Shown one piece after another: positions 1-64,000 of a stretch of DNA of 64,000 nt. Source of the DNA: Agromyces laixinhei (GTDB taxonomy: Bacteria > Actinomycetota > Actinomycetes > Actinomycetales > Microbacteriaceae); NCBI RefSeq assembly GCF_006337065.1, contig NZ_CP040872.1, positions 2,294,001 through 2,358,000 of the forward strand. The letters run 5' to 3'. Below the pieces are notes generated by a model that worked only from the letters and a program-made list of their open reading frames with translations, was not told the origin of the DNA and made no database searches. A program made the position numbers and the translations under genes. The number at the start of each line of letters is the position of its first letter. Position 1 is the stretch's first letter.

Positions 1-814
1 TGACCTCGTACCATTCGTAGCCGGCAGCGGTGAGCGCGTCGTCGACCAGCTCGTACATGTCGGCCTCGAGGTCGTCGTCGGGCTGGGCGAGCTCGCCTCG
101 GCGGATCTGCCGCGCGAGCTTCGTGCCGTCTTCGACGATCAGCGCGTAGGCGCTCACATGGTCGGGTCGCTCGACGACGACAGCCTCGACGCTGCGGCGC
201 CAGTCGTCGATCGATTCCCCGGGCGTTCCGTAGATCAGGTCGAGGCTGACGTCGAGACCCGCGTCTCGCGCCCAACGTACGACGAGCGGCACTCGCACCG
301 GGTCGTGCGTGCGGTCGAGCGCTGCGAGCACGTGCGGCACGGCCGACTGCATGCCGAACGAGACGCGGGTGAAGCCGCCCTCGGCGAGCCGCACGAGGTC
401 TTCGGGGCCGACCGAGTCGGGGTTCGCCTCGGTCGTGACCTCGGCGCCAGGCTCGAATCCGAACTCGTCGCGCACTGCACCGAGCATGCGCACGAGGTCG
501 TCGGCCGGCAACAGGGTCGGAGTGCCGCCGCCGAAGAAGACCGTCGAGGCCGGTCGCGCAGGCACAGCGGATGCCTCGAGCATCTGTCGCGACATCCGGA
601 TCTCGGCGATCGCATGGTCGGCGTAGTCGACCTGTCGTGCCCCACGCAACTCATCGGAGGTGTAGGTGTTGAAGTCGCAGTATCCGCAACGCACACGGCA
701 GAACGGCACGTGCAGGTACACGCCGAAGGCACGGTCTCGGGCGCCGACCGCGGCCGAGACCGGGAGGAGCCCGTCAGCGGGCGCCGGATCGCCCAGCGGC
801 AGGGCGGATGCCAC
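1..814 (-). CDS. hemW: HemW-like radical SAM protein, C-terminus cut by window edge
   Basis: Radical-SAM protein of the HemW / oxygen-independent coproporphyrinogen oxidase-like family; HemW proteins are haem chaperones rather than true CPO enzymes. About 271 codons are visible and the C-terminal HemW domain lies beyond base 1. The Fe4S4 motif CRVRCGYC is at residues 39-46 (C39, C43, C46), preceded by YLHVPF, followed by FFGGGTPT and by EANPDS, all usual in this family. I chose the GTG at 814: it lies 2 bp after the DUF1990 stop, and the frame opens with MASALPLGDPAPADG, a typical start. It is probably co-transcribed with the DUF1990 gene and lepA. The first cysteine context (HVPFC) supports HemW over HemN, but the distinguishing C-terminus is not visible. 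Confidence 0.93.
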   Translation of the reverse strand, partial: MASALPLGDPAPADGLLPVSAAVGARDRAFGVYLHVPFCRVRCGYCDFNTYTSDELRGARQVDYADHAIAEIRMSRQMLEASAVPARPASTVFFGGGTPTLLPADDLVRMLGAVRDEFGFEPGAEVTTEANPDSVGPEDLVRLAEGGFTRVSFGMQSAVPHVLAALDRTHDPVRVPLVVRWARDAGLDVSLDLIYGTPGESIDDWRRSVEAVVVERPDHVSAYALIVEDGTKLARQIRRGELAQPDDDLEADMYELVDDALTAAGYEWYEV

Positions 815-816
815 GA

Positions 817-1455
817 CTAGACGCCGCTTGCGGGGTGCAGCGCCCGCAGCTCGAGCTTCGTGAGCTCACGGCGGCGCTTGCGCCGTCGCGGTGCGGTGAC
901 GCCCGATGTGGCGAGCAGCGAGCGGATGGTCAACCAGACGGTGTCGTCGTCGCGGTGCTCGAGGATGAACGACTCCTCGCCGCTCTCGGGGCCGTCGGCC
1001 GTGGTGCCGTAGGCGAAGCCGATGCGACCGGGCTCGTCGATGACGTAGACCACCAGCACCGGCGTCTTCGCGACGCCGAAGCGGCGCTTGCGTTCGAGCA
1101 CGGCCGTCATGCCCGACGCGATGTACGGAGTGCCGTCGGCACCGAAGCGTTCCTCGGCGCGCTGCTCCGGCTGCTCAGCGAGCGGTGCGCCGCCGGCGTC
1201 GTAGACGATGCCCGGATACTGAGCGCCCGTGCCCGCCGAGACCTCGGAGACCTCGAACCCTGAACCGCGTTGGATACCCCACGTCATGAGCGACTCCGCA
1301 GCACGTTCGAATCGCGCGGCGCCGGAGCCGAGACGGACCGCGTCCTCGGCGGGACGGTAGCCGGCAGGCGGGTATCGCAGCAGATCGGGTGCGAGGGTCG
1401 CTCCGATGGCGCCATAGGTGACCGACTGGTCGGTGAACGTGCTTCGGCGGGTCAT
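817..1455 (-). CDS. DUF1990 family protein
   Basis: A 212-residue protein recognised as DUF1990, a family of unknown function common in actinobacteria and plants. Visible hallmarks are the N-terminal motif around 'TYGAIGATL' and 'LRYPPAGYRP', and a C-terminal half rich in beta strands with 'VLVVYVIDEPGRIGFAYGT' and 'GEESFILEH', resembling the family's lipid-binding-like fold. There is no signal peptide or membrane segment, so it is probably cytoplasmic. It starts 10 bp after lepA stops and ends 2 bp before hemW, so the three are probably one transcript. The basic patch RRRKRRR near the C-terminus is unusual. No catalytic residue can be assigned and function is unknown. Confidence 0.85.
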   Translation of the reverse strand: MTRRSTFTDQSVTYGAIGATLAPDLLRYPPAGYRPAEDAVRLGSGAARFERAAESLMTWGIQRGSGFEVSEVSAGTGAQYPGIVYDAGGAPLAEQPEQRAEERFGADGTPYIASGMTAVLERKRRFGVAKTPVLVVYVIDEPGRIGFAYGTTADGPESGEESFILEHRDDDTVWLTIRSLLATSGVTAPRRRKRRRELTKLELRALHPASGV

Positions 1456-1465
1456 GATCGGCCTT

Positions 1466-3319
1466 CTACTTCTTGTCCTTCTTCTCGACGTCTCCGCTGA
1501 GCGCGGCGATGAATGCCTCTTGGGGCACTTCGACGCGACCGACCATCTTCATGCGCTTCTTGCCCTCCTTCTGCTTCTCGAGGAGCTTGCGCTTTCGGCT
1601 GATGTCACCGCCGTAGCACTTGGCAAGCACGTCTTTGCGCATCGCGCGGATCGATTCGCGCGCGATGATGCGGGCGCCGATCGCAGCCTGGATCGGCACC
1701 TCGAACTGCTGGCGCGGGATGAGTTCGCGGAGGCGCCCCGTCATGAGCACGCCGTAGGCGTACGCCTTGTCGCGGTGCACGATCGCGCTGAATGCGTCGA
1801 CCTGCTCGCCCTGCAGCAGGATGTCGACCTTCACGAGATCGGCGGCCTGATCGCCCGTCGGCTCATAGTCGAGCGAGGCGTAACCGGCGGTCTTCGACTT
1901 CAACTGATCGAAGAAGTCGAAGACGATCTCGCCGAGCGGGATGTTGTAGCGGATCTCGACCCGATCTTCGCCGAGGTACTCCATGCCGATGAGCGACCCG
2001 CGACGCGACTGGCAGAGCTCCATGATCGTGCCGACGTAGTCCTTCGGTGCGAGGATCGCGGCCCGCACCATGGGCTCGCGCACCTCGGTGATCTTCGCTC
2101 CGGTCGGGAACTCGCTCGGGTTGGTGACCGTGACGGTCTTCCGGTCTTCGCTCGTGACTTCGTAGACCACCGACGGTGCCGTCGCGATGAGGTCGAGGCC
2201 GAACTCGCGCTGCAGGCGCTCGGTGACGATCTCGAGGTGCAGGAGGCCGAGGAAGCCGCAGCGGAAGCCGAAGCCGAGCGCAACCGAGGTCTCCGGCTCG
2301 TAGACGAGCGCGGCATCAGACAGCTTGAGCTTGTCGAGTGCTTCGCGAAGCTCGGGGTAGTCGCTGCCGTCGATCGGGTAGAGCCCCGAGAACACCATCG
2401 GAAGCGGCTCGGTGTACCCGGGCAGCGCCTCGGTCGCCGACTTCGCCGCCGTCGTCACCGTGTCGCCGACCTTCGACTGCCGCACGTCTTTCACGCCCGT
2501 GATGAGGTAGCCCACCTCGCCGACGCCGAGGCCCTTCGAGGGTTGCGGTTCCGGCGCGCTCACGCCGATCTCGAGGATCTCGTGGGTCGCCCTCGTCGAC
2601 ATCATCTGGATGCGCTCGCGCGGGTTCAGGTGTCCGTCGATCATGCGGACGTAGGTGACGACACCGCGGTAGCTGTCGTACACCGAGTCGAAGATCATCG
2701 CCCGCGCCGGGGCATCCGCGTCGCCGACCGGTGCCGGAATGCGCTCGACGACCCGGTCGAGCAGGTCTTCGACGCCGACGCCGGTCTTGCCCGAGACCTT
2801 GAGCACGTCGTCGGGCGAACCGCCGATGAGGTCGGCGAGCTCTTTCGCGTACTTCTCGGGGTCGGCGGCCGGCAGGTCGATCTTGTTCAGCACGGGGATG
2901 ATCTCGAGGTCGTTCTCGAGCGCCAGGTAGAGGTTCGCGAGGGTCTGAGCCTCGATGCCCTGTGCCGCGTCGACGAGCAGGATCGCGCCCTCGCAGGCCG
3001 CGAGCGAGCGGGAGACCTCGTAGCTGAAGTCGACGTGACCGGGTGTGTCGATCATGTTCAGCGCGAAGGAGGTGTCGCCGAGCTGCCACGGCATGCGCAC
3101 CGCCTGGCTCTTGATCGTGATGCCGCGCTCGCGCTCGATGTCCATGCGGTCGAGATACTGCGCGCGCATGTCGCGGTCGCTCACGACGCCGGTGATGCCG
3201 AGCATTCGGTCGGCGAGCGTCGACTTGCCGTGGTCGATGTGCGCGATGATGCAGAAGTTGCGGATCAGCGCGGGGTCGGTGGTTGCAGGCACCGGCGGGT
3301 TCGTGGCTCTCGGGGACAT
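1466..3319 (-). CDS. lepA: elongation factor 4 (LepA) GTPase
   Basis: A 617-residue translational GTPase that back-translocates or remodels stalled ribosomes. GTP-binding elements are clear: AHIDHGKS (P-loop, residues 26-33), the ERERGITIK switch segment near 61-70, DTPGH, and NKID. The C-terminal LepA-specific domain includes [20 protein letters not shown]. The frame is open further upstream, but the ATG at 3319 puts the P-loop at the normal distance from the N-terminus and leaves about 80 bp to the divergent hydrolase gene. Length matches the family. It heads an apparent operon with the DUF1990 gene and hemW; lepA-hemW adjacency is common in actinobacteria and many other bacteria. Confidence 0.97.
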
Positions 3320-3398
3320 CCCGTCGATTCTCCCACGACTTCGCCGCTGACTTCGGACAGGTGCCTCCCGGCACGCCCCGGCTACGCTCGGAAGGACC

Positions 3399-4151
3399 AT
3401 GACCGTCGCCCGCGTCGTATTCGTGCACGGCCTGCGCACCTCGGCGACGATGTGGCGCAGGCAGCTGATCGATCTCGCCGGTCATGACATCGACGCCGTG
3501 GCGATCGACCTGCCGGGTCACGGCTCGCGCATCGGCGAACCGTTCACAGTGAGCGCCGCGATGCACGCCTTGGCCGGCGCGTTGCCGGCCCGCGACGAAC
3601 CCGCACGTACGACAGTGCCACCGACACTGCTCGTCGGCCTGAGCCTCGGTGGCTATCTCGCCGTCGAGTTCGCGGCGAGGCACCCGGGTCGCATCGACGG
3701 ACTCGTGGCGGCCTCGTGCGGAACTCGGCCGAGGGGTGCGGGCCTCGCAGGCTACCGGCGACTCGCCGCGCTGATCGGCCGGCTCCCCGATCGCGGCAGG
3801 GCCCTGAACGATGCGATGGTGCGAACCTTCCTCCGAGGTGCCGCCATCGACGATGTGCTCGCGGGCGGGGTGGCGATCGACGTCATGCGTCCGGTGCTCA
3901 CCGCAATCTCGGAGCTCGACCCTGAGGCGGCGCTCGCTCGGGTCGACAAGCCCGTATGGTTCGTGAACGGGCGCTTCGACCATTTCCGTCTCGAAGAACG
4001 GCGGATGCTGCGTGCCACCGCTCGTGGACGGCTGGTCGTGGTGCCGGGGGCCACCCACCTGGTCAGCCTCAGCCGGCCAGACGATTTCTCGGCCGTGGTA
4101 CTGGGCGCCGTCGCCGAACTCCAGACGCTCGCGCACCGGCGACGCGCATGA
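3399..4151 (+). CDS. alpha/beta hydrolase
   Basis: A 250-residue alpha/beta-fold hydrolase with a complete catalytic triad by pattern: nucleophile elbow GLSLG with Ser82, Asp194 in 'NGRFDHF', and His220 in 'GATHLVSL'. The N-terminal '[13 protein letters not shown]' supplies the HG oxyanion motif, and 'DLPGHG' is typical of esterase, lactonase and MenH-like members. There is no signal peptide, so it is cytoplasmic. It is transcribed divergently from lepA, about 80 bp away, and is followed by rpsT on the same strand with its own leader. Substrate cannot be told from sequence; a generic esterase/lipase call is the safe one. Confidence 0.85.
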
Positions 4152-4255
4152 CCTGTCGCGCCGGACCGACCCTTGTCTGGGAATCATCGTTCGGCGCGCC
4201 TGGGCGAGCGTTGGTGCCGTGGCCGCGGAACTGGTATCGTTGCCTGTTGGCTTGC

Positions 4256-4292
4256 GTGCGGGTCCCACCCCGCACGATTCGCCGGTGGGGCC
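4256..4292 (+). promoter_or_regulatory. structured rpsT leader with two competing stems
   Basis: The untranslated region ahead of rpsT can fold in two mutually exclusive ways. Stem 1 pairs GTGCGGG (4256-4262) with CCCGCAC (4269-4275). Stem 2 pairs GGTCCCACC (4261-4269) with GGTGGGGCC (4284-4292), nine pairs with one G-U wobble. Both are read directly from the sequence. A regulatory role, for example autoregulation by S20, is inference; S20 autogenous control is known in E. coli, but I know of no matching actinobacterial leader. Confidence 0.4.
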
Positions 4293-4347
4293 CCTCTACC
4301 TCTCCCGGCACATCCGGTACCCGCATAGAACGAAAGACGAACTCCAC

Positions 4348-4608
4348 GTGGCAAACATCAAGTCGCAGATCAAGCGCAACCGCACGAACCTCAAGGCGCA
4401 GGAGCGCAACAAGGCCGTCAAGAGCGAGCTGAAGACCGTCATCCGCACCGCGAAGGACGCGATCGCGACGGGCGACAAGGCCTCGGCGACGACCGCCCTC
4501 CGTGCCGCGACCCGCAAGCTCGACAAGGCCTCGAGCAAGGGCGTCATCCACAAGAACCAGGCCGCGAACCGCAAGTCGGCCCTCGCGAAGCAGGTCGCCG
4601 CGCTCTGA
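4348..4608 (+). CDS. rpsT: 30S ribosomal protein S20
   Basis: An 86-residue, highly basic protein that binds 16S rRNA early in 30S assembly. It begins [14 protein letters not shown] and keeps the S20 signatures: the run of basic and small residues and the C-terminal '[19 protein letters not shown]'. Start is a GTG at 4348; in-frame codons upstream would add non-homologous sequence, and the length matches bacterial S20. The ribosome-binding site is weak (ACGAAAGACGA just upstream), which may fit leader-based control. It is followed within 20 bp by a strong hairpin. Confidence 0.97.
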
Positions 4609-4626
4609 CGCAGCACGCACTCGAAT

Positions 4627-4658
4627 GAAGGCCTCGGCACGAATGTGTCGAGGCCTTC
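4627..4658. terminator. hairpin terminator between convergent rpsT and holA
   Basis: GAAGGCCTCGGCAC (4627-4640) and GTGTCGAGGCCTTC (4645-4658) form a 14-bp stem with one wobble pair and a GAAT loop. It lies 18 bp after the rpsT stop and downstream of holA on the other strand, so it can serve both. There is no T-tract, which is common for actinobacterial terminators. Confidence 0.7.
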
Positions 4659-4719
4659 GTCATGCCGCGGGCGCGACACCGGGAGGATGTGGGCGGGCCT
4701 GCCGGTCAGTCGCGAGACG

Positions 4720-5808
4720 CTAGTCTCGCCCGCGCGAGGAGATGACGCCGACGAGTCGCTCGAGGGCGAACACGGGATCGCGCTCGGCGCCCTTGACCGC
4801 GGCATCCGTGGCAGCGAGCGCCTCGATCGCGCGGCCGAGCCCCTCGTCGGTCCAGCCCGCGAGATCGCGCCGGGCGCGGTCGACCTGCCACGGAGCGAGC
4901 CCGAGCGAGCCGGCGAGCTGAGCCCCACCGCCGCGGGCGCCCGACACCTTGGCCATGGTGCGCACCTTCATGGCGAACGCGGCGACCAAGGGCACCGCGT
5001 CGGCACCGCTGTCGAGCGCGTGACGGAGTGCGATGAGCGCCTCGCCATGCCTGCCGGCGATCGCGGCGTCGGCGACCGCGAAGGCGTTGGTCTCGACCCG
5101 ACCGCCGTAGTAGCGTGCGACGACGGCCTCGGTGATGTCGGATGGCGCGTCGGCGAGCAGCTGCCGGCAGGCGGCCGAGAGTTCGCGCAGGTCGTCGCTG
5201 AACGCCCCGACGAGAGCCCGCAGCGCACCGGGGCTGATCTTGCGGCCGGCGGCACGGAACTCGGCTGCTGCGAACTCTTGCTTCTCGGCGTCCTTCTTGA
5301 GTTCGGCGCAGACGATCTCGATGCCGCCCCCACCCCCGCCGCGAATCGCGTCGAGGAGCTTCTTGCCGCGCACGCCGTTGCGGTGGCGCAGCACGAGTGT
5401 CGTCGACTCGGCGGTCTGCTCGAGGTACTCGAGTGCGTCGAGCAGGAAGTCGTCGCTCGCACGCTCGACGCCGCTCACCCGGATGAGGCGCGGCTCACCG
5501 AACAACGAGGGACTCGCGAGCGTCATGAGCTCGCCGCGTCGATAGCCGTCGGCTTCGAGGTCGCTCACTTCGAGAGCGGGATCTTCGCCGCGCAGGAAGT
5601 CGCGCAACATCGTGATCGACCGCTCGGCGAGCACGTCTTCGGCCCCCGTGACGAGCACAACGGGCGCGGGCCGAATCGCATGCCACGCGAGTTGCGGGAT
5701 CACCGCCTTCGTCTTGGGCGATGCCCCGGAGCGTGAACCCCCTGTGCGCGATGCGCCTGTGCGCGATGCGCCTGTGCGCGATGCCACCGCACCTCCCGTT
5801 CGTCGCAT
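4720..5808 (-). CDS. holA: DNA polymerase III delta subunit
   Basis: A 362-residue HolA protein, the clamp-loader subunit that opens the beta sliding clamp. Typical segments are 'APVVLVTGAEDVLAERSI' near the N-terminus, 'YRRGELMTLASPSLFGEPRLI', and 'LVGAFSDDLRELSAACRQL' in the middle domain. I prefer the ATG at 5808, just after the comEC stop; an in-frame start at 5862 would overlap comEC by about 48 bp and add an arginine-rich stretch. The N-terminus carries three ASRTG units encoded by a 15-bp tandem repeat, before the AAA+-like domain begins at about residue 35. This extension is probably disordered and is atypical for HolA. Confidence 0.93.
   Translation of the reverse strand: MRRTGGAVASRTGASRTGASRTGGSRSGASPKTKAVIPQLAWHAIRPAPVVLVTGAEDVLAERSITMLRDFLRGEDPALEVSDLEADGYRRGELMTLASPSLFGEPRLIRVSGVERASDDFLLDALEYLEQTAESTTLVLRHRNGVRGKKLLDAIRGGGGGGIEIVCAELKKDAEKQEFAAAEFRAAGRKISPGALRALVGAFSDDLRELSAACRQLLADAPSDITEAVVARYYGGRVETNAFAVADAAIAGRHGEALIALRHALDSGADAVPLVAAFAMKVRTMAKVSGARGGGAQLAGSLGLAPWQVDRARRDLAGWTDEGLGRAIEALAATDAAVKGAERDPVFALERLVGVISSRGRD
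5741..5785. repeat. three tandem 15-bp repeats inside holA
   Basis: The 15-mer CCTGTGCGCGATGCG occurs three times head to tail (5741-5755, 5756-5770, 5771-5785), the last copy differing at its final base. Read on the minus strand it encodes ASRTG repeated near the HolA N-terminus. The unit length keeps the frame, so copy number can change without breaking the gene. Confidence 0.9.
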
Positions 5809-5813
5809 CGAGT

Positions 5814-8201
5814 CTACGGGCCGCCGGCGACACCGGCGCCTGCGTTCCCGCGCTCGCTCCACACCCGGAACCCGTCTCCGTCGGCCGTCAGCAGCGCGGT
5901 GCCCGAGCGGTCGGTTCGCACGACCGTCGTGCCCTCGGCGCGCAGCAGATCGAGAAGCCGATCGGTCGGGTGGCCGTAGCTGTTCTCGCTCCCGACGCCC
6001 ACGACCCCCGCAGTCGCGCCGAGCTCGTCGTACAGGCGCTCGCTCTGGTCGGCCGACCCGTGGTGCGCGACCTTCACGAGATCGACCCGACCGATGTCGG
6101 CGGAGCGGAGCAGACGATCCTGCGCCCCTTCACCGAGGTCGCCGAGAAAGGCGCCGCGGTAGCGCGGCGTGGTGACGTCGAGCACGATGCTCGCGTCGTT
6201 GCCCGGCTCGGCGCCCGGCGTCGGCCAGAGCACGCGCCACCGGGCATCGCCGAACGTGCCGCCGAAGCCCGCCACGACCTCGACCGGTTCGGCGCCGGCC
6301 TCGACGAGCTGATGCAGGGCCCGAGCCGATCGATCGCCGTCGAGCGGCCCGTGGAGGACGGTGTCGACCCGGCCGGCGACCGCCGAGACTCCCCCGACGT
6401 GGTCGGCATCCCAATGCGTCAGCACGAGCAGGTCGATTCGAGCGATGCCGAGCAGGGTCAGGCAGCGAGACAGTGCGGCGGGCTCCGGACCGGTGTCGAT
6501 GAGCGCCGTCGCCGCTCTCGTGCGCAGGAGGATCGCGTCACCCTGCCCCACGTCGCACGCGGCGACATCCCAGTCTGAAGGCCGAGTCGCTGCGCCGACG
6601 AGCGGCCGGCCTGCGAAGAGGCCGACCGGGACTGCGATCGCGACGAGCAGCACCGCAGCGGCGATACCGCGGAGCGGGCCGCGACGGCGTGAGCCGAGCG
6701 CGAGCCAGAGCGTGACGGCCGTGCACGCCGCGAGGAGCAGGGCGCCCGGGGCGTCGGGCAGCCACTCGAGACGCGACGCGGGCATCGCCGATGACGCCCG
6801 GGCAAGCAGCGCGATCCACGACGCCGGGAGCCACGCGAACTGCAGGCACGCGAAACCGACTGATGGCAGTACCGGGAGGAGCAGGCAGCCGATGAGTCCG
6901 ACGACCGTGCCGACGGGCGCTGCCGGCGCCGCCAGCAGGTTCGCCGGCACTCCGTACAGGGCGATCGCCGGGTCGAGCAGCACGAGCACGGGCTGGCACG
7001 CGAGCTGGGCCGAGAGCGGAACGCCGATGAGGGCGGCGATCGGCACGGGCATCCACCGTGCCAGCGCTTCGGTGAGCGGCCGCGCGAGCAGCAACAGGCC
7101 GGCGGTCGCGAACACCGACAGCGCGAACCCGTAGTCGCGGGCATACCAGGGGTCGACCACGAGCAGCACGATGACGGCGACCGACAGTGCGGCGGCCGGC
7201 CCGCCCGGCCGGCCGGCCGCGACCGCCAGGAGTACGACGACGGCCATCGCCGCGGCTCGAACGACGCTCGGCTCGGGCGTGACGAGCACGACGAATCCCG
7301 CGAGGGCGGTGAACGCGATCGCCGCTCGCACGAGACGAGGCAATCCGAGCAGCGCGGCGAACGCGAAGGCCGCGGCCGTGACGATGGCGCAGTTCGCGCC
7401 GGAGACGGCGGTCAGATGGCTGAGCGACGACGCTTTCATCGCCGCGTCGAGGCTTTCGTCGACCGCGCTCGTGTCACCGATCGCGAGCCCGGGTACGAGC
7501 GCCCCGCCGTCACCGTCGAGCGAGCGCGCCGCCTCGGCGAAGCCCGTGCGCAGACCCACGGTCCAGGCGATCCACGGGGGCGGCCCGGCAATCGAGCCGA
7601 CCTCGCCGGCAAGTCGGAGCCGGAAGGCCGCCCCCTCTTCGGCGGGCAGGGCCGTGACCCTCGCCGTGACCGCGACGCGAGCACCGAGTTGCAACTGCGA
7701 GGCCGGCAGCGACATCACCGCCGTCACCGGCACCGCGCGCACTGCAGCACCGTCGACGGAGATCGCCCGGCCCTCGACCCGAAGCGCCGGCGCCTCACCA
7801 TCGGTGAACCAGCCCGCCCGCATCGCTCGGGGAGCGCCGGTGAGTTCGATCACGGCGCTCACGCTGCGGTGATTCTGTGCCGCGTCGGCGAGCCGAGAAC
7901 CTTCGCGCGCGTCGAGCCCGAGGGCCGCGGCGCTCGTCACCAGTGCTCCGGCCGACAGTATGACGAGTCCCGTCGCCGAGAGCCGTACGATCGGCGCGGC
8001 GACGGCGCGCTCGCCCTTCGAGACGAATCGGCACCGCCCGCGCACGGCAGCAGCGACTGCGACGCCGGCTGCGAGGCCCGCCCCCGCCCAGAGGCCCCAC
8101 GCGAGGCCCCAGGAGCTCTCAGCACCGCCGGGAATGCCGATGGCGCACCAACCGGCCACCCACGCGAAGGTCGCGGGCACGAGCAGTCGCACGTCGTGCA
8201 C
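5814..8201 (-). CDS. comEC: ComEC/Rec2 competence channel protein
   Basis: A 795-residue polytopic membrane protein, the DNA-translocation channel of natural transformation. Order: an N-terminal hydrophobic region, an extracellular DUF4131/OB-like part at roughly 60-230, the Competence domain with many membrane segments (including 'LTAVSGANCAIV'), and a C-terminal metallo-beta-lactamase-like domain whose metal motif THWDADHVGG sits near residue 595, followed by 'KVAHHGSADQS'. The start at 8201 directly follows the comEA stop (8203), the usual comEA-comEC arrangement. The gene is intact, unlike comEA. Actinobacteria with comEA/comEC are not always transformable, so activity is not implied. Confidence 0.95.
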   Translation of the reverse strand: MHDVRLLVPATFAWVAGWCAIGIPGGAESSWGLAWGLWAGAGLAAGVAVAAAVRGRCRFVSKGERAVAAPIVRLSATGLVILSAGALVTSAAALGLDAREGSRLADAAQNHRSVSAVIELTGAPRAMRAGWFTDGEAPALRVEGRAISVDGAAVRAVPVTAVMSLPASQLQLGARVAVTARVTALPAEEGAAFRLRLAGEVGSIAGPPPWIAWTVGLRTGFAEAARSLDGDGGALVPGLAIGDTSAVDESLDAAMKASSLSHLTAVSGANCAIVTAAAFAFAALLGLPRLVRAAIAFTALAGFVVLVTPEPSVVRAAAMAVVVLLAVAAGRPGGPAAALSVAVIVLLVVDPWYARDYGFALSVFATAGLLLLARPLTEALARWMPVPIAALIGVPLSAQLACQPVLVLLDPAIALYGVPANLLAAPAAPVGTVVGLIGCLLLPVLPSVGFACLQFAWLPASWIALLARASSAMPASRLEWLPDAPGALLLAACTAVTLWLALGSRRRGPLRGIAAAVLLVAIAVPVGLFAGRPLVGAATRPSDWDVAACDVGQGDAILLRTRAATALIDTGPEPAALSRCLTLLGIARIDLLVLTHWDADHVGGVSAVAGRVDTVLHGPLDGDRSARALHQLVEAGAEPVEVVAGFGGTFGDARWRVLWPTPGAEPGNDASIVLDVTTPRYRGAFLGDLGEGAQDRLLRSADIGRVDLVKVAHHGSADQSERLYDELGATAGVVGVGSENSYGHPTDRLLDLLRAEGTTVVRTDRSGTALLTADGDGFRVWSERGNAGAGVAGGP

Positions 8202-8202
8202 T

Positions 8203-8869
8203 TCAGGGCGCCACGAGTTGCTCGAGGCCCGCGAACACGGCGTCGCCGATGCCGGCCACGTCGAGCAACTGGTCGACGGAGGTGAACGGCCCGTTGGCTT
8301 CGCGCCAGTCGATGATCCGTTGGGCGAGCGCCGGGCCGATGCGCGGGAGCGTCTCGAGTTCGGTGATGCCCGCGGAGTTCAGATGCACGAGCCCGTCGGC
8401 ACCGCCCGGCCCCGAGGCGACACCACCGGCCTCGGCGGGCGGTTGGGCCTGACCCGGTACCGGAACGACGAGCTGCTCGCCGTCGACGAGCGGGCGCGCG
8501 AGGTTCACGCCGGCGGGATCTGCCTCGGCCGTGAACCCGCCGGCCGCCGCGACCGCGTCGACCACCCGGGCGCGGTCGCGAGTTCGACGAGGCCCGGCGC
8601 GCGACCGCGCCGAGCACGTGCACGAGCACGGACGGTGACGCCGCTTGCGACGGCGGGTCGGTCGATGCATCCGCTCGCCCGGCGCCGGATGCCTCGATTC
8701 GTGCCTGCTCACCGCCGCCGCCCCCGCTGAACGACAGCAGAGCTGCGACCGCCACTGCCATCACGAACAGCACGACGGCCGCACCGACCGCAACCCGCAC
8801 CCGCGGGCCGGCTCGGCGCGCCGACGGGTCGAGTGCCGCGAGCGGGTCGACGGCGTCGCGTGCGGGCAT
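8203..8869 (-). pseudogene. comEA: ComEA DNA receptor gene, interrupted by two apparent 1-bp deletions
   Basis: ComEA binds incoming DNA at the membrane and hands it to ComEC. From the ATG at 8869 one frame encodes a short cytoplasmic N-terminus, a membrane segment (about residues 27-46), a linker, and the start of an SLBB domain ending 'VLVHVLGAVA'. The rest, 'RVVDAVAAAGGF' through the helix-hairpin-helix 'LNSAGITELETLPRIGPALAQ', is in another frame. Between them 'PGLVELAT', as expected of ComEA, is read in the third frame. Two missing bases, one near 8590-8602 and one near 8567-8578, would restore a 222-residue protein. Both sites are in G/C-rich strings, so sequence error or true inactivation are both possible. 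Confidence 0.85.
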
Positions 8870-8964
8870 GCTGGCACGCTAGATCGACCGGCATCACTCG
8901 AGGCGAAGTCTGACGCGCCCAGTGAAACCGGCGTGACATCCGCACCCTGTCGAGGAGGAGTCGC

Positions 8965-9960
8965 TCAGCGCGTGTCGTCGGCCAGGATCCGGTTCATGAC
9001 GGCGACGGCCTCGGCCACCAACGCCACCCGTTCCGCGAGCGGCGCGTCGGCGCGGGCACAACCGACCTTCACGCCGGCCCACTCGAGCCGGCCCGCAGCC
9101 GTCACGACGTCGGCGACGGCCCGCTCGGTCATCAGCGAACTCGTCGTGCCATGCAGGATCTGCGGCGACGGAGCGAACGGCAGGTGCGCATCGATCCAGG
9201 CGGGCCCGAACTCGGTGTCGGTATCGGCCACGCCCGAAGCGATGAACCCCTTCAGAAGCCCGCGTCCGGCCGCCAGACGCGCGTGCTCCACCGCCGTATC
9301 GGTCGTGCGCCCCTCGATGACCGAGCGTCCCCAGTTGAGCGAGACACCGATGTCGGCACCCGAGCGCTCGATCGCGTCGAGCTCGTCTGCCAGATCGAGG
9401 AAGCCCTTCTCCGGCGCCCGGCCTTCCCGCCATGCGTCGCAATGCTCGAGCACGAGCTCGACGTCGCCCCAGTTCCACGCGGCGATCTCGTCGAGAGACC
9501 GGGCGAGCGCATCGGCGCTGCCCCGCGCACCCCTCGGCGCGCTGTGCAGCTCGACGACACCCACGACCGGTCGGGCCTGCGCATGGTCGAACGCGCGCAC
9601 GCCGTCGAGCAGCCGACGGACCTCGGCGACGGCGGCCTGGCGACCGCCGGCCTCGACGGACGCGAGACCGTACTCCGGTGCCGTCGCGATCCGGCCCATC
9701 GTGAACGGGATGTCGGTCACGACGGCCCGGAGCGCCGCAGGGAACCGGCGATGAAGCCAGCCGTCATCGTGCGGATGGATGCTGCCCGACCACGGCAGCT
9801 CCAGCGCCCCGACACCGGCTGTCGCGGCCAACGCCTCGAAGAACTCGGACTCGACGACCGGATCCCATGAGCGGTGCGCGGGCGACGCCGCATACGCCCC
9901 GACGACGAGGCCGGCGAATCGGCCTGATGCCGGTTCCGCCTCGGTGCCCGGGTCACTCAC
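8965..9960 (-). CDS. DUF4862 family protein
   Basis: A 331-residue soluble protein that I recognise as DUF4862, a family found mainly in Microbacteriaceae and relatives. The layout of alternating helices and strands, with 'GVGALELPW' early, 'PVVGVVELHSAPRG', 'DVELVLEHCDAW' and 'DIGVSLNWGRSVIEGR', suggests a TIM-barrel related to sugar-phosphate isomerase/epimerase folds; acidic and histidine residues at strand ends (E, EH) could form an active site. This fold is inference. It lies 4 bp upstream of the leuS stop on the same strand and may share its transcript. No function is assigned. Confidence 0.75.
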   Translation of the reverse strand: MSDPGTEAEPASGRFAGLVVGAYAASPAHRSWDPVVESEFFEALAATAGVGALELPWSGSIHPHDDGWLHRRFPAALRAVVTDIPFTMGRIATAPEYGLASVEAGGRQAAVAEVRRLLDGVRAFDHAQARPVVGVVELHSAPRGARGSADALARSLDEIAAWNWGDVELVLEHCDAWREGRAPEKGFLDLADELDAIERSGADIGVSLNWGRSVIEGRTTDTAVEHARLAAGRGLLKGFIASGVADTDTEFGPAWIDAHLPFAPSPQILHGTTSSLMTERAVADVVTAAGRLEWAGVKVGCARADAPLAERVALVAEAVAVMNRILADDTR

Positions 9961-9966
9961 GGTCGA

Positions 9967-12540
9967 TCAGGCCTTCGTCGCGATGTTCACGAGGCGCGGA
10001 GCGCGGACGATCACGTTCACGACCTCGCGCTCACCGACGGCGCGGGCGACCGCCGCCGAGGCACGCGCCATCGCCTCGAGCTCGGCGCCCGAGACCTTTG
10101 GCGACACTTCGAGGCGATCGCGCACCTTTCCGTCGACCTGTACGACGGCCGTCACCGACTCCTCGACGAGGAGCGCGGGATCGGCCTTGCGCCACGGCAC
10201 GAGCGCGACGGACGGCTCATAGCCGAGTCGCTGCCACATGTCTTCCGCGGCGAACGGTGCGAAGAGGTCGAGGATCATCGCAGTGACCTCCGATGCCTCG
10301 CGCACCGCGGCATCGCCGGCACCCGCGCCGGAGTCGATCGTCTTGCGCGTCGCGTTGACGAGTTCCATGAGCCGTGCAACCACGACGTTGAACTTGAACG
10401 CCTCGACGAGCGCCGGAGCATCCGCCAGCAGTCGATGCGTGATGCGGCGCAAGGCGATGTCGCCCGTCTTCCATTCGACATCGGGGGTCGAGGTGACCTC
10501 GCCCGAGATGCGCCAGGCACGCGCCAGGAACTTCGCGGAACCGACCGGCGAGACATCCGCCCAGTCGATGTCGTCTTCCGGCGGACCGGCGAACGCGAGC
10601 GTGACCCGCAGTGCATCGGCGCCGTGGGCCGCGAGCTCGCTCGCGAACTCGACGAGATTGCCCTTCGACTTCGACATCTTCGCGCCGTTCAGGATCACCA
10701 TGCCCTGGTTCAGGAGCGAGGTGAACGGTTCGGTGAAACTCAGGTACCCGAGATCGAAGAGCACCTTCGTGATGAACCGCGAATAGAGCAGGTGCAGGAT
10801 CGCGTGCTCGACCCCGCCGACGTACTGGTCGACGGGCAGCCACTTCTCGGCCTCGGCCGGATCGAACGCGCGCTCGTCGTTGTTCGGGTCGAGGTAGCGC
10901 AGGTAGTACCACGAACTGTCGACGAACGTGTCCATCGTGTCGGAGTCGCGCTGGGCGGCACCGCCGCAGTTCGGGCAGTCGACGTTGACCCACTCCTCGG
11001 CTGCTCCGAGCGGGCTCTTGCCCTTCGGCTTCAGGTCGAGCCCCGCGGCATCGGGCAGTCGCACCGGCAGTTCGGCCTCGGGAACCGGCACCTCACCGCA
11101 CGTCGGGCAGTGGATGATCGGGATCGGCGTGCCCCAGTAGCGCTGACGGGAGATCAGCCAGTCGCGCAGGCGGTAGTTCTTCGACGAACGGCCGAGGCCG
11201 CGCTCGGCGAGGATCTCGGTCACCCGGCGGATCGCGTTGGACTTGGAGAGCCCGTCGAGCGGACCCGAGTTCATGAGCCGGCCCTCGCCCGCGAGCGCGA
11301 TGCCGGTCGACGCGGGGTCTTCGACGGGCAGGTCGTCGGGCAGCACCGGGTCGCCGTTCTCGTCGAGCGGGATGACGGGGATGACGCCGGTGACCGGGGC
11401 ATTCGTGTCGACGACGACCCGCACCGGCAGGTCGAAGGCCCGAGCGAAGTCGAGGTCGCGCTGGTCGTGTGCCGGTACGGCCATGATCGCGCCGTGCCCG
11501 TAGTCGGCGAGCACGTAGTCGGCGGCCCAGATCGGCAGCCGCTCGCCGTTGACCGGGTTGATCGCGTAGCGCTCGAGGAAGACGCCCGTCTTCGGCCGGT
11601 CGGTCGAGAGCCGGTCGATGTCGCTCTCGGCACGGACCGAGTCGAGGTAGTCCTGGAAGCGTGCGCCCACCTCGGCCGAGGCTCCGCCCGCGAGCTCTGC
11701 CGCGAGCTCGGAGTCGGGCGCGACGACCATGAACGTCGTGCCGAAGAGGGTGTCGGGGCGAGTCGTGAAGACCGGGATGCGCTCTTCGCGCCCCTCGATC
11801 TCGAACTCCACGTCGGCGCCGGACGAGCGGCCGATCCAGTTGCGCTGCATCGACAGCACCTTCGCCGGCCAGGCGCCCTCGAGCTGGTTGAGGTCGTCGA
11901 GCAGCCGGTCGGCGTAGTCGGTGACCCGGAAGTACCACTGCGTGAGGGCCTTCTTCGTGACGACCGCGCCGCAGCGCTCGCAGTGGCCGTCGACGACCTG
12001 CTCGTTGGCGAGCACGGTCTGGTCGTTCGGACACCAGTTGACCTGGCCCGCCTTGCGGTACGCGATGCCCTGCTCGTAGAGCTTCAGGAAGAGCCACTGG
12101 TTCCACTTGTAGTACTCGGGGTCGCTCGTGTGCAGCTCCCGCGACCAGTCGAACGACGGCGCATATTGCCGGAAGGCGCGCTTCTGCTGCTCGATGTTCT
12201 CGTAGGTCCACGCGCGCGGGTCGACGCCGCGCTTGATGGCGGCGTTCTCGGCAGGCAGGCCGAAGGAGTCCCAGCCGACGGGGTGCAGCACATCGAACCC
12301 CTGGTGACGCCAGTACCTCGCGACGGTGTCGCCGTAGCCGAACGCCTCGGCGTGACCCATGTGCAGGTCGCCGGAGGGGTAGGAGAACATGTCGAGCACG
12401 TACTTGCGCGGCCGCGTGTCGCCGGCGCGACCTGCACGGAAGGGTTCGGACTCGTCCCACACGGGAAGCCACTTCGCCTGGATGGCGGCGAAGTCGTACG
12501 CGCCGGCATCGGCGTGCGCTGGGTCCTGGTCGTGTGCCAC
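9967..12540 (-). CDS. leuS: leucyl-tRNA synthetase
   Basis: An 857-residue class I synthetase that charges tRNA-Leu. The HIGH-type motif is HMGH (residues 60-63, after 'FSYPSGDL') and the KMSKS loop reads KMSKSKGNL near residue 620. The editing domain and zinc-like cysteines are visible ('[22 protein letters not shown]', 'HCPTCGEVP', 'DCPNCGG'). The frame is open far upstream into the pabB region, but the GTG at 12540 gives [11 protein letters not shown] and the normal distance to the catalytic domain. The length suits a bacterial LeuRS. Confidence 0.96.
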
Positions 12541-12617
12541 GTGACTCTCAATCGTGTGTCGCTCGGGGAGGGGTTTCGGGCACGCCGGATCGCGGCGTAC
12601 TCGGACATCAAGACTAC

Positions 12618-14117
12618 TCACTCCGAGTCGCGGCCCGCGCCGAGAACTGCGAGCAGTGCGCGTGCCTTGACGCGGGTCTCCTCGATCTCCTCGGCTGCGA
12701 CCGAGAGCGCGGTGATGCCGCCGCCGGTGCCGATCGAGGCACCTCGCGGGGTGAGCACGATCGAGCGGATCACCATGGCCAGATCGGCGCTGCCGTCGAC
12801 GCCGAGGTACCCGAACGCACCGGAGTAGACACCCCGGGGCCCCTGCTCGAGCTCGTGCAGGATCGTCATGGCGCTGCGCTTCGGAGCCCCGGTCATGGAG
12901 CCGGCAGGGAACGCCGACTCCACGACATCGAGCGCGGTGAGCGGATGCCGCAGCCGCGCGGTCACCGTCGAGACGAGTTGGTGCACGTGCGCGTACTGCT
13001 CGACCTCGAGCAACCACGGCACCTCGACCGTGCCGAGCTCGGCGATGCGGCCGAGATCGTTGCGCATCAGATCGACGATCATGAGATTCTCCGCGCGCTC
13101 CTTCTCGCTCTCGACGAGCTCGCGGCGGAGCGCCTCGTCGGCGACGGGATCGCCGCTTCGCGGCCGAGTGCCCTTCATCGGCTTCGTCGTGACGAACCCG
13201 CCGGAGTCGACGCGGAGGAACTGCTCGGGCGAAGCGCTGAGCAGCGCGACGTCGCCGAAACGCACGTAACCGCCGTGATGGCTCGGGCTCGAGGCCCGCA
13301 GCGCCAGGTAGGCGGTGGCGGGGTCGGGGTGCACGTCGACGTCGATCCGGTTCGTGAGACAGAGCTGGTAGGCGTCGCCGCGCACGATCGCAGCCTGGCA
13401 CTCCGCGATGAGCCCCGTGTACCGCTCCGGGTCGTGGCGCCAACGTGCCGATCCGACGGCTCGACGCGCGTCTGCGGTCACCTGCGCGGCCGAGTCCCCC
13501 GGCACGGATGACGCGTCGAGCCCGTCGACGGCACGGGCGAGTTCCTCGTCCCAGCCGGCGACGGGCGCAGCTGCGTCCTCGACATCGTCGCCGTCGCCGT
13601 CGCCGTCGACCAGCCAGACGAGCCGCATCGAACGCGCGCCGTGATCGAACACGAGCGCCCGGTCGATGAACAGGAACGCGGCATCCGGAGTCTCGGCCTC
13701 GGCGATCGCCACCTCGTTCAGCTGCGCTCCGAGCTCGTAGCCGAACCAGCCGAACCAGCCGAGGGGCAGGGGGCAGTCGGCGAATGCGTCGGCCTCGTCG
13801 AGTGCGCTCGCGCCCGCGACCGGTCGACCTTCGCCGAGCACCCTGCCGAGCACCTCGAAGATCGATCCCGAGGTCGTGACCGGGGCCCGCACGGCCCCGT
13901 CGGCGAGAGGCAGCGACCGGGTCACGGTGCCCCGGAGCGCGTCGGCCGTCACGAACTCGGAGCCCGGGTTCGCGACCGCGAGCACGCTCGCGCCCGACGA
14001 GGCGTCTGCGCCGCCGTCGAGCCATACGACGTGCGTCGACTCGGCGTACAGCGCGGTGAAGACCGCGTCGGGTTCGCGCCACCCCGGCAGAGTGCGGTGG
14101 CGGAGGCGACGCGGCAT
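12618..14117 (-). CDS. pabB: aminodeoxychorismate synthase component I
   Basis: A 499-residue chorismate-binding enzyme; with a glutaminase partner it makes 4-amino-4-deoxychorismate for folate. The key discriminator is PMKGTRPR near residues 311-318: the lysine in PxKGT is the PabB nucleophile, whereas anthranilate synthase TrpE has alanine there. Further motifs are '[16 protein letters not shown]' and '[11 protein letters not shown]' near residue 404. A glutaminase (pabA) or lyase (pabC) gene is not in the window. The start at 14117 is 13 bp after the cydC stop. Confusion with TrpE or isochorismate synthase is unlikely given that lysine. Confidence 0.9.
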
Positions 14118-14130
14118 CCCCTCAGCCTAA

Positions 14131-15876
14131 TCAGGGCTGTGCGCCGCCCGGAACGCCGGCAGACGGGAACGCCGGCAGACGGCCGTGTTCGATCGTCACC
14201 ACGCGATCGACGAGTGACCGGTCGACCGGAGCATGCGAGATGAGCACCACACTGCAGCCGGTGCGAGTCGCGGCGTCGGTCAGATCGCGCAGCAGTGCGT
14301 CGGCATGCGCGGGGTCGACGCTCGCCGTCGGTTCGTCGAGCACGAGCACCGGAAAGCGGGCGAGCATCGCGCGGGCCAGTGCGATGCGCTGCGCCTGCCC
14401 ACCCGAGACGAGGGCGCCGCGCTCGCCCACCTTCGCGCCCAGTCCGCCGCGCTCATCGACCCAGTCGCGCAGGCCCACCCGGCCCAGCACCTCGAGCAGT
14501 TCGTCGTCGCTCGCCGTGTCGCGCGCGAAGATGAGGTTCTGGCGGACATCTTCGTCGAAGAGCCACGGTCGCTGCTCGACGAGGCCCACGAGGCCGCGCA
14601 CCTCGGCAGGATCGAGTGTCGAGGCTTCCACGCCGCCGAGCCGGTACGAGCCCGCGTAGTCGAGGAACCGAACCAGCACGTGGGCGAGCGTGGTCTTGCC
14701 CGCGCCGGATCCACCGCGGACGAGCAGGCGTTCGCCGGGTGCGATCGTGAGGTCGACGCGGTCCAGCGCTGCTCCCGTGCCGTCCGCGGTGACGCCTCCG
14801 GCGCCATCGGCGGCCGTCGGCGGCCAGCTCGCACGCACCCCGCGCAGCTCGATCATCGGCGGCCGATCGGACGCCGGCGGCGCGGCCGGCGCCACCGGCG
14901 CCAGGGGGATGCCGGCCGGCACCGTGTCGGGCACGGCGCTCGCGACTCGCGTGGCGCTCGCCCGCGCGAGTCGGAGCGACGATGCGGCGAGCGGCACGGC
15001 CGTCGCGACCTCTGCGATCGCGAGCGGCACGAGGCAGAGCATGGCGAAGGTCGGGCCGTCGATGCGGCCGTCGTGCAGAAGCGGCACCGCCGCCGCGAGG
15101 CTCGCGGCCACGGCGAAGCCGCCGATCGTGCTCATCGCCGCTGCCGCGACGCCCGTGGCTGCCGCGCGCGTGCGCGTCGCTCGCGCATACCGATCACCGA
15201 GTTCGTCGATGCGCCGACGACCGACTGCCGCGGCATCGAAGGCCACGAGCACGTCGAGCGTCTGCACGTACTCGACGACCGCCGCCTGCAGTTCGCCGCG
15301 AAGCGGCGCCGTCGTGCGCTCGGCCCGGGCGAGCGCACGCTGCTGCACGAGAAGCGCGCCGCCGATGCCCACGACGAGGCAGACGAGCACCGCGAGCGCC
15401 GACTGCGGTGCGATGAACCCGATGCCGACGACGGCGGCCGCGAGCACGATCGCCGCGCTCACGAGCGGCTGCACCGCCCGCAACGGCACGTTCTGCAGCT
15501 CGTCGACATCGCTCACGAATCGATCGAGCAGATCGCCTCGTCGCACGGACGCGATGCCGTCGGGGGCGACCGGCAGCATGCGCTCGAACACGTCCGAGCG
15601 GATCGCAGCGAGCTGCCTGAACGAGGCGTCGTGGCCGCTCAGTCGCTCGAGGTAGCGGAACACCGAGCGGCCGAGCGCGAACGCACGAACACCCACGATC
15701 GCCATCGAGAGGTACAGCACGGGGGGCTGCTCATCCGCACGCGCGATCAACCAGGCCGAACAGGCGAGCAGGACGACGCTCGATCCGGCCGAACCGATGC
15801 CGAACAGCACAGCAGGGGCGAACCGGCGCCAGTTCGGAATGGCACGGCGCAGGATGTCACGGGCCGGATCAGACAC
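14131..15876 (-). CDS. cydC: CydC half of the thiol-exporting ABC transporter CydDC
   Basis: A 581-residue ABC exporter subunit with an N-terminal six-helix membrane domain (about 15-300) and a C-terminal ATPase. Walker A GGSGAGKTT, signature VSGGQAQR and Walker B VLVLDEPTAS are all intact. In E. coli CydDC exports cysteine and glutathione and is needed to assemble cytochrome bd. The Ala/Pro-rich linker between the halves (about 325-375) is long. Its start overlaps the end of cydD by 8 bp, indicating translational coupling in a cydABDC operon. Assignment to CydC rather than a generic exporter rests largely on this context. Confidence 0.92.
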   Translation of the reverse strand: MSDPARDILRRAIPNWRRFAPAVLFGIGSAGSSVVLLACSAWLIARADEQPPVLYLSMAIVGVRAFALGRSVFRYLERLSGHDASFRQLAAIRSDVFERMLPVAPDGIASVRRGDLLDRFVSDVDELQNVPLRAVQPLVSAAIVLAAAVVGIGFIAPQSALAVLVCLVVGIGGALLVQQRALARAERTTAPLRGELQAAVVEYVQTLDVLVAFDAAAVGRRRIDELGDRYARATRTRAAATGVAAAAMSTIGGFAVAASLAAAVPLLHDGRIDGPTFAMLCLVPLAIAEVATAVPLAASSLRLARASATRVASAVPDTVPAGIPLAPVAPAAPPASDRPPMIELRGVRASWPPTAADGAGGVTADGTGAALDRVDLTIAPGERLLVRGGSGAGKTTLAHVLVRFLDYAGSYRLGGVEASTLDPAEVRGLVGLVEQRPWLFDEDVRQNLIFARDTASDDELLEVLGRVGLRDWVDERGGLGAKVGERGALVSGGQAQRIALARAMLARFPVLVLDEPTASVDPAHADALLRDLTDAATRTGCSVVLISHAPVDRSLVDRVVTIEHGRLPAFPSAGVPGGAQP

Positions 15877-17533
15877 GGGCCGCCTCCAACTCGATCACGC
15901 GGTCGGCGTCGTCGGCGAGTGCCGCGCGATGGGTCGACACGACGACGATCCGTCCCTCCGCGACGAGCTCGAGGAGCGCGCTGCCGAGCTCGGACTCGCG
16001 GCCGGCGTCCTGCGCAGAACTCGGCTCGTCGAGGAGCAGCAGCGGGGCGTCGCGAGCGAGCAGGCGATGGATCGCCCGAGCGGTCGCGACACGCTGCGCC
16101 TGACCGCCCGAGAGCCCGGAACCACCCGGTCCGAGCCGCAACTCGGGATCGAGGTCGACGCCCGCGAGCCGGCAGGCGCGAGTGCAGAGCGCGGGGTCGG
16201 CGTGCTCGTCGCCGAGCCTGACGTTCGAGGCGATCGTGCCGGCGAGCAGTGCCGTCGTCTGGCCCGACCACGCGATCTGCGACCGGCTGCTCGCGCCCTC
16301 ACCGGTGCGTGCACCGAGCCTTCCCCCATCGAGTCGGGCCTCCCCCTCGAACACCGCGAAGCCGAGCAGCGCGGAGAACAGGCTCGACTTGCCCGAGCCG
16401 CTCGCCCCGATCACCGCGACGAGCTCGCCCCGATGCGCCTCGAGATCGAAGCCGTCGAGCACGACCCGGTCACCGCGCAGGACCCGGATGCCGCGGAGCC
16501 GCAGCCCCTCACCGACATCCGCGATCTCGTCGGTTCCGTCGGTCTCGCCGATGTCATCGCATACCGGTGCCCGGCCCTCCCGCTCGCTCGCGTCGAGCAG
16601 GTCGAACGCGTCGACCGACGCTTCGACTCCCTCGGTCGAGGCGTGGAAGGCGGCGCCGACGTTCCGGAGCGGGAGGAAGACCTCGGGCGCGAGCACGAGC
16701 ACGAACAATCCCGCGATGAGGGTCATGTCGCCGACGACGAGTCGCAGGCCGATCGAGACGGCGACGAGGGCGACGGAGAGGCTCGCCGCGAATTCGAGGG
16801 TGAAGCCCGAGAGGAAGGTGATGCGCAGCACTTTCATGGCGTGTGAGCGGTAGTCGTCGGTCACGGCCCGGATCCGTGCCGTCTGCCGCTCGGCACGACG
16901 GAAGAGCAGCAGCGTCGACAGCCCGCCGACGACCTCGAGGAAGCCGCGTGAGAGTGTCGCGAGACTCTCCCACTGTCGTCGTTGCACGACCTGGGTGGCC
17001 ATGCCGATGAGCGCCATGAACACGGGGATGAGCGGCAGCACGATGACGAGCACGAGCCCCGAGAGCGGGTCGGCGAACCACGCCATCGTGACGAGCACGG
17101 GCGTGACGACGATCGTCGACACGAGCTGCGGCAGATACTGCCCGAAGTACGCGTCGAGCGCGTCGAGGCCGGGCCCGAGCAGCGTCGCGATGCGCGCGGT
17201 CGGAAAACCGGGCAGCCCCTCCGGGTCGGCCTCGAGCGCCTCGAGCAGTTCGCGCCTCAGCTCACCCTTCACCCGGGTGGCGCCGGCCGTGCCCACGACG
17301 TCCCACGCCCACGCGGCGGCGGCGCGAACGGATGCCGCGGCGACGAGCAGCACGAGCAGCGACACGGCCTCGGGCATTCGCCTGCCGTCGAGGATGCCCG
17401 TCACGAGGGTGGCGAGCGCCCACGCGAACGCGACGATGGCGCCGCTCTGCACGAGCGCCAGGGCACCGCCGGCGGCAATGAAGCGGCGGGCGGATCGGGA
17501 GCGGCGAAGGAGCCGCGGATCGAGCGGTTTCAC
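15869..17533 (-). CDS. cydD: CydD half of the thiol-exporting ABC transporter CydDC
   Basis: A 554-residue membrane ABC subunit, the partner of CydC. The membrane domain spans roughly 20-300 ('GAIVAFAWALATLVTGIL' is the first helix); the ATPase shows GASGSGKSS, LSGGQAQR and LLLLDEPSSAQD. The aspartate after SSAQ replaces the usual SVD of the D-loop, a small oddity common in CydD. It begins next to the cydB stop with no intergenic base, so the four cyd genes are one operon. Start is an ATG at 17533; the length is normal. Confidence 0.93.
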   Translation of the reverse strand: MKPLDPRLLRRSRSARRFIAAGGALALVQSGAIVAFAWALATLVTGILDGRRMPEAVSLLVLLVAAASVRAAAAWAWDVVGTAGATRVKGELRRELLEALEADPEGLPGFPTARIATLLGPGLDALDAYFGQYLPQLVSTIVVTPVLVTMAWFADPLSGLVLVIVLPLIPVFMALIGMATQVVQRRQWESLATLSRGFLEVVGGLSTLLLFRRAERQTARIRAVTDDYRSHAMKVLRITFLSGFTLEFAASLSVALVAVSIGLRLVVGDMTLIAGLFVLVLAPEVFLPLRNVGAAFHASTEGVEASVDAFDLLDASEREGRAPVCDDIGETDGTDEIADVGEGLRLRGIRVLRGDRVVLDGFDLEAHRGELVAVIGASGSGKSSLFSALLGFAVFEGEARLDGGRLGARTGEGASSRSQIAWSGQTTALLAGTIASNVRLGDEHADPALCTRACRLAGVDLDPELRLGPGGSGLSGGQAQRVATARAIHRLLARDAPLLLLDEPSSAQDAGRESELGSALLELVAEGRIVVVSTHRAALADDADRVIELEAARV

Positions 17534-18538
17534 CTAGTGCGCAGCCGCCTCGATCGTGTCGCGTGAGACGCGTTTGCGGAAGACCCAGTACGTCCAGCCC
17601 TGGTAGAGGAGCACGAGCGGAAGGAAGACCACGGCGACCCAGCTCATGACGGTGAGCGTGTACGTCGAGCTCGAGGCGTTCACGATCGTGAGGCTGTTCG
17701 CCGGGTCGTTCGATGCCGGCATCACGTCGGGGAACAACGCGGCGAAGAGCGCGAACACCGCGGCCGCGACCGTGACGGCCAGCAGGGTGAAGGCGATGCC
17801 CTCCGCGCCGCGCAGGTTGGCGAGCCATCCGCCGATCAATGCGATCGCGGCGACGACCGCGAGGATCCAGAACCAGGGTGTGCCGTATGCGAGACCCGTC
17901 CAGAGCAGGAACGCGGCAGCGACGACGATCGTGATGAGACCCGACTTCGCGGCGAGGCGCCGGGCGCGCTCGCGCAACTCGCCCTCGGTCTTCAGCGAGG
18001 CGAAGATGACCCCGTGGGTGAAGAAGAGCAGCAGCGTCGTGAGACCGCCGAGCAGCGCGTACGGGTTCAGCAGATCGAAGAGCGTGCCCGTGTAGTTGTG
18101 ATCCGCGTCGAGGGGCACCCCCTGCACGATGTTCGCGAACGCGACGCCCCAGAGCAGTGCCGGCACGGCGGAGCCCACGACGATCATGCCGTCGAACCAC
18201 TTCTTCCACTTCGACTCGGGTCGCTGATGGCGGTACTCGAACGAGACGCCGCGAGCGATGAGCGCGAGCAGGATGAGGAGCAATGCGAGGTAGAACCCCG
18301 AGAAGAGCGTGGCATACCACTCGGGGAACGCCGCGAAGAGCGAGGCTCCCGCGACGATCACCCACGTCTCGTTGAGATCCCAGACGGGGCCGATCGTGTT
18401 GATGAGCACGCGGCGATCGGTGTCGTCCCTGCCGAGGAACGGGAGGGACATGCCGACGCCGAAGTCGAAGCCGTCGAGCACGAAGTAGCCGACGAAGAGG
18501 AACGCGACGATCCAGAACCAGAGCACTGTGAGATCCAT
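17534..18538 (-). CDS. cydB: cytochrome bd ubiquinol/menaquinol oxidase subunit II
   Basis: A 334-residue integral membrane subunit of the high-affinity terminal oxidase bd, which reduces oxygen to water using quinol without pumping protons. The family N-terminus 'LWFWIVAFLFVGYFVLDGFDFG' is intact, followed by several hydrophobic helices and 'GPVWDLNETWVI', a strongly conserved CydB motif. It has a good ribosome-binding site (AGAAGGACA). It starts 12 bp after the cydA stop and is followed immediately by cydD. Confidence 0.96.
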   Translation of the reverse strand: MDLTVLWFWIVAFLFVGYFVLDGFDFGVGMSLPFLGRDDTDRRVLINTIGPVWDLNETWVIVAGASLFAAFPEWYATLFSGFYLALLLILLALIARGVSFEYRHQRPESKWKKWFDGMIVVGSAVPALLWGVAFANIVQGVPLDADHNYTGTLFDLLNPYALLGGLTTLLLFFTHGVIFASLKTEGELRERARRLAAKSGLITIVVAAAFLLWTGLAYGTPWFWILAVVAAIALIGGWLANLRGAEGIAFTLLAVTVAAAVFALFAALFPDVMPASNDPANSLTIVNASSSTYTLTVMSWVAVVFLPLVLLYQGWTYWVFRKRVSRDTIEAAAH

Positions 18539-18550
18539 GGCGGTGTCCTT

Positions 18551-19963
18551 CTAGTAGACCGTCGAGGCGGGCTCGACGCGGCCGGTTTCGGGATCGGGTT
18601 CGCCGACTTCCGGCGGGCCCTTCCGGATGGCGCGGATGATGAGGCGCACCTCGACGACGGCGAGGGCGCCGTAGATGAGGGTGAACGCCACGAGCGAGAT
18701 GAGCACGTCGAGTCCGGTCACGTTCGGCGAGACGGCCGATTCCGTCGGCAGCAGGCTGAACACGATCCAGGGCTGACGCCCCATCTCGGTGAAGACCCAG
18801 CCGACGATCATCGCGGCGAGCGAGAGCGGGAAGCTCCAGACGGCGACCCTCCAGATCCACGTCTGCTTCGGCATCCGTCCCCGACGTGTCAGCCAGAGGC
18901 CGACGACGGCGACGAGCACGTGGGCGAGCCCGAGGCCGATCATCCAGCGGAACGACCAGTACGTGACCCAGATGATCGGCGTGTAGTCGCCGGGTCCGTA
19001 GAGCTCCTGGTACTGCGCCTGCAGATCGTTGATGCCTTCGACGCAGCCGTCGAAGGTGTGTGTCGACAGGAACGAGAGCAGGTAGGGCACGCGGATCGAG
19101 AAGAGCTCGGTCGAGCCGTCGGGGGTGCCGAGGGTGAAGATCGAGAAGGAGGCGTCCGCGCCGCACGCCGTGTCGTACATCGCCTCGGCCGCCGCCATCT
19201 TCATCGGCTGGGTCGCGACCATGGCGAGGCTCAGCTGGTCGCCGAACAGGGTCGTGAGGATGCCGGAACCGACCATCACCCAGAGGCCGAACTTCAGGGC
19301 GGGACGCATGGTGTCGAGGTGCTGATTGCGGGCGAGGTGCCACGCGGCGGCGCTGATGATGAGACCGGCCGACACCATGAAGCTCGCGGCGATCGTATGC
19401 GGAAACGCTGCGAGCGCGACCGGATTGGCGAGCAGTTCGCCGATGTCGACGAGTTCGGCACGGCCTCGCTCGACGTTCATCTCGTAGCCGACCGGGTTCT
19501 GCATGAACGCGTTCGCGGCGATGATGAAATACGCCGAGACGATCGAGCCGATAGCGGTGCACCAGATGGTGGCGAGGTGGAGTCCGCGCGGGAGCTTGTC
19601 CCAGCCGAAGATCCAGAGTCCGATGAAGGTCGCCTCGAAGAAGAAGGCGAGCAGACCCTCGAGCGCGAGCGGGGCGCCGAAGACATCGCCGACGAATCGT
19701 GAATACTCCGACCAGTTCATGCCGAACTGGAACTCCTGCACGATGCCGGTGACGACGCCCATCGCGAAGTTGATGAGGAAGATCGTGCCGAAGAATCTCG
19801 TGATCCTCAGGTACTCGGCCTTCCCCGTGCGGTGCCAGGCCGTCTGGAAGACGGCCGTCGAGGTCGCGAGTCCGATCGTGATCGGCACGAAGAGGAAGTG
19901 GTAGACGGTGGTGAGCCCGAACTGCCACCGGGAGAGAAGCAGCGGATCCAGCAACTCGTTCAA
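18551..19963 (-). CDS. cydA: cytochrome bd oxidase subunit I
   Basis: A 470-residue haem-binding subunit (b558, b595 and d haems) carrying the quinol site. Typical segments include 'DPLLLSRWQFGLTTVYHFLFVP' at the N-terminus, 'GMNWSEYSRFVGDVFGAPLALEGL' and 'EMGRQPWIVF'. I prefer a TTG start at 19963 (MNELLDPLLL): AAAGGGA lies about 8 bp upstream. The alternative GTG at 19981 would put that ribosome-binding site inside the gene. It is first in cydABDC and divergent from the BlaI-type gene; the tandem operator at 20007-20045 lies within its promoter region, suggesting control by that repressor (inference). Confidence 0.95.
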   Translation of the reverse strand: MNELLDPLLLSRWQFGLTTVYHFLFVPITIGLATSTAVFQTAWHRTGKAEYLRITRFFGTIFLINFAMGVVTGIVQEFQFGMNWSEYSRFVGDVFGAPLALEGLLAFFFEATFIGLWIFGWDKLPRGLHLATIWCTAIGSIVSAYFIIAANAFMQNPVGYEMNVERGRAELVDIGELLANPVALAAFPHTIAASFMVSAGLIISAAAWHLARNQHLDTMRPALKFGLWVMVGSGILTTLFGDQLSLAMVATQPMKMAAAEAMYDTACGADASFSIFTLGTPDGSTELFSIRVPYLLSFLSTHTFDGCVEGINDLQAQYQELYGPGDYTPIIWVTYWSFRWMIGLGLAHVLVAVVGLWLTRRGRMPKQTWIWRVAVWSFPLSLAAMIVGWVFTEMGRQPWIVFSLLPTESAVSPNVTGLDVLISLVAFTLIYGALAVVEVRLIIRAIRKGPPEVGEPDPETGRVEPASTVY

Positions 19964-20006
19964 GAGCGGTCCCTTTCGCACGCGATCGTGTCGTGACGTG
20001 GTCGGT

Positions 20007-20045
20007 TTCTACGCACGGTAGAACTTTCTTCTACCGAGAGTAGAA
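20007..20045. promoter_or_regulatory. tandem operator, four half-sites at 11-bp spacing, probable BlaI-type site
   Basis: The half-site TTCTAC starts at 20007 and 20029, and its complement GTAGAA starts at 20018 and 20040. Every half-site is separated from the next by exactly 5 bp, giving two TTCTAC-N5-GTAGAA dyads and a third in the middle, all phased by 11 bp, about one helical turn. It sits between divergent cydA and the BlaI-type gene. BlaI/MecI repressors bind such tandem dyads, so it probably autoregulates that gene and may also control cydABDC. Confidence 0.75.
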
Positions 20046-20075
20046 CATTTCACCGACGGCCGGTAATCTGGACGT

Positions 20076-20450
20076 ATGGCGAGTCTGGGCGAACTGGAGC
20101 GCTCCGTGATGGAGGTGCTGTGGTCGCGCGACGCCGAGCTCACGGCGAACGAACTGCGCGATGAGCTCGCGCATCGCGGCGGCGAGCCCGGGCGTTCCGT
20201 CGCGACGACGACGATGCTCACGGTGCTGTCACGACTCGAGCGCAAGGGGTTCGTGTCGCGCGCGCGCGACACCCGCCCCCACCGCTACCAGGCGCTCCTG
20301 ACCCGTGAAGAGCACACCGCTGAGCTCATGCACGAAGTGCTCGACCGCGCGAGCGATCGCGATGCCGCGCTCGCACGATTCGTCGGCACGGTGAGTGCCG
20401 GAGAGGCCGCGACGCTGCGGCGAATCCTCGACGGCCTCCCCCGATCCTGA
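20076..20450 (+). CDS. BlaI/MecI/CopY family transcriptional repressor
   Basis: A 124-residue protein with the whole BlaI architecture: an N-terminal winged helix ('LGELERSVMEVLWSRDAELTANEL', recognition helix 'TTMLTVLSRLERKGFV', wing 'RPHRYQALL') and a C-terminal helical dimerisation region. In staphylococci and mycobacteria, BlaI is inactivated by a BlaR1-type membrane metallopeptidase. The next gene, 2 bp downstream, encodes such an M56 peptidase. Its own promoter region carries two perfect operator dyads. No beta-lactamase gene is in the window; the only neighbour across the operator is cydABDC. Confidence 0.93.
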   Translation: MASLGELERSVMEVLWSRDAELTANELRDELAHRGGEPGRSVATTTMLTVLSRLERKGFVSRARDTRPHRYQALLTREEHTAELMHEVLDRASDRDAALARFVGTVSAGEAATLRRILDGLPRS

Positions 20451-20452
20451 CG

Positions 20453-21389
20453 ATGCTCGCCGTCGCCGCACTGCTCGGCGGGTTCGCCCTCCTGCTCGCC
20501 TGGCCCGTTCCCCTCGCGCTCTCGCGCGCCTCGTGGCCCGCCCGATCGCCGGCGATCGCTCTCGCGCTCTGGCAGGCGATCGCGCTCGGCGGCGGTCTCT
20601 CGATGATCGGCTGCCTGCTCGTCTTCGGCGCCTCCCCGGCCGGTTCGCTGCTGGGCGCCGCCGAAGCGCTCCTCCCCCGGCTGTTCTTCGGCCCGATCCC
20701 GCCCGAATTCGGCGTCGTGCACCTCGCGGCTCTTCACCCTCGCAGCGGGGCTCGCGCTCCACCTCGCCCTCAACCTCGCGCTGACCGCGGTGCGTGCCGA
20801 GCGCGAACGCCGCCGCCAGCACCAGCTCATCGACCTGCTCAGCGACCCGATGCCCGGTCAGCCCAGCACCCGGGTACTGGCCCATCCGGCTCCCCTCGCC
20901 TACTGCGTGCCGGGCATTCGTACGGCGACCGTGCTCACCGAAGGCCTCGTCGACGCCCTCGACGAGGCCGAGCTGCGCGCCGTCATCGCGCACGAACGCG
21001 CGCACCTCGACCAGCTCCACCACCTCGTGCTCCTGGCGTTCCGAGCCTGGCACAGCGCCCTGCCCTGGTTCCCGATCGCCAACCGCGCCGAGCGATCCGT
21101 CGCGCTCCTCGCCGAGATGCTCGCCGACGACCGCGCCCGCCGCGAAGCGGATGACGACGCGCTTCGTCGCGCGATGCTGCAGGTGGGCAGCGACGGCGAA
21201 CCCGGAGCGTATTCCGAGTCGGGCGGCGTCGTTCCCGACGCGATGATGCTCGATGCACGGCTCGCCCGCCTCGACGATTCGCAGCGCCCCTCCGGGCCGC
21301 TGACCGGCTCGGCCGTGGTGTGGGCCGCCGCGGTCATCGTCGCCGTGCCGGTCGTCGCCCTGGTCGCCACCCTCGGCGCGGTCGTCTGA
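20453..21389 (+). pseudogene. BlaR1-like M56 membrane metallopeptidase, apparent 1-bp insertion
   Basis: Membrane zinc protease of the M56/BlaR1 family, expected to sense a signal and trigger loss of the BlaI repressor. The first frame gives two hydrophobic segments and ends in the third at 'VVHLAAL'; the remainder, 'RAERERRRQHQ' onwards, lies in another frame. It has the metal motif HERAH (20991-21005), 'MLADDRARREADD' as the third-ligand region, and a final membrane segment. Removing one G in CGCGGCTCTT near 20725 restores 'LFTLAAGLALHLALNLAL' and a 311-residue protein without a PBP-like sensor domain. It follows the repressor gene by 2 bp. The break could be error or real; everything else looks functional. 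Confidence 0.85.
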
Positions 21390-21470
21390 CCGGCCACGCT
21401 CCGAGGCGCTCGCAGCGAATCATTCCGCGGGGTGATGCCGTTGTCCAGCGCGGGTCGCTACGCTCGAACG

Positions 21471-22220
21471 ATGAACGAGATCCTCGACTGGATCCTCGAC
21501 ACCGTACAGGCCGTCGAACCGATCGCCCGAACGCTGATCGCCGGCATCGGCATACTGCTCGAGACCTCCGTGCTCATCGGCCTCGTCGTACCGGGCGACA
21601 CGATCGTGATCGTCGCCTCGACGGCCGTCGGCGGCATCGGCGAGTACCTCGCGCTCACGGTCACGGTCATCGTCGGCGCGCTCATCGGTGAGAGCATCGG
21701 CTTCGCCCTCGGCCGGTGGTTCGGTCCGCACATCCACCGCTCATGGGTCGGGCGCAGGATCGGCGATGAGAATTGGGCGAAGGCCCGGCGATACCTCGAA
21801 CGCCGCGGCGGCCCCGCCGTCTTCATCTCGAGGTTCCTCCCCGTGTTGCACTCGCTCATCCCCCTCACCGTCGGCATGAGTTCGATGCGATATCGCAGGT
21901 TCATGGCCTGGACGGTGCCGGCATGCGTCATCTGGGCCTTCACCTACGTGACGGTCGGGTGGCTGGCCGCGGGCAGCTACCGGGAGCTGAGCGGGCAACT
22001 GCACTGGGCGGGCTACCTGTTCGTCGGCGTCATCGCACTCTTCCTCCTGGCGGTCTGGAGCGTGAAGAAGCTCCTCGTGCGCTCCGAGGCCAAGCACATG
22101 AGGGCGACGGATGCCCCGGAGCAGGTGTCGTCGAAGGCCGACGGCGGGGTGCCCGCCGACGGCGAAGGGCCGGACACCGCGGCATCCGACCCTTCGAACC
22201 TCGACGCGAAGAACCGCTAG
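21471..22220 (+). CDS. DedA family membrane protein
   Basis: A 249-residue polytopic membrane protein of the DedA/SNARE-associated (VTT) family. Members flip or recycle undecaprenyl phosphate and other lipid carriers or affect membrane homeostasis. Family hallmarks seen are 'ETSVLIGLVVPGDTIVIVAS' near the N-terminus, 'GESIGFALGRWFG', and 'RYLERRGGPAVFISRFLPVLHSLIPLTVGMSSM', which holds the conserved arginines and glycines. Four to five membrane segments are visible. I took the ATG at 21471; an upstream in-frame ATG adds a non-family extension. The stop overlaps that of the convergent binding-protein gene at a CTAG. Confidence 0.92.
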   Translation: MNEILDWILDTVQAVEPIARTLIAGIGILLETSVLIGLVVPGDTIVIVASTAVGGIGEYLALTVTVIVGALIGESIGFALGRWFGPHIHRSWVGRRIGDENWAKARRYLERRGGPAVFISRFLPVLHSLIPLTVGMSSMRYRRFMAWTVPACVIWAFTYVTVGWLAAGSYRELSGQLHWAGYLFVGVIALFLLAVWSVKKLLVRSEAKHMRATDAPEQVSSKADGGVPADGEGPDTAASDPSNLDAKNR

Positions 22221-23143
22221 AAGAGCGACTTCTCGGCGAGCCAGTCCGTCGCGATCTGCTCGGCCGACTGCTGTTCGTCGACGCTCAAGGCGTTGAGCGC
22301 CACGAGGTCGTCGGCGGTCAACGCCGCGCTCACGGTGTTGACGACCTCTGCCATCTCGTCAGTGACCTTCTCACTCACGACCGGCACCACGTTCGACGCC
22401 AGGAAGAGCCCTTCGGGGTCTTCGAGCGTCACGAGGTCGCTCGTCGAGATCGCCGGGTTGGCGCTGAAGATGTTGACGAGCTGCACTTGGCCGTCTTCGA
22501 GCGCTTTGATGGTCAGCGGGCCGCCGTTGTCTTCGATCGGGGTGAACCCGACCTCGACGCCGTACACCGACTCGAGGCCATCGGGACCGTATGGGCGTGT
22601 CGCGAGTTCGGAGTTGCCGCCGAGAGTCAGCGGAGTCGTGACCCCCGCGAGGTCGGCAAGACTCGTCACCCCGTTCGCCTCCGAGAACTCCTTCGTGACG
22701 TTGTAGGAGTCTTGGTCGGTGGCGGGTGCCTGATCGAGCACGCGCAGTCCGTCAGGCAGCGAAGTCTCGAGCTCGGCGTACACGTCGTCGCTCGTCGTGG
22801 CCGTCGTATCGGGCACGTAGTACTGCAGCAGGTTGCCCGTGTACTCGGGGAAGACGTCGATCTCGCCGGCCTCGATCTCGGGGATGTACACCTCGCGCTG
22901 GCCGATGCGGAACTGGCGATCGACGGTGAATCCGTTCTCCTCGAGCGCCTGTGCGTAGATCTCGGCGATGATCTCGTTGGAGTAGTAGTCCTGCGAGCCG
23001 ACGACGATCGCCTCGGACGAAGCGTCGCCGGTTTCCGATCCGCTCTCCAGCGGATCACCCGACGCGCACCCTGCCAGGGCCACTGTCGCCCCGACCGCGA
23101 CCGCTGCGAGTGCAACGAGCCGGCCTTTTCCTGTGATGTTCAT
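22217..23143 (-). CDS. osmoprotectant ABC transporter substrate-binding lipoprotein
   Basis: A 308-residue periplasmic-type binding protein (OpuAC/ProX family) for glycine betaine, choline or related quaternary amines. It has a lipoprotein signal peptide with lipobox LAGC, modified Cys26, so it is anchored outside the membrane. 'IVVGSQDYYSNEIIAEIYAQALEENG' and 'IPEIEAGEIDVFPEYTGNLLQYY' are typical of OpuBC/OpuCC proteins, where aromatic residues form the amine cage. Start is the ATG at 23143, overlapping the permease stop by 4 bp. It is last of a four-gene operon. The exact ligand cannot be predicted. Confidence 0.93.
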   Translation of the reverse strand: MNITGKGRLVALAAVAVGATVALAGCASGDPLESGSETGDASSEAIVVGSQDYYSNEIIAEIYAQALEENGFTVDRQFRIGQREVYIPEIEAGEIDVFPEYTGNLLQYYVPDTTATTSDDVYAELETSLPDGLRVLDQAPATDQDSYNVTKEFSEANGVTSLADLAGVTTPLTLGGNSELATRPYGPDGLESVYGVEVGFTPIEDNGGPLTIKALEDGQVQLVNIFSANPAISTSDLVTLEDPEGLFLASNVVPVVSEKVTDEMAEVVNTVSAALTADDLVALNALSVDEQQSAEQIATDWLAEKSLF

Positions 23144-23883
23144 TCTCGATTCCCTTCGGTGACGGGTTGCCCCACGACCGCTCGGGGCCGGGTCGGCCCT
23201 GAGCGGAGCTGTCTGGTTCTGGTCGCCCGCACGCCGGCGGGCACGACGAGGCGCTGCACGATGGCGAAGACGCCGTCGATCGCGAGAGCGAGCAGGATCA
23301 CGAGGATCGAACCGCCGAGCATCTCGTCGTAGTTGCGGGTCTTCAGCCCCGCGAAGATGAACCGGCCGAGGCCGAAATCGGCGATGTAGGCTGCGAGCGT
23401 CGCCGTCGCGACGATCTGCAGCGTCGCAGACCGGATGCCGCCCACGACGATGGGCATGCCGAGCGGGAGTTCGACCTTGCCGACGATCTGCCGCTCGCGC
23501 ATGCCCATGGCGCGCGCGGCGTCGACCGTGCGCCGATCGACGGATTCGAGACCCGCGTACGCTCCCGCCAGCAGCGGCGGGATCGCGAGGATGACGAGCG
23601 CGATGATCGGTGCGCGCAGGCCGATGCCGAGCCAGAGTCCGAACAGGGTCAGCACGCCCAGGGTGGGCAGCGCACGGAGGCCGCCCGCGATCATCACCGT
23701 GAGCTCTCTGCCCCGCCCGGTGTGCCCGACGAACGCTCCGATCGGCAGCGCGATGAGCGCGGCGATGGCGAGCACGATCACCGAGATCGCGAGATGCTGC
23801 ACGATGCGCTCGGGAATGCTCCCGGCCCCGGTCCAATTCGCGGGGTCGATGATCCAGGCGATGGCCTCGAGCACGAGGTTCAC
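23140..23883 (-). CDS. osmoprotectant ABC transporter permease
   Basis: A 247-residue membrane component with five to six hydrophobic segments and the ABC-permease EAA loop 'AARAMGMRERQIVGKVELPLGMP'. It resembles OpuBB/OpuBD permeases. The GTG at 23883 overlaps the end of the upstream permease by 4 bp; this and the ATGA overlap with the binding-protein gene show tight coupling. The frame is open further upstream, inside the previous gene, but the residues there are not membrane-like. Confidence 0.92.
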   Translation of the reverse strand: MNLVLEAIAWIIDPANWTGAGSIPERIVQHLAISVIVLAIAALIALPIGAFVGHTGRGRELTVMIAGGLRALPTLGVLTLFGLWLGIGLRAPIIALVILAIPPLLAGAYAGLESVDRRTVDAARAMGMRERQIVGKVELPLGMPIVVGGIRSATLQIVATATLAAYIADFGLGRFIFAGLKTRNYDEMLGGSILVILLALAIDGVFAIVQRLVVPAGVRATRTRQLRSGPTRPRAVVGQPVTEGNRE

Positions 23884-24572
23884 GAGCGGTCGACCTCCTT
23901 CACGAGCGTCGTCGCCGCGGCACCCCTGCCCGTCTTCGCCTTCGGCCTCGACCACGGCATGAGCATCCGCCCGAGGGCCACGCTCGCCCAGTCGAGCCCG
24001 ATCGCGAGGGCCATGGTGGCAACGATGCCCGTCACGATCTCGCCTTCGATACCACGCTGCAGCCCGTCGGTGAAGAGGCTGCCGAGACTCTGCACGCCGA
24101 TGACGGCGCCGATCGTCGCGAGGCTCACGGTGCTCACGATGACGACCCGGAGTCCGGAGAGCAGCACCGGTCCGGCGAGCGGCAGCTCGACCGCCCAGAA
24201 GCGGCCCGTCGACGAATAGCCGATCGCGGTCGCCGACTGCCGCACGTCGGGTTCGACCGCGTCGAACGCGTCGGCGGCGGTACGTACGATCACGGCGATG
24301 CCGTAGAGCGTCAACGCGACCACGAGGTTGATCGGGGAGGTCGTGCGCTGCCCGGTGACGACCGGCAGTGCGATGAGCAGCGCGAGCGACGGGATCGCGT
24401 ACAGGAGCCCGCAGAGCGTGAGCAGCACCCCGCGCGACCACTGGTGGCGATGCGCGAGCCATCCGATCGGCACGGAGATCACGAAGCTCAGTATGATCGC
24501 GGGCACCGACAATGCCAGGTGGATGAGCAACAGCTCGCCGACCAGGTCGAGGTTCGCCCAGAACCAGGTCAC
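23880..24572 (-). CDS. osmoprotectant ABC transporter permease
   Basis: A 230-residue permease, the heterodimer partner of the next gene. It has several hydrophobic helices, the first starting 'LLLIHLALSVPAIILSF', and the EAA loop 'SATAIGYSSTGRFWAVELPLAGP'. It is shorter than ProW because it lacks the extra N-terminal part, as usual for the OpuB/OpuC type. Its start overlaps the ATPase gene by 4 bp. Confidence 0.92.
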   Translation of the reverse strand: MTWFWANLDLVGELLLIHLALSVPAIILSFVISVPIGWLAHRHQWSRGVLLTLCGLLYAIPSLALLIALPVVTGQRTTSPINLVVALTLYGIAVIVRTAADAFDAVEPDVRQSATAIGYSSTGRFWAVELPLAGPVLLSGLRVVIVSTVSLATIGAVIGVQSLGSLFTDGLQRGIEGEIVTGIVATMALAIGLDWASVALGRMLMPWSRPKAKTGRGAAATTLVKEVDRS

Positions 24573-25381
24573 GAGGCGAGCACTCCCGCGGGGCGTCCGT
24601 CGTCGTCGACGACGAGCCTGCGCCCGTCGACCTCGGTCACGTGCAGGGCGCGCTTGCCGCGATCGGCCCCGACGAAGTCGGCGACGAAGTCGTCGGCGGG
24701 ATTCGCGAGGATCTCCGCCGGTGACGCGGCCTGCGAGATCTGACCGCCGAGCTGCATGATCACGACCTGATCGCCGAGGAGGAACGCCTCGTCGATGTCA
24801 TGGGTGACGAAGACGACGGTCTTGCCGAGTTCGCCCTGCAGACGCAGCAGCTCCCGCTGCAGTTCGGCACGCACGATCGGGTCGACGGCTCCGAACGGCT
24901 CGTCCATGAGCAGGATGTTGGGGTCGACGGCGAGTCCGCGTGCGACGCCGACGCGTTGCTGCTGCCCACCCGAGAGCTGGCTCGGATATTTATCGGCGAG
25001 CGAGCGGTCGAGCCCCACGGTGTCGAGCAGTTCGAGCGCCCGAGCGTGCGCTTCGCGCCTCCGTTCGCCGCAGAGCATCGGCACGGTGGCGACGTTGTCG
25101 ATCACCTTTCGGTGCGGCAGCAGCCCCGAGTTCTGCATCACGTAGCCGATACCGCGTCGAAGCCCGACGGGTTCGAGCGTGGCGACATCCGTGCCGTCGA
25201 TGAGCACCTGGCCCGACGTCGCATCCACCATGCGGTTGATCATGCGCAGGAGCGTCGTCTTGCCCGAGCCGGAAGAGCCGACGAGGACCGTCGTCTTCCG
25301 CGGCGGGATGACGATGTCGACGCCCGAGACGGCGACGGTGCCGTCGGGGAACTGCTTCGTGACGCCACGGAACTCGATCAT
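24569..25381 (-). CDS. osmoprotectant ABC transporter ATP-binding protein
   Basis: A 270-residue ATPase that opens the operon and energises uptake. Walker A GSSGSGKTT, Q-loop 'GYVMQNSGLLPH', signature LSGGQQQRV, Walker B ILLMDEPFGAVD and the switch histidine in 'VTHDIDEAFLLG' are all intact. After the ATPase there is only a short tail ('VDGRRLVVDDDGRPAGVLAS') in place of the two CBS domains of OpuAA/ProV, so ionic-strength sensing by CBS is probably absent. Operon order is ATPase, permease, permease, binding protein. Confidence 0.94.
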   Translation of the reverse strand: MIEFRGVTKQFPDGTVAVSGVDIVIPPRKTTVLVGSSGSGKTTLLRMINRMVDATSGQVLIDGTDVATLEPVGLRRGIGYVMQNSGLLPHRKVIDNVATVPMLCGERRREAHARALELLDTVGLDRSLADKYPSQLSGGQQQRVGVARGLAVDPNILLMDEPFGAVDPIVRAELQRELLRLQGELGKTVVFVTHDIDEAFLLGDQVVIMQLGGQISQAASPAEILANPADDFVADFVGADRGKRALHVTEVDGRRLVVDDDGRPAGVLAS

Positions 25382-25485
25382 GCTGCCTCATTCCACGCCC
25401 GGCGTTCGCCGGACCGGATACCAGCCAAACACCATTCGCAGCTCTGGGCAACGAGCACGACTCGGCGCGTCGCGCCCGCAGCGCG

Positions 25486-26148
25486 TCAGGCGACGTGGCT
25501 GGCCGCGACCGGCTCGCCGAGGTGTTCGGTGAGGTACTCGCGCACGAGGCGCTTCGCCTCAGCGAGGTACCGGTCATCGCCCGCGACATCCCGCTCGAAT
25601 GCACGGCTGACGAGGGCATCGCCCAGCTCGATCGAGACACCGATGCGGAAGCGCAGCTCGGCCTGGTCGGAGTCGCCGCCGAACTCGGCCTCGATGAGGC
25701 GCGCGAGGCGGTGGGCGAGCTCGGGTTCGATGTCACCCTCGGCGGTCTCACGGCGCCCAGCGTGCACGACGCTGAAACCCGGTTCGTCGCGATACATCGC
25801 GGCCGCCGCTTCGAGCGCCACATCCATGACGTGCCACCAGTGGAGCAGCTCGATGCCCTCCATGTCGTCGGCGACGCGCTCGCGGAAGCGCCGGACCGAA
25901 CGTTCGCGGAGCGCGTACAGCACGGCAACGCGATCGGGGAAGTACCGGTACACCGTGCCGATCGAGGCGCCGGCACGTTCGGCGACCATCTGCGTGGTCA
26001 GCCGTTCGAACCCGGACTCGTCGACGATCTCGGCCGCGGCATCGAGCAGGGCGTCGAGCCGCTGCGTGCTGCGTCGCTGGGTCGGTTCGGTGCGGATCGA
26101 GCGTCTCCGTCGCGGATCGGCCCCCAGGATCAGGTCGACGTTGGGCAC
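25486..26148 (-). CDS. TetR family transcriptional regulator
   Basis: A 220-residue one-component regulator. The N-terminal helix-turn-helix lies at about residues 28-75: 'RLDALLDAAAEIVDESG', then 'TTQMVAERAGASIGTVYRYFPDR', the classic TetR recognition helix. The rest is a helical ligand-binding domain with no family-specific features visible ('LLHWWHVMDVALEAAAAMYRDEPGF'). It lies about 100 bp upstream of the osmoprotectant operon on the same strand, so it could control that operon or itself; neither is shown. The basic extension before the HTH (RRRRSIRTEPTQRRSTQR) is common in actinobacterial members. Confidence 0.9.
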   Translation of the reverse strand: MPNVDLILGADPRRRRSIRTEPTQRRSTQRLDALLDAAAEIVDESGFERLTTQMVAERAGASIGTVYRYFPDRVAVLYALRERSVRRFRERVADDMEGIELLHWWHVMDVALEAAAAMYRDEPGFSVVHAGRRETAEGDIEPELAHRLARLIEAEFGGDSDQAELRFRIGVSIELGDALVSRAFERDVAGDDRYLAEAKRLVREYLTEHLGEPVAASHVA

Positions 26149-26253
26149 GGAACCTCCTCAGTTGCCCGTCCACTCTACCCGGAGCGACGCCCGTCATCCG
26201 ACCACGGCACGCTCGTTTCGCACCGGGGCGCCGCCCCATGACAGACTGAGTGG

Positions 26254-27312
26254 ATGCCGGCGAGCTCCCCCACTCCGGCCGGGCAACGAGAGCATCAGGT
26301 CCGGCATCGTGCCGCGCGCCTCGAAGACCGCATCCACGAGATCCGTGACCGCTGGGCCCGACGACGAGGCCATGTTCCGACCGTCGTGCCCTACACCGGC
26401 TACGGCTCCACCGAATGGGTTCGAGTGCTCTGCCGCGTCCTGCTCAGTCGGCCGGTCGACCCCGATGACACGTCGAAGCGGCGGCGTCGCCGCCGTGAAC
26501 AGGGCATCCGCGGATGGCGCAGCTTCACGAGCGTGCCGGTCAGCGATGTGCCCGTCGTGATCGAGGTCGGCGGCAGCCGCATCGAAGTGCTCGCCGACCG
26601 CGGCGGGGTGGTCGACACGAAGGTGCCCGTCGAACTCGAGCCCGGTTGGCACCGTGCGACCCTGTACACCGAGGGGGCCGAACCCGTCGAGGCACCGATC
26701 TGGATCGTCGGTCCGGACGTCGGGTTCGGCGTCATCTCCGACGTCGACGACACGGTGATGGTCACCGCACTCCCCCGGCCGTTCGTCGCCTTCTGGAACA
26801 CCTTCGTGCTCGACGAGCACGCGCGAATCCCCACCCCGGGCATGGCGGTGCTGTTCGAGCGACTGGTGCGCGCGCACCCGGGGTCGCCGGTCATCTACCT
26901 CTCGACCGGTGCTTGGAATGTCGCACCGACGCTCACGCGATTCCTCTCGCGCAACCTCTATCCGGTCGGTCCCCTGCTCCTCACCGACTGGGGGCCGACG
27001 CACGACCGCTGGTTCCGAAGCGGCCGGGCGCACAAGCAGGAGAACCTCCGCAGGCTCGCCGAGGAGTTCCCCGACATCCGATGGCTCCTGATCGGCGATG
27101 ACGGTCAGCACGATGAAGAGCTCTACGAGCGTTTCGCGCTCGAGCATCCCGAGAACGTCGCCGCCGTCGCGATCCGCCGACTCTCCGCAGGCGAGGCCGT
27201 GCTCGCCGGCGGCCGCACCAAGGGCGAGCAGCACGCTCCGAGCGTGCCCTGGGTCTCGGCGAGCGACGGCTCGGCGATCGCCGACCGGCTCGCCGACCTC
27301 GGCGTGCTCTGA
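26254..27312 (+). CDS. App1 family (DUF2183) phosphatase-like protein
   Basis: A 352-residue protein of the App1/DUF2183 family, related to the yeast phosphatidate phosphatase App1. The HAD-type catalytic motif DVDDT at residues 163-167 (in 'GVISDVDDTVM') has both aspartates and the threonine of the DxDxT signature, as in Mg-dependent lipid phosphatases. Further conserved segments are 'PVIYLSTGAWNVAPTLTRFL' and 'LIGDDGQHDEELY'. The N-terminal half (about 40-150) is a beta-rich domain also found in bacterial members. There is no signal peptide. It converges on pyrD with only 6 bp between stops. The substrate in bacteria is unproven. Confidence 0.88.
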   Translation: MPASSPTPAGQREHQVRHRAARLEDRIHEIRDRWARRRGHVPTVVPYTGYGSTEWVRVLCRVLLSRPVDPDDTSKRRRRRREQGIRGWRSFTSVPVSDVPVVIEVGGSRIEVLADRGGVVDTKVPVELEPGWHRATLYTEGAEPVEAPIWIVGPDVGFGVISDVDDTVMVTALPRPFVAFWNTFVLDEHARIPTPGMAVLFERLVRAHPGSPVIYLSTGAWNVAPTLTRFLSRNLYPVGPLLLTDWGPTHDRWFRSGRAHKQENLRRLAEEFPDIRWLLIGDDGQHDEELYERFALEHPENVAAVAIRRLSAGEAVLAGGRTKGEQHAPSVPWVSASDGSAIADRLADLGVL

Positions 27313-27318
27313 CCGGAA

Positions 27319-28371
27319 CTACGCCGCGACTGCGGGGCGTCGCCCGCGTGCGAGCCGCGCGAGCCCCCGGTTGACCTGCCTGGCCCACAGGGGACCGAGG
27401 TAGAGGAAGGCCGTATACCCCTGCACGAGGGTGGCGCCGGCATCGAGTCGTTCCTGCACGTCGGCGGCGGTCTCGACCCCGCCGACCGAGACGACGCAGA
27501 GCTCAGCGGGCACCTGTGCACGGATGAGGCGGAGCACCTCGAGCGATCGAGCGGCGAGCGGCGCGCCCGAGAGTCCGCCGGCACCGATTGCCTCGACAGC
27601 GGATGCCTCGGCGCGGAGCCCCTCTCGGGAGATGGTCGTGTTCGTCGCGATGATGCCGTCGAGGCCGAGGCGGCCGACGAGTTCGCAGATGCGTACGATC
27701 TCCGAGTCGGCGAGATCGGGGGCGATCTTCACGAGCAGGGGGGTCTCGCCCGCCGCCGCGCGGACCGCTTCGAGGAGCGGCGCGAGCGAGTCGATCTCCT
27801 GCAGGCCGCGAAGGCCCGGAGTGTTCGGCGAGCTGACGTTCACCACGAGGTAGTCGGCGTACGGCGCGAGCACCGTGGCGCTCCGCTCGTAGTCGGCGAT
27901 CGCGTCCTCGACGGCCGTCACCCGGCTCTTGCCGATGTTCACGCCGAGCACCGGTCGGTGGCGGCGACGTGACAGCCGGGAGAGACGACCGGCCGCGGCA
28001 TCCGCACCGCGATTGTTGAAGCCCATGCGGTTGACGACCGCTCGATCGCTCACGAGCCGGAAGAGTCGCGGGCGCGGGTTGCCCGGCTGGGCGATCGCCG
28101 TGATGGTGCCGACCTCGACGTGCCCGAAGCCGAGGTGTCCGAGGCCCCGCACCGCGAATCCGTCTTTGTCGAAGCCGGCGGCGACGCCGAACGGTGACGG
28201 GAAGCGCAGGCCCAGGGTCTCGACGGAGAGCGCCGGATCAGGCGCCGTGAAGCGCTCGACGAGCCTGCCGAGACCGAGCGTCGGCAGCGCCCGGATGGCG
28301 CGGAACGCGAGATGGTGGGCATCCTCCGGGTCCATGCGGGAGAGGAAGACGGAGAAGAGAAGTCGATACAT
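27319..28371 (-). CDS. pyrD: dihydroorotate dehydrogenase (quinone), class 2
   Basis: A 350-residue FMN enzyme that oxidises dihydroorotate to orotate in pyrimidine synthesis, passing electrons to quinone at the membrane. The N-terminal helical extension (about 1-45) that reaches the quinone marks class 2. 'GVAAGFDKDGF' binds FMN, and the catalytic serine lies in 'VVNVSSPNTPGLRGLQ' (Ser180/181), serine rather than cysteine again being class 2. It is last in the long minus-strand run, 50 bp after nrdR. Confidence 0.96.
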   Translation of the reverse strand: MYRLLFSVFLSRMDPEDAHHLAFRAIRALPTLGLGRLVERFTAPDPALSVETLGLRFPSPFGVAAGFDKDGFAVRGLGHLGFGHVEVGTITAIAQPGNPRPRLFRLVSDRAVVNRMGFNNRGADAAAGRLSRLSRRRHRPVLGVNIGKSRVTAVEDAIADYERSATVLAPYADYLVVNVSSPNTPGLRGLQEIDSLAPLLEAVRAAAGETPLLVKIAPDLADSEIVRICELVGRLGLDGIIATNTTISREGLRAEASAVEAIGAGGLSGAPLAARSLEVLRLIRAQVPAELCVVSVGGVETAADVQERLDAGATLVQGYTAFLYLGPLWARQVNRGLARLARGRRPAVAA

Positions 28372-28421
28372 CGCGCCTCAGGCTACCGGAACAGGAGCGC
28401 CCGGCCCGACCCGGTCCGACC

Positions 28422-28895
28422 TCACTCGACCGGTCTCGCCGGGATACGGCCGTGCTCCTCGCGGAGCTGATCGATCGCCGACTCGAAGTCGTCGAGCGAA
28501 TCGAACGCCTGGTACACGCTCGCGAAGCGCAGGTACGCCACCTCGTCGAGTTCGCGGAGCGGCGGCAGGATCGCGAGGCCGATGTCGTTCGCCTCGATCT
28601 GCGACGTGCCCGTCGAGCGGATCGTCTCCTCGACCTTCTGCGCGAGGACCGCGAGATCGGAGTCGGTGACGGGGCGGCCCTGGCACGCCTTTCTGACGCC
28701 GAGCACGACCTTCTCGCGGCTGAACGGTTCGACCACACCGGAACGCTTGATGACGACGAGGCTCGCCGTCTCGGTGGTGGAGAATCGGCGCCCGCACTCG
28801 GGGCACTGTCGTCGGCGCCGGATCGACAGTCCGTCATCGCTCGTTCGGGAGTCGATGACACGCGAATCGGGGTGACGGCAGAAGGGACAGTACAT
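28422..28895 (-). CDS. nrdR: NrdR, ribonucleotide reductase repressor
   Basis: A 157-residue repressor of ribonucleotide reductase genes that senses ATP/dATP through its ATP-cone domain. Its zinc ribbon is complete: Cys3, Cys6, Cys31 and Cys34 (CPFC, CPEC). The ATP-cone follows from about residue 48 ('[21 protein letters not shown]'). The length is typical. It lies between hisD and pyrD, all on the same strand, and no nrd gene is in the window. Confidence 0.97.
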
Positions 28896-28940
28896 GGTGC
28901 TCCCAGACTAGCGAGGCGATCGGGACGGAGGGCTCAGGCG

Positions 28941-30248
28941 TCAGTCGGAGAATCGGGCGGTGACCGCCGCGCCGTGGGCGGGCAGGTTCTCTTCCGCCGA
29001 GAGTGCGGCGATGACGGGCGCCACCTCGCGGAGCGCAGCCTCGTCGTATCGGACGATCTGCTGCGGACGAAGGAACGTCGCCGCCGAGAGGCCCGAAGCG
29101 TGGCGCGCCTGACCACCGGTCGGCAGCACGTGATTCGATCCGGCCGCGTAGTCGCCGAGACTGACCGGCGAGTACGGGCCCACGAAGATGGCGCCGGCGT
29201 TCTCGACGCGGGCGAGGGTGCCGTCGACATCGCGCACCTGGATCTCGAGGTGCTCGGGCCCGAAGGCGTTCGCGAAGTCGGCGGCCTGCTCGAGGTCGTC
29301 GACGAGCACGAGCGCCGACTGCACGCCGCCGATCGCCGATCGCACCCGCGCGCTGTGCTTCGTGGCTTCGCTGCGGGTCTCGAGCCGCTCTTCGACACGG
29401 GCCGCGAACTCCGCCGAATCGGTCACGAGCAGCGAGGCGGCGAGTTCGTCGTGCTCGGCCTGGCTCACGAGGTCTGCCGCGACGAAGTCGGGGTCGGCAC
29501 TGTCGTCGGCGATGACGAGGATGTCGGTCGGCCCTGCCTCGGCATCGATGCCCGTGACCGCCTGCACGACCCGCTTCGCAGCAGCCACGAAGACGTTGCC
29601 GGGCCCCGTGACGCGCTGCACCGGCTCGAGCCCGATGCCGGCCACACCGTACGCGAAGGCGCCGATCGCGCCGGCCCCGCCCATGGCGTAGACCTCGGTG
29701 ATGCCGAGGAGCGCCGCGATACCCGCGATCGTCGGGTGGATGGCCCCGCCGAACGCCGACTGCGGCGGGGACGCGAGCGCGATCGAACGCACCCCTGCGA
29801 CCTGCGCCGGCACGACGTTCATGATGACGCTCGACGGATAGACGGCCTTGCCGCCCGGCACGTAGAGCCCGACACGGCCGACCGGCTGCCACCGCTGCTC
29901 GACCACCGCGCCGGGCGCGAGTGCGGTCACCCGCGGCGCGGGCACCTGCGCCTCGCTCGCCGCACGAACGCGCTCGATGGTCTGGAGCGCGGCCGCCCTG
30001 ATGTCGGGAGCGAGCCCGGCAAGCGCTGCGGTGAGCTCGTCGGCCGGCACCCGGACTGCGGCGGGACGAACACCGTCGAACCGCTCAGCCTGATCGAGCA
30101 GCGCCGTCTCGCCGTGGCGACGGACCTCGTCGACCAGTGCGCCGGCGGCGTCGAGCGCCGCCGAGACGTCGGTCGCAGCACGCGGCACGAGGGCCAGCAG
30201 CTCCGCCGTCGTCGGTCGTCTTCCACGGAGATCGATGGTGCGCAGCAT
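28941..30248 (-). CDS. hisD: histidinol dehydrogenase
   Basis: A 435-residue zinc enzyme that carries out the last two steps of histidine synthesis, histidinol to histidine with two NAD reductions. Conserved HisD segments are present: 'RWQPVGRVGLYVPGGKAVYPSS', 'GAIGAFAYG', 'VDAEAGPTDI'-like 'IDAEAGPTDILVIADDSAD', 'SQAEHDELA' and 'AGSNHVLPTGGQAR', covering Zn and NAD ligands. No other his gene is nearby, so it is detached from the usual hisDCB cluster or heads one elsewhere. It starts 46 bp after dnaE ends. Confidence 0.95.
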   Translation of the reverse strand: MLRTIDLRGRRPTTAELLALVPRAATDVSAALDAAGALVDEVRRHGETALLDQAERFDGVRPAAVRVPADELTAALAGLAPDIRAAALQTIERVRAASEAQVPAPRVTALAPGAVVEQRWQPVGRVGLYVPGGKAVYPSSVIMNVVPAQVAGVRSIALASPPQSAFGGAIHPTIAGIAALLGITEVYAMGGAGAIGAFAYGVAGIGLEPVQRVTGPGNVFVAAAKRVVQAVTGIDAEAGPTDILVIADDSADPDFVAADLVSQAEHDELAASLLVTDSAEFAARVEERLETRSEATKHSARVRSAIGGVQSALVLVDDLEQAADFANAFGPEHLEIQVRDVDGTLARVENAGAIFVGPYSPVSLGDYAAGSNHVLPTGGQARHASGLSAATFLRPQQIVRYDEAALREVAPVIAALSAEENLPAHGAAVTARFSD

Positions 30249-30294
30249 GATGTCTCCAGCCTATCGACGCGCCACCGAGCCGGCAGCGCCGACG

Positions 30295-33200
30295 TCAGAC
30301 GAGGCAGTTCGGACCGAGCAGGCTCTTCAGCTCCCCGTAGAGGTCGGCGGTCACCGTGACCGGGTACTGCCCGACCTCGAAGATGCGACCGACGCGTCCC
30401 TTCGTCAGTGTGATTCGCACCTCGGTCTGCCCGCGATGACGTACGAGCACGTCTCGGAGCGCCTCGGTCGTCTCCTGCGTCGCCCGCTGGTCGGGCAGCG
30501 AGATCTTCACGATTCCGGATTCCTCGTCTTGACCGATCTCGGGCGTGAACACGCTGTAGGCATGCAGGTTCATGCCGTCGTCACGCATGCTGACCCGACC
30601 GCGAACGACCACGATCGAATCGGCCTGCAGGCCGGGGGCGAACTCCTGGTACGCCTTGCCCATGAACATCACCGTGATCTCGCCCGAGAAGTCCTCGACC
30701 GTGATCATGCCGTACTGGTTGCCCGAGGCCTTCGCAATGCGATGCTGCACGCTCGTGACGAGACCCGCCACCGTGACGGTGTCGGCATCCTGCGTCGAGT
30801 CCGAGGTCATCAGGTCGGTGATGGTCGTCGAGGCGTGCTTCGCGAGTGGAACCTCGAGCCCGGCGAGCGGGTGATCGGACACGTAGAGTCCCAGCATGTC
30901 GCGCTCGAAGGCCAGTTTCTGCTTCTTCGGCCATTCCGGACGCGCGGGCACGAGCGACGGCGCGGCATCCCGCTCGGCGTCGTCGAAGAGGCTGTCGAAG
31001 TCGAAGCCGAAGTCGCCGACCTCCTCGGCCCGCTTCTCCTTCACGACCGACTCGACGGCGCCCTCATGGATCTCGACGAGCGAGCGACGCGTCGCGCCGA
31101 GCGAGTCGAACGCGCCGGCCTTCACGAGAGACTCGACCGTGCGCTTGTTCGCCACCGGGAGCGGCGACTTCTTCAGGAAGTCGTGGAAGGACTCGAACCG
31201 GCCCTTCGTCTCACGTGCGCTGCGGATCGCGTCGACCACGTTGAACCCGACGTTGCGCACCGCGCCGAGCCCGAAGCGGATGTCTTCACCGACGGCGGCG
31301 AAGTAGCCGATCGATTCGTTCACGTCGGGCGGCAGCACCTTGATGCCCATTCGACGGCATTCGTTGAGGTAGAGGGCGAGCTTGTCACGCGAATCACCGA
31401 CACTGGTGAGCAGCGCCGCCATGTACTCGGCCGGGTAGTGCGCCTTGAGGTACGCGGTCCAGTAGCTCAGCACGCCGTAGGCGGCCGAGTGGGCCTTGTT
31501 GAACGCGTAGTCCGAGAACGGGAGCAGGATCTCCCAGAGCTTCTGGATCGCAGCATCCGAATAGCCGTTGGCCTTCATGCCTCCCGAGAAGCCCTCGTAC
31601 TGCTTGTCGAGTTCGGACTTCTTCTTCTTGCCCATCGCGCGCCGCAGGATGTCGGCCTGGCCGAGCGAGAACCCTGCGACCTTCTGCGCGATCGCCATCA
31701 CCTGCTCCTGATAGATGATCAGGCCGTAGCTCGTATCGAGGATCTCCCGGAGCGACTCTTCGAATTCGGGGTGGATCGGGGTGATCTCCTGCAGGCGGTT
31801 CTTGCGCAACGCGTAGTTGATGTGCGAGTTCGCACCCATGGGGCCAGGGCGGTACAGTGCGATGACGGCCGAGATGTCTTCGAAGTTGTCGGGCTTCATC
31901 TGTCGCAGCAGCGACCGCATCGGCCCGCCGTCGAGCTGGAAGACCCCGAGCGTGTCGCCCCTCGCAAGCAGGTCGTAGGCGCCCTGGTCGTCGAGCGCGA
32001 GGTCTTCGAGCACCGGCCGATGCCCGCGGTTCGCCTCGATGTTGTCGAGGGCGTCGTCGATGATGGTGAGGTTGCGCAGCCCCAGGAAGTCCATCTTGAT
32101 GAGGCCGAGCGACTCGCACGCCGGGTAATCGAACTGCGTGACGATCTGACCGTCCTGCTCGCGCTTCATGATCGGGATGATGTCGATCAGCGGATCGCTC
32201 GACATGATCACGCCGGCCGCGTGCACGCCCCACTGGCGCTTCAGGTTCTCGAGGCCGAGCGCGGTCTCGAAGACGGTCTTCGCCTCGGGATCCGTCTCGA
32301 CGATGGCCCGGATGTCGGAGGCCTCTTTGTACCGCGGATGCTTCGTGTCGAAGATGCCGGTGAGCGGGATGTCTTTCCCCATGACGGCGGGCGGCATCGC
32401 CTTCGTGAGCTTCTCGCCCATCGAGAACGGGAAGCCGAGCACGCGGCCCGAGTCCTTGAGCGCCTGCTTGGCCTTGATCGTGCCGTAGGTGACGATCTGA
32501 GCGACGCGCTCGTCGCCGTATTTCTCGGTCACGTACTTGATGACCTCGCCGCGCCGACGCTCGTCGAAGTCGACGTCGAAGTCGGGCATCGAGACGCGGT
32601 CGGGGTTCAGGAACCGCTCGAAGATGAGGCCGTGCTGCAGCGGATCGAGATCGGTGATGCGCATGGCGTAGGCCGCCATCGAGCCGGCACCGGAGCCGCG
32701 GCCGGGCCCGACGCGGATGCCGTTGCTCTTCGACCAGTTGATGAAGTCGGCGACGACGAGGAAGTAGCCGGGGAAGCCCATCTGCAGGATGACGCCGACC
32801 TCGTAGTCGGCCTGTTTGCGCACCTCGGCGGGGATGCCGTTCGGATATCGCGCCTCGAGTCCGCGGTCGACCTCTTTGACGAACCAGGTGTCTTCGCTCT
32901 CGCCCGCCGGCACCGGGAAGCGCGGCATGTAGTTGGCGCTGGTGTTGAACTGCACGTCGGCGCGCTCGGCGATGAGCAGCGTGTTGTCGCACGCCTCGGG
33001 GTGGTCGCGGAAGACGTGCCGCATCTCGGCGGCCGTCTTCAGGTAGAACTCGTCGGCATCGAACTTGAACCGGTTCGGGTCGTCGAGCGTCGAGCCCGAC
33101 TGCACGCAGAGCAGGGCCGCGTGGCTCTTGGCGTCGGCGGCGTGCGTGTAATGCAGGTCGTTCGTGGCGAGGAGCGGCAGCCCCAGGTCTCTCGCGAGCC

Positions 33201-33828
33201 GGTGCAGGTCTTCCATGATGCGGCGCTCGATGCCGAGGCCGTGGTCCATGATCTCGGCGAAGTAGTTCTCTCTGCCGAAGATGTCGCGAAAGTCGGATGC
33301 CGCCTTGACCGCCTCGTCGTACTGGCCGAGCCGGAGGCGTGTCTGCACCTCGCCCGACGGGCACCCGGTCGTCGCGATGAGCCCCTTCGAGTACGTCGAC
33401 AACAGCTCGCGATCCATGCGGGGCTTGAAGTAGTAGCCCTCGATCGAGGCCCGGCTCGAGAGCCGGAAGAGGTTGTGCATGCCCTCGGTCGTCTCGGACA
33501 GCAGCGTCATATGCGTGTACGCGCCGGACCCTGAGACATCGTCGCCGCCGCCGTTGCCCCAGCGGATGCGGGTCTTGTCGCCGCGCGCCGTGCCCGGCGT
33601 GACATACGCCTCGGTGCCGATGATCGGCTTGATGCCGGCGTCGGTGGCCTGCTTCCAGAAGTCATAGGCGCCGAACACGTTGCCATGGTCGGTGACGGCG
33701 ACGGCGGGCATGCCCTCGCCCTTGGCCGCCTGGATGAGCTCCCCCACCCTGGCTGCGCCGTCGAGCATCGAGTACTCGCTGTGCACGTGCAGATGGACGA
33801 AGGAATCGGTGGCCACTGGGCTCCTCAT
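30295..33828 (-). CDS. dnaE: DNA polymerase III alpha subunit
   Basis: A 1177-residue replicative polymerase. Order: the PHP domain at the N-terminus ('FVHLHVHSEYSMLDGAARV'), the polymerase core with the catalytic aspartates in 'PDFDVDFDERRR' near residue 410, the finger domain ('GRDSGRVLGFPFSMG'-like 'LKDSGRVLGFPFSMG'), tandem HhH near 'RDMLGLYVSDHPL', and the OB domain ('TVAGLVTSVQHR'). This is the housekeeping DnaE1 type by length and PHP residues. I chose ATG 33828 (MRSPVATDSF); the GTG four codons later is also possible. The open frame upstream is not homologous. Confidence 0.96.
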   Translation of the reverse strand: MRSPVATDSFVHLHVHSEYSMLDGAARVGELIQAAKGEGMPAVAVTDHGNVFGAYDFWKQATDAGIKPIIGTEAYVTPGTARGDKTRIRWGNGGGDDVSGSGAYTHMTLLSETTEGMHNLFRLSSRASIEGYYFKPRMDRELLSTYSKGLIATTGCPSGEVQTRLRLGQYDEAVKAASDFRDIFGRENYFAEIMDHGLGIERRIMEDLHRLARDLGLPLLATNDLHYTHAADAKSHAALLCVQSGSTLDDPNRFKFDADEFYLKTAAEMRHVFRDHPEACDNTLLIAERADVQFNTSANYMPRFPVPAGESEDTWFVKEVDRGLEARYPNGIPAEVRKQADYEVGVILQMGFPGYFLVVADFINWSKSNGIRVGPGRGSGAGSMAAYAMRITDLDPLQHGLIFERFLNPDRVSMPDFDVDFDERRRGEVIKYVTEKYGDERVAQIVTYGTIKAKQALKDSGRVLGFPFSMGEKLTKAMPPAVMGKDIPLTGIFDTKHPRYKEASDIRAIVETDPEAKTVFETALGLENLKRQWGVHAAGVIMSSDPLIDIIPIMKREQDGQIVTQFDYPACESLGLIKMDFLGLRNLTIIDDALDNIEANRGHRPVLEDLALDDQGAYDLLARGDTLGVFQLDGGPMRSLLRQMKPDNFEDISAVIALYRPGPMGANSHINYALRKNRLQEITPIHPEFEESLREILDTSYGLIIYQEQVMAIAQKVAGFSLGQADILRRAMGKKKKSELDKQYEGFSGGMKANGYSDAAIQKLWEILLPFSDYAFNKAHSAAYGVLSYWTAYLKAHYPAEYMAALLTSVGDSRDKLALYLNECRRMGIKVLPPDVNESIGYFAAVGEDIRFGLGAVRNVGFNVVDAIRSARETKGRFESFHDFLKKSPLPVANKRTVESLVKAGAFDSLGATRRSLVEIHEGAVESVVKEKRAEEVGDFGFDFDSLFDDAERDAAPSLVPARPEWPKKQKLAFERDMLGLYVSDHPLAGLEVPLAKHASTTITDLMTSDSTQDADTVTVAGLVTSVQHRIAKASGNQYGMITVEDFSGEITVMFMGKAYQEFAPGLQADSIVVVRGRVSMRDDGMNLHAYSVFTPEIGQDEESGIVKISLPDQRATQETTEALRDVLVRHRGQTEVRITLTKGRVGRIFEVGQYPVTVTADLYGELKSLLGPNCLV

Positions 33829-33915
33829 CGGGGTGTTGCGAGTGTGTTCCGGGGGTCTTCGAAGTCTACGGCGACCGGGCGACGCCCGGCTGCGTGGCAC
33901 GCGATCGGTGCGGCT

Positions 33916-34836
33916 TCAGTCGCCGCGGAGCACGCCGAGCGCGTGAGCGAGGTCGGCCGGGTACTCCGACACGAACGTCGACCACTCGCCGTCGCCGGGG
34001 TGCGTGAAGGCGAGTTGCTTCGCGTGGAGCCACTGCCGGTCGAGGCGGAGCTTCGCCGAGAGCGTCGGGTCTGCGCCGTACATCGAGTCACCGGCGCACG
34101 GATGCCGCTGCGCCGCCATATGCACCCGGATCTGGTGCGTGCGGCCGGTCTCGAGGTGTACTTCGAGCAGCGACGCGTAGGGGAACGCCTCGATGGTCTC
34201 GTAGTGTGTGACGGCGTGCTTGCCGTCAGCCGTGACCGCGAACTTCCACTCGGAGCGTGGGTGACGGCCGACCGGCGCGTCGATCGTTCCCGCGAGCGGA
34301 TCGGGATGGCCCTGAACGACCGTGTGGTAGATCTTCTCGACCTCGCGGTCGTGGAACTGACGCTTGAGCTCGGTGTAGGCGCGCTCCGACTTGGCGACGA
34401 CCATGAGCCCGCTGGTGCCGGCGTCGAGACGGTGCACGACGCCCTGTCGCTCGGATGCGCCGGACGTCGAGATGCGGAAGCCCGCGGCCGCGAGCGCCCC
34501 GACGACAGTCGGTCCGTTCCAGCCCACCGAGGGGTGGGCGGCGACGCCCGCCGGCTTGTCGACGACCACGAGGTCGTCGTCATCGTGGACGATGCCGAGG
34601 TCGGACACCGCGATCGGGTCGATCGTGAGCCCGCGGGGTTCCTCCCAGCTCACCTCGAGCCATGCGCCGCCTCGGAGTCGATCGGACTTGTCGACGGGCG
34701 CCCCGTCGAGCGAGACGCCCCCGGCCGATGCGATGTCGGCCGCCAGCGTGCGCGAGAAACCGAGCAGTTTCGCGAGGCCCGCGTCGACGCGCGCGCCCTC
34801 GAGCCCGTCGGGGACGGGAAACGAACGGTGTTCCAT
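33916..34836 (-). CDS. RluA-family pseudouridine synthase
   Basis: A 306-residue enzyme that isomerises uridine to pseudouridine in rRNA or tRNA. An N-terminal S4 RNA-binding domain (about 15-60) precedes the catalytic domain; the catalytic aspartate is Asp138 in [13 protein letters not shown]. '[12 protein letters not shown]' and '[13 protein letters not shown]' are also diagnostic. An S4 domain plus this length suggests RluD (23S rRNA helix 69), but RluC-like activity is not excluded. Its ATG shares one base with the lspA stop, showing translational coupling; lspA-rlu adjacency is common. Confidence 0.94.
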
Positions 34837-35384
34837 CAGGCTCCGGTCGCGGCGGCCTTCGACGGCCGCAGCTCACGGGACCCGTCGAGACCGATGCCGC
34901 GGATCGTGAGCATCATGAAGATCACCATGCTCGACACGATCGCGATGTCTGCGATGTTGTAGATCGCCGGGATCAGCCACGGCGTCGAGATGAAGTCGAC
35001 CACGTGTCCGAGGCCGAACGACGGCTCGCGGAAGAGCCGGTCGGTCAGGTTGCCGAGCACGCCGCCGAGCAGGAGTCCGAACACCACGGCCCAGGCGATC
35101 GAACGGATGCGCCGCGCGAACCAGATGATGACGGTGATCACGCCGGCGGCGAGGATCGTGAAGATCCACGTCATGCCGCTCGCGAGCGAGAACGCGGCAC
35201 CGGGGTTGCGCACGAACTGCCATTCGAGCACCGAGCCGAGCACGGGCACGATCTCGCCCTCGGTGAGATTGCCGACGACGAGGAACTTGCTCAGCTGGTC
35301 GAGGCCGTACGCCGCGAATGCGGCGCCGGCCACGACCAGGAGGGCGGTGGCTGAGCCGACCTTCGCGGCCCGCTCAGCCCCCAA
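34836..35384 (-). CDS. lspA: lipoprotein signal peptidase (signal peptidase II)
   Basis: A 182-residue membrane aspartyl protease that removes the signal peptide from prolipoproteins after lipidation. Four hydrophobic segments are visible (about 10-28, 70-90, 96-113, 138-158). The two catalytic aspartates are Asp115 in GNLTDR and Asp146 in YNIADIAI, each in the expected context. The start overlaps divIVA by 11 bp. Its position after divIVA in the division cluster is normal for actinobacteria. Confidence 0.96.
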
Positions 35385-36054
35385 AGCCCTGGAACGTCGG
35401 TGCCGGCTGTTCGGCGACCGGCGACGAGAAGCCCTGGTTGCCGCTGACCTGCACCGGCGCGGCGGTGTCGAGCTCGCGGAGCTGGCCCTCGATGTAGCCC
35501 TTCAGCTTGGCGCGGTAGTCGCGTTCGAACACGCGGAGCTCGTCGACCCGCTTCTCGAGCGCCACGCGCTCCTGGTCGAGCACGCCGATCTGGGCGCGCT
35601 GCTTGGCTTCGGCCTCGGCGACGACCCGCGCGGCGGTGGCGTGGCCCTCGGCGATGAGCGCGTCGCGCTTCTCGACACCCTCGCGGACATGCTCTTCGTG
35701 CAGACGACGGGCGAGCTGCAGGAGGTTCGTCGTGCTCGCCTGCTCATCGAGGTCGGACTGCTGCGATGCGGGCTGCTGCATCGGCACCGCGACCGTGGGC
35801 GCGGGCGCGGCCGGCGCAGCCGGCTCGGTGTAGATCGCGGCGGCGGGCGCGGCGGCAGGCGCTTTGGCGACCTCCGCGGCACGGGCCTCGGCCGCCGACA
35901 GCCGCTGACGCAGCTCCTCGTTCTCTCCGCTCAGTCGACGAAGCTCCACCACGACCTCGTCGAGGAAGTCGTCGACCTCGTCCTGGTCGTAGCCTTCGCG
36001 GAATTTCGTCGCCTGGAAGCGCTTGTTGACCACATCTTCCGGAGTTAGCGCCAT
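35374..36054 (-). CDS. divIVA: DivIVA/Wag31 polar growth protein
   Basis: A 226-residue coiled-coil protein that marks curved poles and recruits cell wall synthesis; it is essential for polar growth in many actinobacteria. The N-terminal lipid-binding domain is classic: 'TPEDVVNKRFQATKFREGYDQDEVDDFLDEV' continuing into a first coiled coil. A Pro/Ala-rich linker at about 63-97 divides it from a second coiled coil (about 105-195), as in Wag31. The tail ends FQGFGG. It lies between yggT and lspA with a 116-bp upstream gap that probably holds its own promoter. Confidence 0.96.
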   Translation of the reverse strand: MALTPEDVVNKRFQATKFREGYDQDEVDDFLDEVVVELRRLSGENEELRQRLSAAEARAAEVAKAPAAAPAAAIYTEPAAPAAPAPTVAVPMQQPASQQSDLDEQASTTNLLQLARRLHEEHVREGVEKRDALIAEGHATAARVVAEAEAKQRAQIGVLDQERVALEKRVDELRVFERDYRAKLKGYIEGQLRELDTAAPVQVSGNQGFSSPVAEQPAPTFQGFGG

Positions 36055-36170
36055 GGCTTTCCACCCTCAAATCTGTCGAGCTCGATCGATAACGTTCAGC
36101 TAACGGTAGCAAAGACATCCTCAGAGTCGTGAGTGCCGATCGTCTCGACCTCGACCCTCGCAGGAGATCA

Positions 36171-36488
36171 TCAGCCGGGCATGGATGCTGCCTGTGCCAG
36201 AAGGGACACCACGGTCATCGCCACGATCACGACGAGCATGGCGAGACTCCACCCCAGATCCAATGCGATCTGACCGATGCGGATCGGCGGCACGAGCCGC
36301 CTGAAGAAGCGCACGGGAGGATCGGTGAGGCTGTAGACGGCCTCCACGATCACGAGCCAGGCGCCGGTGGGGCGCCACGACCGATTGAACGTTCGCACGA
36401 GATCCAGCACGAACCGCCCCCACATCACGAAGAAGTAGATGAGCAGCAGCGCATAGAGGATGTTCCAGACGACGAGCAGCGCGCCCAC
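36171..36488 (-). CDS. YggT family membrane protein
   Basis: A 105-residue protein with two YggT-type hydrophobic hairpin segments (about 3-25 and 75-98) separated by the conserved 'TDPPVRFFRRLVPP' motif. Family members sit beside sepF and divIVA in Gram-positive bacteria and are thought to support division or membrane osmotic tolerance; precise activity is unknown. It starts 6 bp after the sepF stop, so it belongs to the same transcript. Confidence 0.92.
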   Translation of the reverse strand: MGALLVVWNILYALLLIYFFVMWGRFVLDLVRTFNRSWRPTGAWLVIVEAVYSLTDPPVRFFRRLVPPIRIGQIALDLGWSLAMLVVIVAMTVVSLLAQAASMPG

Positions 36489-36494
36489 GACGGG

Positions 36495-36971
36495 CTACGC
36501 GTGCGTGAAGAACGACGCGTCCACGTCGCCTTCGCTCTCGCCGGTCTCCCCCGAGACGACCACATGGGCGGGCGAGAGCAGGAACACCTTGTTCGTGACC
36601 CGTTCGATCTTGCCGTAGAGGCCCTGCGAGAGGCCGCTTGCGAAGTCGATGAGACGCCGTGCGTCGGCATCCGACATCTGCGAGAGGTTGATGATCACCG
36701 GTACTCCCTCACGGAAGGACTCGGCGATCACCTGCGCGTCACGGTACTGACGCGGGTGGACGGTCAGGATCTCGTTCATCTCCACCTGCGGTGCGGTCGG
36801 TTGGACATGGTTCTTGCGCAATGGCGTGACCGATGCCCCGGACTTCGGTACGGGCGCGGCGTTCGCGACCGGGGCAACCGGTGCGGGCGCTTGCGCCTGG
36901 GTGGTCTCCTCTTCGAACTCTTCATCGGCGAGTCCGAGATAGACCATCGTCTTCTTGAGCGGGTTCGACAT
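36495..36971 (-). CDS. sepF: SepF cell division protein
   Basis: A 158-residue membrane anchor for FtsZ; in actinobacteria without FtsA it tethers the Z-ring. The N-terminal amphipathic helix is plausible in '[20 protein letters not shown]', followed by a Pro/Ala linker and the globular core from about residue 65 ('[34 protein letters not shown]'). It ends acidic ([11 protein letters not shown]). It sits two genes after ftsZ, separated by yggS, exactly as in Streptomyces and Mycobacterium. Confidence 0.96.
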
Positions 36972-37004
36972 CGCTGCCTCCGTCTGTGTTCCGTCTCTTC
37001 GAGG

Positions 37005-37709
37005 TTAACCGGCGACCGGCCGATTCCCGGTGATTGCCGTGCCGATTCTCAGGTGTGTCGCACCCTCCAGGATCGCGTCGCGAAAATCGTGCGACATCCC
37101 CATGGACAGATCGCTCGCCGTCGGCTCGAGTCGTCGCAGCCGCTCCGACATCGCACGCACGCGCGCGAACGCCGGGCGCGCGGGTTCGCCGAGCGGCGCG
37201 ACCGCCATGAGCCCGCGCAAGCGAAGCCCGGCCGTCTCGAGCACGTGTTCGGCGAGCGACTCCAGGGCTTCGGGAGCGACGCCCCCGCGACCCGGGTCCT
37301 CGGTGAGGTTGACCTGCACGAAGCAGTCGACCGATGCCTCGTCTGAACGCAGGGCATCGACGAGCGCCGCACGGTCGACCGAGTGGATCGCCGATGCGTA
37401 CGCGCGCACCTGTCTGGCCTTCTTGCTCTGCAGCTGGCCGACGAAGTGCCAGCGAAGCTCGAGGTCGCCGAGCTCGGCGGCCTTCGCCTGTGCCTCTTGA
37501 TGGCGGTTCTCGCCGATGTCGAGCACACCGAGCTCGGCCAGTTCGGCGACGAGCGCCGCCGGGTGGAACTTGGTGACGACGATCGTCGTGATCGCGTCGG
37601 GGTCACGGCCCGCATCGCGGGCGGCCTCCGCGACCCGGCCCGTCACCTCGGCGAGGCGCCCGGCCAGGGAACCGGAGTCCCCCGCGTCGGTGCCGGGAGC
37701 CGTGCTCAC
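37005..37709 (-). CDS. yggS: YggS/PROSC-type pyridoxal phosphate homeostasis protein
   Basis: A 234-residue PLP-binding protein without known catalytic activity that balances B6 vitamers and amino acids. The PLP lysine lies in '[11 protein letters not shown]' (about Lys47), with '[17 protein letters not shown]' and '[16 protein letters not shown]' as further family motifs. Its start codon overlaps the ftsZ stop by 4 bp, so it is translationally coupled to ftsZ; the same ftsZ-yggS-sepF order is widespread in Gram-positives. A link to division beyond context is unproven. Confidence 0.94.
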
Positions 37710-38896
37710 TTCAGGAAGTCGGGAATGTCGAGATCGTCATCGGACGCGTCGAAGGCCGGGTCCGAGACGATCTGGTCGGCCGTCGTCGTCTCGGCCTCGC
37801 CCCAGTTCGCCGTCTCGACGAGTTCGTCGATGTCGATCTCGGTGATGACCTCGGCAGCGTCGCCGGCGAGGACGCCGCCTCCGACGGCGGCACCGACCGC
37901 CGCCGGTACGAAGTTGGTGCGTCGCGCCTCGACCGGCTTGGCGTTCGGCTCGCCGCCGTCGAAGCCGGCCGCGATGACCGTGACGCGCACCTCGTCGCCG
38001 AGCGTGTCGTCGATGACGGCACCGAAGATGATGTTGGCCTCAGGGTGCACGGCCTCCTGCACGAGCCGTGCGGCGTCGTTGATCTCGAAGATGCCGAGAT
38101 TCGAGCCGCCCTGGATCGAGAGCAGCACCCCGTGGGCACCGTCGATCGATGCTTCGAGCAGCGGACTCGCGACGGCGAGTTCGGCCGCCTTGATCGAACG
38201 ATCGGCCCCCCGCGACGAACCGATGCCCATGAGCGCCGAGCCCGCCCCCTGCATGACCGATTTCACGTCGGCGAAGTCGAGGTTGATGAGGCCCGGGGTC
38301 GTGATGAGGTCGGTGATGCCCTGCACACCGGCGAGGAGCACCTGATCGGCGGTGGCGAAGGCCTCGAGCATCGAGATGCCGCGATCGCTGATCTCGAGAA
38401 GTCGATCGTTCGGCACCACGATGAGGGTGTCGACCTCTTCCTTCAGGCGTGCGACGCCCTGCTCGGCCTGCGTCTGCCGGCGCTTGCCCTCGAAGCCGAA
38501 CGGCTTCGTGACGACACCGATCGTGAGGGCGCCGATGGACTTCGCGATGCGAGCGACCACCGGTGCGCCGCCGGTGCCGGTGCCGCCGCCCTCGCCCGCC
38601 GTGACGAAGACCATGTCGGCGCCCGCGAGCGCCTCCTCGATCTCCTCCGCGTGATCCTCGGCGGCGTGACGGCCGACCTCGGGATCTGCACCGGCCCCCA
38701 ACCCGCGCGTGAGGTCGCGCCCCACATCGAGCTTGACGTCGGCGTCCGACATCAGCAGTGCCTGTGCGTCGGTGTTGATCGCGATGAACTCGACTCCGCG
38801 GAGTCCGAGCTCGATCATGCGGTTGACGGCGTTGACACCGCCGCCGCCGATACCGACGACCTTGATGACGGCGAGGTAGTTCTGGTTTGTCGACAT
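37706..38896 (-). CDS. ftsZ: cell division protein FtsZ
   Basis: A 396-residue tubulin homologue that polymerises into the Z-ring. The GTP-binding signature GGGTGTGG is at residues 103-110, preceded by '[16 protein letters not shown]', with the T7-loop aspartates in '[11 protein letters not shown]'. After the globular domain there is an acidic linker and a C-terminal peptide '[11 protein letters not shown]', the site bound by SepF and other partners. It starts at ATG 38896, 189 bp downstream of ftsQ on the transcript, a gap likely to contain a separate promoter. Confidence 0.98.
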
Positions 38897-39085
38897 GACC
38901 GGCCTTCCGTGCGAACTCTGAACCCTGAACCTCTAGTCGAAGGTTAAAGTTTTGCTGAGTATGCAATTCCTGATTCGAAGGTAGGCGCCCTGCACCCCGC
39001 GAGGCGCCATGACACTCCGCGTGTCGCGAACCTCACGGCCGATCGCCCCGGATTCGAGGCCACGGGCACCCGAACGGGTCATCGA

Positions 39086-40081
39086 TCAGCGGGTGACGGC
39101 GCTCGTCGGCGACGACACGTCGTACTCGCCGACCGATTCGGGCGGTGCTGCGACCATGAGCCGTGCGAGCACCGCTGCCTTCTGCGCAGACTCCTCCGCG
39201 CTCCCCCACACGACCGTGGCACCCGTCGAGAGCTCGAGCCGAACATCGTCGGCGGTCGCCGCCGAGGCACCGACGAGGAGGCTCCGAACCTCCGCAGGCA
39301 GGCTCCGGATGACTGCGGCCGCAGCGCGGAACCCCTCTCCGGCGACGCCGCCCTCCGCGACGATCAGCGGCTGCCCGTCCGGGCGTTCCTCCGGCCGCTC
39401 GATGACGACGCCCGCCGCATCGACGAGCTCGAGCCCGTCGCCCGTGTCGACGACGCCCACGGGCACCCGTTCGACGATGCGCACAACCAGGGTGCCGGGC
39501 GGAACGGTCTCGGTCGAGTACGTCTCGATGAGCGGGAAGCTCGAGAGCGCGGCGAGCACATCGGCGCTCGCGATGAGGGGCAGCGGCGTGCCGAGTTGCT
39601 CGTCGAACGCCGCCTGCACTTCGGTGACGGGAATGCGCGAGGCACCCTCGACGCGCACCTCACGCAGCGCCATGAGCGGCGAATACGCCCCGACCGCGAC
39701 GACGACCACGAGGGCCGCGATCGAGCCGAGCCCGACCGACCACGCGATGCGTCGGCGTCGCGAACGCTTCGTGAAGCGCCGCACCTCCTGACGCTCGTAT
39801 CTGCGGCGTTCCCGTGCCGCGGCGGCGAGCTCGCGCTTGGCAGTGCGAGCACTCTTCGGCGTTGCGGGTCGCGCCTGCCCGGTGCCGGGGTCGGGATCCG
39901 CCGCGTCGATGCGCGGCGCCACCGGAGCGTCGACCACGATCGCGATCGGCTCGGTGGTGACCCGGTCGGCGTCGGAGCCGTGACTCCGGCTCGCGTCGCG
40001 TGCCGCCGCCGCCGGCTGCTGCGTCGCCGCCGATCGCGACGTTCGCGCGATCGGCCCGTCGAAGCCCTGCGGCCGTTTCAC
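39086..40081 (-). CDS. ftsQ: cell division protein FtsQ
   Basis: A 331-residue single-pass protein of the FtsQ/DivIB family, part of the divisome core with FtsL. The cytoplasmic N-terminus is long (about 110 residues, basic, Ala/Pro-rich); the membrane segment is at about 112-133 ('WSVGLGSIAALVVVVAVGAY'). The POTRA domain follows ('LMALREVRVEGASRIPVTEVQAAF'), then a beta domain. The start is 13 bp after the murC stop. A length above 300 with a long N-tail is usual in actinobacteria. Confidence 0.93.
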   Translation of the reverse strand: MKRPQGFDGPIARTSRSAATQQPAAAARDASRSHGSDADRVTTEPIAIVVDAPVAPRIDAADPDPGTGQARPATPKSARTAKRELAAAARERRRYERQEVRRFTKRSRRRRIAWSVGLGSIAALVVVVAVGAYSPLMALREVRVEGASRIPVTEVQAAFDEQLGTPLPLIASADVLAALSSFPLIETYSTETVPPGTLVVRIVERVPVGVVDTGDGLELVDAAGVVIERPEERPDGQPLIVAEGGVAGEGFRAAAAVIRSLPAEVRSLLVGASAATADDVRLELSTGATVVWGSAEESAQKAAVLARLMVAAPPESVGEYDVSSPTSAVTR

Positions 40082-40094
40082 GCGCGCTCCGGCG

Positions 40095-41498
40095 TCATCC
40101 GCGCTCCCGCTCGAGCGACCCGAGGAGCTGCGGCACGATGCGGTAGACGTCGCCGCAACCGAGGGTGATCACGAAATCGCCGTCACGGGCGATGCTCGCG
40201 GTGTAATCGGCCGCCCGCTGCCAATCGGGCTCGTAGGCGACGTGCCGGGAATCGGCGAATCGCTCGCTCACGAGCGCACCGGTCACTCCGGGCACCGGGT
40301 CTTCGCGCGCGCCGTAGACCTCGAGCACGACGGTCTCGTCGGCATACTCCTCGAGCACCTCGGCGAACTCCTTCGCGAAGGCCTGCGTGCGGCTGTACGT
40401 GTGCGGCTGGTGCACCGCGATGATGCGGCCTGCACCGACGACCGTGCGCGCAGCCGCCAGCGCGGCAGCGACCTCGGTCGGGTGGTGCGCGTAGTCGTCG
40501 TAGACGCTCACACCGCCGACCGTGCCGTGCAGTTCGAAGCGACGCCCGGTGCCCGCGAAGCGGGCGATGCCCGCGAGGGATGCCGCAGGGTCGAAGCCGA
40601 GTCCCACGAGCACGGCGAACGCACCCGCCGCGTTGATCGCATTGTGCAGTCCGGGAATCAGCAGCTCGGCCCGATACGTCGCGCCCGCATAGTCGAGGGC
40701 GAATGCCACCGGCCCGTCGGTCTCGACCGAGTGCAGCCGCACGGTGGCATCGGCCGCCTGGCCGAACGTGACGACGCGCCGGTGCGACATCCGCTCGGTC
40801 ACGCGCACGGCGCCCGCGTCGTCGGAGGAGACCACGACCAGTTCGCGTGAACGATCGGCGAACTCGACGAACGCCTGCTCGAACGCGTCGCGCGAACCGT
40901 AGTGGTCGAGGTGGTCGGGGTCGACGTTCGTGATGAGCGCGACCGAGGTGTCGTAGAGCAGGAACGAACCGTCGGACTCGTCGGCTTCGACGACGAACAG
41001 TTCGCCGTCGCCCGCGGCCGACGAGACGCCGAGTCCCTCGATGACCCCGCCGTTGACGAAGCTCGGGTCTTCGCCGAGTGCGAGCAGGGCGGTCACGATC
41101 ATGCCGGTCGAGGTCGTCTTGCCATGGGCGCCGGCGACCGAGACGAGTCGGCGGCCGGCGATGAGGGCGGCCAGGGCGAGCGATCGGTGCAGCACCGGGA
41201 GGCCTCGCTCGAGTGCGAGCCGGTACTCGGGATTGTCCTCCCAGAGCGCGCCGGTGACGACCACGGTGTCGATGTCGTCGGCGAGGTTCGCGGCGTCATG
41301 GCCGATCGCGATCTCGGCACCGAGTTCGCGAAGCGCCGCGATGTTCGCGGAATCGCGAACATCGGAGCCCGTCACCCGGTGCCCGTCGCCGAGCATGAGG
41401 CGGGCGATGCCGCTCATGCCCGATCCGCCGATGCCGACGAAGTGCACGGCGCCGAGTTCGGCGGGGATCTGAGCGGAGAGGTCGGGCTTGATCGTCAC
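40095..41498 (-). CDS. murC: UDP-N-acetylmuramate:L-alanine ligase
   Basis: A 467-residue Mur ligase that adds the first amino acid to UDP-MurNAc. The N-terminal UDP-binding Rossmann motif '[18 protein letters not shown]' (about 18-35) is MurC-specific, the ATP loop is GAHGKTTS (123-130), and 'DYAHHPTEV' is present near the C-terminal domain. The GTG at 41498 puts the Rossmann motif at the right distance; the open frame upstream is unlike MurC. The gap to murG is 99 bp. Confidence 0.97.
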
Positions 41499-41597
41499 GT
41501 GCTGCGGCTTCCTGGGTGGGTCGATTGCGGACGGATGCGGTGCGCCGAAGCGCTGAGGTTCCGATGAGCGGATGCTGCGGCATCCGCACACTCAACG

Positions 41598-42698
41598 TTA
41601 CGCGCCTTGCGGGCTCGAGCCGGCTGCCCCGCCGAGCGCTTCGTCGACGAGGGCGACCATGCGGTCGGTGCCGTCGCGGAACCCCACGGATGCGGCGGCC
41701 GACGCCATCGCACGCAATCGCTCGGAGCCCGAGAGCATCGGCAACAAGTTCGTGCCGACCCATTCGGGCACGAACTCGGCGTCGTCGACGAGCACCGCCC
41801 CGCCCGCGGCCACCACTCCGGCGGCGTTGAAGCGCTGCTCGCCGTTGCCGACGGGATACGGCACGAAGACGGCGGGGATGCCGAGCGCAGAGAGCTCGCA
41901 CACCGTCGCCGCCCCCGCGCGCGACACTGCAGCGTCGGCGATCGCGAGTGCCAGGTCCATACGATCGGCGTACTCGACCATGCGGTAGCCGGCGACGCCG
42001 GGATCGGCGACCTCTGCGTTCGCCCCGGTGACGTGCAGCACCTGCCAGCCGGCCGCGGTGACGGCCTCTGCCGACTCGACCATCGTGCGGTTGATGCGCC
42101 GGGCGCCGAGGGAGCCGCCGGTGGCCAGGAGCACCGGACGCGAGGCGTCGAGTCCGAAGAGGTCGGCCGCCTCGCCGCGGAGTGCGGCGGGGTCGAGGGT
42201 CTCGATCTCTCGGCGAAGGGGCATGCCGACGAGCCTGGCCCGCGGCAGCGGTGTGCCTTCGAAGGCGACCCCGACCGTCGCGGCGAATCGTGCGCCGAGG
42301 CGGTTCGCGAGCCCCGGGCGTGCATTGGCCTCGTGGATCGCGATGGGGATGCCGAGACGACGGGCTGCGAGATAGGCGGGGGTCGACACATACCCGCCGA
42401 CGCCCACGACCACCTCGACGCCGCGCTCCTCGATGATGCCGCGAACCGTCGCGATCGAATCGCGGAACCGGCCGGGGAACGCCAGGGCGGCGCGGTTCGG
42501 CCGGCGCGGGAACGGCACCTTCGCGATCGTCAGCAGCTCGTAGCCGCGGGCCGGCACGAGGCGAGCCTCGAGGCCCTCTGCGGTGCCGAGCACGAGCACG
42601 GATGCCTCGGGGTCGCGTTCACGCAGTCGATCGGCGACCGCGAGCAGCGGGTTGACGTGGCCGGCGGTGCCGCCGCCTGCGAGCAGGTACGTGGTCAT
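41598..42698 (-). CDS. murG: MurG, lipid II-forming GlcNAc transferase
   Basis: A 366-residue GT28 enzyme that converts lipid I to lipid II on the inner membrane face. The N-terminal G-loop GGGTAGHVNP is at 8-17; a second glycine loop 'LATGGSLGARRINR' and the UDP-binding region 'ALGIPAVFVPYPVGNGEQRFNA' follow. Start is the ATG at 42698, overlapping the ftsW stop by 4 bp. The length is usual. Confidence 0.97.
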   Translation of the reverse strand: MTTYLLAGGGTAGHVNPLLAVADRLRERDPEASVLVLGTAEGLEARLVPARGYELLTIAKVPFPRRPNRAALAFPGRFRDSIATVRGIIEERGVEVVVGVGGYVSTPAYLAARRLGIPIAIHEANARPGLANRLGARFAATVGVAFEGTPLPRARLVGMPLRREIETLDPAALRGEAADLFGLDASRPVLLATGGSLGARRINRTMVESAEAVTAAGWQVLHVTGANAEVADPGVAGYRMVEYADRMDLALAIADAAVSRAGAATVCELSALGIPAVFVPYPVGNGEQRFNAAGVVAAGGAVLVDDAEFVPEWVGTNLLPMLSGSERLRAMASAAASVGFRDGTDRMVALVDEALGGAAGSSPQGA

Positions 42699-43963
42699 CG
42701 CGCTGCCCGTGTCGCCGCGGAGCGACTGCTCTTGCGGGCCGCGGCACGCGCGGCAGCACGCGCCGGGGCCTCCGGGTCACGCGCGACCGACAGCACGATG
42801 CCGATCGCGAAGAGCGTGGTGAGCAGGGCCGTGCCGCCCGCGGAGACGAGCGGCAACGGCACACCGAGAACAGGGAAGACGCCGAGCACGACACCGATAT
42901 TGACACACGCCTGACCGACGATCCACACGAGCACCGCCGCCGATGCCGCGCGTCCGAATGGCGTGCGCGCCCCGCGCAGCACACGTGCGAGGGCGACGGC
43001 GAGCACGACGAACATCGCGATGACCACGATCGCGCCGATCAGTCCGAGCTCCTCGCCGATGATGGCGAAGATGAAATCGTTGTCGGCCGCGGGCAGCCAC
43101 GACCACTTCGCGGCCGAGTTGCCGAGCCCGACGCCGAACACACCGCCGTTCGCGAGGGCGAACGAGCCGTGCTGGATCTGCCAGCAGTCGCTGATGGCGT
43201 CACCGGTGCCGCCGCTCCCGCAGTTCGCGTCGAGGAAGGAGGTGATGCGCCGCAGGCGATTCTCGCTGGAGACCGCGACGAGCACGAAGACCACGATCGC
43301 GGCGAAGATCGGAGGAAGCAGCAGCCGCAGTCGCACGCCGATGAGGAAGAGCGAGCCGAGCAGCATCGCGCCCATGATCATGACCGTGCCGAGATCGCCG
43401 CCGAGGAGCACCAGACCGATCGCACCGCCGCCGACGAGCACGATCGGCAGCACGCCGTGCACGAAGTCCCCGAGCTGCGCCTCCTTCTTCGTGACGATGA
43501 GACCGAGCCACATGACGAGGGCGACCTTGATGATCTCAGACGGCTGGAACTGCATGGGCCCGAGCTGGATCCAGTTGGTGTTGCCGCCGACCGTGATGCC
43601 GAGCGGCGTCGCCACGACGAGGACCTGCAACGCGCAGGAGGCGGCGAGCACCGGCCAGGCCAGCCGCATCCACAGCTTCTCGGGCATGCGGCTCGCGATG
43701 AGCATGATCGGGATGCCGAAGGCGGCGAAGACGCCCTGACGCAGCGCCTGGGCGAAGAAACTCTCGTCTTCGAGGTGCGACTGCACGACGGAGGCCGACA
43801 GCACCATGACGAGGCCGAAGGCGACCAGGAAGAGCGTCGTGCCGAGCAGCAGCAGGTAGTCGGCAGACTCGACGCGGAACACGCGGCCGAGCCGGATGCG
43901 AGCAGCCGAGATGCCCGGTCGGTCAGGCCCCTGGGAGCGGTTCGCTCGGGGCGGAGTCGCCAT
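42695..43963 (-). CDS. ftsW: FtsW, SEDS peptidoglycan glycosyltransferase
   Basis: A 422-residue polytopic SEDS protein that polymerises lipid II at the septum with FtsI. About ten membrane segments are visible, with conserved 'QPSEIIKVALVMWLGL', 'LGGDLGTVMIM' containing the catalytic-region aspartate, and 'NIGVVLGVFPVLGVPLPLVSAGGTALL'. The ATG at 43963 overlaps murD by 41 bp; a start nearer 43900 would leave a shorter cytoplasmic tail, so the exact start is uncertain. The cytoplasmic C-tail is rich in Arg/Ala. Confidence 0.95.
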   Translation of the reverse strand: MATPPRANRSQGPDRPGISAARIRLGRVFRVESADYLLLLGTTLFLVAFGLVMVLSASVVQSHLEDESFFAQALRQGVFAAFGIPIMLIASRMPEKLWMRLAWPVLAASCALQVLVVATPLGITVGGNTNWIQLGPMQFQPSEIIKVALVMWLGLIVTKKEAQLGDFVHGVLPIVLVGGGAIGLVLLGGDLGTVMIMGAMLLGSLFLIGVRLRLLLPPIFAAIVVFVLVAVSSENRLRRITSFLDANCGSGGTGDAISDCWQIQHGSFALANGGVFGVGLGNSAAKWSWLPAADNDFIFAIIGEELGLIGAIVVIAMFVVLAVALARVLRGARTPFGRAASAAVLVWIVGQACVNIGVVLGVFPVLGVPLPLVSAGGTALLTTLFAIGIVLSVARDPEAPARAAARAAARKSSRSAATRAAR

Positions 43964-45464
43964 CCGCCTCACCTCCCAGCATCGATCCGACCGCCTCGTG
44001 GAACCGTCGTCCACGGTCGCCGTAGTCGGCGAACTGGTCCATCGACGCCGCAGCGGGCGCGAGGAGCACGGTGTCGCCCTCTTCAGCAACCGCCGCAGCC
44101 AGGGCGACCGCGTCGGGCATCACCGTCTCAGTGTCATCCGTGACCACTTCGAAGAGCGGCAGATCGGGGGCGTGTCGGCGGAACGCCGCCACGAGCTCTG
44201 ACCGATCCACGCCGATCACGATCGCGGCGCGGAGGCGCGCCGCGTGATCGGCCACGAGCGCATCGGCGTCGACGCCCTTCAGGAGCCCGCCGACGATCCA
44301 GACGACCTTCCCGAAGGCGCGCAACGATGCCTCGGCGGCGTGCGGGTTGGTCGCCTTCGAGTCGTCGACCCAGCGGATGCCGCCGGAGACCGCCACCGTC
44401 TCGATGCGGTGCGCGTCGAGGCGGAACTCGCCGAGCGCGTCGTGGATCACGCCCACCGGCACCCCGAACGATCGCACGAGCGCCGACGACGCGAGAATGT
44501 TCGCGACGACGTGCGGAGCAGCGAGGCCGCGGGGCTCGAGTTCGTCGACCGTGATGAGTTCGAGCGCCGCGGTACGACGATCGTCGAGGAACGCGCGGTC
44601 GCACAGAATGCCGTCGACGACGCCGAAGTCGCTCGGGCCCGGCACGTCGAGTCCGAAGCCGATGGCACGGGCACCCTCCTCGACCTCCGCGTCCTCCACC
44701 ATGCGGCGGGTCGCCTCGTCGGCGCGGTTGTACACGCACGCGGCCTTCGTGTTCGCGTAGACCCGTGCCTTGGCGGCCCGGTAGGCATCGAACGAGCCGT
44801 GCCAGTCGAGGTGGTCGTCGGCGACGTTCAGCACGGTCGCCGCCCAGGGGTGCACCGCGCCCGGCCCAGACGTCGGCAGGTGGTGCAGCTGGTAGCTCGA
44901 GAGCTCGACCACGAGCACGTCGAAACCGCCCGGATCACGCACGGCGTCGAGCACCGGCACGCCGATGTTGCCGCACGGCGCCGCCCGCAGGCCGTTCGCC
45001 GCCAGGAAGGTCGCGGCCATCTGCACCGTCGTCGTCTTGCCGTTCGTGCCGGTCACGAGGATCCACTCGGCGGTGTGCACCTTGTCGCGAACCCGCCAGG
45101 CGAGTTCGATGTCGCCCCAGACCGCGATCGACGACTCGGCCGCCCAGGTGAGCACCGGGTGGTCTGGATGGAACCCCGGAGAGACCACGACGAGCTCCGG
45201 TGCGAAGCCGACGACGTCGTCTGGCACGGCATCGAGCGGATGCCGCAGCAGGTCGGCCCCGATGACCTCGAGAATGCGCGCGCGGTCGTCGTCGACCTCG
45301 GGCGCGACGACGAGCACCGAGGCACCGAGCTCTGTGAGCGTGTCGGCGACGGCGAATCCGGTCACGCCGAGCCCCATGACGACGACCCGGAGGCCCTGCC
45401 AGTCGGCGTTCCAGCCGGTCAGCGTGTCGAGGCGGCCGGCGGCGGGCGAAGCGGCATCCGTCAT
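43923..45464 (-). CDS. murD: UDP-N-acetylmuramoyl-L-alanine:D-glutamate ligase
   Basis: A 513-residue Mur ligase adding D-glutamate. N-terminal 'VVVMGLGVTGFAVA' is the UDP-binding fold, the ATP loop is GTNGKTTT (139-146), followed by 'VVELSSYQLH' and 'VDDSKATNPHAAEASL', a MurD signature. Slightly longer than Gram-negative MurD. Start overlaps the mraY stop by an ATGA. The C-terminus overlaps ftsW. Confidence 0.97.
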   Translation of the reverse strand: MTDAASPAAGRLDTLTGWNADWQGLRVVVMGLGVTGFAVADTLTELGASVLVVAPEVDDDRARILEVIGADLLRHPLDAVPDDVVGFAPELVVVSPGFHPDHPVLTWAAESSIAVWGDIELAWRVRDKVHTAEWILVTGTNGKTTTVQMAATFLAANGLRAAPCGNIGVPVLDAVRDPGGFDVLVVELSSYQLHHLPTSGPGAVHPWAATVLNVADDHLDWHGSFDAYRAAKARVYANTKAACVYNRADEATRRMVEDAEVEEGARAIGFGLDVPGPSDFGVVDGILCDRAFLDDRRTAALELITVDELEPRGLAAPHVVANILASSALVRSFGVPVGVIHDALGEFRLDAHRIETVAVSGGIRWVDDSKATNPHAAEASLRAFGKVVWIVGGLLKGVDADALVADHAARLRAAIVIGVDRSELVAAFRRHAPDLPLFEVVTDDTETVMPDAVALAAAVAEEGDTVLLAPAAASMDQFADYGDRGRRFHEAVGSMLGGEADGDSAPSEPLPGA

Positions 45465-46570
45465 CAGCTCTGCAGCCACTCGAAGTAGAAGGATCCGACG
45501 CCGGCTGCGACGAGCAGTCCGCCGATGATCCAGAAGCGCACGACGATCGTGACCTCCGCCCAGCCCTTCAGCTCGAAGTGGTGGTGGATCGGGCTCATCA
45601 GGAAGATGCGCTTGCCGCGCGTGAGCTTGAAGTACACCCGCTGCACGATGACCGAACCGGTCTCGATGACGAAGAGTCCGCCGATGAGCAGCAGGAGGAG
45701 TTCGGTGTGGCTGACGATCGCGAGCGCCGCCAGTGCACCGCCGAGGGCCAGCGATCCGGTGTCGCCCATGTAGATCTTGGCCGGGTTCGTGTTCCACCAG
45801 AGGAAGCCGATGAGCCCGCCGACGATCGCTGTCGCCACGATGGCGATGTCGAGCGGGTCCCGCACGTCGTACGCGCGGTAGGCGTCGCTCGCATTGAGGC
45901 TCTCGCTGAAGCGGGACTGGTTGAACTGCCAGAAGCCGATGACCACGAACGAGCCGATCGCGAGGATCGAAGCGCCGGTGGCGAGCCCGTCGAGGCCGTC
46001 GGTGACGTTCACGGCGTTGGAGGTGCCGGCAGTGATCAGGCAGATCCAGAGCACGTACAGGATGACGCCGACGACCGTGCCGAACACCATGAAGTCGAGC
46101 GGGAGGTCTCTGATGAACGAGATCTTCGTGTTCGCCGGCGTGATGCCGTAGTTGTTCGGGAACTGCAGGGCGAGCAGCGCGAACACGCCCGCCACGATCA
46201 CCTGGCCCGATATCTTGGCCCAGCCGCCGAGACCGAGGCTCTGCTTCTTGCGGGTCTTCAGGAAGTCGTCGAGGAAGCCGACGGCACCGAGTCCGACCAT
46301 CATGAAGAGCACGAGCATGCCCGACGCCGTGGGTCTCTCGTTGCTGATCAGCAGGGTCGACACGAAGTACCCGAACAGGGTGCCCAGGATGAAGATGATG
46401 CCGCCCATCGTGGGCGTGCCGCGCTTGACGTGATGGCTCTGCGGCCCGTCGTCGCGAATGAACTGCCCCCACCCGAGCCTCGTGAAGAGGCGGATGAACA
46501 GCGGTGTCAGGAATAGCGTGAAGGCGAGTGACAACGCCCCAGCGGCCAGCAGTGCTCTCACGCGAACCAT
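45464..46570 (-). CDS. mraY: MraY phospho-MurNAc-pentapeptide transferase
   Basis: A 368-residue membrane enzyme that transfers phospho-MurNAc-pentapeptide to undecaprenyl phosphate, giving lipid I. Ten membrane helices are expected and visible in outline. Diagnostic motifs are '[17 protein letters not shown]' with the catalytic aspartates, '[12 protein letters not shown]', and '[15 protein letters not shown]' near the C-terminus. Its start overlaps the murF end by 13 bp and its stop the murD start. Confidence 0.97.
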
Positions 46571-47970
46571 TCTCCCAGTCGGTCGCCCAGCAGCCGAAGA
46601 CCCGCCGCGTTCGACGATTTCACCAGCACGGTGTCACCCGGCCGCGCCGACGACGTGACGAGGGCGAGCGCTTCTTCAGCGGAATCGACGAACGCGGATT
46701 CGCCGTCCCACGAGCCCTCATTGATCGCCGTGATGTGCAGGCGCCGCGCGCCAGCCCCCACGACGATGAGCTGCGAGATGCCGAGTCGCACCGCGAGCAG
46801 TCCGATGCGGTCGTGCTCCTCACCGGAGAACTCGCCCAGCTCGCTCATCTCGCCGAGCACGGCGATGGTGCGTGCGCCGGGATTCTTCACCTGTGCGAGC
46901 GTCTTCAGCGCCGCCGACATCGAGTCGGGGCTCGCGTTGTACGCGTCATTGATGATCGTGATGCCGTCGCGGCCCCCCATGACCTGCATGCGCCAGCGCT
47001 CGGCCAGCGTCACCTGTTCGAGCGCGGCGACGACCGATGCGAGCGGCACACCGAGTTCGACGGATGCCGCGATCGCCGCGAGCGCGTTCATGACGTGGTG
47101 CTCCCCGAGCACCGAGAAGTGCACATGTGCCCGCTCACCGCCGGGGATCGTCACCGTGAAGTCGGTGCCGCGAGCGTGGGCCCGAACATCGGTGGCCCGA
47201 ACATCGGCGGAGTCGCCGAATCCGAACCAGACGATGCGCGCCGCCGTCCGGTCCGCCATGGGCACCACGCGCGGGTCGTCGACGTTCAGCACCGCGACAT
47301 CCGTCTCGAGGAGGTCGGTGACCATCTCGGACTTGGCGCGCACGGTCTGCTCGATGCCGCCGAACTCGCCGGCGTGGGCGAGGCCGACCTTCAACACGAT
47401 GCCGACATCGGGCCTGGCCATGCGCACGAGCCGGGCGATCTCGCCGACACCGGAGGCGCCCATCTCGGCGACGAGGAACTCGGTCTCGTTCGTGAGCTCG
47501 AGCATCGTGATCGGCGCACCCACCTCGTTGTTGAACGAGGCGCGCGCTGCGACGGTCGGGCCGACGCGCTCGAGCACGGTTCGCAGCAGGTTCTTCGTGG
47601 TCGTCTTGCCGTTCGATCCGGTGACTCCGACGATGCGGAGGCGCCCGAGGTCTCGGACGCGACGCACGACCTCGGTCGCGAGCGCGCCGAGCGCATCGAC
47701 CGAGTCGGCGACGACGATCTGCGGAACGGGTAGGTCGAGCGCGTGCTCGACGACGAGGAGTGCCGCGCCTCGTTCGGCGGCGGCCGGTGCGAAACGGTGA
47801 CCGTCGTCGAATTCGCCGCGCTTTGCGACGAACACGCCGCCGGTGCCGACCTCGCGGGAGTCGGTCGTCACGGCGCCGTCGACGATCGTGTCGGGAGTGG
47901 CCGGCGTCCCGTCGATGCGGAGCACGCCGCCGACGGCCGACGCGATCTCGGCCAGGGTCAGGGCGATCAT
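46558..47970 (-). CDS. murF: MurF, D-Ala-D-Ala-adding ligase
   Basis: A 470-residue Mur ligase completing the UDP-MurNAc-pentapeptide. The N-terminal domain '[26 protein letters not shown]' and the ATP loop GSNGKTTT (118-125) are clear, then '[11 protein letters not shown]'-like '[15 protein letters not shown]' and '[16 protein letters not shown]', the MurF signature. I prefer the ATG at 47970, which makes an ATGA overlap with murE; the ATG three codons upstream would overlap more. Confidence 0.97.
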
Positions 47971-49511
47971 TCGAGCCACCCCGCATCGCGCAGGGCCTGC
48001 TTGGCGTCGTCTCGTGCGGAGTACGGGATCTTCTCGCCCTTCACTTCGTGGTAGTCCTCGTGACCCGGACCGGCGTAGAGGATCGCGTCGCCGTCGCCCG
48101 CGAGGGCGAGGGCCGCGCGGAACGCCTCGCGTGGATCGGCGATCTCGTGGATCTCACCGCCGGGCACCACCTCGCGCGCACCTGCGATGAGCGTCGCACG
48201 GATCGAGGCCGGGTCTTCCCATCGCGGATGGAAGTCGGTCACGACGACCACGTCGGCGCCTCGGGCGGCGATCGCACCCATCTCGGCGCGTTTGGTGGTG
48301 TCGCGGTCGCCGTCGGCCCCGAAGACCATGATGATGCGGCCCTCGGTCGAGCGCCGGATCGCACCGAGCGTCTGCAGGAACGCGTCGGGCGTGTGGCCGT
48401 AGTCGATGTAGACGACGGGCCCGCGATCGCCCGAGATGCGCTCGGCCCGCCCGGGGATGAACGCATCGATTCCGTCGCCCTCGAGCGCCGCCGCGATGAC
48501 GTCGAGCTCGTGGCCCGCCTCGACGAGCATGACGATCGCGAGGGCTGCATTGGCGGCCATGTACCAGCCGAGGAGCGGCACCCGCGTCTCGAGGCGCCGG
48601 CCCCCGGAGCCCTCGAGCACGAAGGACGTGTGGTCGGCGCTCTCTTCGAGCACGGTGACGCGCCAGTCGGCGTCGACGCCGTCGATCGTCGTCAGGGTCG
48701 TCACGGGGATGCGCGACTCGCCCACGAGGCGCCGGCCCCACTCGGAGTCGATCGTGACGACGCCGCGCCGCGCACGCTCGGGCCGGAACAACTCGCGCTT
48801 CGCATCGAAGTACTCGTCCATCGAGGAGTAGTCGTCGAGGTGGTCGTGGGTGAGGTTCGTGAACCCGACGACATCGAACACGAGACCGTCGACGCGGTGG
48901 CGCGACAGCGCCTGCGCCGAGACCTCGATGCCGACCGCTCGCACCTCGACCTCGCGCATGCGGGCGAGGAGCGCGTGCAGCTCGCTCGCCTCGGGAGTGG
49001 TCAGCGAGCTCGTGACGACCTCGTCGCCGATGCGGCGCTCGGCCGTCGATGTGAGTCCGGCCGTGATGCCGAGTTGACGGAGGATGCCGTACAGCAGGTA
49101 GACGACGCTCGTCTTGCCGTTGGTGCCGGTGACCGCGAACATCGTCGCCGGGTTCTCGGCGGTGCGGTGGATCCACGCCGCGACCTCGCCGAGCGCGGCG
49201 CGCGCGTCGTCGGCCACGAGGATCGGGAGACCCGCGTCGGCGGCATGCTCGGCGCCCGCCCGGTCGGTGAGCAGAGCGACGGCGCCCGCTTCACGCGCGG
49301 ATGCCGCGAAGTCTGCGCCGTGGGCGTTGCGCCCGGGCACGCCGACGTACAGGTCGCCGGGCTCAGCGGACTTCGAGGAGAGGCCGACCCCGGTGACCTC
49401 GAGACCGTCGACCGCGCCGAGCACGGTGAACCCGAACTCTTCGGCGAGCTCGGAGAGCGATCGAGGACTCGGGTGCTTCGGCCGGAGAGCCGTGAGAGGC
49501 GATCCGGTCAC
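47967..49511 (-). CDS. murE: MurE, third-residue diamino acid ligase
   Basis: A 514-residue Mur ligase that adds the third peptide residue to UDP-MurNAc-L-Ala-D-Glu (or its actinobacterial Gly variant). N-terminal 'SSKSAEPGDLYVGVPGRNAHG' and ATP loop GTNGKTSV (129-136) are intact. The amino-acid-selecting loop, DNPRxExP in DAP enzymes, here reads FHPRWEDP (residues 427-434): the DN pair is replaced by FH while PR and E-x-P are kept. This points to an amino acid other than meso-DAP, fitting the B-type wall of Microbacteriaceae (diaminobutyrate, homoserine, ornithine or lysine at position 3). Which residue is used is inference. Confidence 0.95.
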   Translation of the reverse strand: MTGSPLTALRPKHPSPRSLSELAEEFGFTVLGAVDGLEVTGVGLSSKSAEPGDLYVGVPGRNAHGADFAASAREAGAVALLTDRAGAEHAADAGLPILVADDARAALGEVAAWIHRTAENPATMFAVTGTNGKTSVVYLLYGILRQLGITAGLTSTAERRIGDEVVTSSLTTPEASELHALLARMREVEVRAVGIEVSAQALSRHRVDGLVFDVVGFTNLTHDHLDDYSSMDEYFDAKRELFRPERARRGVVTIDSEWGRRLVGESRIPVTTLTTIDGVDADWRVTVLEESADHTSFVLEGSGGRRLETRVPLLGWYMAANAALAIVMLVEAGHELDVIAAALEGDGIDAFIPGRAERISGDRGPVVYIDYGHTPDAFLQTLGAIRRSTEGRIIMVFGADGDRDTTKRAEMGAIAARGADVVVVTDFHPRWEDPASIRATLIAGAREVVPGGEIHEIADPREAFRAALALAGDGDAILYAGPGHEDYHEVKGEKIPYSARDDAKQALRDAGWLE

Positions 49512-49524
49512 GAACCCAACTTTC

Positions 49525-51358
49525 TCACCAGGTTGCTGGCAGCTCGGGCGCCGGGGCGCCGGATGGAACGGTCCGATACTTCTTCAGCACCTGGCTCATC
49601 ACCTCTTGGAAGACGGGAGCGGATGCGGCGGACGAGTTCATCTTAACTGGATTCATGATGCTCACCGAAACGACGAACTCCGGATCGTCTGCCGGGGCGA
49701 AGCCGGAGACGGAGACGAGGTATCCCTCCTGATAGCCGCCGTTGCCGTCCGGCACCTGCGCAGTGCCCGTCTTCGCGGCGACCCGGTACCCTGGGATGTT
49801 CCATTCATCCGAGAGCCAGGCGTCCTGGTAGACGCGTTCGAGCATCTGGCTCGTCGCGGTCGCGGCCTCGGGCGAGACGACCTGTTCGCCCTGCGGCGCG
49901 GGCGTCTCGGCGGTCACATCGTCGCCGTCGCGGACGCAGCCGTCGACGAGCGTCACGGGCATGCGAACGCCGCCGTTGGCGATGGTCTGGTAGACGCTCG
50001 CGATCTGCACCGCGGTCGTCGTCAGGCCCTGTCCGAACATCGTGGCGTACTTGGTCTGGTTGTCCCAGTCGTCGGGGTCTCCGTGCAGGTCACCGCTCGC
50101 CTCGGCGAGGAATCCGACCTCGGACTCGGCACCGAGTCCGAACTTCAGCATGTCGTCGTAGCGAGCGCGGTCGGTCATCAGCTCGCCGAACTGCGACATG
50201 CCGGTGTTCGACGACTCGACGAGAACGCCGGTGAGGGTGAGCTGCTGATCATCGTGGAACGAGCTGTCGTTGACGTCGGCCCCGTTGGGGGAACTTGATG
50301 CGATACGGCGCGACGATCCTGCTATACGGGTCGGCGAGGCCCGCATTGATCACGGATGCCGCGGTGAGCGCCTTGAACGTCGAGCCCGGCTCGTACGGGG
50401 CGGTGAACGAACGCGATCCGCGGTCGTCTGCGTCGATGGCCGACGGGTCGTTCGGATCGACGGTCGGCACGTCGGCGACGGCCAGCAGCCGCCCCGTCTT
50501 CGCCTCCATGACGGTGACCGTCGCCCAGTCTGCGCCGGTCGCCTGGCGCTGGGCCTCTGCGATGCGCTGCACTTCCCATTGCAGGTCGGTGTCGATCGTG
50601 AGCTGCAGCTTGCCGCCGTCGTGCGCCTGCTCGTGCACGATCTCGGTACCGGGGATCTTGACCCAGTCCTGCAGGCTGTGCAGATAGCTGATCTTGCCGT
50701 TCTCGCCGGCCAGGCACTGGTCTTCCGAGAGCTCGAGGCCCTGGAGCGGATTGCCGTCGGGACCGACCCAACCGACGAGGTTGCCCGCCACCGCCCCGCT
50801 CGGGTAACGCCGACTGGGGTGTTCGTCTGCATAGACCCACGGGATGTCGAGCGCCTTCACCTTCTCGTACGTCTCGGTGTCGACGAGCTTCGAGACGTAC
50901 GCGTAGTCGGCCTTCGGGTCCTCTGCGAGTTCAGACGTGATGATGCCCTGCACCTGGTCGCCGGTCAGCCCGACGACGGCACCGAGTTCCGCCGCGAGTT
51001 CCGGCAGCGGCACGACGACCTCCTTCGTCGCCTCCGGGTTCTCGGGGTCGGGCACCTCCCGCACGACTTCCGCCTTCGACGCCTGCTTGGGCGAGAGCAC
51101 GATGTCGTACCTCATGACGGTGTCGGCCAGCACCTTGCCGTTCGCATCGACGATGTCGCCGCGTGCACCGTAGACCGTGACCGGCTCCGAGCGCGCCTCC
51201 TGTGCCTGCTCGTTGAGCTCGGCCGCGCGCACGATCTGGATGTCGACGAGCCGCACGACGAAGACGCCGACCAGCGCGACCAGCACGGCGGCGGAGAGCA
51301 GGATCCTCCGCATCGGGTGGCGGCTGGTGCGATTCATCCGGTACTTCCTTGCATGCAT
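49525..51358 (-). pseudogene. ftsI: FtsI septal transpeptidase gene, apparent 1-bp insertion in a G5 run
   Basis: Class B penicillin-binding protein that cross-links septal peptidoglycan with FtsW. The N-terminus has a membrane segment (about 19-38), the pedestal motif 'YGARGDIVDANGKVLADT', and the active-site STFK at 326-329 in 'APYEPGSTFKALTA'. The frame then breaks at 50287-50291 (GGGGG). Dropping one G restores 'RIKFPNGADVNDSS' and the rest: the SSN motif ('VESSNTGMSQF') and KTG ('VAAKTGTAQ'), ending 'PELPATW', 610 residues, no PASTA domains. Since ftsI is normally essential and the indel is homopolymeric, an assembly error is more likely than a real pseudogene. Confidence 0.93.
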
Positions 51359-51365
51359 CGTGCGA

Positions 51366-51950
51366 TCAGTGCGTGGCGGGGGTCGGCAGGCCGCCGTCGA
51401 CGGGCATCGCCGGAGTTCCCGCTGGGATGTCGGTCTCCGCCCCTGCCGCCTGACCGGGAGCCGCCCCGATCGGAGTCTCTCCTGCCGTCGGCTGAGCCTC
51501 GAGCGGCGCGCCGTCGATCAGCGCATTCGGGACGAGCGGCGCAGATGCCCGCGCACCGCCCTCCGCCGCCATCGGTTGGCCGAGCACCGCGCCGTCGGAG
51601 AGCCGGAGGTAGACCGGGTTGGCGTTCGACACCATGCCGAGTTCCTCGGCCCTCGTGGCGAGGTACTGGGGCGACTCGACGCGGTCGACCGCTTCGGAGA
51701 GCTTCTGCTCGTCGCGCATGAGTGAGGACTGCTGCATCTGCAGCGCATCGATCTCGTAGGCGCCCTGGGTGACCGCGATCGAGAGCAGCAACTGCGCGAC
51801 GATGATGACCGCGACGCCGCCGAGCGCGATGATCGCGTAACCGAGGCGCGGCTTCGACCGCGGCGCCCGTTCGGGTGCCGGGCGGAGGCGACGCGGCGCG
51901 CGCTCGGGAGCCCGTGGTGCGGGAAGGGACTGGACCGGCACGGCGCTCAT
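51366..51950 (-). CDS. ftsL: FtsL-like divisome protein
   Basis: A 194-residue single-pass protein in the ftsL position between rsmH and ftsI. A basic, Pro/Ala-rich cytoplasmic N-terminus (1-36) precedes one membrane segment (about 37-60, 'YAIIALGGVAVIIVAQLLL'), then a short coiled coil (about 61-105, with leucines/hydrophobics at heptad spacing) ending 'RAEELGMV', as in FtsL/DivIC. Beyond about residue 120 there is a 75-residue Ala/Pro/Gly-rich tail not found in classical FtsL. The start overlaps rsmH by ATGA. Sequence identity in FtsL is always low, so the call rests on topology and position. Confidence 0.85.
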   Translation of the reverse strand: MSAVPVQSLPAPRAPERAPRRLRPAPERAPRSKPRLGYAIIALGGVAVIIVAQLLLSIAVTQGAYEIDALQMQQSSLMRDEQKLSEAVDRVESPQYLATRAEELGMVSNANPVYLRLSDGAVLGQPMAAEGGARASAPLVPNALIDGAPLEAQPTAGETPIGAAPGQAAGAETDIPAGTPAMPVDGGLPTPATH

Positions 51951-52900
51951 GACGGCCTCCTCACTCGTTCTGCGGCTCGGAGTCGCACGGGCTTGGCTCG
52001 CGGGTTCTCGGCCTGCTCGTCTTCACTCGCGAGCTCGGCCCCCCGCACCAGGAGGGTGAACTCCGCTCGGTGCTCTGGCAGCTCCATCGGGAGACCGGCG
52101 GGGGCGGTGGAACTCGACGCGGCCGAGAGCGAACGCTTGACGATACGGTCCTCGAGCGACTGGTAGGCCAGCACGACGATGCGACCGCCGACGGCGATCG
52201 CGTCGAGGGCGGCCGGCATGGCCCGCTCGAGCACGGAGAGTTCTTCATTGACCTCGATGCGGAGCGCCTGGAAGACGCGTTTCGCGGGGTGACCCTGACG
52301 CTGCACGGCGACCGGCGTCGCTGCTTGGATGACCGCGACGAGTTCGGCAGAGCGGGTGATCGGCGATTCGGCCCTCGCTCGCACGATCGCCCGGGCGTAT
52401 CGCGCTGCGAGCTTCTCCTCGCCGTAGTCGAGGAAGATGCGCCGAAGCTCGTCTTCACCCTCCTCGGCGATCACGTCGGCAGCGGTGCGCCCGCTCGTGA
52501 AGTCCATGCGCATGTCGAGCGGCGCATCCTTCGAGTAGGCGAACCCCCGCTCGGCCCGGTCGAGCTGGAGCGATGAGACGCCGAGGTCGAAGAGCACCCC
52601 CTGCACCTCGCGGTAGCCCTCGCTGCGAACGGCCTCGCCGATGCCGTCGTAGACCGTGTGCACGAAGCGCGCACGGTCGCCGAACTTCGAGAGACGTTCG
52701 CGGGCGATGCCGAGGGCGTCGGTGTCGCGGTCGAGACCGATGACCGTGAGGTTCGGGAACCGTTCGAGGAACGCGGCGGCGTGACCGCCCATGCCGAGAG
52801 TCGCATCGACCATGACGGCGCCGTCGGCCTCGAGGGCCGGCGCCAGAAGCTCGAGCGTGCGCTCGAGCATGACCGGGGTGTGGATGCGTTCGATGTCCAT
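51947..52900 (-). CDS. rsmH: 16S rRNA (cytosine1402-N4)-methyltransferase
   Basis: A 317-residue SAM-dependent methyltransferase (formerly MraW) acting on 16S rRNA C1402. The N-terminus 'IHTPVMLERTLELLAP' and 'VDATLGMGGHAAAFLERFP' are family signatures, followed by 'GLDRDTDAL', 'VLFDLGVSSLQLD' and 'RIVVLAYQSLEDRIVK'. I took the ATG at 52900; longer open frame upstream is non-homologous. Its gap to mraZ is about 100 bp. Confidence 0.97.
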   Translation of the reverse strand: MDIERIHTPVMLERTLELLAPALEADGAVMVDATLGMGGHAAAFLERFPNLTVIGLDRDTDALGIARERLSKFGDRARFVHTVYDGIGEAVRSEGYREVQGVLFDLGVSSLQLDRAERGFAYSKDAPLDMRMDFTSGRTAADVIAEEGEDELRRIFLDYGEEKLAARYARAIVRARAESPITRSAELVAVIQAATPVAVQRQGHPAKRVFQALRIEVNEELSVLERAMPAALDAIAVGGRIVVLAYQSLEDRIVKRSLSAASSSTAPAGLPMELPEHRAEFTLLVRGAELASEDEQAENPRAKPVRLRAAERVRRPS

Positions 52901-53003
52901 GATTCCGCCTTCCCTTCGTGGCCTCGGGTTCCGATCCCCATCCGTTCGTCCTGATGCGGGGAAGTGCACCAGGCGCGGCCGGCTGGGAGTCGGAGCCAGA
53001 GGA

Positions 53004-53435
53004 CTAGAAGAGTCCGGGGATCACCTCCTCCGCCGTGTCCGCGAAGGCCGCCTCCTGCTCGGCGAGGTAGCTCGCCCATGCCGTCGCGTCCCAGATCTCC
53101 ACCCGGCTGCCCGTGCCGATGACCGTGAGGTCGCGGTCGAGGCCCGCATAGGCGCGGAGCGTTGCGGGGATGGTGACGCGATGTTGCTTGTCGGGGGTCT
53201 CCGCGGAAGCTCCCGACAGGAAGACGCGCATGTAATCGCGCGCTTGCTTGCTCGTGACCGGGGCTTGGCGGATCTTGTCGCTCATGTTCTCGAATTCCCG
53301 CGCGCTGAACACGTAGATGCAGTGTTCCTGCCCGCGCGTGAGCACGAGACCGCTCGAGAGCTCCTCCCGGAACTTCGCCGGAAGAATGACGCGGCCCTTC
53401 TCGTCGAGCTTTGGTTCATAGCTACCGAGGAACAC
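53004..53435 (-). CDS. mraZ: MraZ transcriptional regulator
   Basis: A 143-residue protein with two SpoVT/AbrB-like repeats ('[15 protein letters not shown]' near 10-24 and '[18 protein letters not shown]' near 85-105) that forms ring multimers and represses or tunes the dcw operon, including itself. I chose the second of two adjacent GTG codons (53435): it gives MFLGSYEP, the conserved start and standard length, with AAAGGGGG about 7 bp upstream. Four operator repeats lie directly upstream of the start. Confidence 0.95.
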
Positions 53436-53462
53436 CACATCACCCCCTTTCCTCCGGCCAGA

Positions 53463-53497
53463 ATCCAGGTGACCCCACTTTACTCCACTCTCATCCA
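53463..53497 (-). promoter_or_regulatory. MraZ box: four TGGRN repeats at 10-bp spacing
   Basis: On the minus strand the words TGGAT, TGGAG, TGGGG and TGGAT begin at 53497, 53487, 53477 and 53467, exactly 10 bp apart. MraZ proteins bind direct TGGGN-type repeats with 5-bp spacers, so this is the expected operator of the downstream mraZ-dcw operon. It overlaps the predicted promoter spacer and -10, fitting repression. Seen directly; binding is inferred from the family. Confidence 0.88.
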
Positions 53498-53505
53498 CCA
53501 ATCAA
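53477..53505 (-). promoter_or_regulatory. predicted mraZ promoter (-35 TTGATT, -10 TAAAGT)
   Basis: On the minus strand TTGATT (53505-53500) and TAAAGT (53482-53477) are 17 bp apart, a reasonable vegetative-sigma promoter. Three of the four MraZ repeats lie within the spacer and -10, so MraZ binding should block RNA polymerase. The -10 is only a 4/6 match. Confidence 0.5.
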
Positions 53506-53691
53506 TGACAAACGCGATTTTCTGCAAAGTGACGCGCGCGAAGCCCCCGTGAATGCTGGGACTCAGCGAGTGGAGCGGAGTGGAGGGACTACGCCCGGCG
53601 CGACCTGGCATGACGCAGGTGACTCGGGTGCTCGGGCCCGGGGCGGACGCAGCAATCGCCGTCAACGCCGTCGTGAGCGCGCCGGGCGCAC
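53506..53691. other. intergenic stretch without a gene
   Basis: Between the mraZ promoter and the terminator of the convergent-facing DUF3040 transcript I see no credible gene. It contains a small plus-strand pair of TGGAG words (53571, 53581) and GC-rich sequence only. Confidence 0.4.
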
Positions 53692-53723
53692 GAAAAAACG
53701 GGCCGATCCGAAGATCGACCCGT
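53692..53723 (-). terminator. intrinsic terminator of the DUF3040 gene
   Basis: Read on the minus strand, ACGGGTCGATC pairs with GATCGGCCCGT around a TTCG tetraloop, 11 pairs with one wobble, followed by a run of T residues (forward A6 at 53693-53698). This is a textbook rho-independent terminator, 23 bp after the DUF3040 stop. Confidence 0.92.
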
Positions 53724-53746
53724 TCAGGTGGTGTGAAGTGGAGGGA

Positions 53747-54136
53747 TCAGTCCTGCCCGTCCTGGCGGCGGTCCCAACGATCGTTCATACGATCCATGAA
53801 GCTGCCGCCGGAAGTGCTGCGGCCACGCTGCTTCTCGGCGGTGGGCTCAGCAGGTGGAGCAGCGGCTGCACCGCGCTTGGACGGGGTGATCGCGACGAGG
53901 ACGCCGGCGAACATGAGCGCGAAACCCACGACCCCGATGACGAGGAGTTGCGAGGCGACACCCGCGATGAGAGCGCCGGCACCGGCGACGGCGAGCAGCA
54001 CACCGAGCACGATGGCCCGGTAGTTCGGGCGTCGACCGCGACCGCCACCGACCGCTTGCACGAAGTCGGCATCGTTGCGATAGAGGTTCCGCTCCATCTC
54101 CTCGAGAAGACGTTGCTCCTGCTCCGAAAGCGGCAT
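53747..54136 (-). CDS. DUF3040 family membrane protein
   Basis: A 129-residue actinobacterial protein. The N-terminus 'MPLSEQEQRLLEEMERNLYRNDADFV' is the DUF3040 signature, followed by two hydrophobic segments (about 42-60 and 64-84) and a charged, Pro/Gly-rich tail ending 'RWDRRQDGQD'. In mycobacteria and relatives such genes sit next to mraZ, as here, so a role near division or envelope is suggested but unproven. It is monocistronic with a strong terminator. It is divergent from the polyprenyl synthase gene (about 74 bp). Confidence 0.9.
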   Translation of the reverse strand: MPLSEQEQRLLEEMERNLYRNDADFVQAVGGGRGRRPNYRAIVLGVLLAVAGAGALIAGVASQLLVIGVVGFALMFAGVLVAITPSKRGAAAAPPAEPTAEKQRGRSTSGGSFMDRMNDRWDRRQDGQD

Positions 54137-54210
54137 CTCATTCCCCTCAGCCTCGGGACCGACGCATCCGAGTCCATTCTAGCCCCGCTCAGCCTCGCTA
54201 GGCTAGGCGG

Positions 54211-55323
54211 GTGGCTCACGGTTCCCGACTGGTCGATCTGGTGCACGAACGCATCGAGGGTTTCCTCGCCGAACGCTCTTCCATTCTCCGCGAGATCAGC
54301 CCCGACCTCGAACCGCTCGACACGTTCTCAAGGCGGTTTCTCAGCGGAGGCAAGCGCTTCCGGGCGCTGTTCTGCTATTGGGGGTGGGAGGCCGTCGACG
54401 GGCGCACCTTCGACCCGTTCGCACCCGAGGGCGGCCGCGATCGGTTCCCGGTCGTCTCGGCGGCAGCCGCGCTCGAACTGTTCCACGCCGCAGCCCTGCT
54501 GCACGACGACATCATCGACAATTCCGACACCCGCCGCGGCGCGCCGTCGGGCCACCGTCTCTTCGAACTGCTGCACGCCGAGTCCGGCTGGGACGGATCC
54601 TCGCCCGAGTTCGGTCGGGCCGCCGCACTCCTCCTCGGCGATCTCCTCCTCGGGTGGAGCGACGAGCTCTTCGACGAGGGCCTCGCGACCCTCGCCGACC
54701 GCGAGGCGGCGCGACGCGCGCGCACCGAGTTCATGCGCATGCGCACCGAGGTGACGGCCGGACAGTACCTCGACATCCTCGAGGAACGTGCATGGCGGAG
54801 CCAGGCCGAATCCGAACAGCGCCTCCGAGCCGAACGCGTCATCGTCTTCAAGTCGGCCAAGTACAGCGTCGAGGCACCGCTCGTGATCGGCGGCGCCATC
54901 GCAGGGGCCACGACGGCACAGGTCGCGGCGCTCCGCGCCTTCGGCATGCCGCTCGGCATCGCCTACCAACTGCGCGACGACCTGCTCGGCGTGTTCGGCG
55001 ATCCCGAGGTCACGGGCAAGCCGAGTGGCGACGACCTCCGAGAGGGGAAGCGCACCATCCTCATCGCCGTCGCCCGGGAACGGCTCGCGCCCGGCCAGCG
55101 CCGTCTCCTCGACGAACTCCTCGGTGATCCCGAACTCGCGCCGGAACAGGTGCGGATGCTGCAGCAGACTATCCGCGAGTGCGGTGCCGTCGACGAGGTC
55201 GAGGCCCTCATCGCGTCGAACGTCGCGACGGCCATGGCCGCGCTCGAGGATGCTCCGCTCAGCGGGAGCGCCCGCGCCGAACTCGGCTCGCTCGCCAGAA
55301 CGGTCACGCGTCGCACGAGCTGA
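54211..55323 (+). CDS. idsA: polyprenyl diphosphate synthase (IdsA type)
   Basis: A 370-residue trans-isoprenyl diphosphate synthase, condensing IPP with allylic diphosphates, probably to geranylgeranyl or longer products for menaquinone, carotenoids or lipids. The two aspartate-rich motifs are DDIID (99-103, in 'ALLHDDIIDNSD') and DDLLGVFGD (near 256). 'SGGKRFRALFCYWGW' is the substrate-binding GKxxR region. Start is a GTG at 54211. Position beside an Rv2175c homologue and PknL mirrors idsA2 (Rv2173) in M. tuberculosis. Chain length cannot be told from sequence. Confidence 0.92.
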   Translation: MAHGSRLVDLVHERIEGFLAERSSILREISPDLEPLDTFSRRFLSGGKRFRALFCYWGWEAVDGRTFDPFAPEGGRDRFPVVSAAAALELFHAAALLHDDIIDNSDTRRGAPSGHRLFELLHAESGWDGSSPEFGRAAALLLGDLLLGWSDELFDEGLATLADREAARRARTEFMRMRTEVTAGQYLDILEERAWRSQAESEQRLRAERVIVFKSAKYSVEAPLVIGGAIAGATTAQVAALRAFGMPLGIAYQLRDDLLGVFGDPEVTGKPSGDDLREGKRTILIAVARERLAPGQRRLLDELLGDPELAPEQVRMLQQTIRECGAVDEVEALIASNVATAMAALEDAPLSGSARAELGSLARTVTRRTS

Positions 55324-55360
55324 GCGCCGGGGGTCGGCGGCGAGGGCGCCTCGTCAGCTC
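55317..55360. terminator. hairpin spanning the convergent stops of idsA and the Rv2175c-like gene
   Basis: GAGCTGA (55317-55323) pairs with TCAGCTC (55354-55360), and GCGCC (55324-55328) with GGCGC (55345-55349), with a 4-nt bulge. The stem includes the idsA stop codon and reaches the opposite stop at 55359. No T-tract. Likely a shared terminator. Confidence 0.5.
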
Positions 55361-55697
55361 AGGCGAGGGCCTGCGCGATGCGCCGCACCTCGGCCTTGCG
55401 TCCGGCGAGGAGCGCGGCGATGGGCGTCGTGCCGAGGCTGTTCTCCTCGGCGAGCATCCACTCGAGCGCCTCTGCGTCGGTGAAGCCCGCGTCGGAGAGC
55501 ACATTGGCGGTGCCGTGCAGCTCCGGCAGTGGCGCGTTGTCGCGCAGGAACACGGACGGCACCTTCAGCACACCGTCGACGCGCCCCGCGAGGAGATGGC
55601 GGTCGTCGATGAGTCGCCGGATGCGGCTCGGGCTCTGCCCGAGCAACTCGACGAGTTCGGGAACGGTCAGCCAGTCGGTTTCGGCAGCATCGGTCAC
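55359..55697 (-). CDS. Rv2175c-like winged-helix DNA-binding protein
   Basis: A 112-residue protein resembling M. tuberculosis Rv2175c, a DNA-binding substrate of the kinase PknL. The HTH 'WLTVPELVELLGQSPSRIRRLIDDRHLL' covers about 9-36, and the C-terminal part 'FTDAEALEWMLAEENSLGTTPIAALLAGRKAEVRRIAQAL' is a conserved helical domain. The N-terminus MTDAAETDW offers Thr7, near the position (Thr9) reported to be phosphorylated in Rv2175c. It lies close to the kinase gene at 57058. Targets are unknown. Confidence 0.88.
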   Translation of the reverse strand: MTDAAETDWLTVPELVELLGQSPSRIRRLIDDRHLLAGRVDGVLKVPSVFLRDNAPLPELHGTANVLSDAGFTDAEALEWMLAEENSLGTTPIAALLAGRKAEVRRIAQALA

Positions 55698-55871
55698 GGT
55701 TCAAGCCTGCCACGACCCTGCCGACTTCGGTAACCCGGCGAATGCGACGCGCACGGGCGGGCCGGCCGACCGGCTTCGGCGGACTCGCGCCGAGGTGTTT
55801 GACACCCTTTTCTCCCTGTGCGACGGTTGCCGCATGGTCGGGAGCACGCCGCCGACCTACTGGGGAGGACG

Positions 55872-56966
55872 ATGACGTACGACGCCGCGCCGTTGGACGG
55901 GCAGGCAGGCCGCACGGGCCGAGCCTCGTCCGATGCGCACCGACGCCGCGGCATCCGTCACCTGATCACGCTGCCGCTGGCCGTGATCGGCACGATCGCC
56001 GTCACGCTCGGCATCGCGCAACCCGCCGAGGCGGCTCCGCAGTCGTCGAAGCGCATGCCGAAGGCGAAGCCGTCCTCCACCGACGCGGCCGCGACGCACA
56101 CGACGCCGCGCTCCGTCGGCAGGTCATCGAACGCTGCGCCGCCCGAGGTGACGGTCGGCGACGGCGACACCGTCAGCGGGATCGCCGAGCGGTACGGCGT
56201 TGCCACCGCCGACATCCTCGCGCTCAACGGACTCAGCTGGTCGAGCCTGATCTTCGCCGGGCAACGACTCGCGCTGCCCGGCGGCGCGTCGGCACCCGCG
56301 ACATCCCCGGTCGCCGCAGAACTGCCCCGGCACATCGTCGTCGCCGGCGACACCATGAGCGGCATCGCCGCCGTCCACGGCGTCTCCCTCGACCAGATGC
56401 TGAGCGCGAACGGGCTGAGCCGGCAGAGCCTCATCTTCCCGGGGCAGTCGATCGTGCTTCCGCCAGGCGGCGGCGAGGCCGTATCGGCATCCGCCGCTCC
56501 CGATGCACCCGCTTCTCCCCCGACTGCGCCCGTCGCACCGGTCGCCTCGGTCAGCGTCGCGCTCACCGAGGAGATGCGGTCGAACGCGAGCATCATCATC
56601 GAGGTCGGCCGCTCGCTCGGCGTGCCGGAGCAGGGCATCGTCGTCGCCCTCGCCGCCGCGGCACAGGAGTCCGGACTCAAGAATTCCGACTACGGCGACC
56701 TCGACTCACTCGGCCTGTTCCAGCAGCGCCCGAGTCAGGGCTGGGGCACGGTCGATGAGGTGCTCGACCCGGTGCGGGCGGCGAGCGCGTTCTACGGCGG
56801 TGCCCAGAACCCCAACGCCGGACGCACGGTCGGCCTGCTCGACATTGCCGGCTGGGAGTCACTCACCGTCACTCAGGCCGCGCAGGCGGTGCAGGTGAGT
56901 GAGTTCCCGGACCACTATGCGAAGTGGGAGACCGCGGCGCGGGCCTGGCTCTCGGAGCTCGGCTGA
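55872..56966 (+). CDS. secreted LysM protein with lytic transglycosylase-like C-terminus
   Basis: A 364-residue exported protein. A membrane or signal segment follows a basic stretch (about 31-56, 'HLITLPLAVIGTIAVTLGIA' then 'PAEAAP'), a plausible Sec signal with a long n-region. Two LysM peptidoglycan-binding domains lie at about 98-140 ('VGDGDTVSGIAERYGV') and 155-198 ('VVAGDTMSGIAAVHGV'). The C-terminal region contains 'AAAAQESGLKNSDYGDLDS' and 'LGLFQQRPSQGWGT', with a candidate catalytic glutamate in QESG, as in transglycosylase-like domains. Start is ATG 55872 behind GGGGAGG. It lies upstream of the PASTA kinase, suggesting a muralytic role. Confidence 0.85.
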   Translation: MTYDAAPLDGQAGRTGRASSDAHRRRGIRHLITLPLAVIGTIAVTLGIAQPAEAAPQSSKRMPKAKPSSTDAAATHTTPRSVGRSSNAAPPEVTVGDGDTVSGIAERYGVATADILALNGLSWSSLIFAGQRLALPGGASAPATSPVAAELPRHIVVAGDTMSGIAAVHGVSLDQMLSANGLSRQSLIFPGQSIVLPPGGGEAVSASAAPDAPASPPTAPVAPVASVSVALTEEMRSNASIIIEVGRSLGVPEQGIVVALAAAAQESGLKNSDYGDLDSLGLFQQRPSQGWGTVDEVLDPVRAASAFYGGAQNPNAGRTVGLLDIAGWESLTVTQAAQAVQVSEFPDHYAKWETAARAWLSELG

Positions 56967-57057
56967 TCGTCGGAACGAGCATCACGATGACATTCCGATC
57001 GGCGCGCCATCGGCGTTTGCACGGGTTGGGGCATATGCCCTTTCGTAGACTCTCAGG

Positions 57058-58989
57058 GTGACCACCGCACCCGTCGACCCCATGATCGGCCGTCTCATCG
57101 ACGGCCGTTATCAGGTGCGCTCGCGGATCGCCCGCGGCGGCATGGCGACGGTGTACCTCGCGACCGACCTGCGCCTGGAGCGCCGCGTCGCGATCAAGAT
57201 CATGCATGGCCACCTGGCCGACGACAACACGTTCAAGACCCGGTTCGTGCAAGAGGCGCGTTCGGCCGCCCGCCTCGCCCACCCGAACGTCGTGAACGTC
57301 TTCGATCAAGGTCAAGACGCCGACATGGCGTACCTCGTCATGGAGTACCTGCCCGGCATCACGCTGCGCGAACTGCTGAAGGACTACAAGAAGCTCACAC
57401 CCGAGCAGACCGTCGACATCATGGACGCGGTGCTCGCCGGGCTCGCAGCAGCGCACAAGGCGGGCATCGTGCACCGCGATCTGAAGCCCGAGAACGTGCT
57501 GCTCGCCGACGACGGCCGCATCAAGCTCGGCGACTTCGGTCTGGCACGCGCTGCGAGTGCCAACACGGCGACCGGCCAGGCGCTGCTCGGAACGATCGCC
57601 TACCTCTCCCCTGAACTCGTCACGCGCGGCGTCGCCGACGCGCGCAGCGACATCTATGCCGTCGGCATCATGATGTACGAGATGCTCACCGGCGAGCAAC
57701 CGTATGTGGGCGAGGCGCCGATGGCCATCGCCTACCAGCACGCGAACGATCAGGTGCCGACTCCGAGCTCGAAGAACCCCGCCGTCCCCGTCGAGCTCGA
57801 TGAACTCGTGCTGTGGGCGACCACGCGCGACCCCGAAGAGCGGCCGAACGACGCCCGGGCGATGCTCGAACGGCTGCGTGAGGTCGAACCGTCGATCCGG
57901 TTCTCGCACCTTCCGCTTGCGACACAGGCCACCATGGTGCTGTCGGATGCCTCGCTGCCCGGCGTCGCGACGGCCGAGACCAGCGTGCTCGGCGCAGGCG
58001 CGGCGCCGCTCGCCGTCACCGAGACGACGAGCGGCGGGTCATCCGACGGTGAAGACGCACAGGCGCTCACGAAGAGCGCAGCGAGCCGCAAACGACGCGG
58101 GTACTGGATCATCGCACTCGTGCTGCTGCTCACCGGCCTTGCCGCGGGCACAGGCTGGTATTTCGGCGCCGGCCCGGGCGCCCTCGCCCCGGTGCCCGAA
58201 ACGGCGACGCTCGCACCCGACGCGGCGACCGGCATCCTCGAAGAGGCCGGGTTCTCCGTCGAACCGGCCGAGCGCAACGATCCGATCGTGCCGGCCGGCC
58301 AGGTGTCGGGCACCGACCCCGCTGCCGGCGAGCAGGCGCAGCGGGGTTCGACGGTGACGCTCTTCGTCTCGATCGGTCCGAGCATCCTCCCGGTTCCCGA
58401 GGTACGCGGCACGCCTTCCGACGACGCGCGAGCGGCGTTGGAGGACTTCACCGTCGTCGATCCCGACATCCTGCAGTACACAGAGGATGCTCCCGTCGAC
58501 ACGGTCATCGACGTGCTCGACGCCGACGGAGCCACGGTCGGTGCCGAATACCCCGAGCTCGGAGAACTGACGCTCGTCGTCTCGGCCGGGCCCGTTCCCG
58601 ATGTCGTCGGAATGCCCGTCGCCGAGGCGGAAGCGACGCTCACCGCAGCCGGGTTGCAGTTCGCCCACCTCGATCCGGTCTTCGACAACTCGGGCGCGAT
58701 CGCCGACGGACACGTCGTCGCCGCAGAGCCGACGACGGAGACCGTACGACAGGGCGACACGATCAACCTCACGCTCTCGAAGGGTCAAGACCTCGTCGCC
58801 GTGCCGAACGTCGTCGGGAAGAAGATGCCCGAGGCGATCGCCGCGCTGGAAGCCGCAGGCTTCGAAGTCGGTCATTCCTTTCCCGAGCTCTTCCTGCCCG
58901 CGGTCACCGTGACGGCGCAAGATCCGGTTGCAGAAGCCCCGGCGGTCCGTGGCAGCAAAGTGAATCTCGTCGGTACGCTCACGCTCTGA
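57058..58989 (+). CDS. pknL: PASTA-domain Ser/Thr protein kinase (PknL/PknB type)
   Basis: A 643-residue transmembrane kinase. The cytoplasmic kinase domain (about 12-280) has 'IARGGMATVY', ATP-binding Lys47 (AIKIM), HRDLKPEN near 140-147 and DFG near 160; its activation segment includes 'ANTATGQALLGTIAYLSPE'. A Ser/Thr-rich juxtamembrane stretch leads to one membrane helix near 348-369, then PASTA-type repeats to the end ('PVPEVRGTPSDDARAAL', 'PVPDVVGMPVAEAEATL', 'AVPNVVGKKMPEAIAAL'), which bind muropeptides or lipid II in relatives. Start is a GTG at 57058. Its neighbour, the Rv2175c-like protein, is a likely substrate. Naming as PknL rests on the context. Confidence 0.92.
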   Translation: MTTAPVDPMIGRLIDGRYQVRSRIARGGMATVYLATDLRLERRVAIKIMHGHLADDNTFKTRFVQEARSAARLAHPNVVNVFDQGQDADMAYLVMEYLPGITLRELLKDYKKLTPEQTVDIMDAVLAGLAAAHKAGIVHRDLKPENVLLADDGRIKLGDFGLARAASANTATGQALLGTIAYLSPELVTRGVADARSDIYAVGIMMYEMLTGEQPYVGEAPMAIAYQHANDQVPTPSSKNPAVPVELDELVLWATTRDPEERPNDARAMLERLREVEPSIRFSHLPLATQATMVLSDASLPGVATAETSVLGAGAAPLAVTETTSGGSSDGEDAQALTKSAASRKRRGYWIIALVLLLTGLAAGTGWYFGAGPGALAPVPETATLAPDAATGILEEAGFSVEPAERNDPIVPAGQVSGTDPAAGEQAQRGSTVTLFVSIGPSILPVPEVRGTPSDDARAALEDFTVVDPDILQYTEDAPVDTVIDVLDADGATVGAEYPELGELTLVVSAGPVPDVVGMPVAEAEATLTAAGLQFAHLDPVFDNSGAIADGHVVAAEPTTETVRQGDTINLTLSKGQDLVAVPNVVGKKMPEAIAALEAAGFEVGHSFPELFLPAVTVTAQDPVAEAPAVRGSKVNLVGTLTL

Positions 58990-59006
58990 TCGCGCTGAGA
59001 CATCCC

Positions 59007-59054
59007 CGAGACGCAGAAACGGCGAATGCCACCGGCATCCGCCGTTCCGTCTCG
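59007..59054. terminator. long hairpin between convergent pknL and aroG
   Basis: CGAGACG (59007-59013) pairs with CGTCTCG (59048-59054), ACGGCG (59019-59024) with CGCCGT (59040-59045), and ATGCC (59026-59030) with GGCAT (59034-59038) around ACC, separated by small internal loops. It lies 17 bp beyond the kinase stop and 12 bp from the aroG stop, so it serves both genes. Confidence 0.7.
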
Positions 59055-59065
59055 ACGCGCTCGGG

Positions 59066-60436
59066 TCAGCGAGCTGCGAGCTCCTCGGCGACGAGGAACG
59101 CGAGCTCGAGCGACTGCATGTGGTTCAGCCGCGGGTCGCAGAGAGACTCGTAGCGCGTCGCCAGCGTCGCCTCATCGATGTGCTCGGAGCCGCCGAGGCA
59201 CTCGGTGACGTCGTCGCCCGTGAGCTCGACGTGGATGCCGCCCGGGTGGGTGCCCGCGTCGCGGTGCGCCTCGAAGAAGCCCTTGACCTCGTCGACGACG
59301 TCGTCGAAGCGACGCGTCTTGTACCCGTTGGGCGTCGTGATGCCGTTGCCGTGCATGGGGTCGGTGACCCACAGCGGAGTCGCGTCGCTCGCCTTGATCG
59401 CCTCGAGCAGCGGCGGCAGCGCCTCGCGGATCTTGCCGGCGCCCATGCGCGTGATGAAGGTGAGGCGACCCGGCTCGCGCTCGGGGTCGAGCTTCTCGAC
59501 GAGTTCGAGCATCGTCTCGGGCGTCGTCGACGGGCCGAGCTTCACGCCGATCGGGTTGCGCACCCGCGAGAGGAAGTCGACGTGAGCGCCGTCGAGTTCG
59601 CGCGTGCGCTCGCCGATCCAGATGAAGTGGCTCGAGGTGTCGTAGGGGGTGCCCGTGCGGGAGTCGATGCGGGTCATGGGGCGCTCGTAGTCCATGAGCA
59701 GCCCCTCGTGGCCGGTGTAGAACTCGGTGTGCTTGATCGCCTCGAAGTCGGCGCCGCACGCTCCCATGAACTTGATTGCACGATCGATCTCGCGCGCCAG
59801 ATTCTCGTAACGGGCGTTCGCGGGGTTGGCCGCGAAGCCCTGATTCCACGAGTGCACCTGACGGAGGTCGGCGAAGCCGCCCTGGGTGAATGCGCGGATG
59901 AGATTCAGCGTCGACGCTGCCGTGTGGTAGCCCCTGATGAGCCGTGCGGGGTCGGCCGCACGCGACTCCGGGGTGAAGTCGTAGCCGTTGACGATATCGC
60001 CGCGGTAGGCGGGCAGTGTGACCTCGCCGCGCGTCTCGGTATCGCTCGAGCGGGGCTTGGCGAACTGGCCGGCCATGCGGCCCATCTTCACGACCGGCAT
60101 GGATGCCCCGTAGGTGAGCACGACCGCCATCTGCAGCACCGTCTTGACGCGGTTCCGGATCTGGTCGGCCGTGGCCCCCGCGAAGGTCTCGGCGCAGTCT
60201 CCGCCCTGCAGCAGGAACGCCTCTCCGCGCGACGCGGCCGCGAGACGATCGCGCAGGCTGTCGACTTCGCCCGCGAAGACGAGCGGCGGCAGCGACGCCA
60301 GTTCAGCGGATGCCGCGTGGGCGGCCTCGAGATCGGGCCACGTCGGCTGCTGCTTGATGGGCAGGGTACGCCAATAGTCGAGGCCGGCAATCACGGAGGG
60401 ATCAGCATTCACGACCGGCTCGACGAGCTGTACCAC
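59066..60436 (-). CDS. aroG: class II 3-deoxy-7-phosphoheptulonate synthase
   Basis: A 456-residue class II DAHP synthase, first step of the shikimate pathway, joining PEP and erythrose 4-phosphate. Type II marks are 'LDYWRTLPIKQQPTWPD', 'FLLQGGDCAETFAG', 'GRMAGQFAKPRS', 'WIGERTRELDGAHVDFLSRVRNPIGVK' and 'WVTDPMHGNG'. Start is a GTG at 60436. M. tuberculosis AroG (Rv2178c) is also near PknL. Feedback-regulatory residues cannot be judged by eye. Confidence 0.96.
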   Translation of the reverse strand: MVQLVEPVVNADPSVIAGLDYWRTLPIKQQPTWPDLEAAHAASAELASLPPLVFAGEVDSLRDRLAAASRGEAFLLQGGDCAETFAGATADQIRNRVKTVLQMAVVLTYGASMPVVKMGRMAGQFAKPRSSDTETRGEVTLPAYRGDIVNGYDFTPESRAADPARLIRGYHTAASTLNLIRAFTQGGFADLRQVHSWNQGFAANPANARYENLAREIDRAIKFMGACGADFEAIKHTEFYTGHEGLLMDYERPMTRIDSRTGTPYDTSSHFIWIGERTRELDGAHVDFLSRVRNPIGVKLGPSTTPETMLELVEKLDPEREPGRLTFITRMGAGKIREALPPLLEAIKASDATPLWVTDPMHGNGITTPNGYKTRRFDDVVDEVKGFFEAHRDAGTHPGGIHVELTGDDVTECLGGSEHIDEATLATRYESLCDPRLNHMQSLELAFLVAEELAAR

Positions 60437-60482
60437 GGGGACGTCCTGAGGGTTCGGGGCGCACTCGGCGCCGGAAAAGATG

Positions 60483-60507
60483 GCGGCGACGCACGTCGCG
60501 TCGCCGC
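60483..60507 (-). terminator. intrinsic terminator of plsC
   Basis: GCGGCGACGC (60483-60492) and GCGTCGCCGC (60498-60507) make a perfect 10-bp stem with a 5-nt loop. On the minus strand the stem is followed by CATCTTTTCC, a short T-tract. It lies 9 bp after the plsC stop and separates plsC from aroG. Confidence 0.75.
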
Positions 60508-60516
60508 GGATCGAGC

Positions 60517-61206
60517 CTATCGCGATTGCGAGGCGCGCTTCTCCTTGACCGAACTCGCGTAGACGTCGACGTATTCCTGGCCGCTCAGTCCGCGAAGATC
60601 GTAGACGAGTTCATCCGTCACCGAACGCAACACGAACCGGTCGCCCTCGAGCCCTTCGAAGCGACTGAAGTCGATCGGCTCGCCGAGGATGATGCCGATG
60701 CGACGCACCTTTGGCAGACGTGAACCGATCGGCATCACGTGCTCGGTGCCGATCATCGCGACGGGAATCACTGGAACACCCGCTTCGAGCACCATGCGCG
60801 CCACGCCGGTGCGCCCTCGATAGAGCTTGCCGTCTGGACTGCGGGTGCCTTCGGGATAGATGCCGAGGATCTTGCCGTCTCCGAGCACCCGGAGGCCGGT
60901 CTCGAGAGATGCCTCGGAGGCCTTGCCGCCCGAGCGGTCGATCGGCAATTGCCCCGCGGCCTGGAAGAAGACCTTCGTCGCCCAGCCCTTCAGCCCCTTG
61001 CCGGTGAAGTACTCGCTCTTGGCGAGGAAGACGACCGGGCGATCGATGATGAGCGGAAGGAAGATGGAGTCGATGAACGAGAGGTGGTTCGAGGCGAGCA
61101 CGACCGCACCCTCTTTCGGCACGGACTCGAGCCCGACGACCCACGGACGGAAGATCGAGAGGAGGATCGGCCCGATCACGAGGTTCTTCATGATCCAGTA
61201 GAACAC
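60517..61206 (-). CDS. plsC: 1-acyl-sn-glycerol-3-phosphate acyltransferase
   Basis: A 229-residue PlsC-type acyltransferase making phosphatidic acid. The catalytic HX4D motif is NHLSFID (His41, Asp46), and the phosphate-binding motif EGTR is at 119-122 in 'GIYPEGTRSPDGKLYRGRTGVARM'. An N-terminal hydrophobic stretch (about 1-20) may attach it to the membrane. I chose the GTG at 61206 giving MFYWIMKNLV, because AAGGAGG lies about 7 bp upstream. The upstream open frame is antisense to the ROK gene region and is rejected. Confidence 0.94.
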   Translation of the reverse strand: MFYWIMKNLVIGPILLSIFRPWVVGLESVPKEGAVVLASNHLSFIDSIFLPLIIDRPVVFLAKSEYFTGKGLKGWATKVFFQAAGQLPIDRSGGKASEASLETGLRVLGDGKILGIYPEGTRSPDGKLYRGRTGVARMVLEAGVPVIPVAMIGTEHVMPIGSRLPKVRRIGIILGEPIDFSRFEGLEGDRFVLRSVTDELVYDLRGLSGQEYVDVYASSVKEKRASQSR

Positions 61207-61256
61207 CGTCGACCTCCTTCGCCCTTCCGCACCGACCAAGCCTAGCGTCGCTGGTC

Positions 61257-62213
61257 TCAGCCGTGCTCGGCGACCCACTGGCGGGCGAGGTCGGCCGCAC
61301 CGACGACACCGGCGTCGTTGACGAGTTCGGCGATCACGAAATCGGGCTCCGGGTGGTAACCGCGGGCCGGCAGATGGTCGAGGTACGCGGCACGGATCGG
61401 CTCGAGCAGGAGTTCGCCTGCGACGGCGACGCCGCCGCCGAAGACGAAGCGTTGCGGGTCGAGCACCGCCGAGAGGCTCGCCGCTGCCTGCCCGAGCCAC
61501 CCGCCGAGCTGCCGCAGTGCCGCCGCCGCACCGGCATCGCCGGACTGGATGAGCTCGCCGACGAGTCGGCCGTCGAGTTCGCCGTGCTCCGACCGCGCTC
61601 GCGCGAGAGCCTGGCCGATGCCGCCGGCGTCGGCGATGTCGTTCGCCATGCGCAGCAGCGCGCGGCCGGAACCGTACTGCTCGATGCATCCGTGCTGACC
61701 GCACCCGCACGCGAGGCCGCCGGGCACGATGCGGAGGTGGCCGAGTTCGGCGCCGGCGCCGAAACCGCCGCGGAACAGGCGATCGCCGGCGACGATCGCC
61801 CCGCCCACGCCCGTGCCGATCGTGAGCATCACCATGTCGCTGACGAGGCGGCCGGCACCGAACCGGAACTCGGCCCATCCCGCCGCGTTGGCGTCGTTGT
61901 CGACGACGACGGCGGTGCCGACGCGCGCCTCGAGCTTCGCCCGGAACGGTTCATTGCGCCAGTCGATGTTCGGCGCGTAGTACACGGTCGACTGGGCCGC
62001 GTCGACGAATCCGGCAGCGGCCACGCCGATCGCGACGATCTCCTCGTCGGCGCGCGCGCGAAGCGACTCGATCATCTCGACGACCGCGTCTTCGAGGCCG
62101 GTCGAGTCGCCGGCGGGCGTCGCCACGCGCTCGCTCGCTCGGATGTTGCCGAACTGGTCGACGATCGCACCGGCGATCTTCGTTCCACCGATGTCGATAC
62201 CGATCGCATGCAC
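61257..62213 (-). CDS. glk: ROK family glucokinase
   Basis: A 318-residue sugar kinase of the ROK family. The phosphate loop DIGGTK is at 7-12, the catalytic aspartate region DNDAN at 105-109, glucose-contacting ELGH at 156-159, and the zinc motif CGCGQHGC at 169-176. This matches actinobacterial glucokinases (glucose to glucose 6-phosphate, using ATP or polyphosphate). It lacks an N-terminal HTH, so it is an enzyme, not a ROK repressor. It is divergent from the acyl-CoA synthetase gene. Confidence 0.92.
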   Translation of the reverse strand: MHAIGIDIGGTKIAGAIVDQFGNIRASERVATPAGDSTGLEDAVVEMIESLRARADEEIVAIGVAAAGFVDAAQSTVYYAPNIDWRNEPFRAKLEARVGTAVVVDNDANAAGWAEFRFGAGRLVSDMVMLTIGTGVGGAIVAGDRLFRGGFGAGAELGHLRIVPGGLACGCGQHGCIEQYGSGRALLRMANDIADAGGIGQALARARSEHGELDGRLVGELIQSGDAGAAAALRQLGGWLGQAAASLSAVLDPQRFVFGGGVAVAGELLLEPIRAAYLDHLPARGYHPEPDFVIAELVNDAGVVGAADLARQWVAEHG

Positions 62214-62360
62214 CGAAAAGGCTGCCTTTCAGACGGGAAGCGTGATGGAGCTGAGACCGAGATCGGCCGCGAGCAACGACTAGAGTGTAATAGACCCCAA
62301 ATGCCGAGGTTCGCGCAGTACCCGAGCCGCGCGCATCCCGCCGGTGCCGAAGGAGCTACC

Positions 62361-64000
62361 GTGATCGAGTTCGCCACCCCGCCCCTGGTCGCAGCTGACC
62401 CAGAGGCGAACACCACTGACCTGCTGGTCGATCGCGTCGCCGCGACGCCCGACTCCGTGCTGTTCTCACTCCCGACCGCCGACGGCGGCTGGTCGCCGGT
62501 GACCTCCAAGGAGTTCTACGACCAGGTGATCGCCCTCGCGAAGGGCCTCGTCGCGGCGGGCATCCAGCCCGGCGACAAGATCGGCCTGATGTGCAAGACG
62601 CGGTACGAGTGGACCCTGATCGACTTCGCGACGTGGTTCGCCGGTGCAGTGCTCGTGCCGATCTACGAGACGAGCTCGCCGTCGCAGGTGCGTTGGATCC
62701 TCAGCGACTCGGGCGCCATCAGCGTCATGGTCGAGACCCCCGACCACTTCGCCCGGTTCGACGAGGTGCACCCCGACCTCCCCGCGATCCGCAGCGTCTG
62801 GCAGATCGACCTCGGCGATCTCGACAAGCTCGTCGCGGGCGGCGCCGAGGTGACCGACGACGAGATCGAACGTCGTCGCAACCTCGCAGTCGGCTCCGAC
62901 ATGGCCACGCTCATCTACACGTCCGGTTCGACCGGCAAGCCCAAGGGCTGCGTGCTCACACACTCGAACTTCGTCGAGCTCTCCCGCAACTCCGCGGTCG
63001 CGCTCGACGAGGTCGTGCTCGACCCCGATGGCGCCTCGACGCTCCTCTTCATCACCACGGCGCACGTCTTCGCCCGCTTCATCGCGGTGCTCTCGGTGCA
63101 TGCCGGTGTACGGGTCGGCCATCAGGCCGACACGAAGCAGCTCCTGCCGGCGCTCGCGAGCTTCAAGCCGACCTTCCTCCTCGCCGTCCCCCGAGTGTTC
63201 GAGAAGGTCTACAACGCGTCGGAGCAGAAGGCCGAGGCCGGCGGCAAGGGCAAGATCTTCCGTGCCGCGGCCGACACCGCGGTCGCGTATTCGATGGCGA
63301 AGGAGTCGGGTTCCGTACCGCTCGGCCTGAAGCTCAAGTTCAAGGTGCTCGACTCGCTCGTGCTGTCGAAACTCCGTGCAGCGATGGGCGGCAACGTCAA
63401 GTACGCCGTCTCGGGCTCCGCACCGCTCGGCCCGCGACTCGGCCACTTCTATCACGCACTCGGAATCACGATCCTCGAGGGCTACGGCCTCACCGAGACC
63501 ACGGCGCCCGCCACCGTGAACCTGGCCAGCAAGTCGAAGATCGGCACCGTCGGTCCGACGCTGCCCGGCGTCTCGGTCCGACTCGCCGACGACGGTGAGA
63601 TCCACGTCAAGGGCATCGACGTCTTCAAGGAGTACTGGAAGAACCCCGAGGCGACTGCCGAGTCGTTCGACGGCGAGTGGTTCAAGACCGGCGACCTCGG
63701 CTCGTTCGACGCCGAGGGCTTCCTCACGATCACGGGCCGCAAGAAGGAGATCATCGTCACGGCCGGTGGCAAGAACGTATCTCCCGCCGCGCTCGAAGAC
63801 CCGATCCGTGCGAATCCGCTCGTCGGCCAGGTCGTCGTGGTCGGCGACAAGAAGCCCTTCATCTCGGCACTCATCACGCTCGACCCCGAGATGCTGCCGG
63901 TCTGGCTCAACAACAACGGTGAAGACGCGGGCATGTCGGTCGACGAGGCCATTGTGAACCCCGCCGTGCTCGCCGAGGTGCAGCGCGCCATCGACGCAGC
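62361..64000 (+). CDS. long-chain acyl-CoA synthetase (FadD), 3' end outside the window
   Basis: An AMP-forming fatty-acid CoA ligase; about 546 residues are visible and the frame runs off the end. The AMP-binding motif 'TLIYTSGSTGKPKG' is near residue 186, 'EGYGLTETT' near 372, and 'GDLGSFDAEGFLTITGRKKE' near 450, the usual order. Overall it resembles FadD15-type enzymes. Start is a GTG at 62361 behind AAGGAG with 7-bp spacing. It is not an NRPS module: no carrier domain is seen. Chain-length preference is not predictable. Confidence 0.93.
   Translation, partial: MIEFATPPLVAADPEANTTDLLVDRVAATPDSVLFSLPTADGGWSPVTSKEFYDQVIALAKGLVAAGIQPGDKIGLMCKTRYEWTLIDFATWFAGAVLVPIYETSSPSQVRWILSDSGAISVMVETPDHFARFDEVHPDLPAIRSVWQIDLGDLDKLVAGGAEVTDDEIERRRNLAVGSDMATLIYTSGSTGKPKGCVLTHSNFVELSRNSAVALDEVVLDPDGASTLLFITTAHVFARFIAVLSVHAGVRVGHQADTKQLLPALASFKPTFLLAVPRVFEKVYNASEQKAEAGGKGKIFRAAADTAVAYSMAKESGSVPLGLKLKFKVLDSLVLSKLRAAMGGNVKYAVSGSAPLGPRLGHFYHALGITILEGYGLTETTAPATVNLASKSKIGTVGPTLPGVSVRLADDGEIHVKGIDVFKEYWKNPEATAESFDGEWFKTGDLGSFDAEGFLTITGRKKEIIVTAGGKNVSPAALEDPIRANPLVGQVVVVGDKKPFISALITLDPEMLPVWLNNNGEDAGMSVDEAIVNPAVLAEVQRAIDA

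What the first reader, a model, noticed from the sequence alone, without database searches (positions are those of the whole stretch)
20007..20045. Perfect tandem operator: four TTCTAC/GTAGAA half-sites phased by 11 bp
Half-sites start at 20007, 20018, 20029 and 20040, alternating in orientation with identical 5-bp spacers. Chance occurrence of four exact hexamers at this spacing is very small. It lies between a BlaI-type repressor gene and divergent cydA. BlaI proteins bind tandem dyads, so this is a likely high-affinity cooperative site.
Basis: partly seen in the sequence, partly recalled or inferred. Interest (0 to 1): 0.72.

Follow-up and report, generated by a model that had tools for sequence, protein, structure and literature searches.

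The report
BlaI operator controlling cytochrome bd genes
Two neat palindromes between a repressor gene and the genes for a backup respiratory enzyme are very probably that repressor's binding sites, and the same arrangement recurs in many actinobacteria, so this looks like a conserved switch for respiration rather than for penicillin resistance.

Summary
In detail: TTCTAC-N5-GTAGAA occurs twice, 22 bp apart (20007-20023, 20029-20045), far beyond chance. The 3.44 Mb genome holds three exact dyads: two here, one before a flavohemoglobin gene. Its only Penicillinase_R protein is the adjacent blaI. Among 150 genomes of the family, 55 of 59 with a BlaI orthologue hold the dyad, against 2 of 62 without BlaI and 0 of 34 with cydA but no BlaI. 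Of 120 tandem-dyad loci from a collection scan, 103 have cydA within 450 bp. In ten mycobacteria-like genomes where blaI and cydA are apart, a sister dyad precedes cydA in all ten. Best reading: a BlaI operator that autorepresses blaI and controls divergent cydABDC, probably relieved by the protease encoded beside blaI (frameshifted here). BlaI binding at cyd and atp promoters is already reported for Mycobacterium tuberculosis (PMC5473688, passages), so the kind is known; the linked arrangement, the TTCTAC half-site and the hmp target are added. Binding was not tested; the 11-bp phasing is not a conserved rule (usual pitch 24-25 bp).

The parts
20007..20023 (.). operator dyad 1 (cydA-proximal), TTCTAC-GCACG-GTAGAA
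   Evidence: kept in 3 of the 5 loci aligned (window included)
20029..20045 (.). operator dyad 2 (blaI-proximal), TTCTAC-CGAGA-GTAGAA, at -48..-32 of the blaI start, i.e. over the expected -35 region
   Evidence: both half-sites unchanged in 5 of 5 aligned loci
20064..20069 (+). putative -10 element TAATCT of a leaderless blaI transcript
   Evidence: TANNNT just before an in-frame start in 45 of 59 family blaI loci versus 28 of 2950 random positions in the same loci. Inferred, no transcript data
20076..20450 (+). blaI: BlaI/MecI-type repressor, 124 aa, the only PF03965 match of the genome
20453..21389 (+). membrane metalloprotease gene (M48/M56-like, HExxH), reading frame shifted by one base near 20730; an intact orthologue of 311 aa exists in Agromyces fucosus
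18551..19963 (-). cydA, cytochrome bd oxidase subunit I (ORF open from GTG 19981; TTG 19963 aligns with the start codon of most relatives shown)
17534..18538 (-). cydB, cytochrome bd oxidase subunit II
15869..17533 (-). cydD, ABC exporter subunit for bd assembly
   Evidence: TIGR02857 above its cut-off
14131..15876 (-). cydC, ABC exporter subunit for bd assembly
   Evidence: TIGR02868 above its cut-off

Best explanation
The array is the operator of the adjacent BlaI-type repressor. Shown by sequence: two exact 17-bp dyads in the divergent blaI-cydABDC promoter region, conserved together with the repressor and with cydA across Microbacteriaceae and part of the other actinobacteria. Inferred: a BlaI dimer sits on each dyad; the blaI-proximal dyad covers the -35 region of a leaderless blaI promoter (autorepression) and the pair as a whole represses cydABDC; a third dyad represses a flavohemoglobin gene (hmp) elsewhere. 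Inferred by analogy with BlaR1/BlaI: the membrane metalloprotease encoded right after blaI destroys BlaI when respiration is disturbed, which releases cytochrome bd and the NO-detoxifying flavohemoglobin. In this particular sequence the protease gene is frameshifted, so the relief step may be broken, or the shift is a sequencing error.
For: Exact dyad in 55 of 59 genomes with BlaI >=100 bits (145 dyads), 10 of 29 with weaker BlaI (16), 2 of 62 without BlaI (2), 0 of 34 with cydA but no BlaI. Of the 145, 109 lie at blaI loci. cydA divergent next to blaI in 58 of 59. Independent scan: 103 of 120 tandem-dyad loci have CydA's N-terminus and 99 of 120 BlaI within 450 bp. The link survives unlinking: in 10 of 10 mycobacteria-like genomes the sister dyad TACKAC-N5-GTAGTA precedes cydA although blaI is elsewhere. 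hmp: dyad upstream in 6 of 7 BlaI-high genomes that have hmp, 0 of 10 others (Fisher 0.0006, not corrected for kinship). Promoter geometry. Recognition-helix residues differ between BlaI proteins with TTCTAC and TACTAC operators. Published: M. tuberculosis BlaI binds the promoters of cytochrome bd and ATP synthase genes (PMC5473688, passages).
Against: No binding or expression data for this organism. Genomes of one family share ancestry, so the counts are not independent events (of the four genera with both a BlaI-high and a BlaI-free member, g38, g69 and g80 agree and g72 is uninformative). 4 of 59 BlaI-high genomes lack an exact dyad (G134, G049, G097, G064). Class-wide the linkage is not universal: of 47 blaI loci viewed, 23 show a divergent CydA match, 1 a downstream one and 23 none in the 2.6-4 kb held. 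No convincing cydA promoter was found relative to the dyads, so repression of cydA rather than another effect is inferred. The inducing signal is unknown. The recognition-helix contrast rests on 4 TACTAC cases.
Confidence: 0.88

Rival explanations
1. The array only autoregulates blaI and its protease; cydA is divergent by chance of gene order.
For: Weaker BlaI proteins of the family also have dyads beside blaI without cydA in the locus, e.g. L053 and L078 and L137.
Against: Dyads stand at cydA without blaI next door: L056 and L057 and 10 of 10 mycobacteria-like genomes. Two strongly diverged cydA types (about 74-88% and about 42-49% identical to this one in the relatives) are both paired with the same kind of regulator and dyads.
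Confidence: 0.06
2. Another transcription factor, not BlaI, owns the TTCTAC-N5-GTAGAA dyad.
For: No binding assay exists here.
Against: Presence follows BlaI, not cydA (0 of 34 cydA-positive BlaI-negative genomes). Half-site variants go with BlaI recognition-helix variants (few cases). The same tandem dyad stands before BlaI-M56 pairs in two Oscillospiraceae records (L222, L271).
Confidence: 0.04
3. A beta-lactam-responsive switch as in staphylococcal BlaR1/BlaI.
For: Repressor family and paired membrane metalloprotease.
Against: The intact orthologue of the protease (311 aa) matches only M48 and, weakly, M56 among meaningful Pfam families, no penicillin-binding domain. The genes beside the 3 exact dyads of the genome are blaI, cydA, hmp and an MFS-like transporter (the last named by eye), none a beta-lactamase. 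The TACANNTGTA core (recalled) is absent from the window.
Confidence: 0.03
4. Chance palindromes without function.
For: None beyond the possibility.
Against: Expectation about 1e-12 and conservation across genera.
Confidence: 0.005

Closest known systems
Mycobacterium tuberculosis BlaI (Rv1846c)/BlaR (Rv1845c) regulon
   Same: Same protein family (only PDB hit 2g9w; that 2g9w is Rv1846c is recalled, the record says 'conserved hypothetical protein'); paired protease without beta-lactam sensor domain and cytochrome bd and ATP synthase promoters as targets (PMC5473688 passages); in mycobacteria-like genomes the same 17-bp TAC-N5-GTA dyad layout.
   Different: Here blaI is divergent from and adjacent to cydABDC; half-site TTCTAC instead of TACKAC; hmp carries a dyad; no beta-lactamase beside an exact dyad.
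Staphylococcal/Bacillus BlaI-BlaR1 and MecI-MecR1
   Same: Repressor of PF03965, protease partner gene, dyad operators in a divergent promoter region (the last recalled for those systems).
   Different: No sensor domain found, no beta-lactamase or mecA beside the dyads, TACANNTGTA core (recalled) absent from the window.
CopY/TcrY copper repressors
   Same: Weak NCBIfam similarity, TIGR02698 35 bits.
   Different: Far under the 122-bit cut-off; the neighbours scanned are cyd genes, the protease and a VTT-domain protein; no TACANNTGTA.

Membership tests
BlaI/MecI repressor family (PF03965) | Penicillinase_R domain above the curated cut-off | tested here: met
   82.4 bits versus 22.6, residues 4-119
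BlaI/MecI repressor family (PF03965) | protease partner gene directly downstream | tested here: met
   M48/M56-like ORF opens right after the blaI stop (20450, 20453); frameshifted here, open in L216, L158 and L159
BlaR1/BlaI beta-lactam response system | partner carries an extracellular penicillin-binding sensor domain | tested here: not met
   intact orthologue of 311 aa has an M48 and a weak M56 match, no penicillin-binding domain
BlaR1/BlaI beta-lactam response system | operator controls a beta-lactamase or PBP2a gene | tested here: not met
   the exact dyads of the genome are at blaI-cydA and hmp only; weaker sites not excluded
BlaR1/BlaI beta-lactam response system | TACANNTGTA-type operator core (recalled) | tested here: not met
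   0 matches in the window
Actinobacterial BlaI respiratory regulon (M. tuberculosis type) | cydA promoter region carries the BlaI dyad | tested here: met
Actinobacterial BlaI respiratory regulon (M. tuberculosis type) | ATP synthase operon carries the dyad | tested here: inconclusive
   no exact dyad there in this genome; present at atpB in 3 other family genomes (L090, L104, L151) and upstream of atp genes in 9 of 10 mycobacteria-like genomes
Actinobacterial BlaI respiratory regulon (M. tuberculosis type) | direct BlaI binding | not testable with these tools
   needs EMSA or DAP-seq

The most novel reading that the evidence does not exclude
The original and main job of BlaI and its sensor-less membrane protease in actinobacteria is to sense respiratory or nitric-oxide distress through the membrane and switch on cytochrome bd plus flavohemoglobin (and, lineage by lineage, ctaC, atpB, pta, ppk2, qcrB), and beta-lactamase control is a late side branch.
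Probability: 0.45. Interest if true: 0.65.

Novelty: new member of a known kind. Interest (0 to 1): 0.45.

Why it matters
It turns a 39-bp curiosity into a compact, testable regulon (in this genome, exact dyads at only two promoter regions) in soil-type actinobacteria, where the open question of what a BlaR-type protease without a beta-lactam sensor perceives can be attacked directly. It also suggests that control of cytochrome bd by BlaI, known by binding in M. tuberculosis, is a conserved core over a good part of the class.

Tried and rejected
Chance and coding-bias explanation: rejected by the BlaI-negative genomes (2 dyads in 62), although the reversed control pattern is not rare (31, 8 and 24 occurrences in the three groups).

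Perfect 11-bp phasing as the essential feature: rejected; pitches run from 17 to 56 bp, mostly 22-25, commonest 24.

A cydA -10 element inside or just after the dyads: looked for by eye in 25 loci, not found convincingly.

Extending the regulon of this genome with near matches: of 57 forward matches with up to 2 mismatches (exact ones included) I viewed 12 further loci (L004-L010, L012-L016). In 10 the site falls inside a called gene, in L004 at the junction of two genes, in L013 there is no call. Not used.

Tandem-dyad hits in Bacteroidota (L189, L215, L240), Verrucomicrobiales (L194) and one Clostridia record (L172): 3 to 4 copies at about 41-42 bp in the first three, a repetitive ORF, or no recognisable target; treated as probable unrelated repeats.

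Paper searches on BlaI with cyd, flavohemoglobin, ATP synthase, Arthrobacter, Rv1845c or RegX3: I recognised no paper on BlaI control of cyd outside mycobacteria in the listings. Passages were read of PMC12565901, PMC4757040, PMC8265638, PMC5874750, PMC10581053, PMC8457756 and PMC5473688 only. The library is open-access only; Sala et al. 2009 is cited there but I did not see it: known to me through citing papers and recall.

Full report
What is there. Window 20007-20045 holds two exact 17-bp dyads, TTCTAC-N5-GTAGAA, with a 22-bp pitch. They lie between cydA (on the minus strand, translation probably from TTG 19963) and blaI (20076-20450, plus strand). cydB, cydD and cydC follow cydA. A metalloprotease gene follows blaI. 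The closest named locus seen is Agromyces fucosus (L216: BlaI 88.7%, CydA 93.6% identical).

Rarity. The first-order Markov expectation is 0.0022 exact dyads per genome and about 1.5e-12 for the four-half-site array. The whole genome (3,437,203 bases) holds three exact dyads. The third is centred 60 bp upstream of L001:1569-2741, a protein with globin, FAD-binding and NAD-binding domains, i.e. a flavohemoglobin.

Link to BlaI. The genome has one PF03965 match, the adjacent blaI. In 150 family genomes: BlaI >=100 bits in 59, weaker in 29, none at E<=0.001 in 62. Exact dyads are found in 55 of 59, 10 of 29 and 2 of 62 respectively; among the 34 BlaI-free genomes with cydA, 0. The reversed control pattern follows BlaI far less (30 of 59, 8 of 29, 19 of 62 genomes). 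Ancestry is shared, so the Fisher value is not a true probability. Four genera have both a BlaI-high and a BlaI-free member: g38 (G111 with BlaI, 2 dyads; G037 without, 0), g69 (G132, 2; G068, 0) and g80 (G143, 1; G080, 0) agree; g72 is uninformative (G134 has BlaI but no exact dyad, G071 has neither).

Link to cydA. In 58 of the 59 BlaI-high loci cydA is divergent and next door (the exception is G097, L131). Two diverged cydA types (74-88% and 42-49% identical to this one) share the arrangement. Class-wide it is not universal: of 47 blaI loci viewed, 23 show a divergent CydA match (some only about 30% identical and several hundred bases away), 1 a downstream one and 23 none in the stretch held.

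Mycobacteria-like genomes. In 10 genomes of family f7, the TACKAC-N5-GTAGTA form of the dyad precedes cydA in 10 of 10 (L347, L356, L358-L361, L371-L374), while the BlaI places listed for these genomes lie elsewhere. It stands at blaI in 9 of 10 (not G285), counting hits whose coordinates match the blaI places where no locus was drawn. It stands upstream of an AtpI-like or AtpB gene in 9 of 10 (not G285): AtpB by tblastn in 4 of these 9, ATP-synt_I by Pfam in L349, the rest by eye. Other hits of the same pattern have no such theme (e.g. L348, L354, L355, L363, L370, L378-L380, L382), and the reversed control is about half as frequent or more, so single hits are weak evidence; the recurrence at the same genes is the argument. 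That f7 is mycobacterial is inferred: in the 7 of these 10 whose blaI I fetched, the recognition helix closely resembles that of 2g9w. PMC5473688 (passages) states that M. tuberculosis BlaI binds cytochrome bd and ATP synthase promoters, citing Sala et al. 2009; PMC12565901 (passages) reports EMSA binding upstream of Rv1303, co-transcribed with the ATP synthase genes.

Other sites in the family. The 59 BlaI-high genomes hold 145 exact dyads: 109 at blaI loci and 36 at 34 other places, all viewed. By downstream gene: hmp 6 places (4 genera), ctaC 3 (2 genera), atpB 3 (2 genera), pta 3 (1 genus), adenosine deaminase 2 (1 genus), DUF1254 2 (1 genus), an unnamed protein that looks membrane-bound, downstream of a YceI gene, 2 (1 genus), moaB/MFS 1, pyrophosphatase/tilS 1, and 11 without a clear theme (L080, L083, L099, L102, L103, L142, L145, L146, L149, L155, L156; no gene was called near the site in L155 and L156). 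hmp at places other than L001 is by tblastn. Tandem dyads outside this set stand before PPK2 (L182), a cytochrome b (L256, bc1 type by eye) and a PepSY_TM protein (L250). For hmp as a whole: 17 of 150 genomes have it at E<=1e-60; a dyad is upstream in 6 of 7 BlaI-high genomes, and no dyad with 0 or 1 mismatch lies anywhere in the roughly 4.1 kb loci of the 10 others (5 with weaker BlaI, 5 without). The second hmp copy of this genome (L345) and that of G084 have none.

Mechanism. TANNNT stands just before an in-frame blaI start in 45 of 59 loci (random positions: 28 of 2950), which suggests a leaderless transcript. A dyad begins at exactly -48 in 20 of 59 loci (17 exact, 3 with one mismatch), covering the -35 region; in others (e.g. 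L023, L031, L034) the half-site plus T, GTAGAAT, itself supplies the -10-like element. Occlusion of RNA polymerase, hence autorepression, is the simplest reading. For cydA no clear promoter was placed, so repression there is inferred. BlaI proteins of the 163 loci with TTCTAC operators (some genomes are in twice) mostly carry VLSRLEKKGF-type recognition helices, while the 4 with TACTAC carry LAYTTVMTVLDRL. One of those 4 (L140) is in this family, so the contrast is not only one of clades, but the number is small. Five aligned same-genus or Agromyces loci keep the half-sites of the blaI-proximal dyad unchanged, and three of five keep the second dyad.

Relief step. The partner gene is a short membrane-type metalloprotease (HERAH motif), 311 aa in A. 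fucosus, with an M48 match, a weak M56 match and no penicillin-binding domain. In this window its frame shifts by one base near 20730. What it senses is unknown. The target set (bd oxidase, NO dioxygenase, terminal oxidase, ATP synthase, polyphosphate and acetate energy enzymes) points to respiratory or nitrosative distress; this is inference.

Verdict. A real, conserved array that is best read as the BlaI operator at blaI and cydABDC. A member of a known kind, with a linked arrangement, a TTCTAC half-site and an hmp target for which I found no description in the papers searched. Numbers corrected on re-check: the pitch total, the identity ranges of the cydA types and the class-wide counts; names of hmp, YceI, AtpI and ResB/cytochrome c assembly were confirmed.

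Noticed in passing
window 20453-21389, near 20730: The protease gene paired with blaI is split by a one-base frame shift; same-genus relatives have it open. Real inactivation or sequencing error is undecided.
   Followed up: partly
L345 (G000:C1:644552-645748): A second flavohemoglobin gene in the same genome (globin, FAD, NAD domains) has no dyad with 0 or 1 mismatch in its locus, so only one copy would be under BlaI.
   Followed up: partly
L004:1501-1517 (G000:C1:63545): A one-mismatch dyad at the junction of a ResB gene and a cytochrome c assembly gene, just before the start of the latter; chance or a third respiratory target.
   Followed up: partly
L088 and L089: Exact dyad downstream of a YceI gene and upstream of a 337-387 aa protein that looks membrane-bound and has no Pfam or NCBIfam match; an orphan candidate for respiration or NO stress.
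   Followed up: partly
L222, L271: Oscillospiraceae BlaI-M56 gene pairs (PF03965 and PF05569) carry the same tandem TTCTAC-N5-GTAGAA dyads, so this half-site is used well outside actinobacteria.
   Followed up: partly
loci, e.g. L023, L025, L028 versus L021, L024: Two very different cydA types sit next to the same kind of blaI and dyads, as if the oxidase was replaced while the regulator cassette stayed.
   Followed up: no
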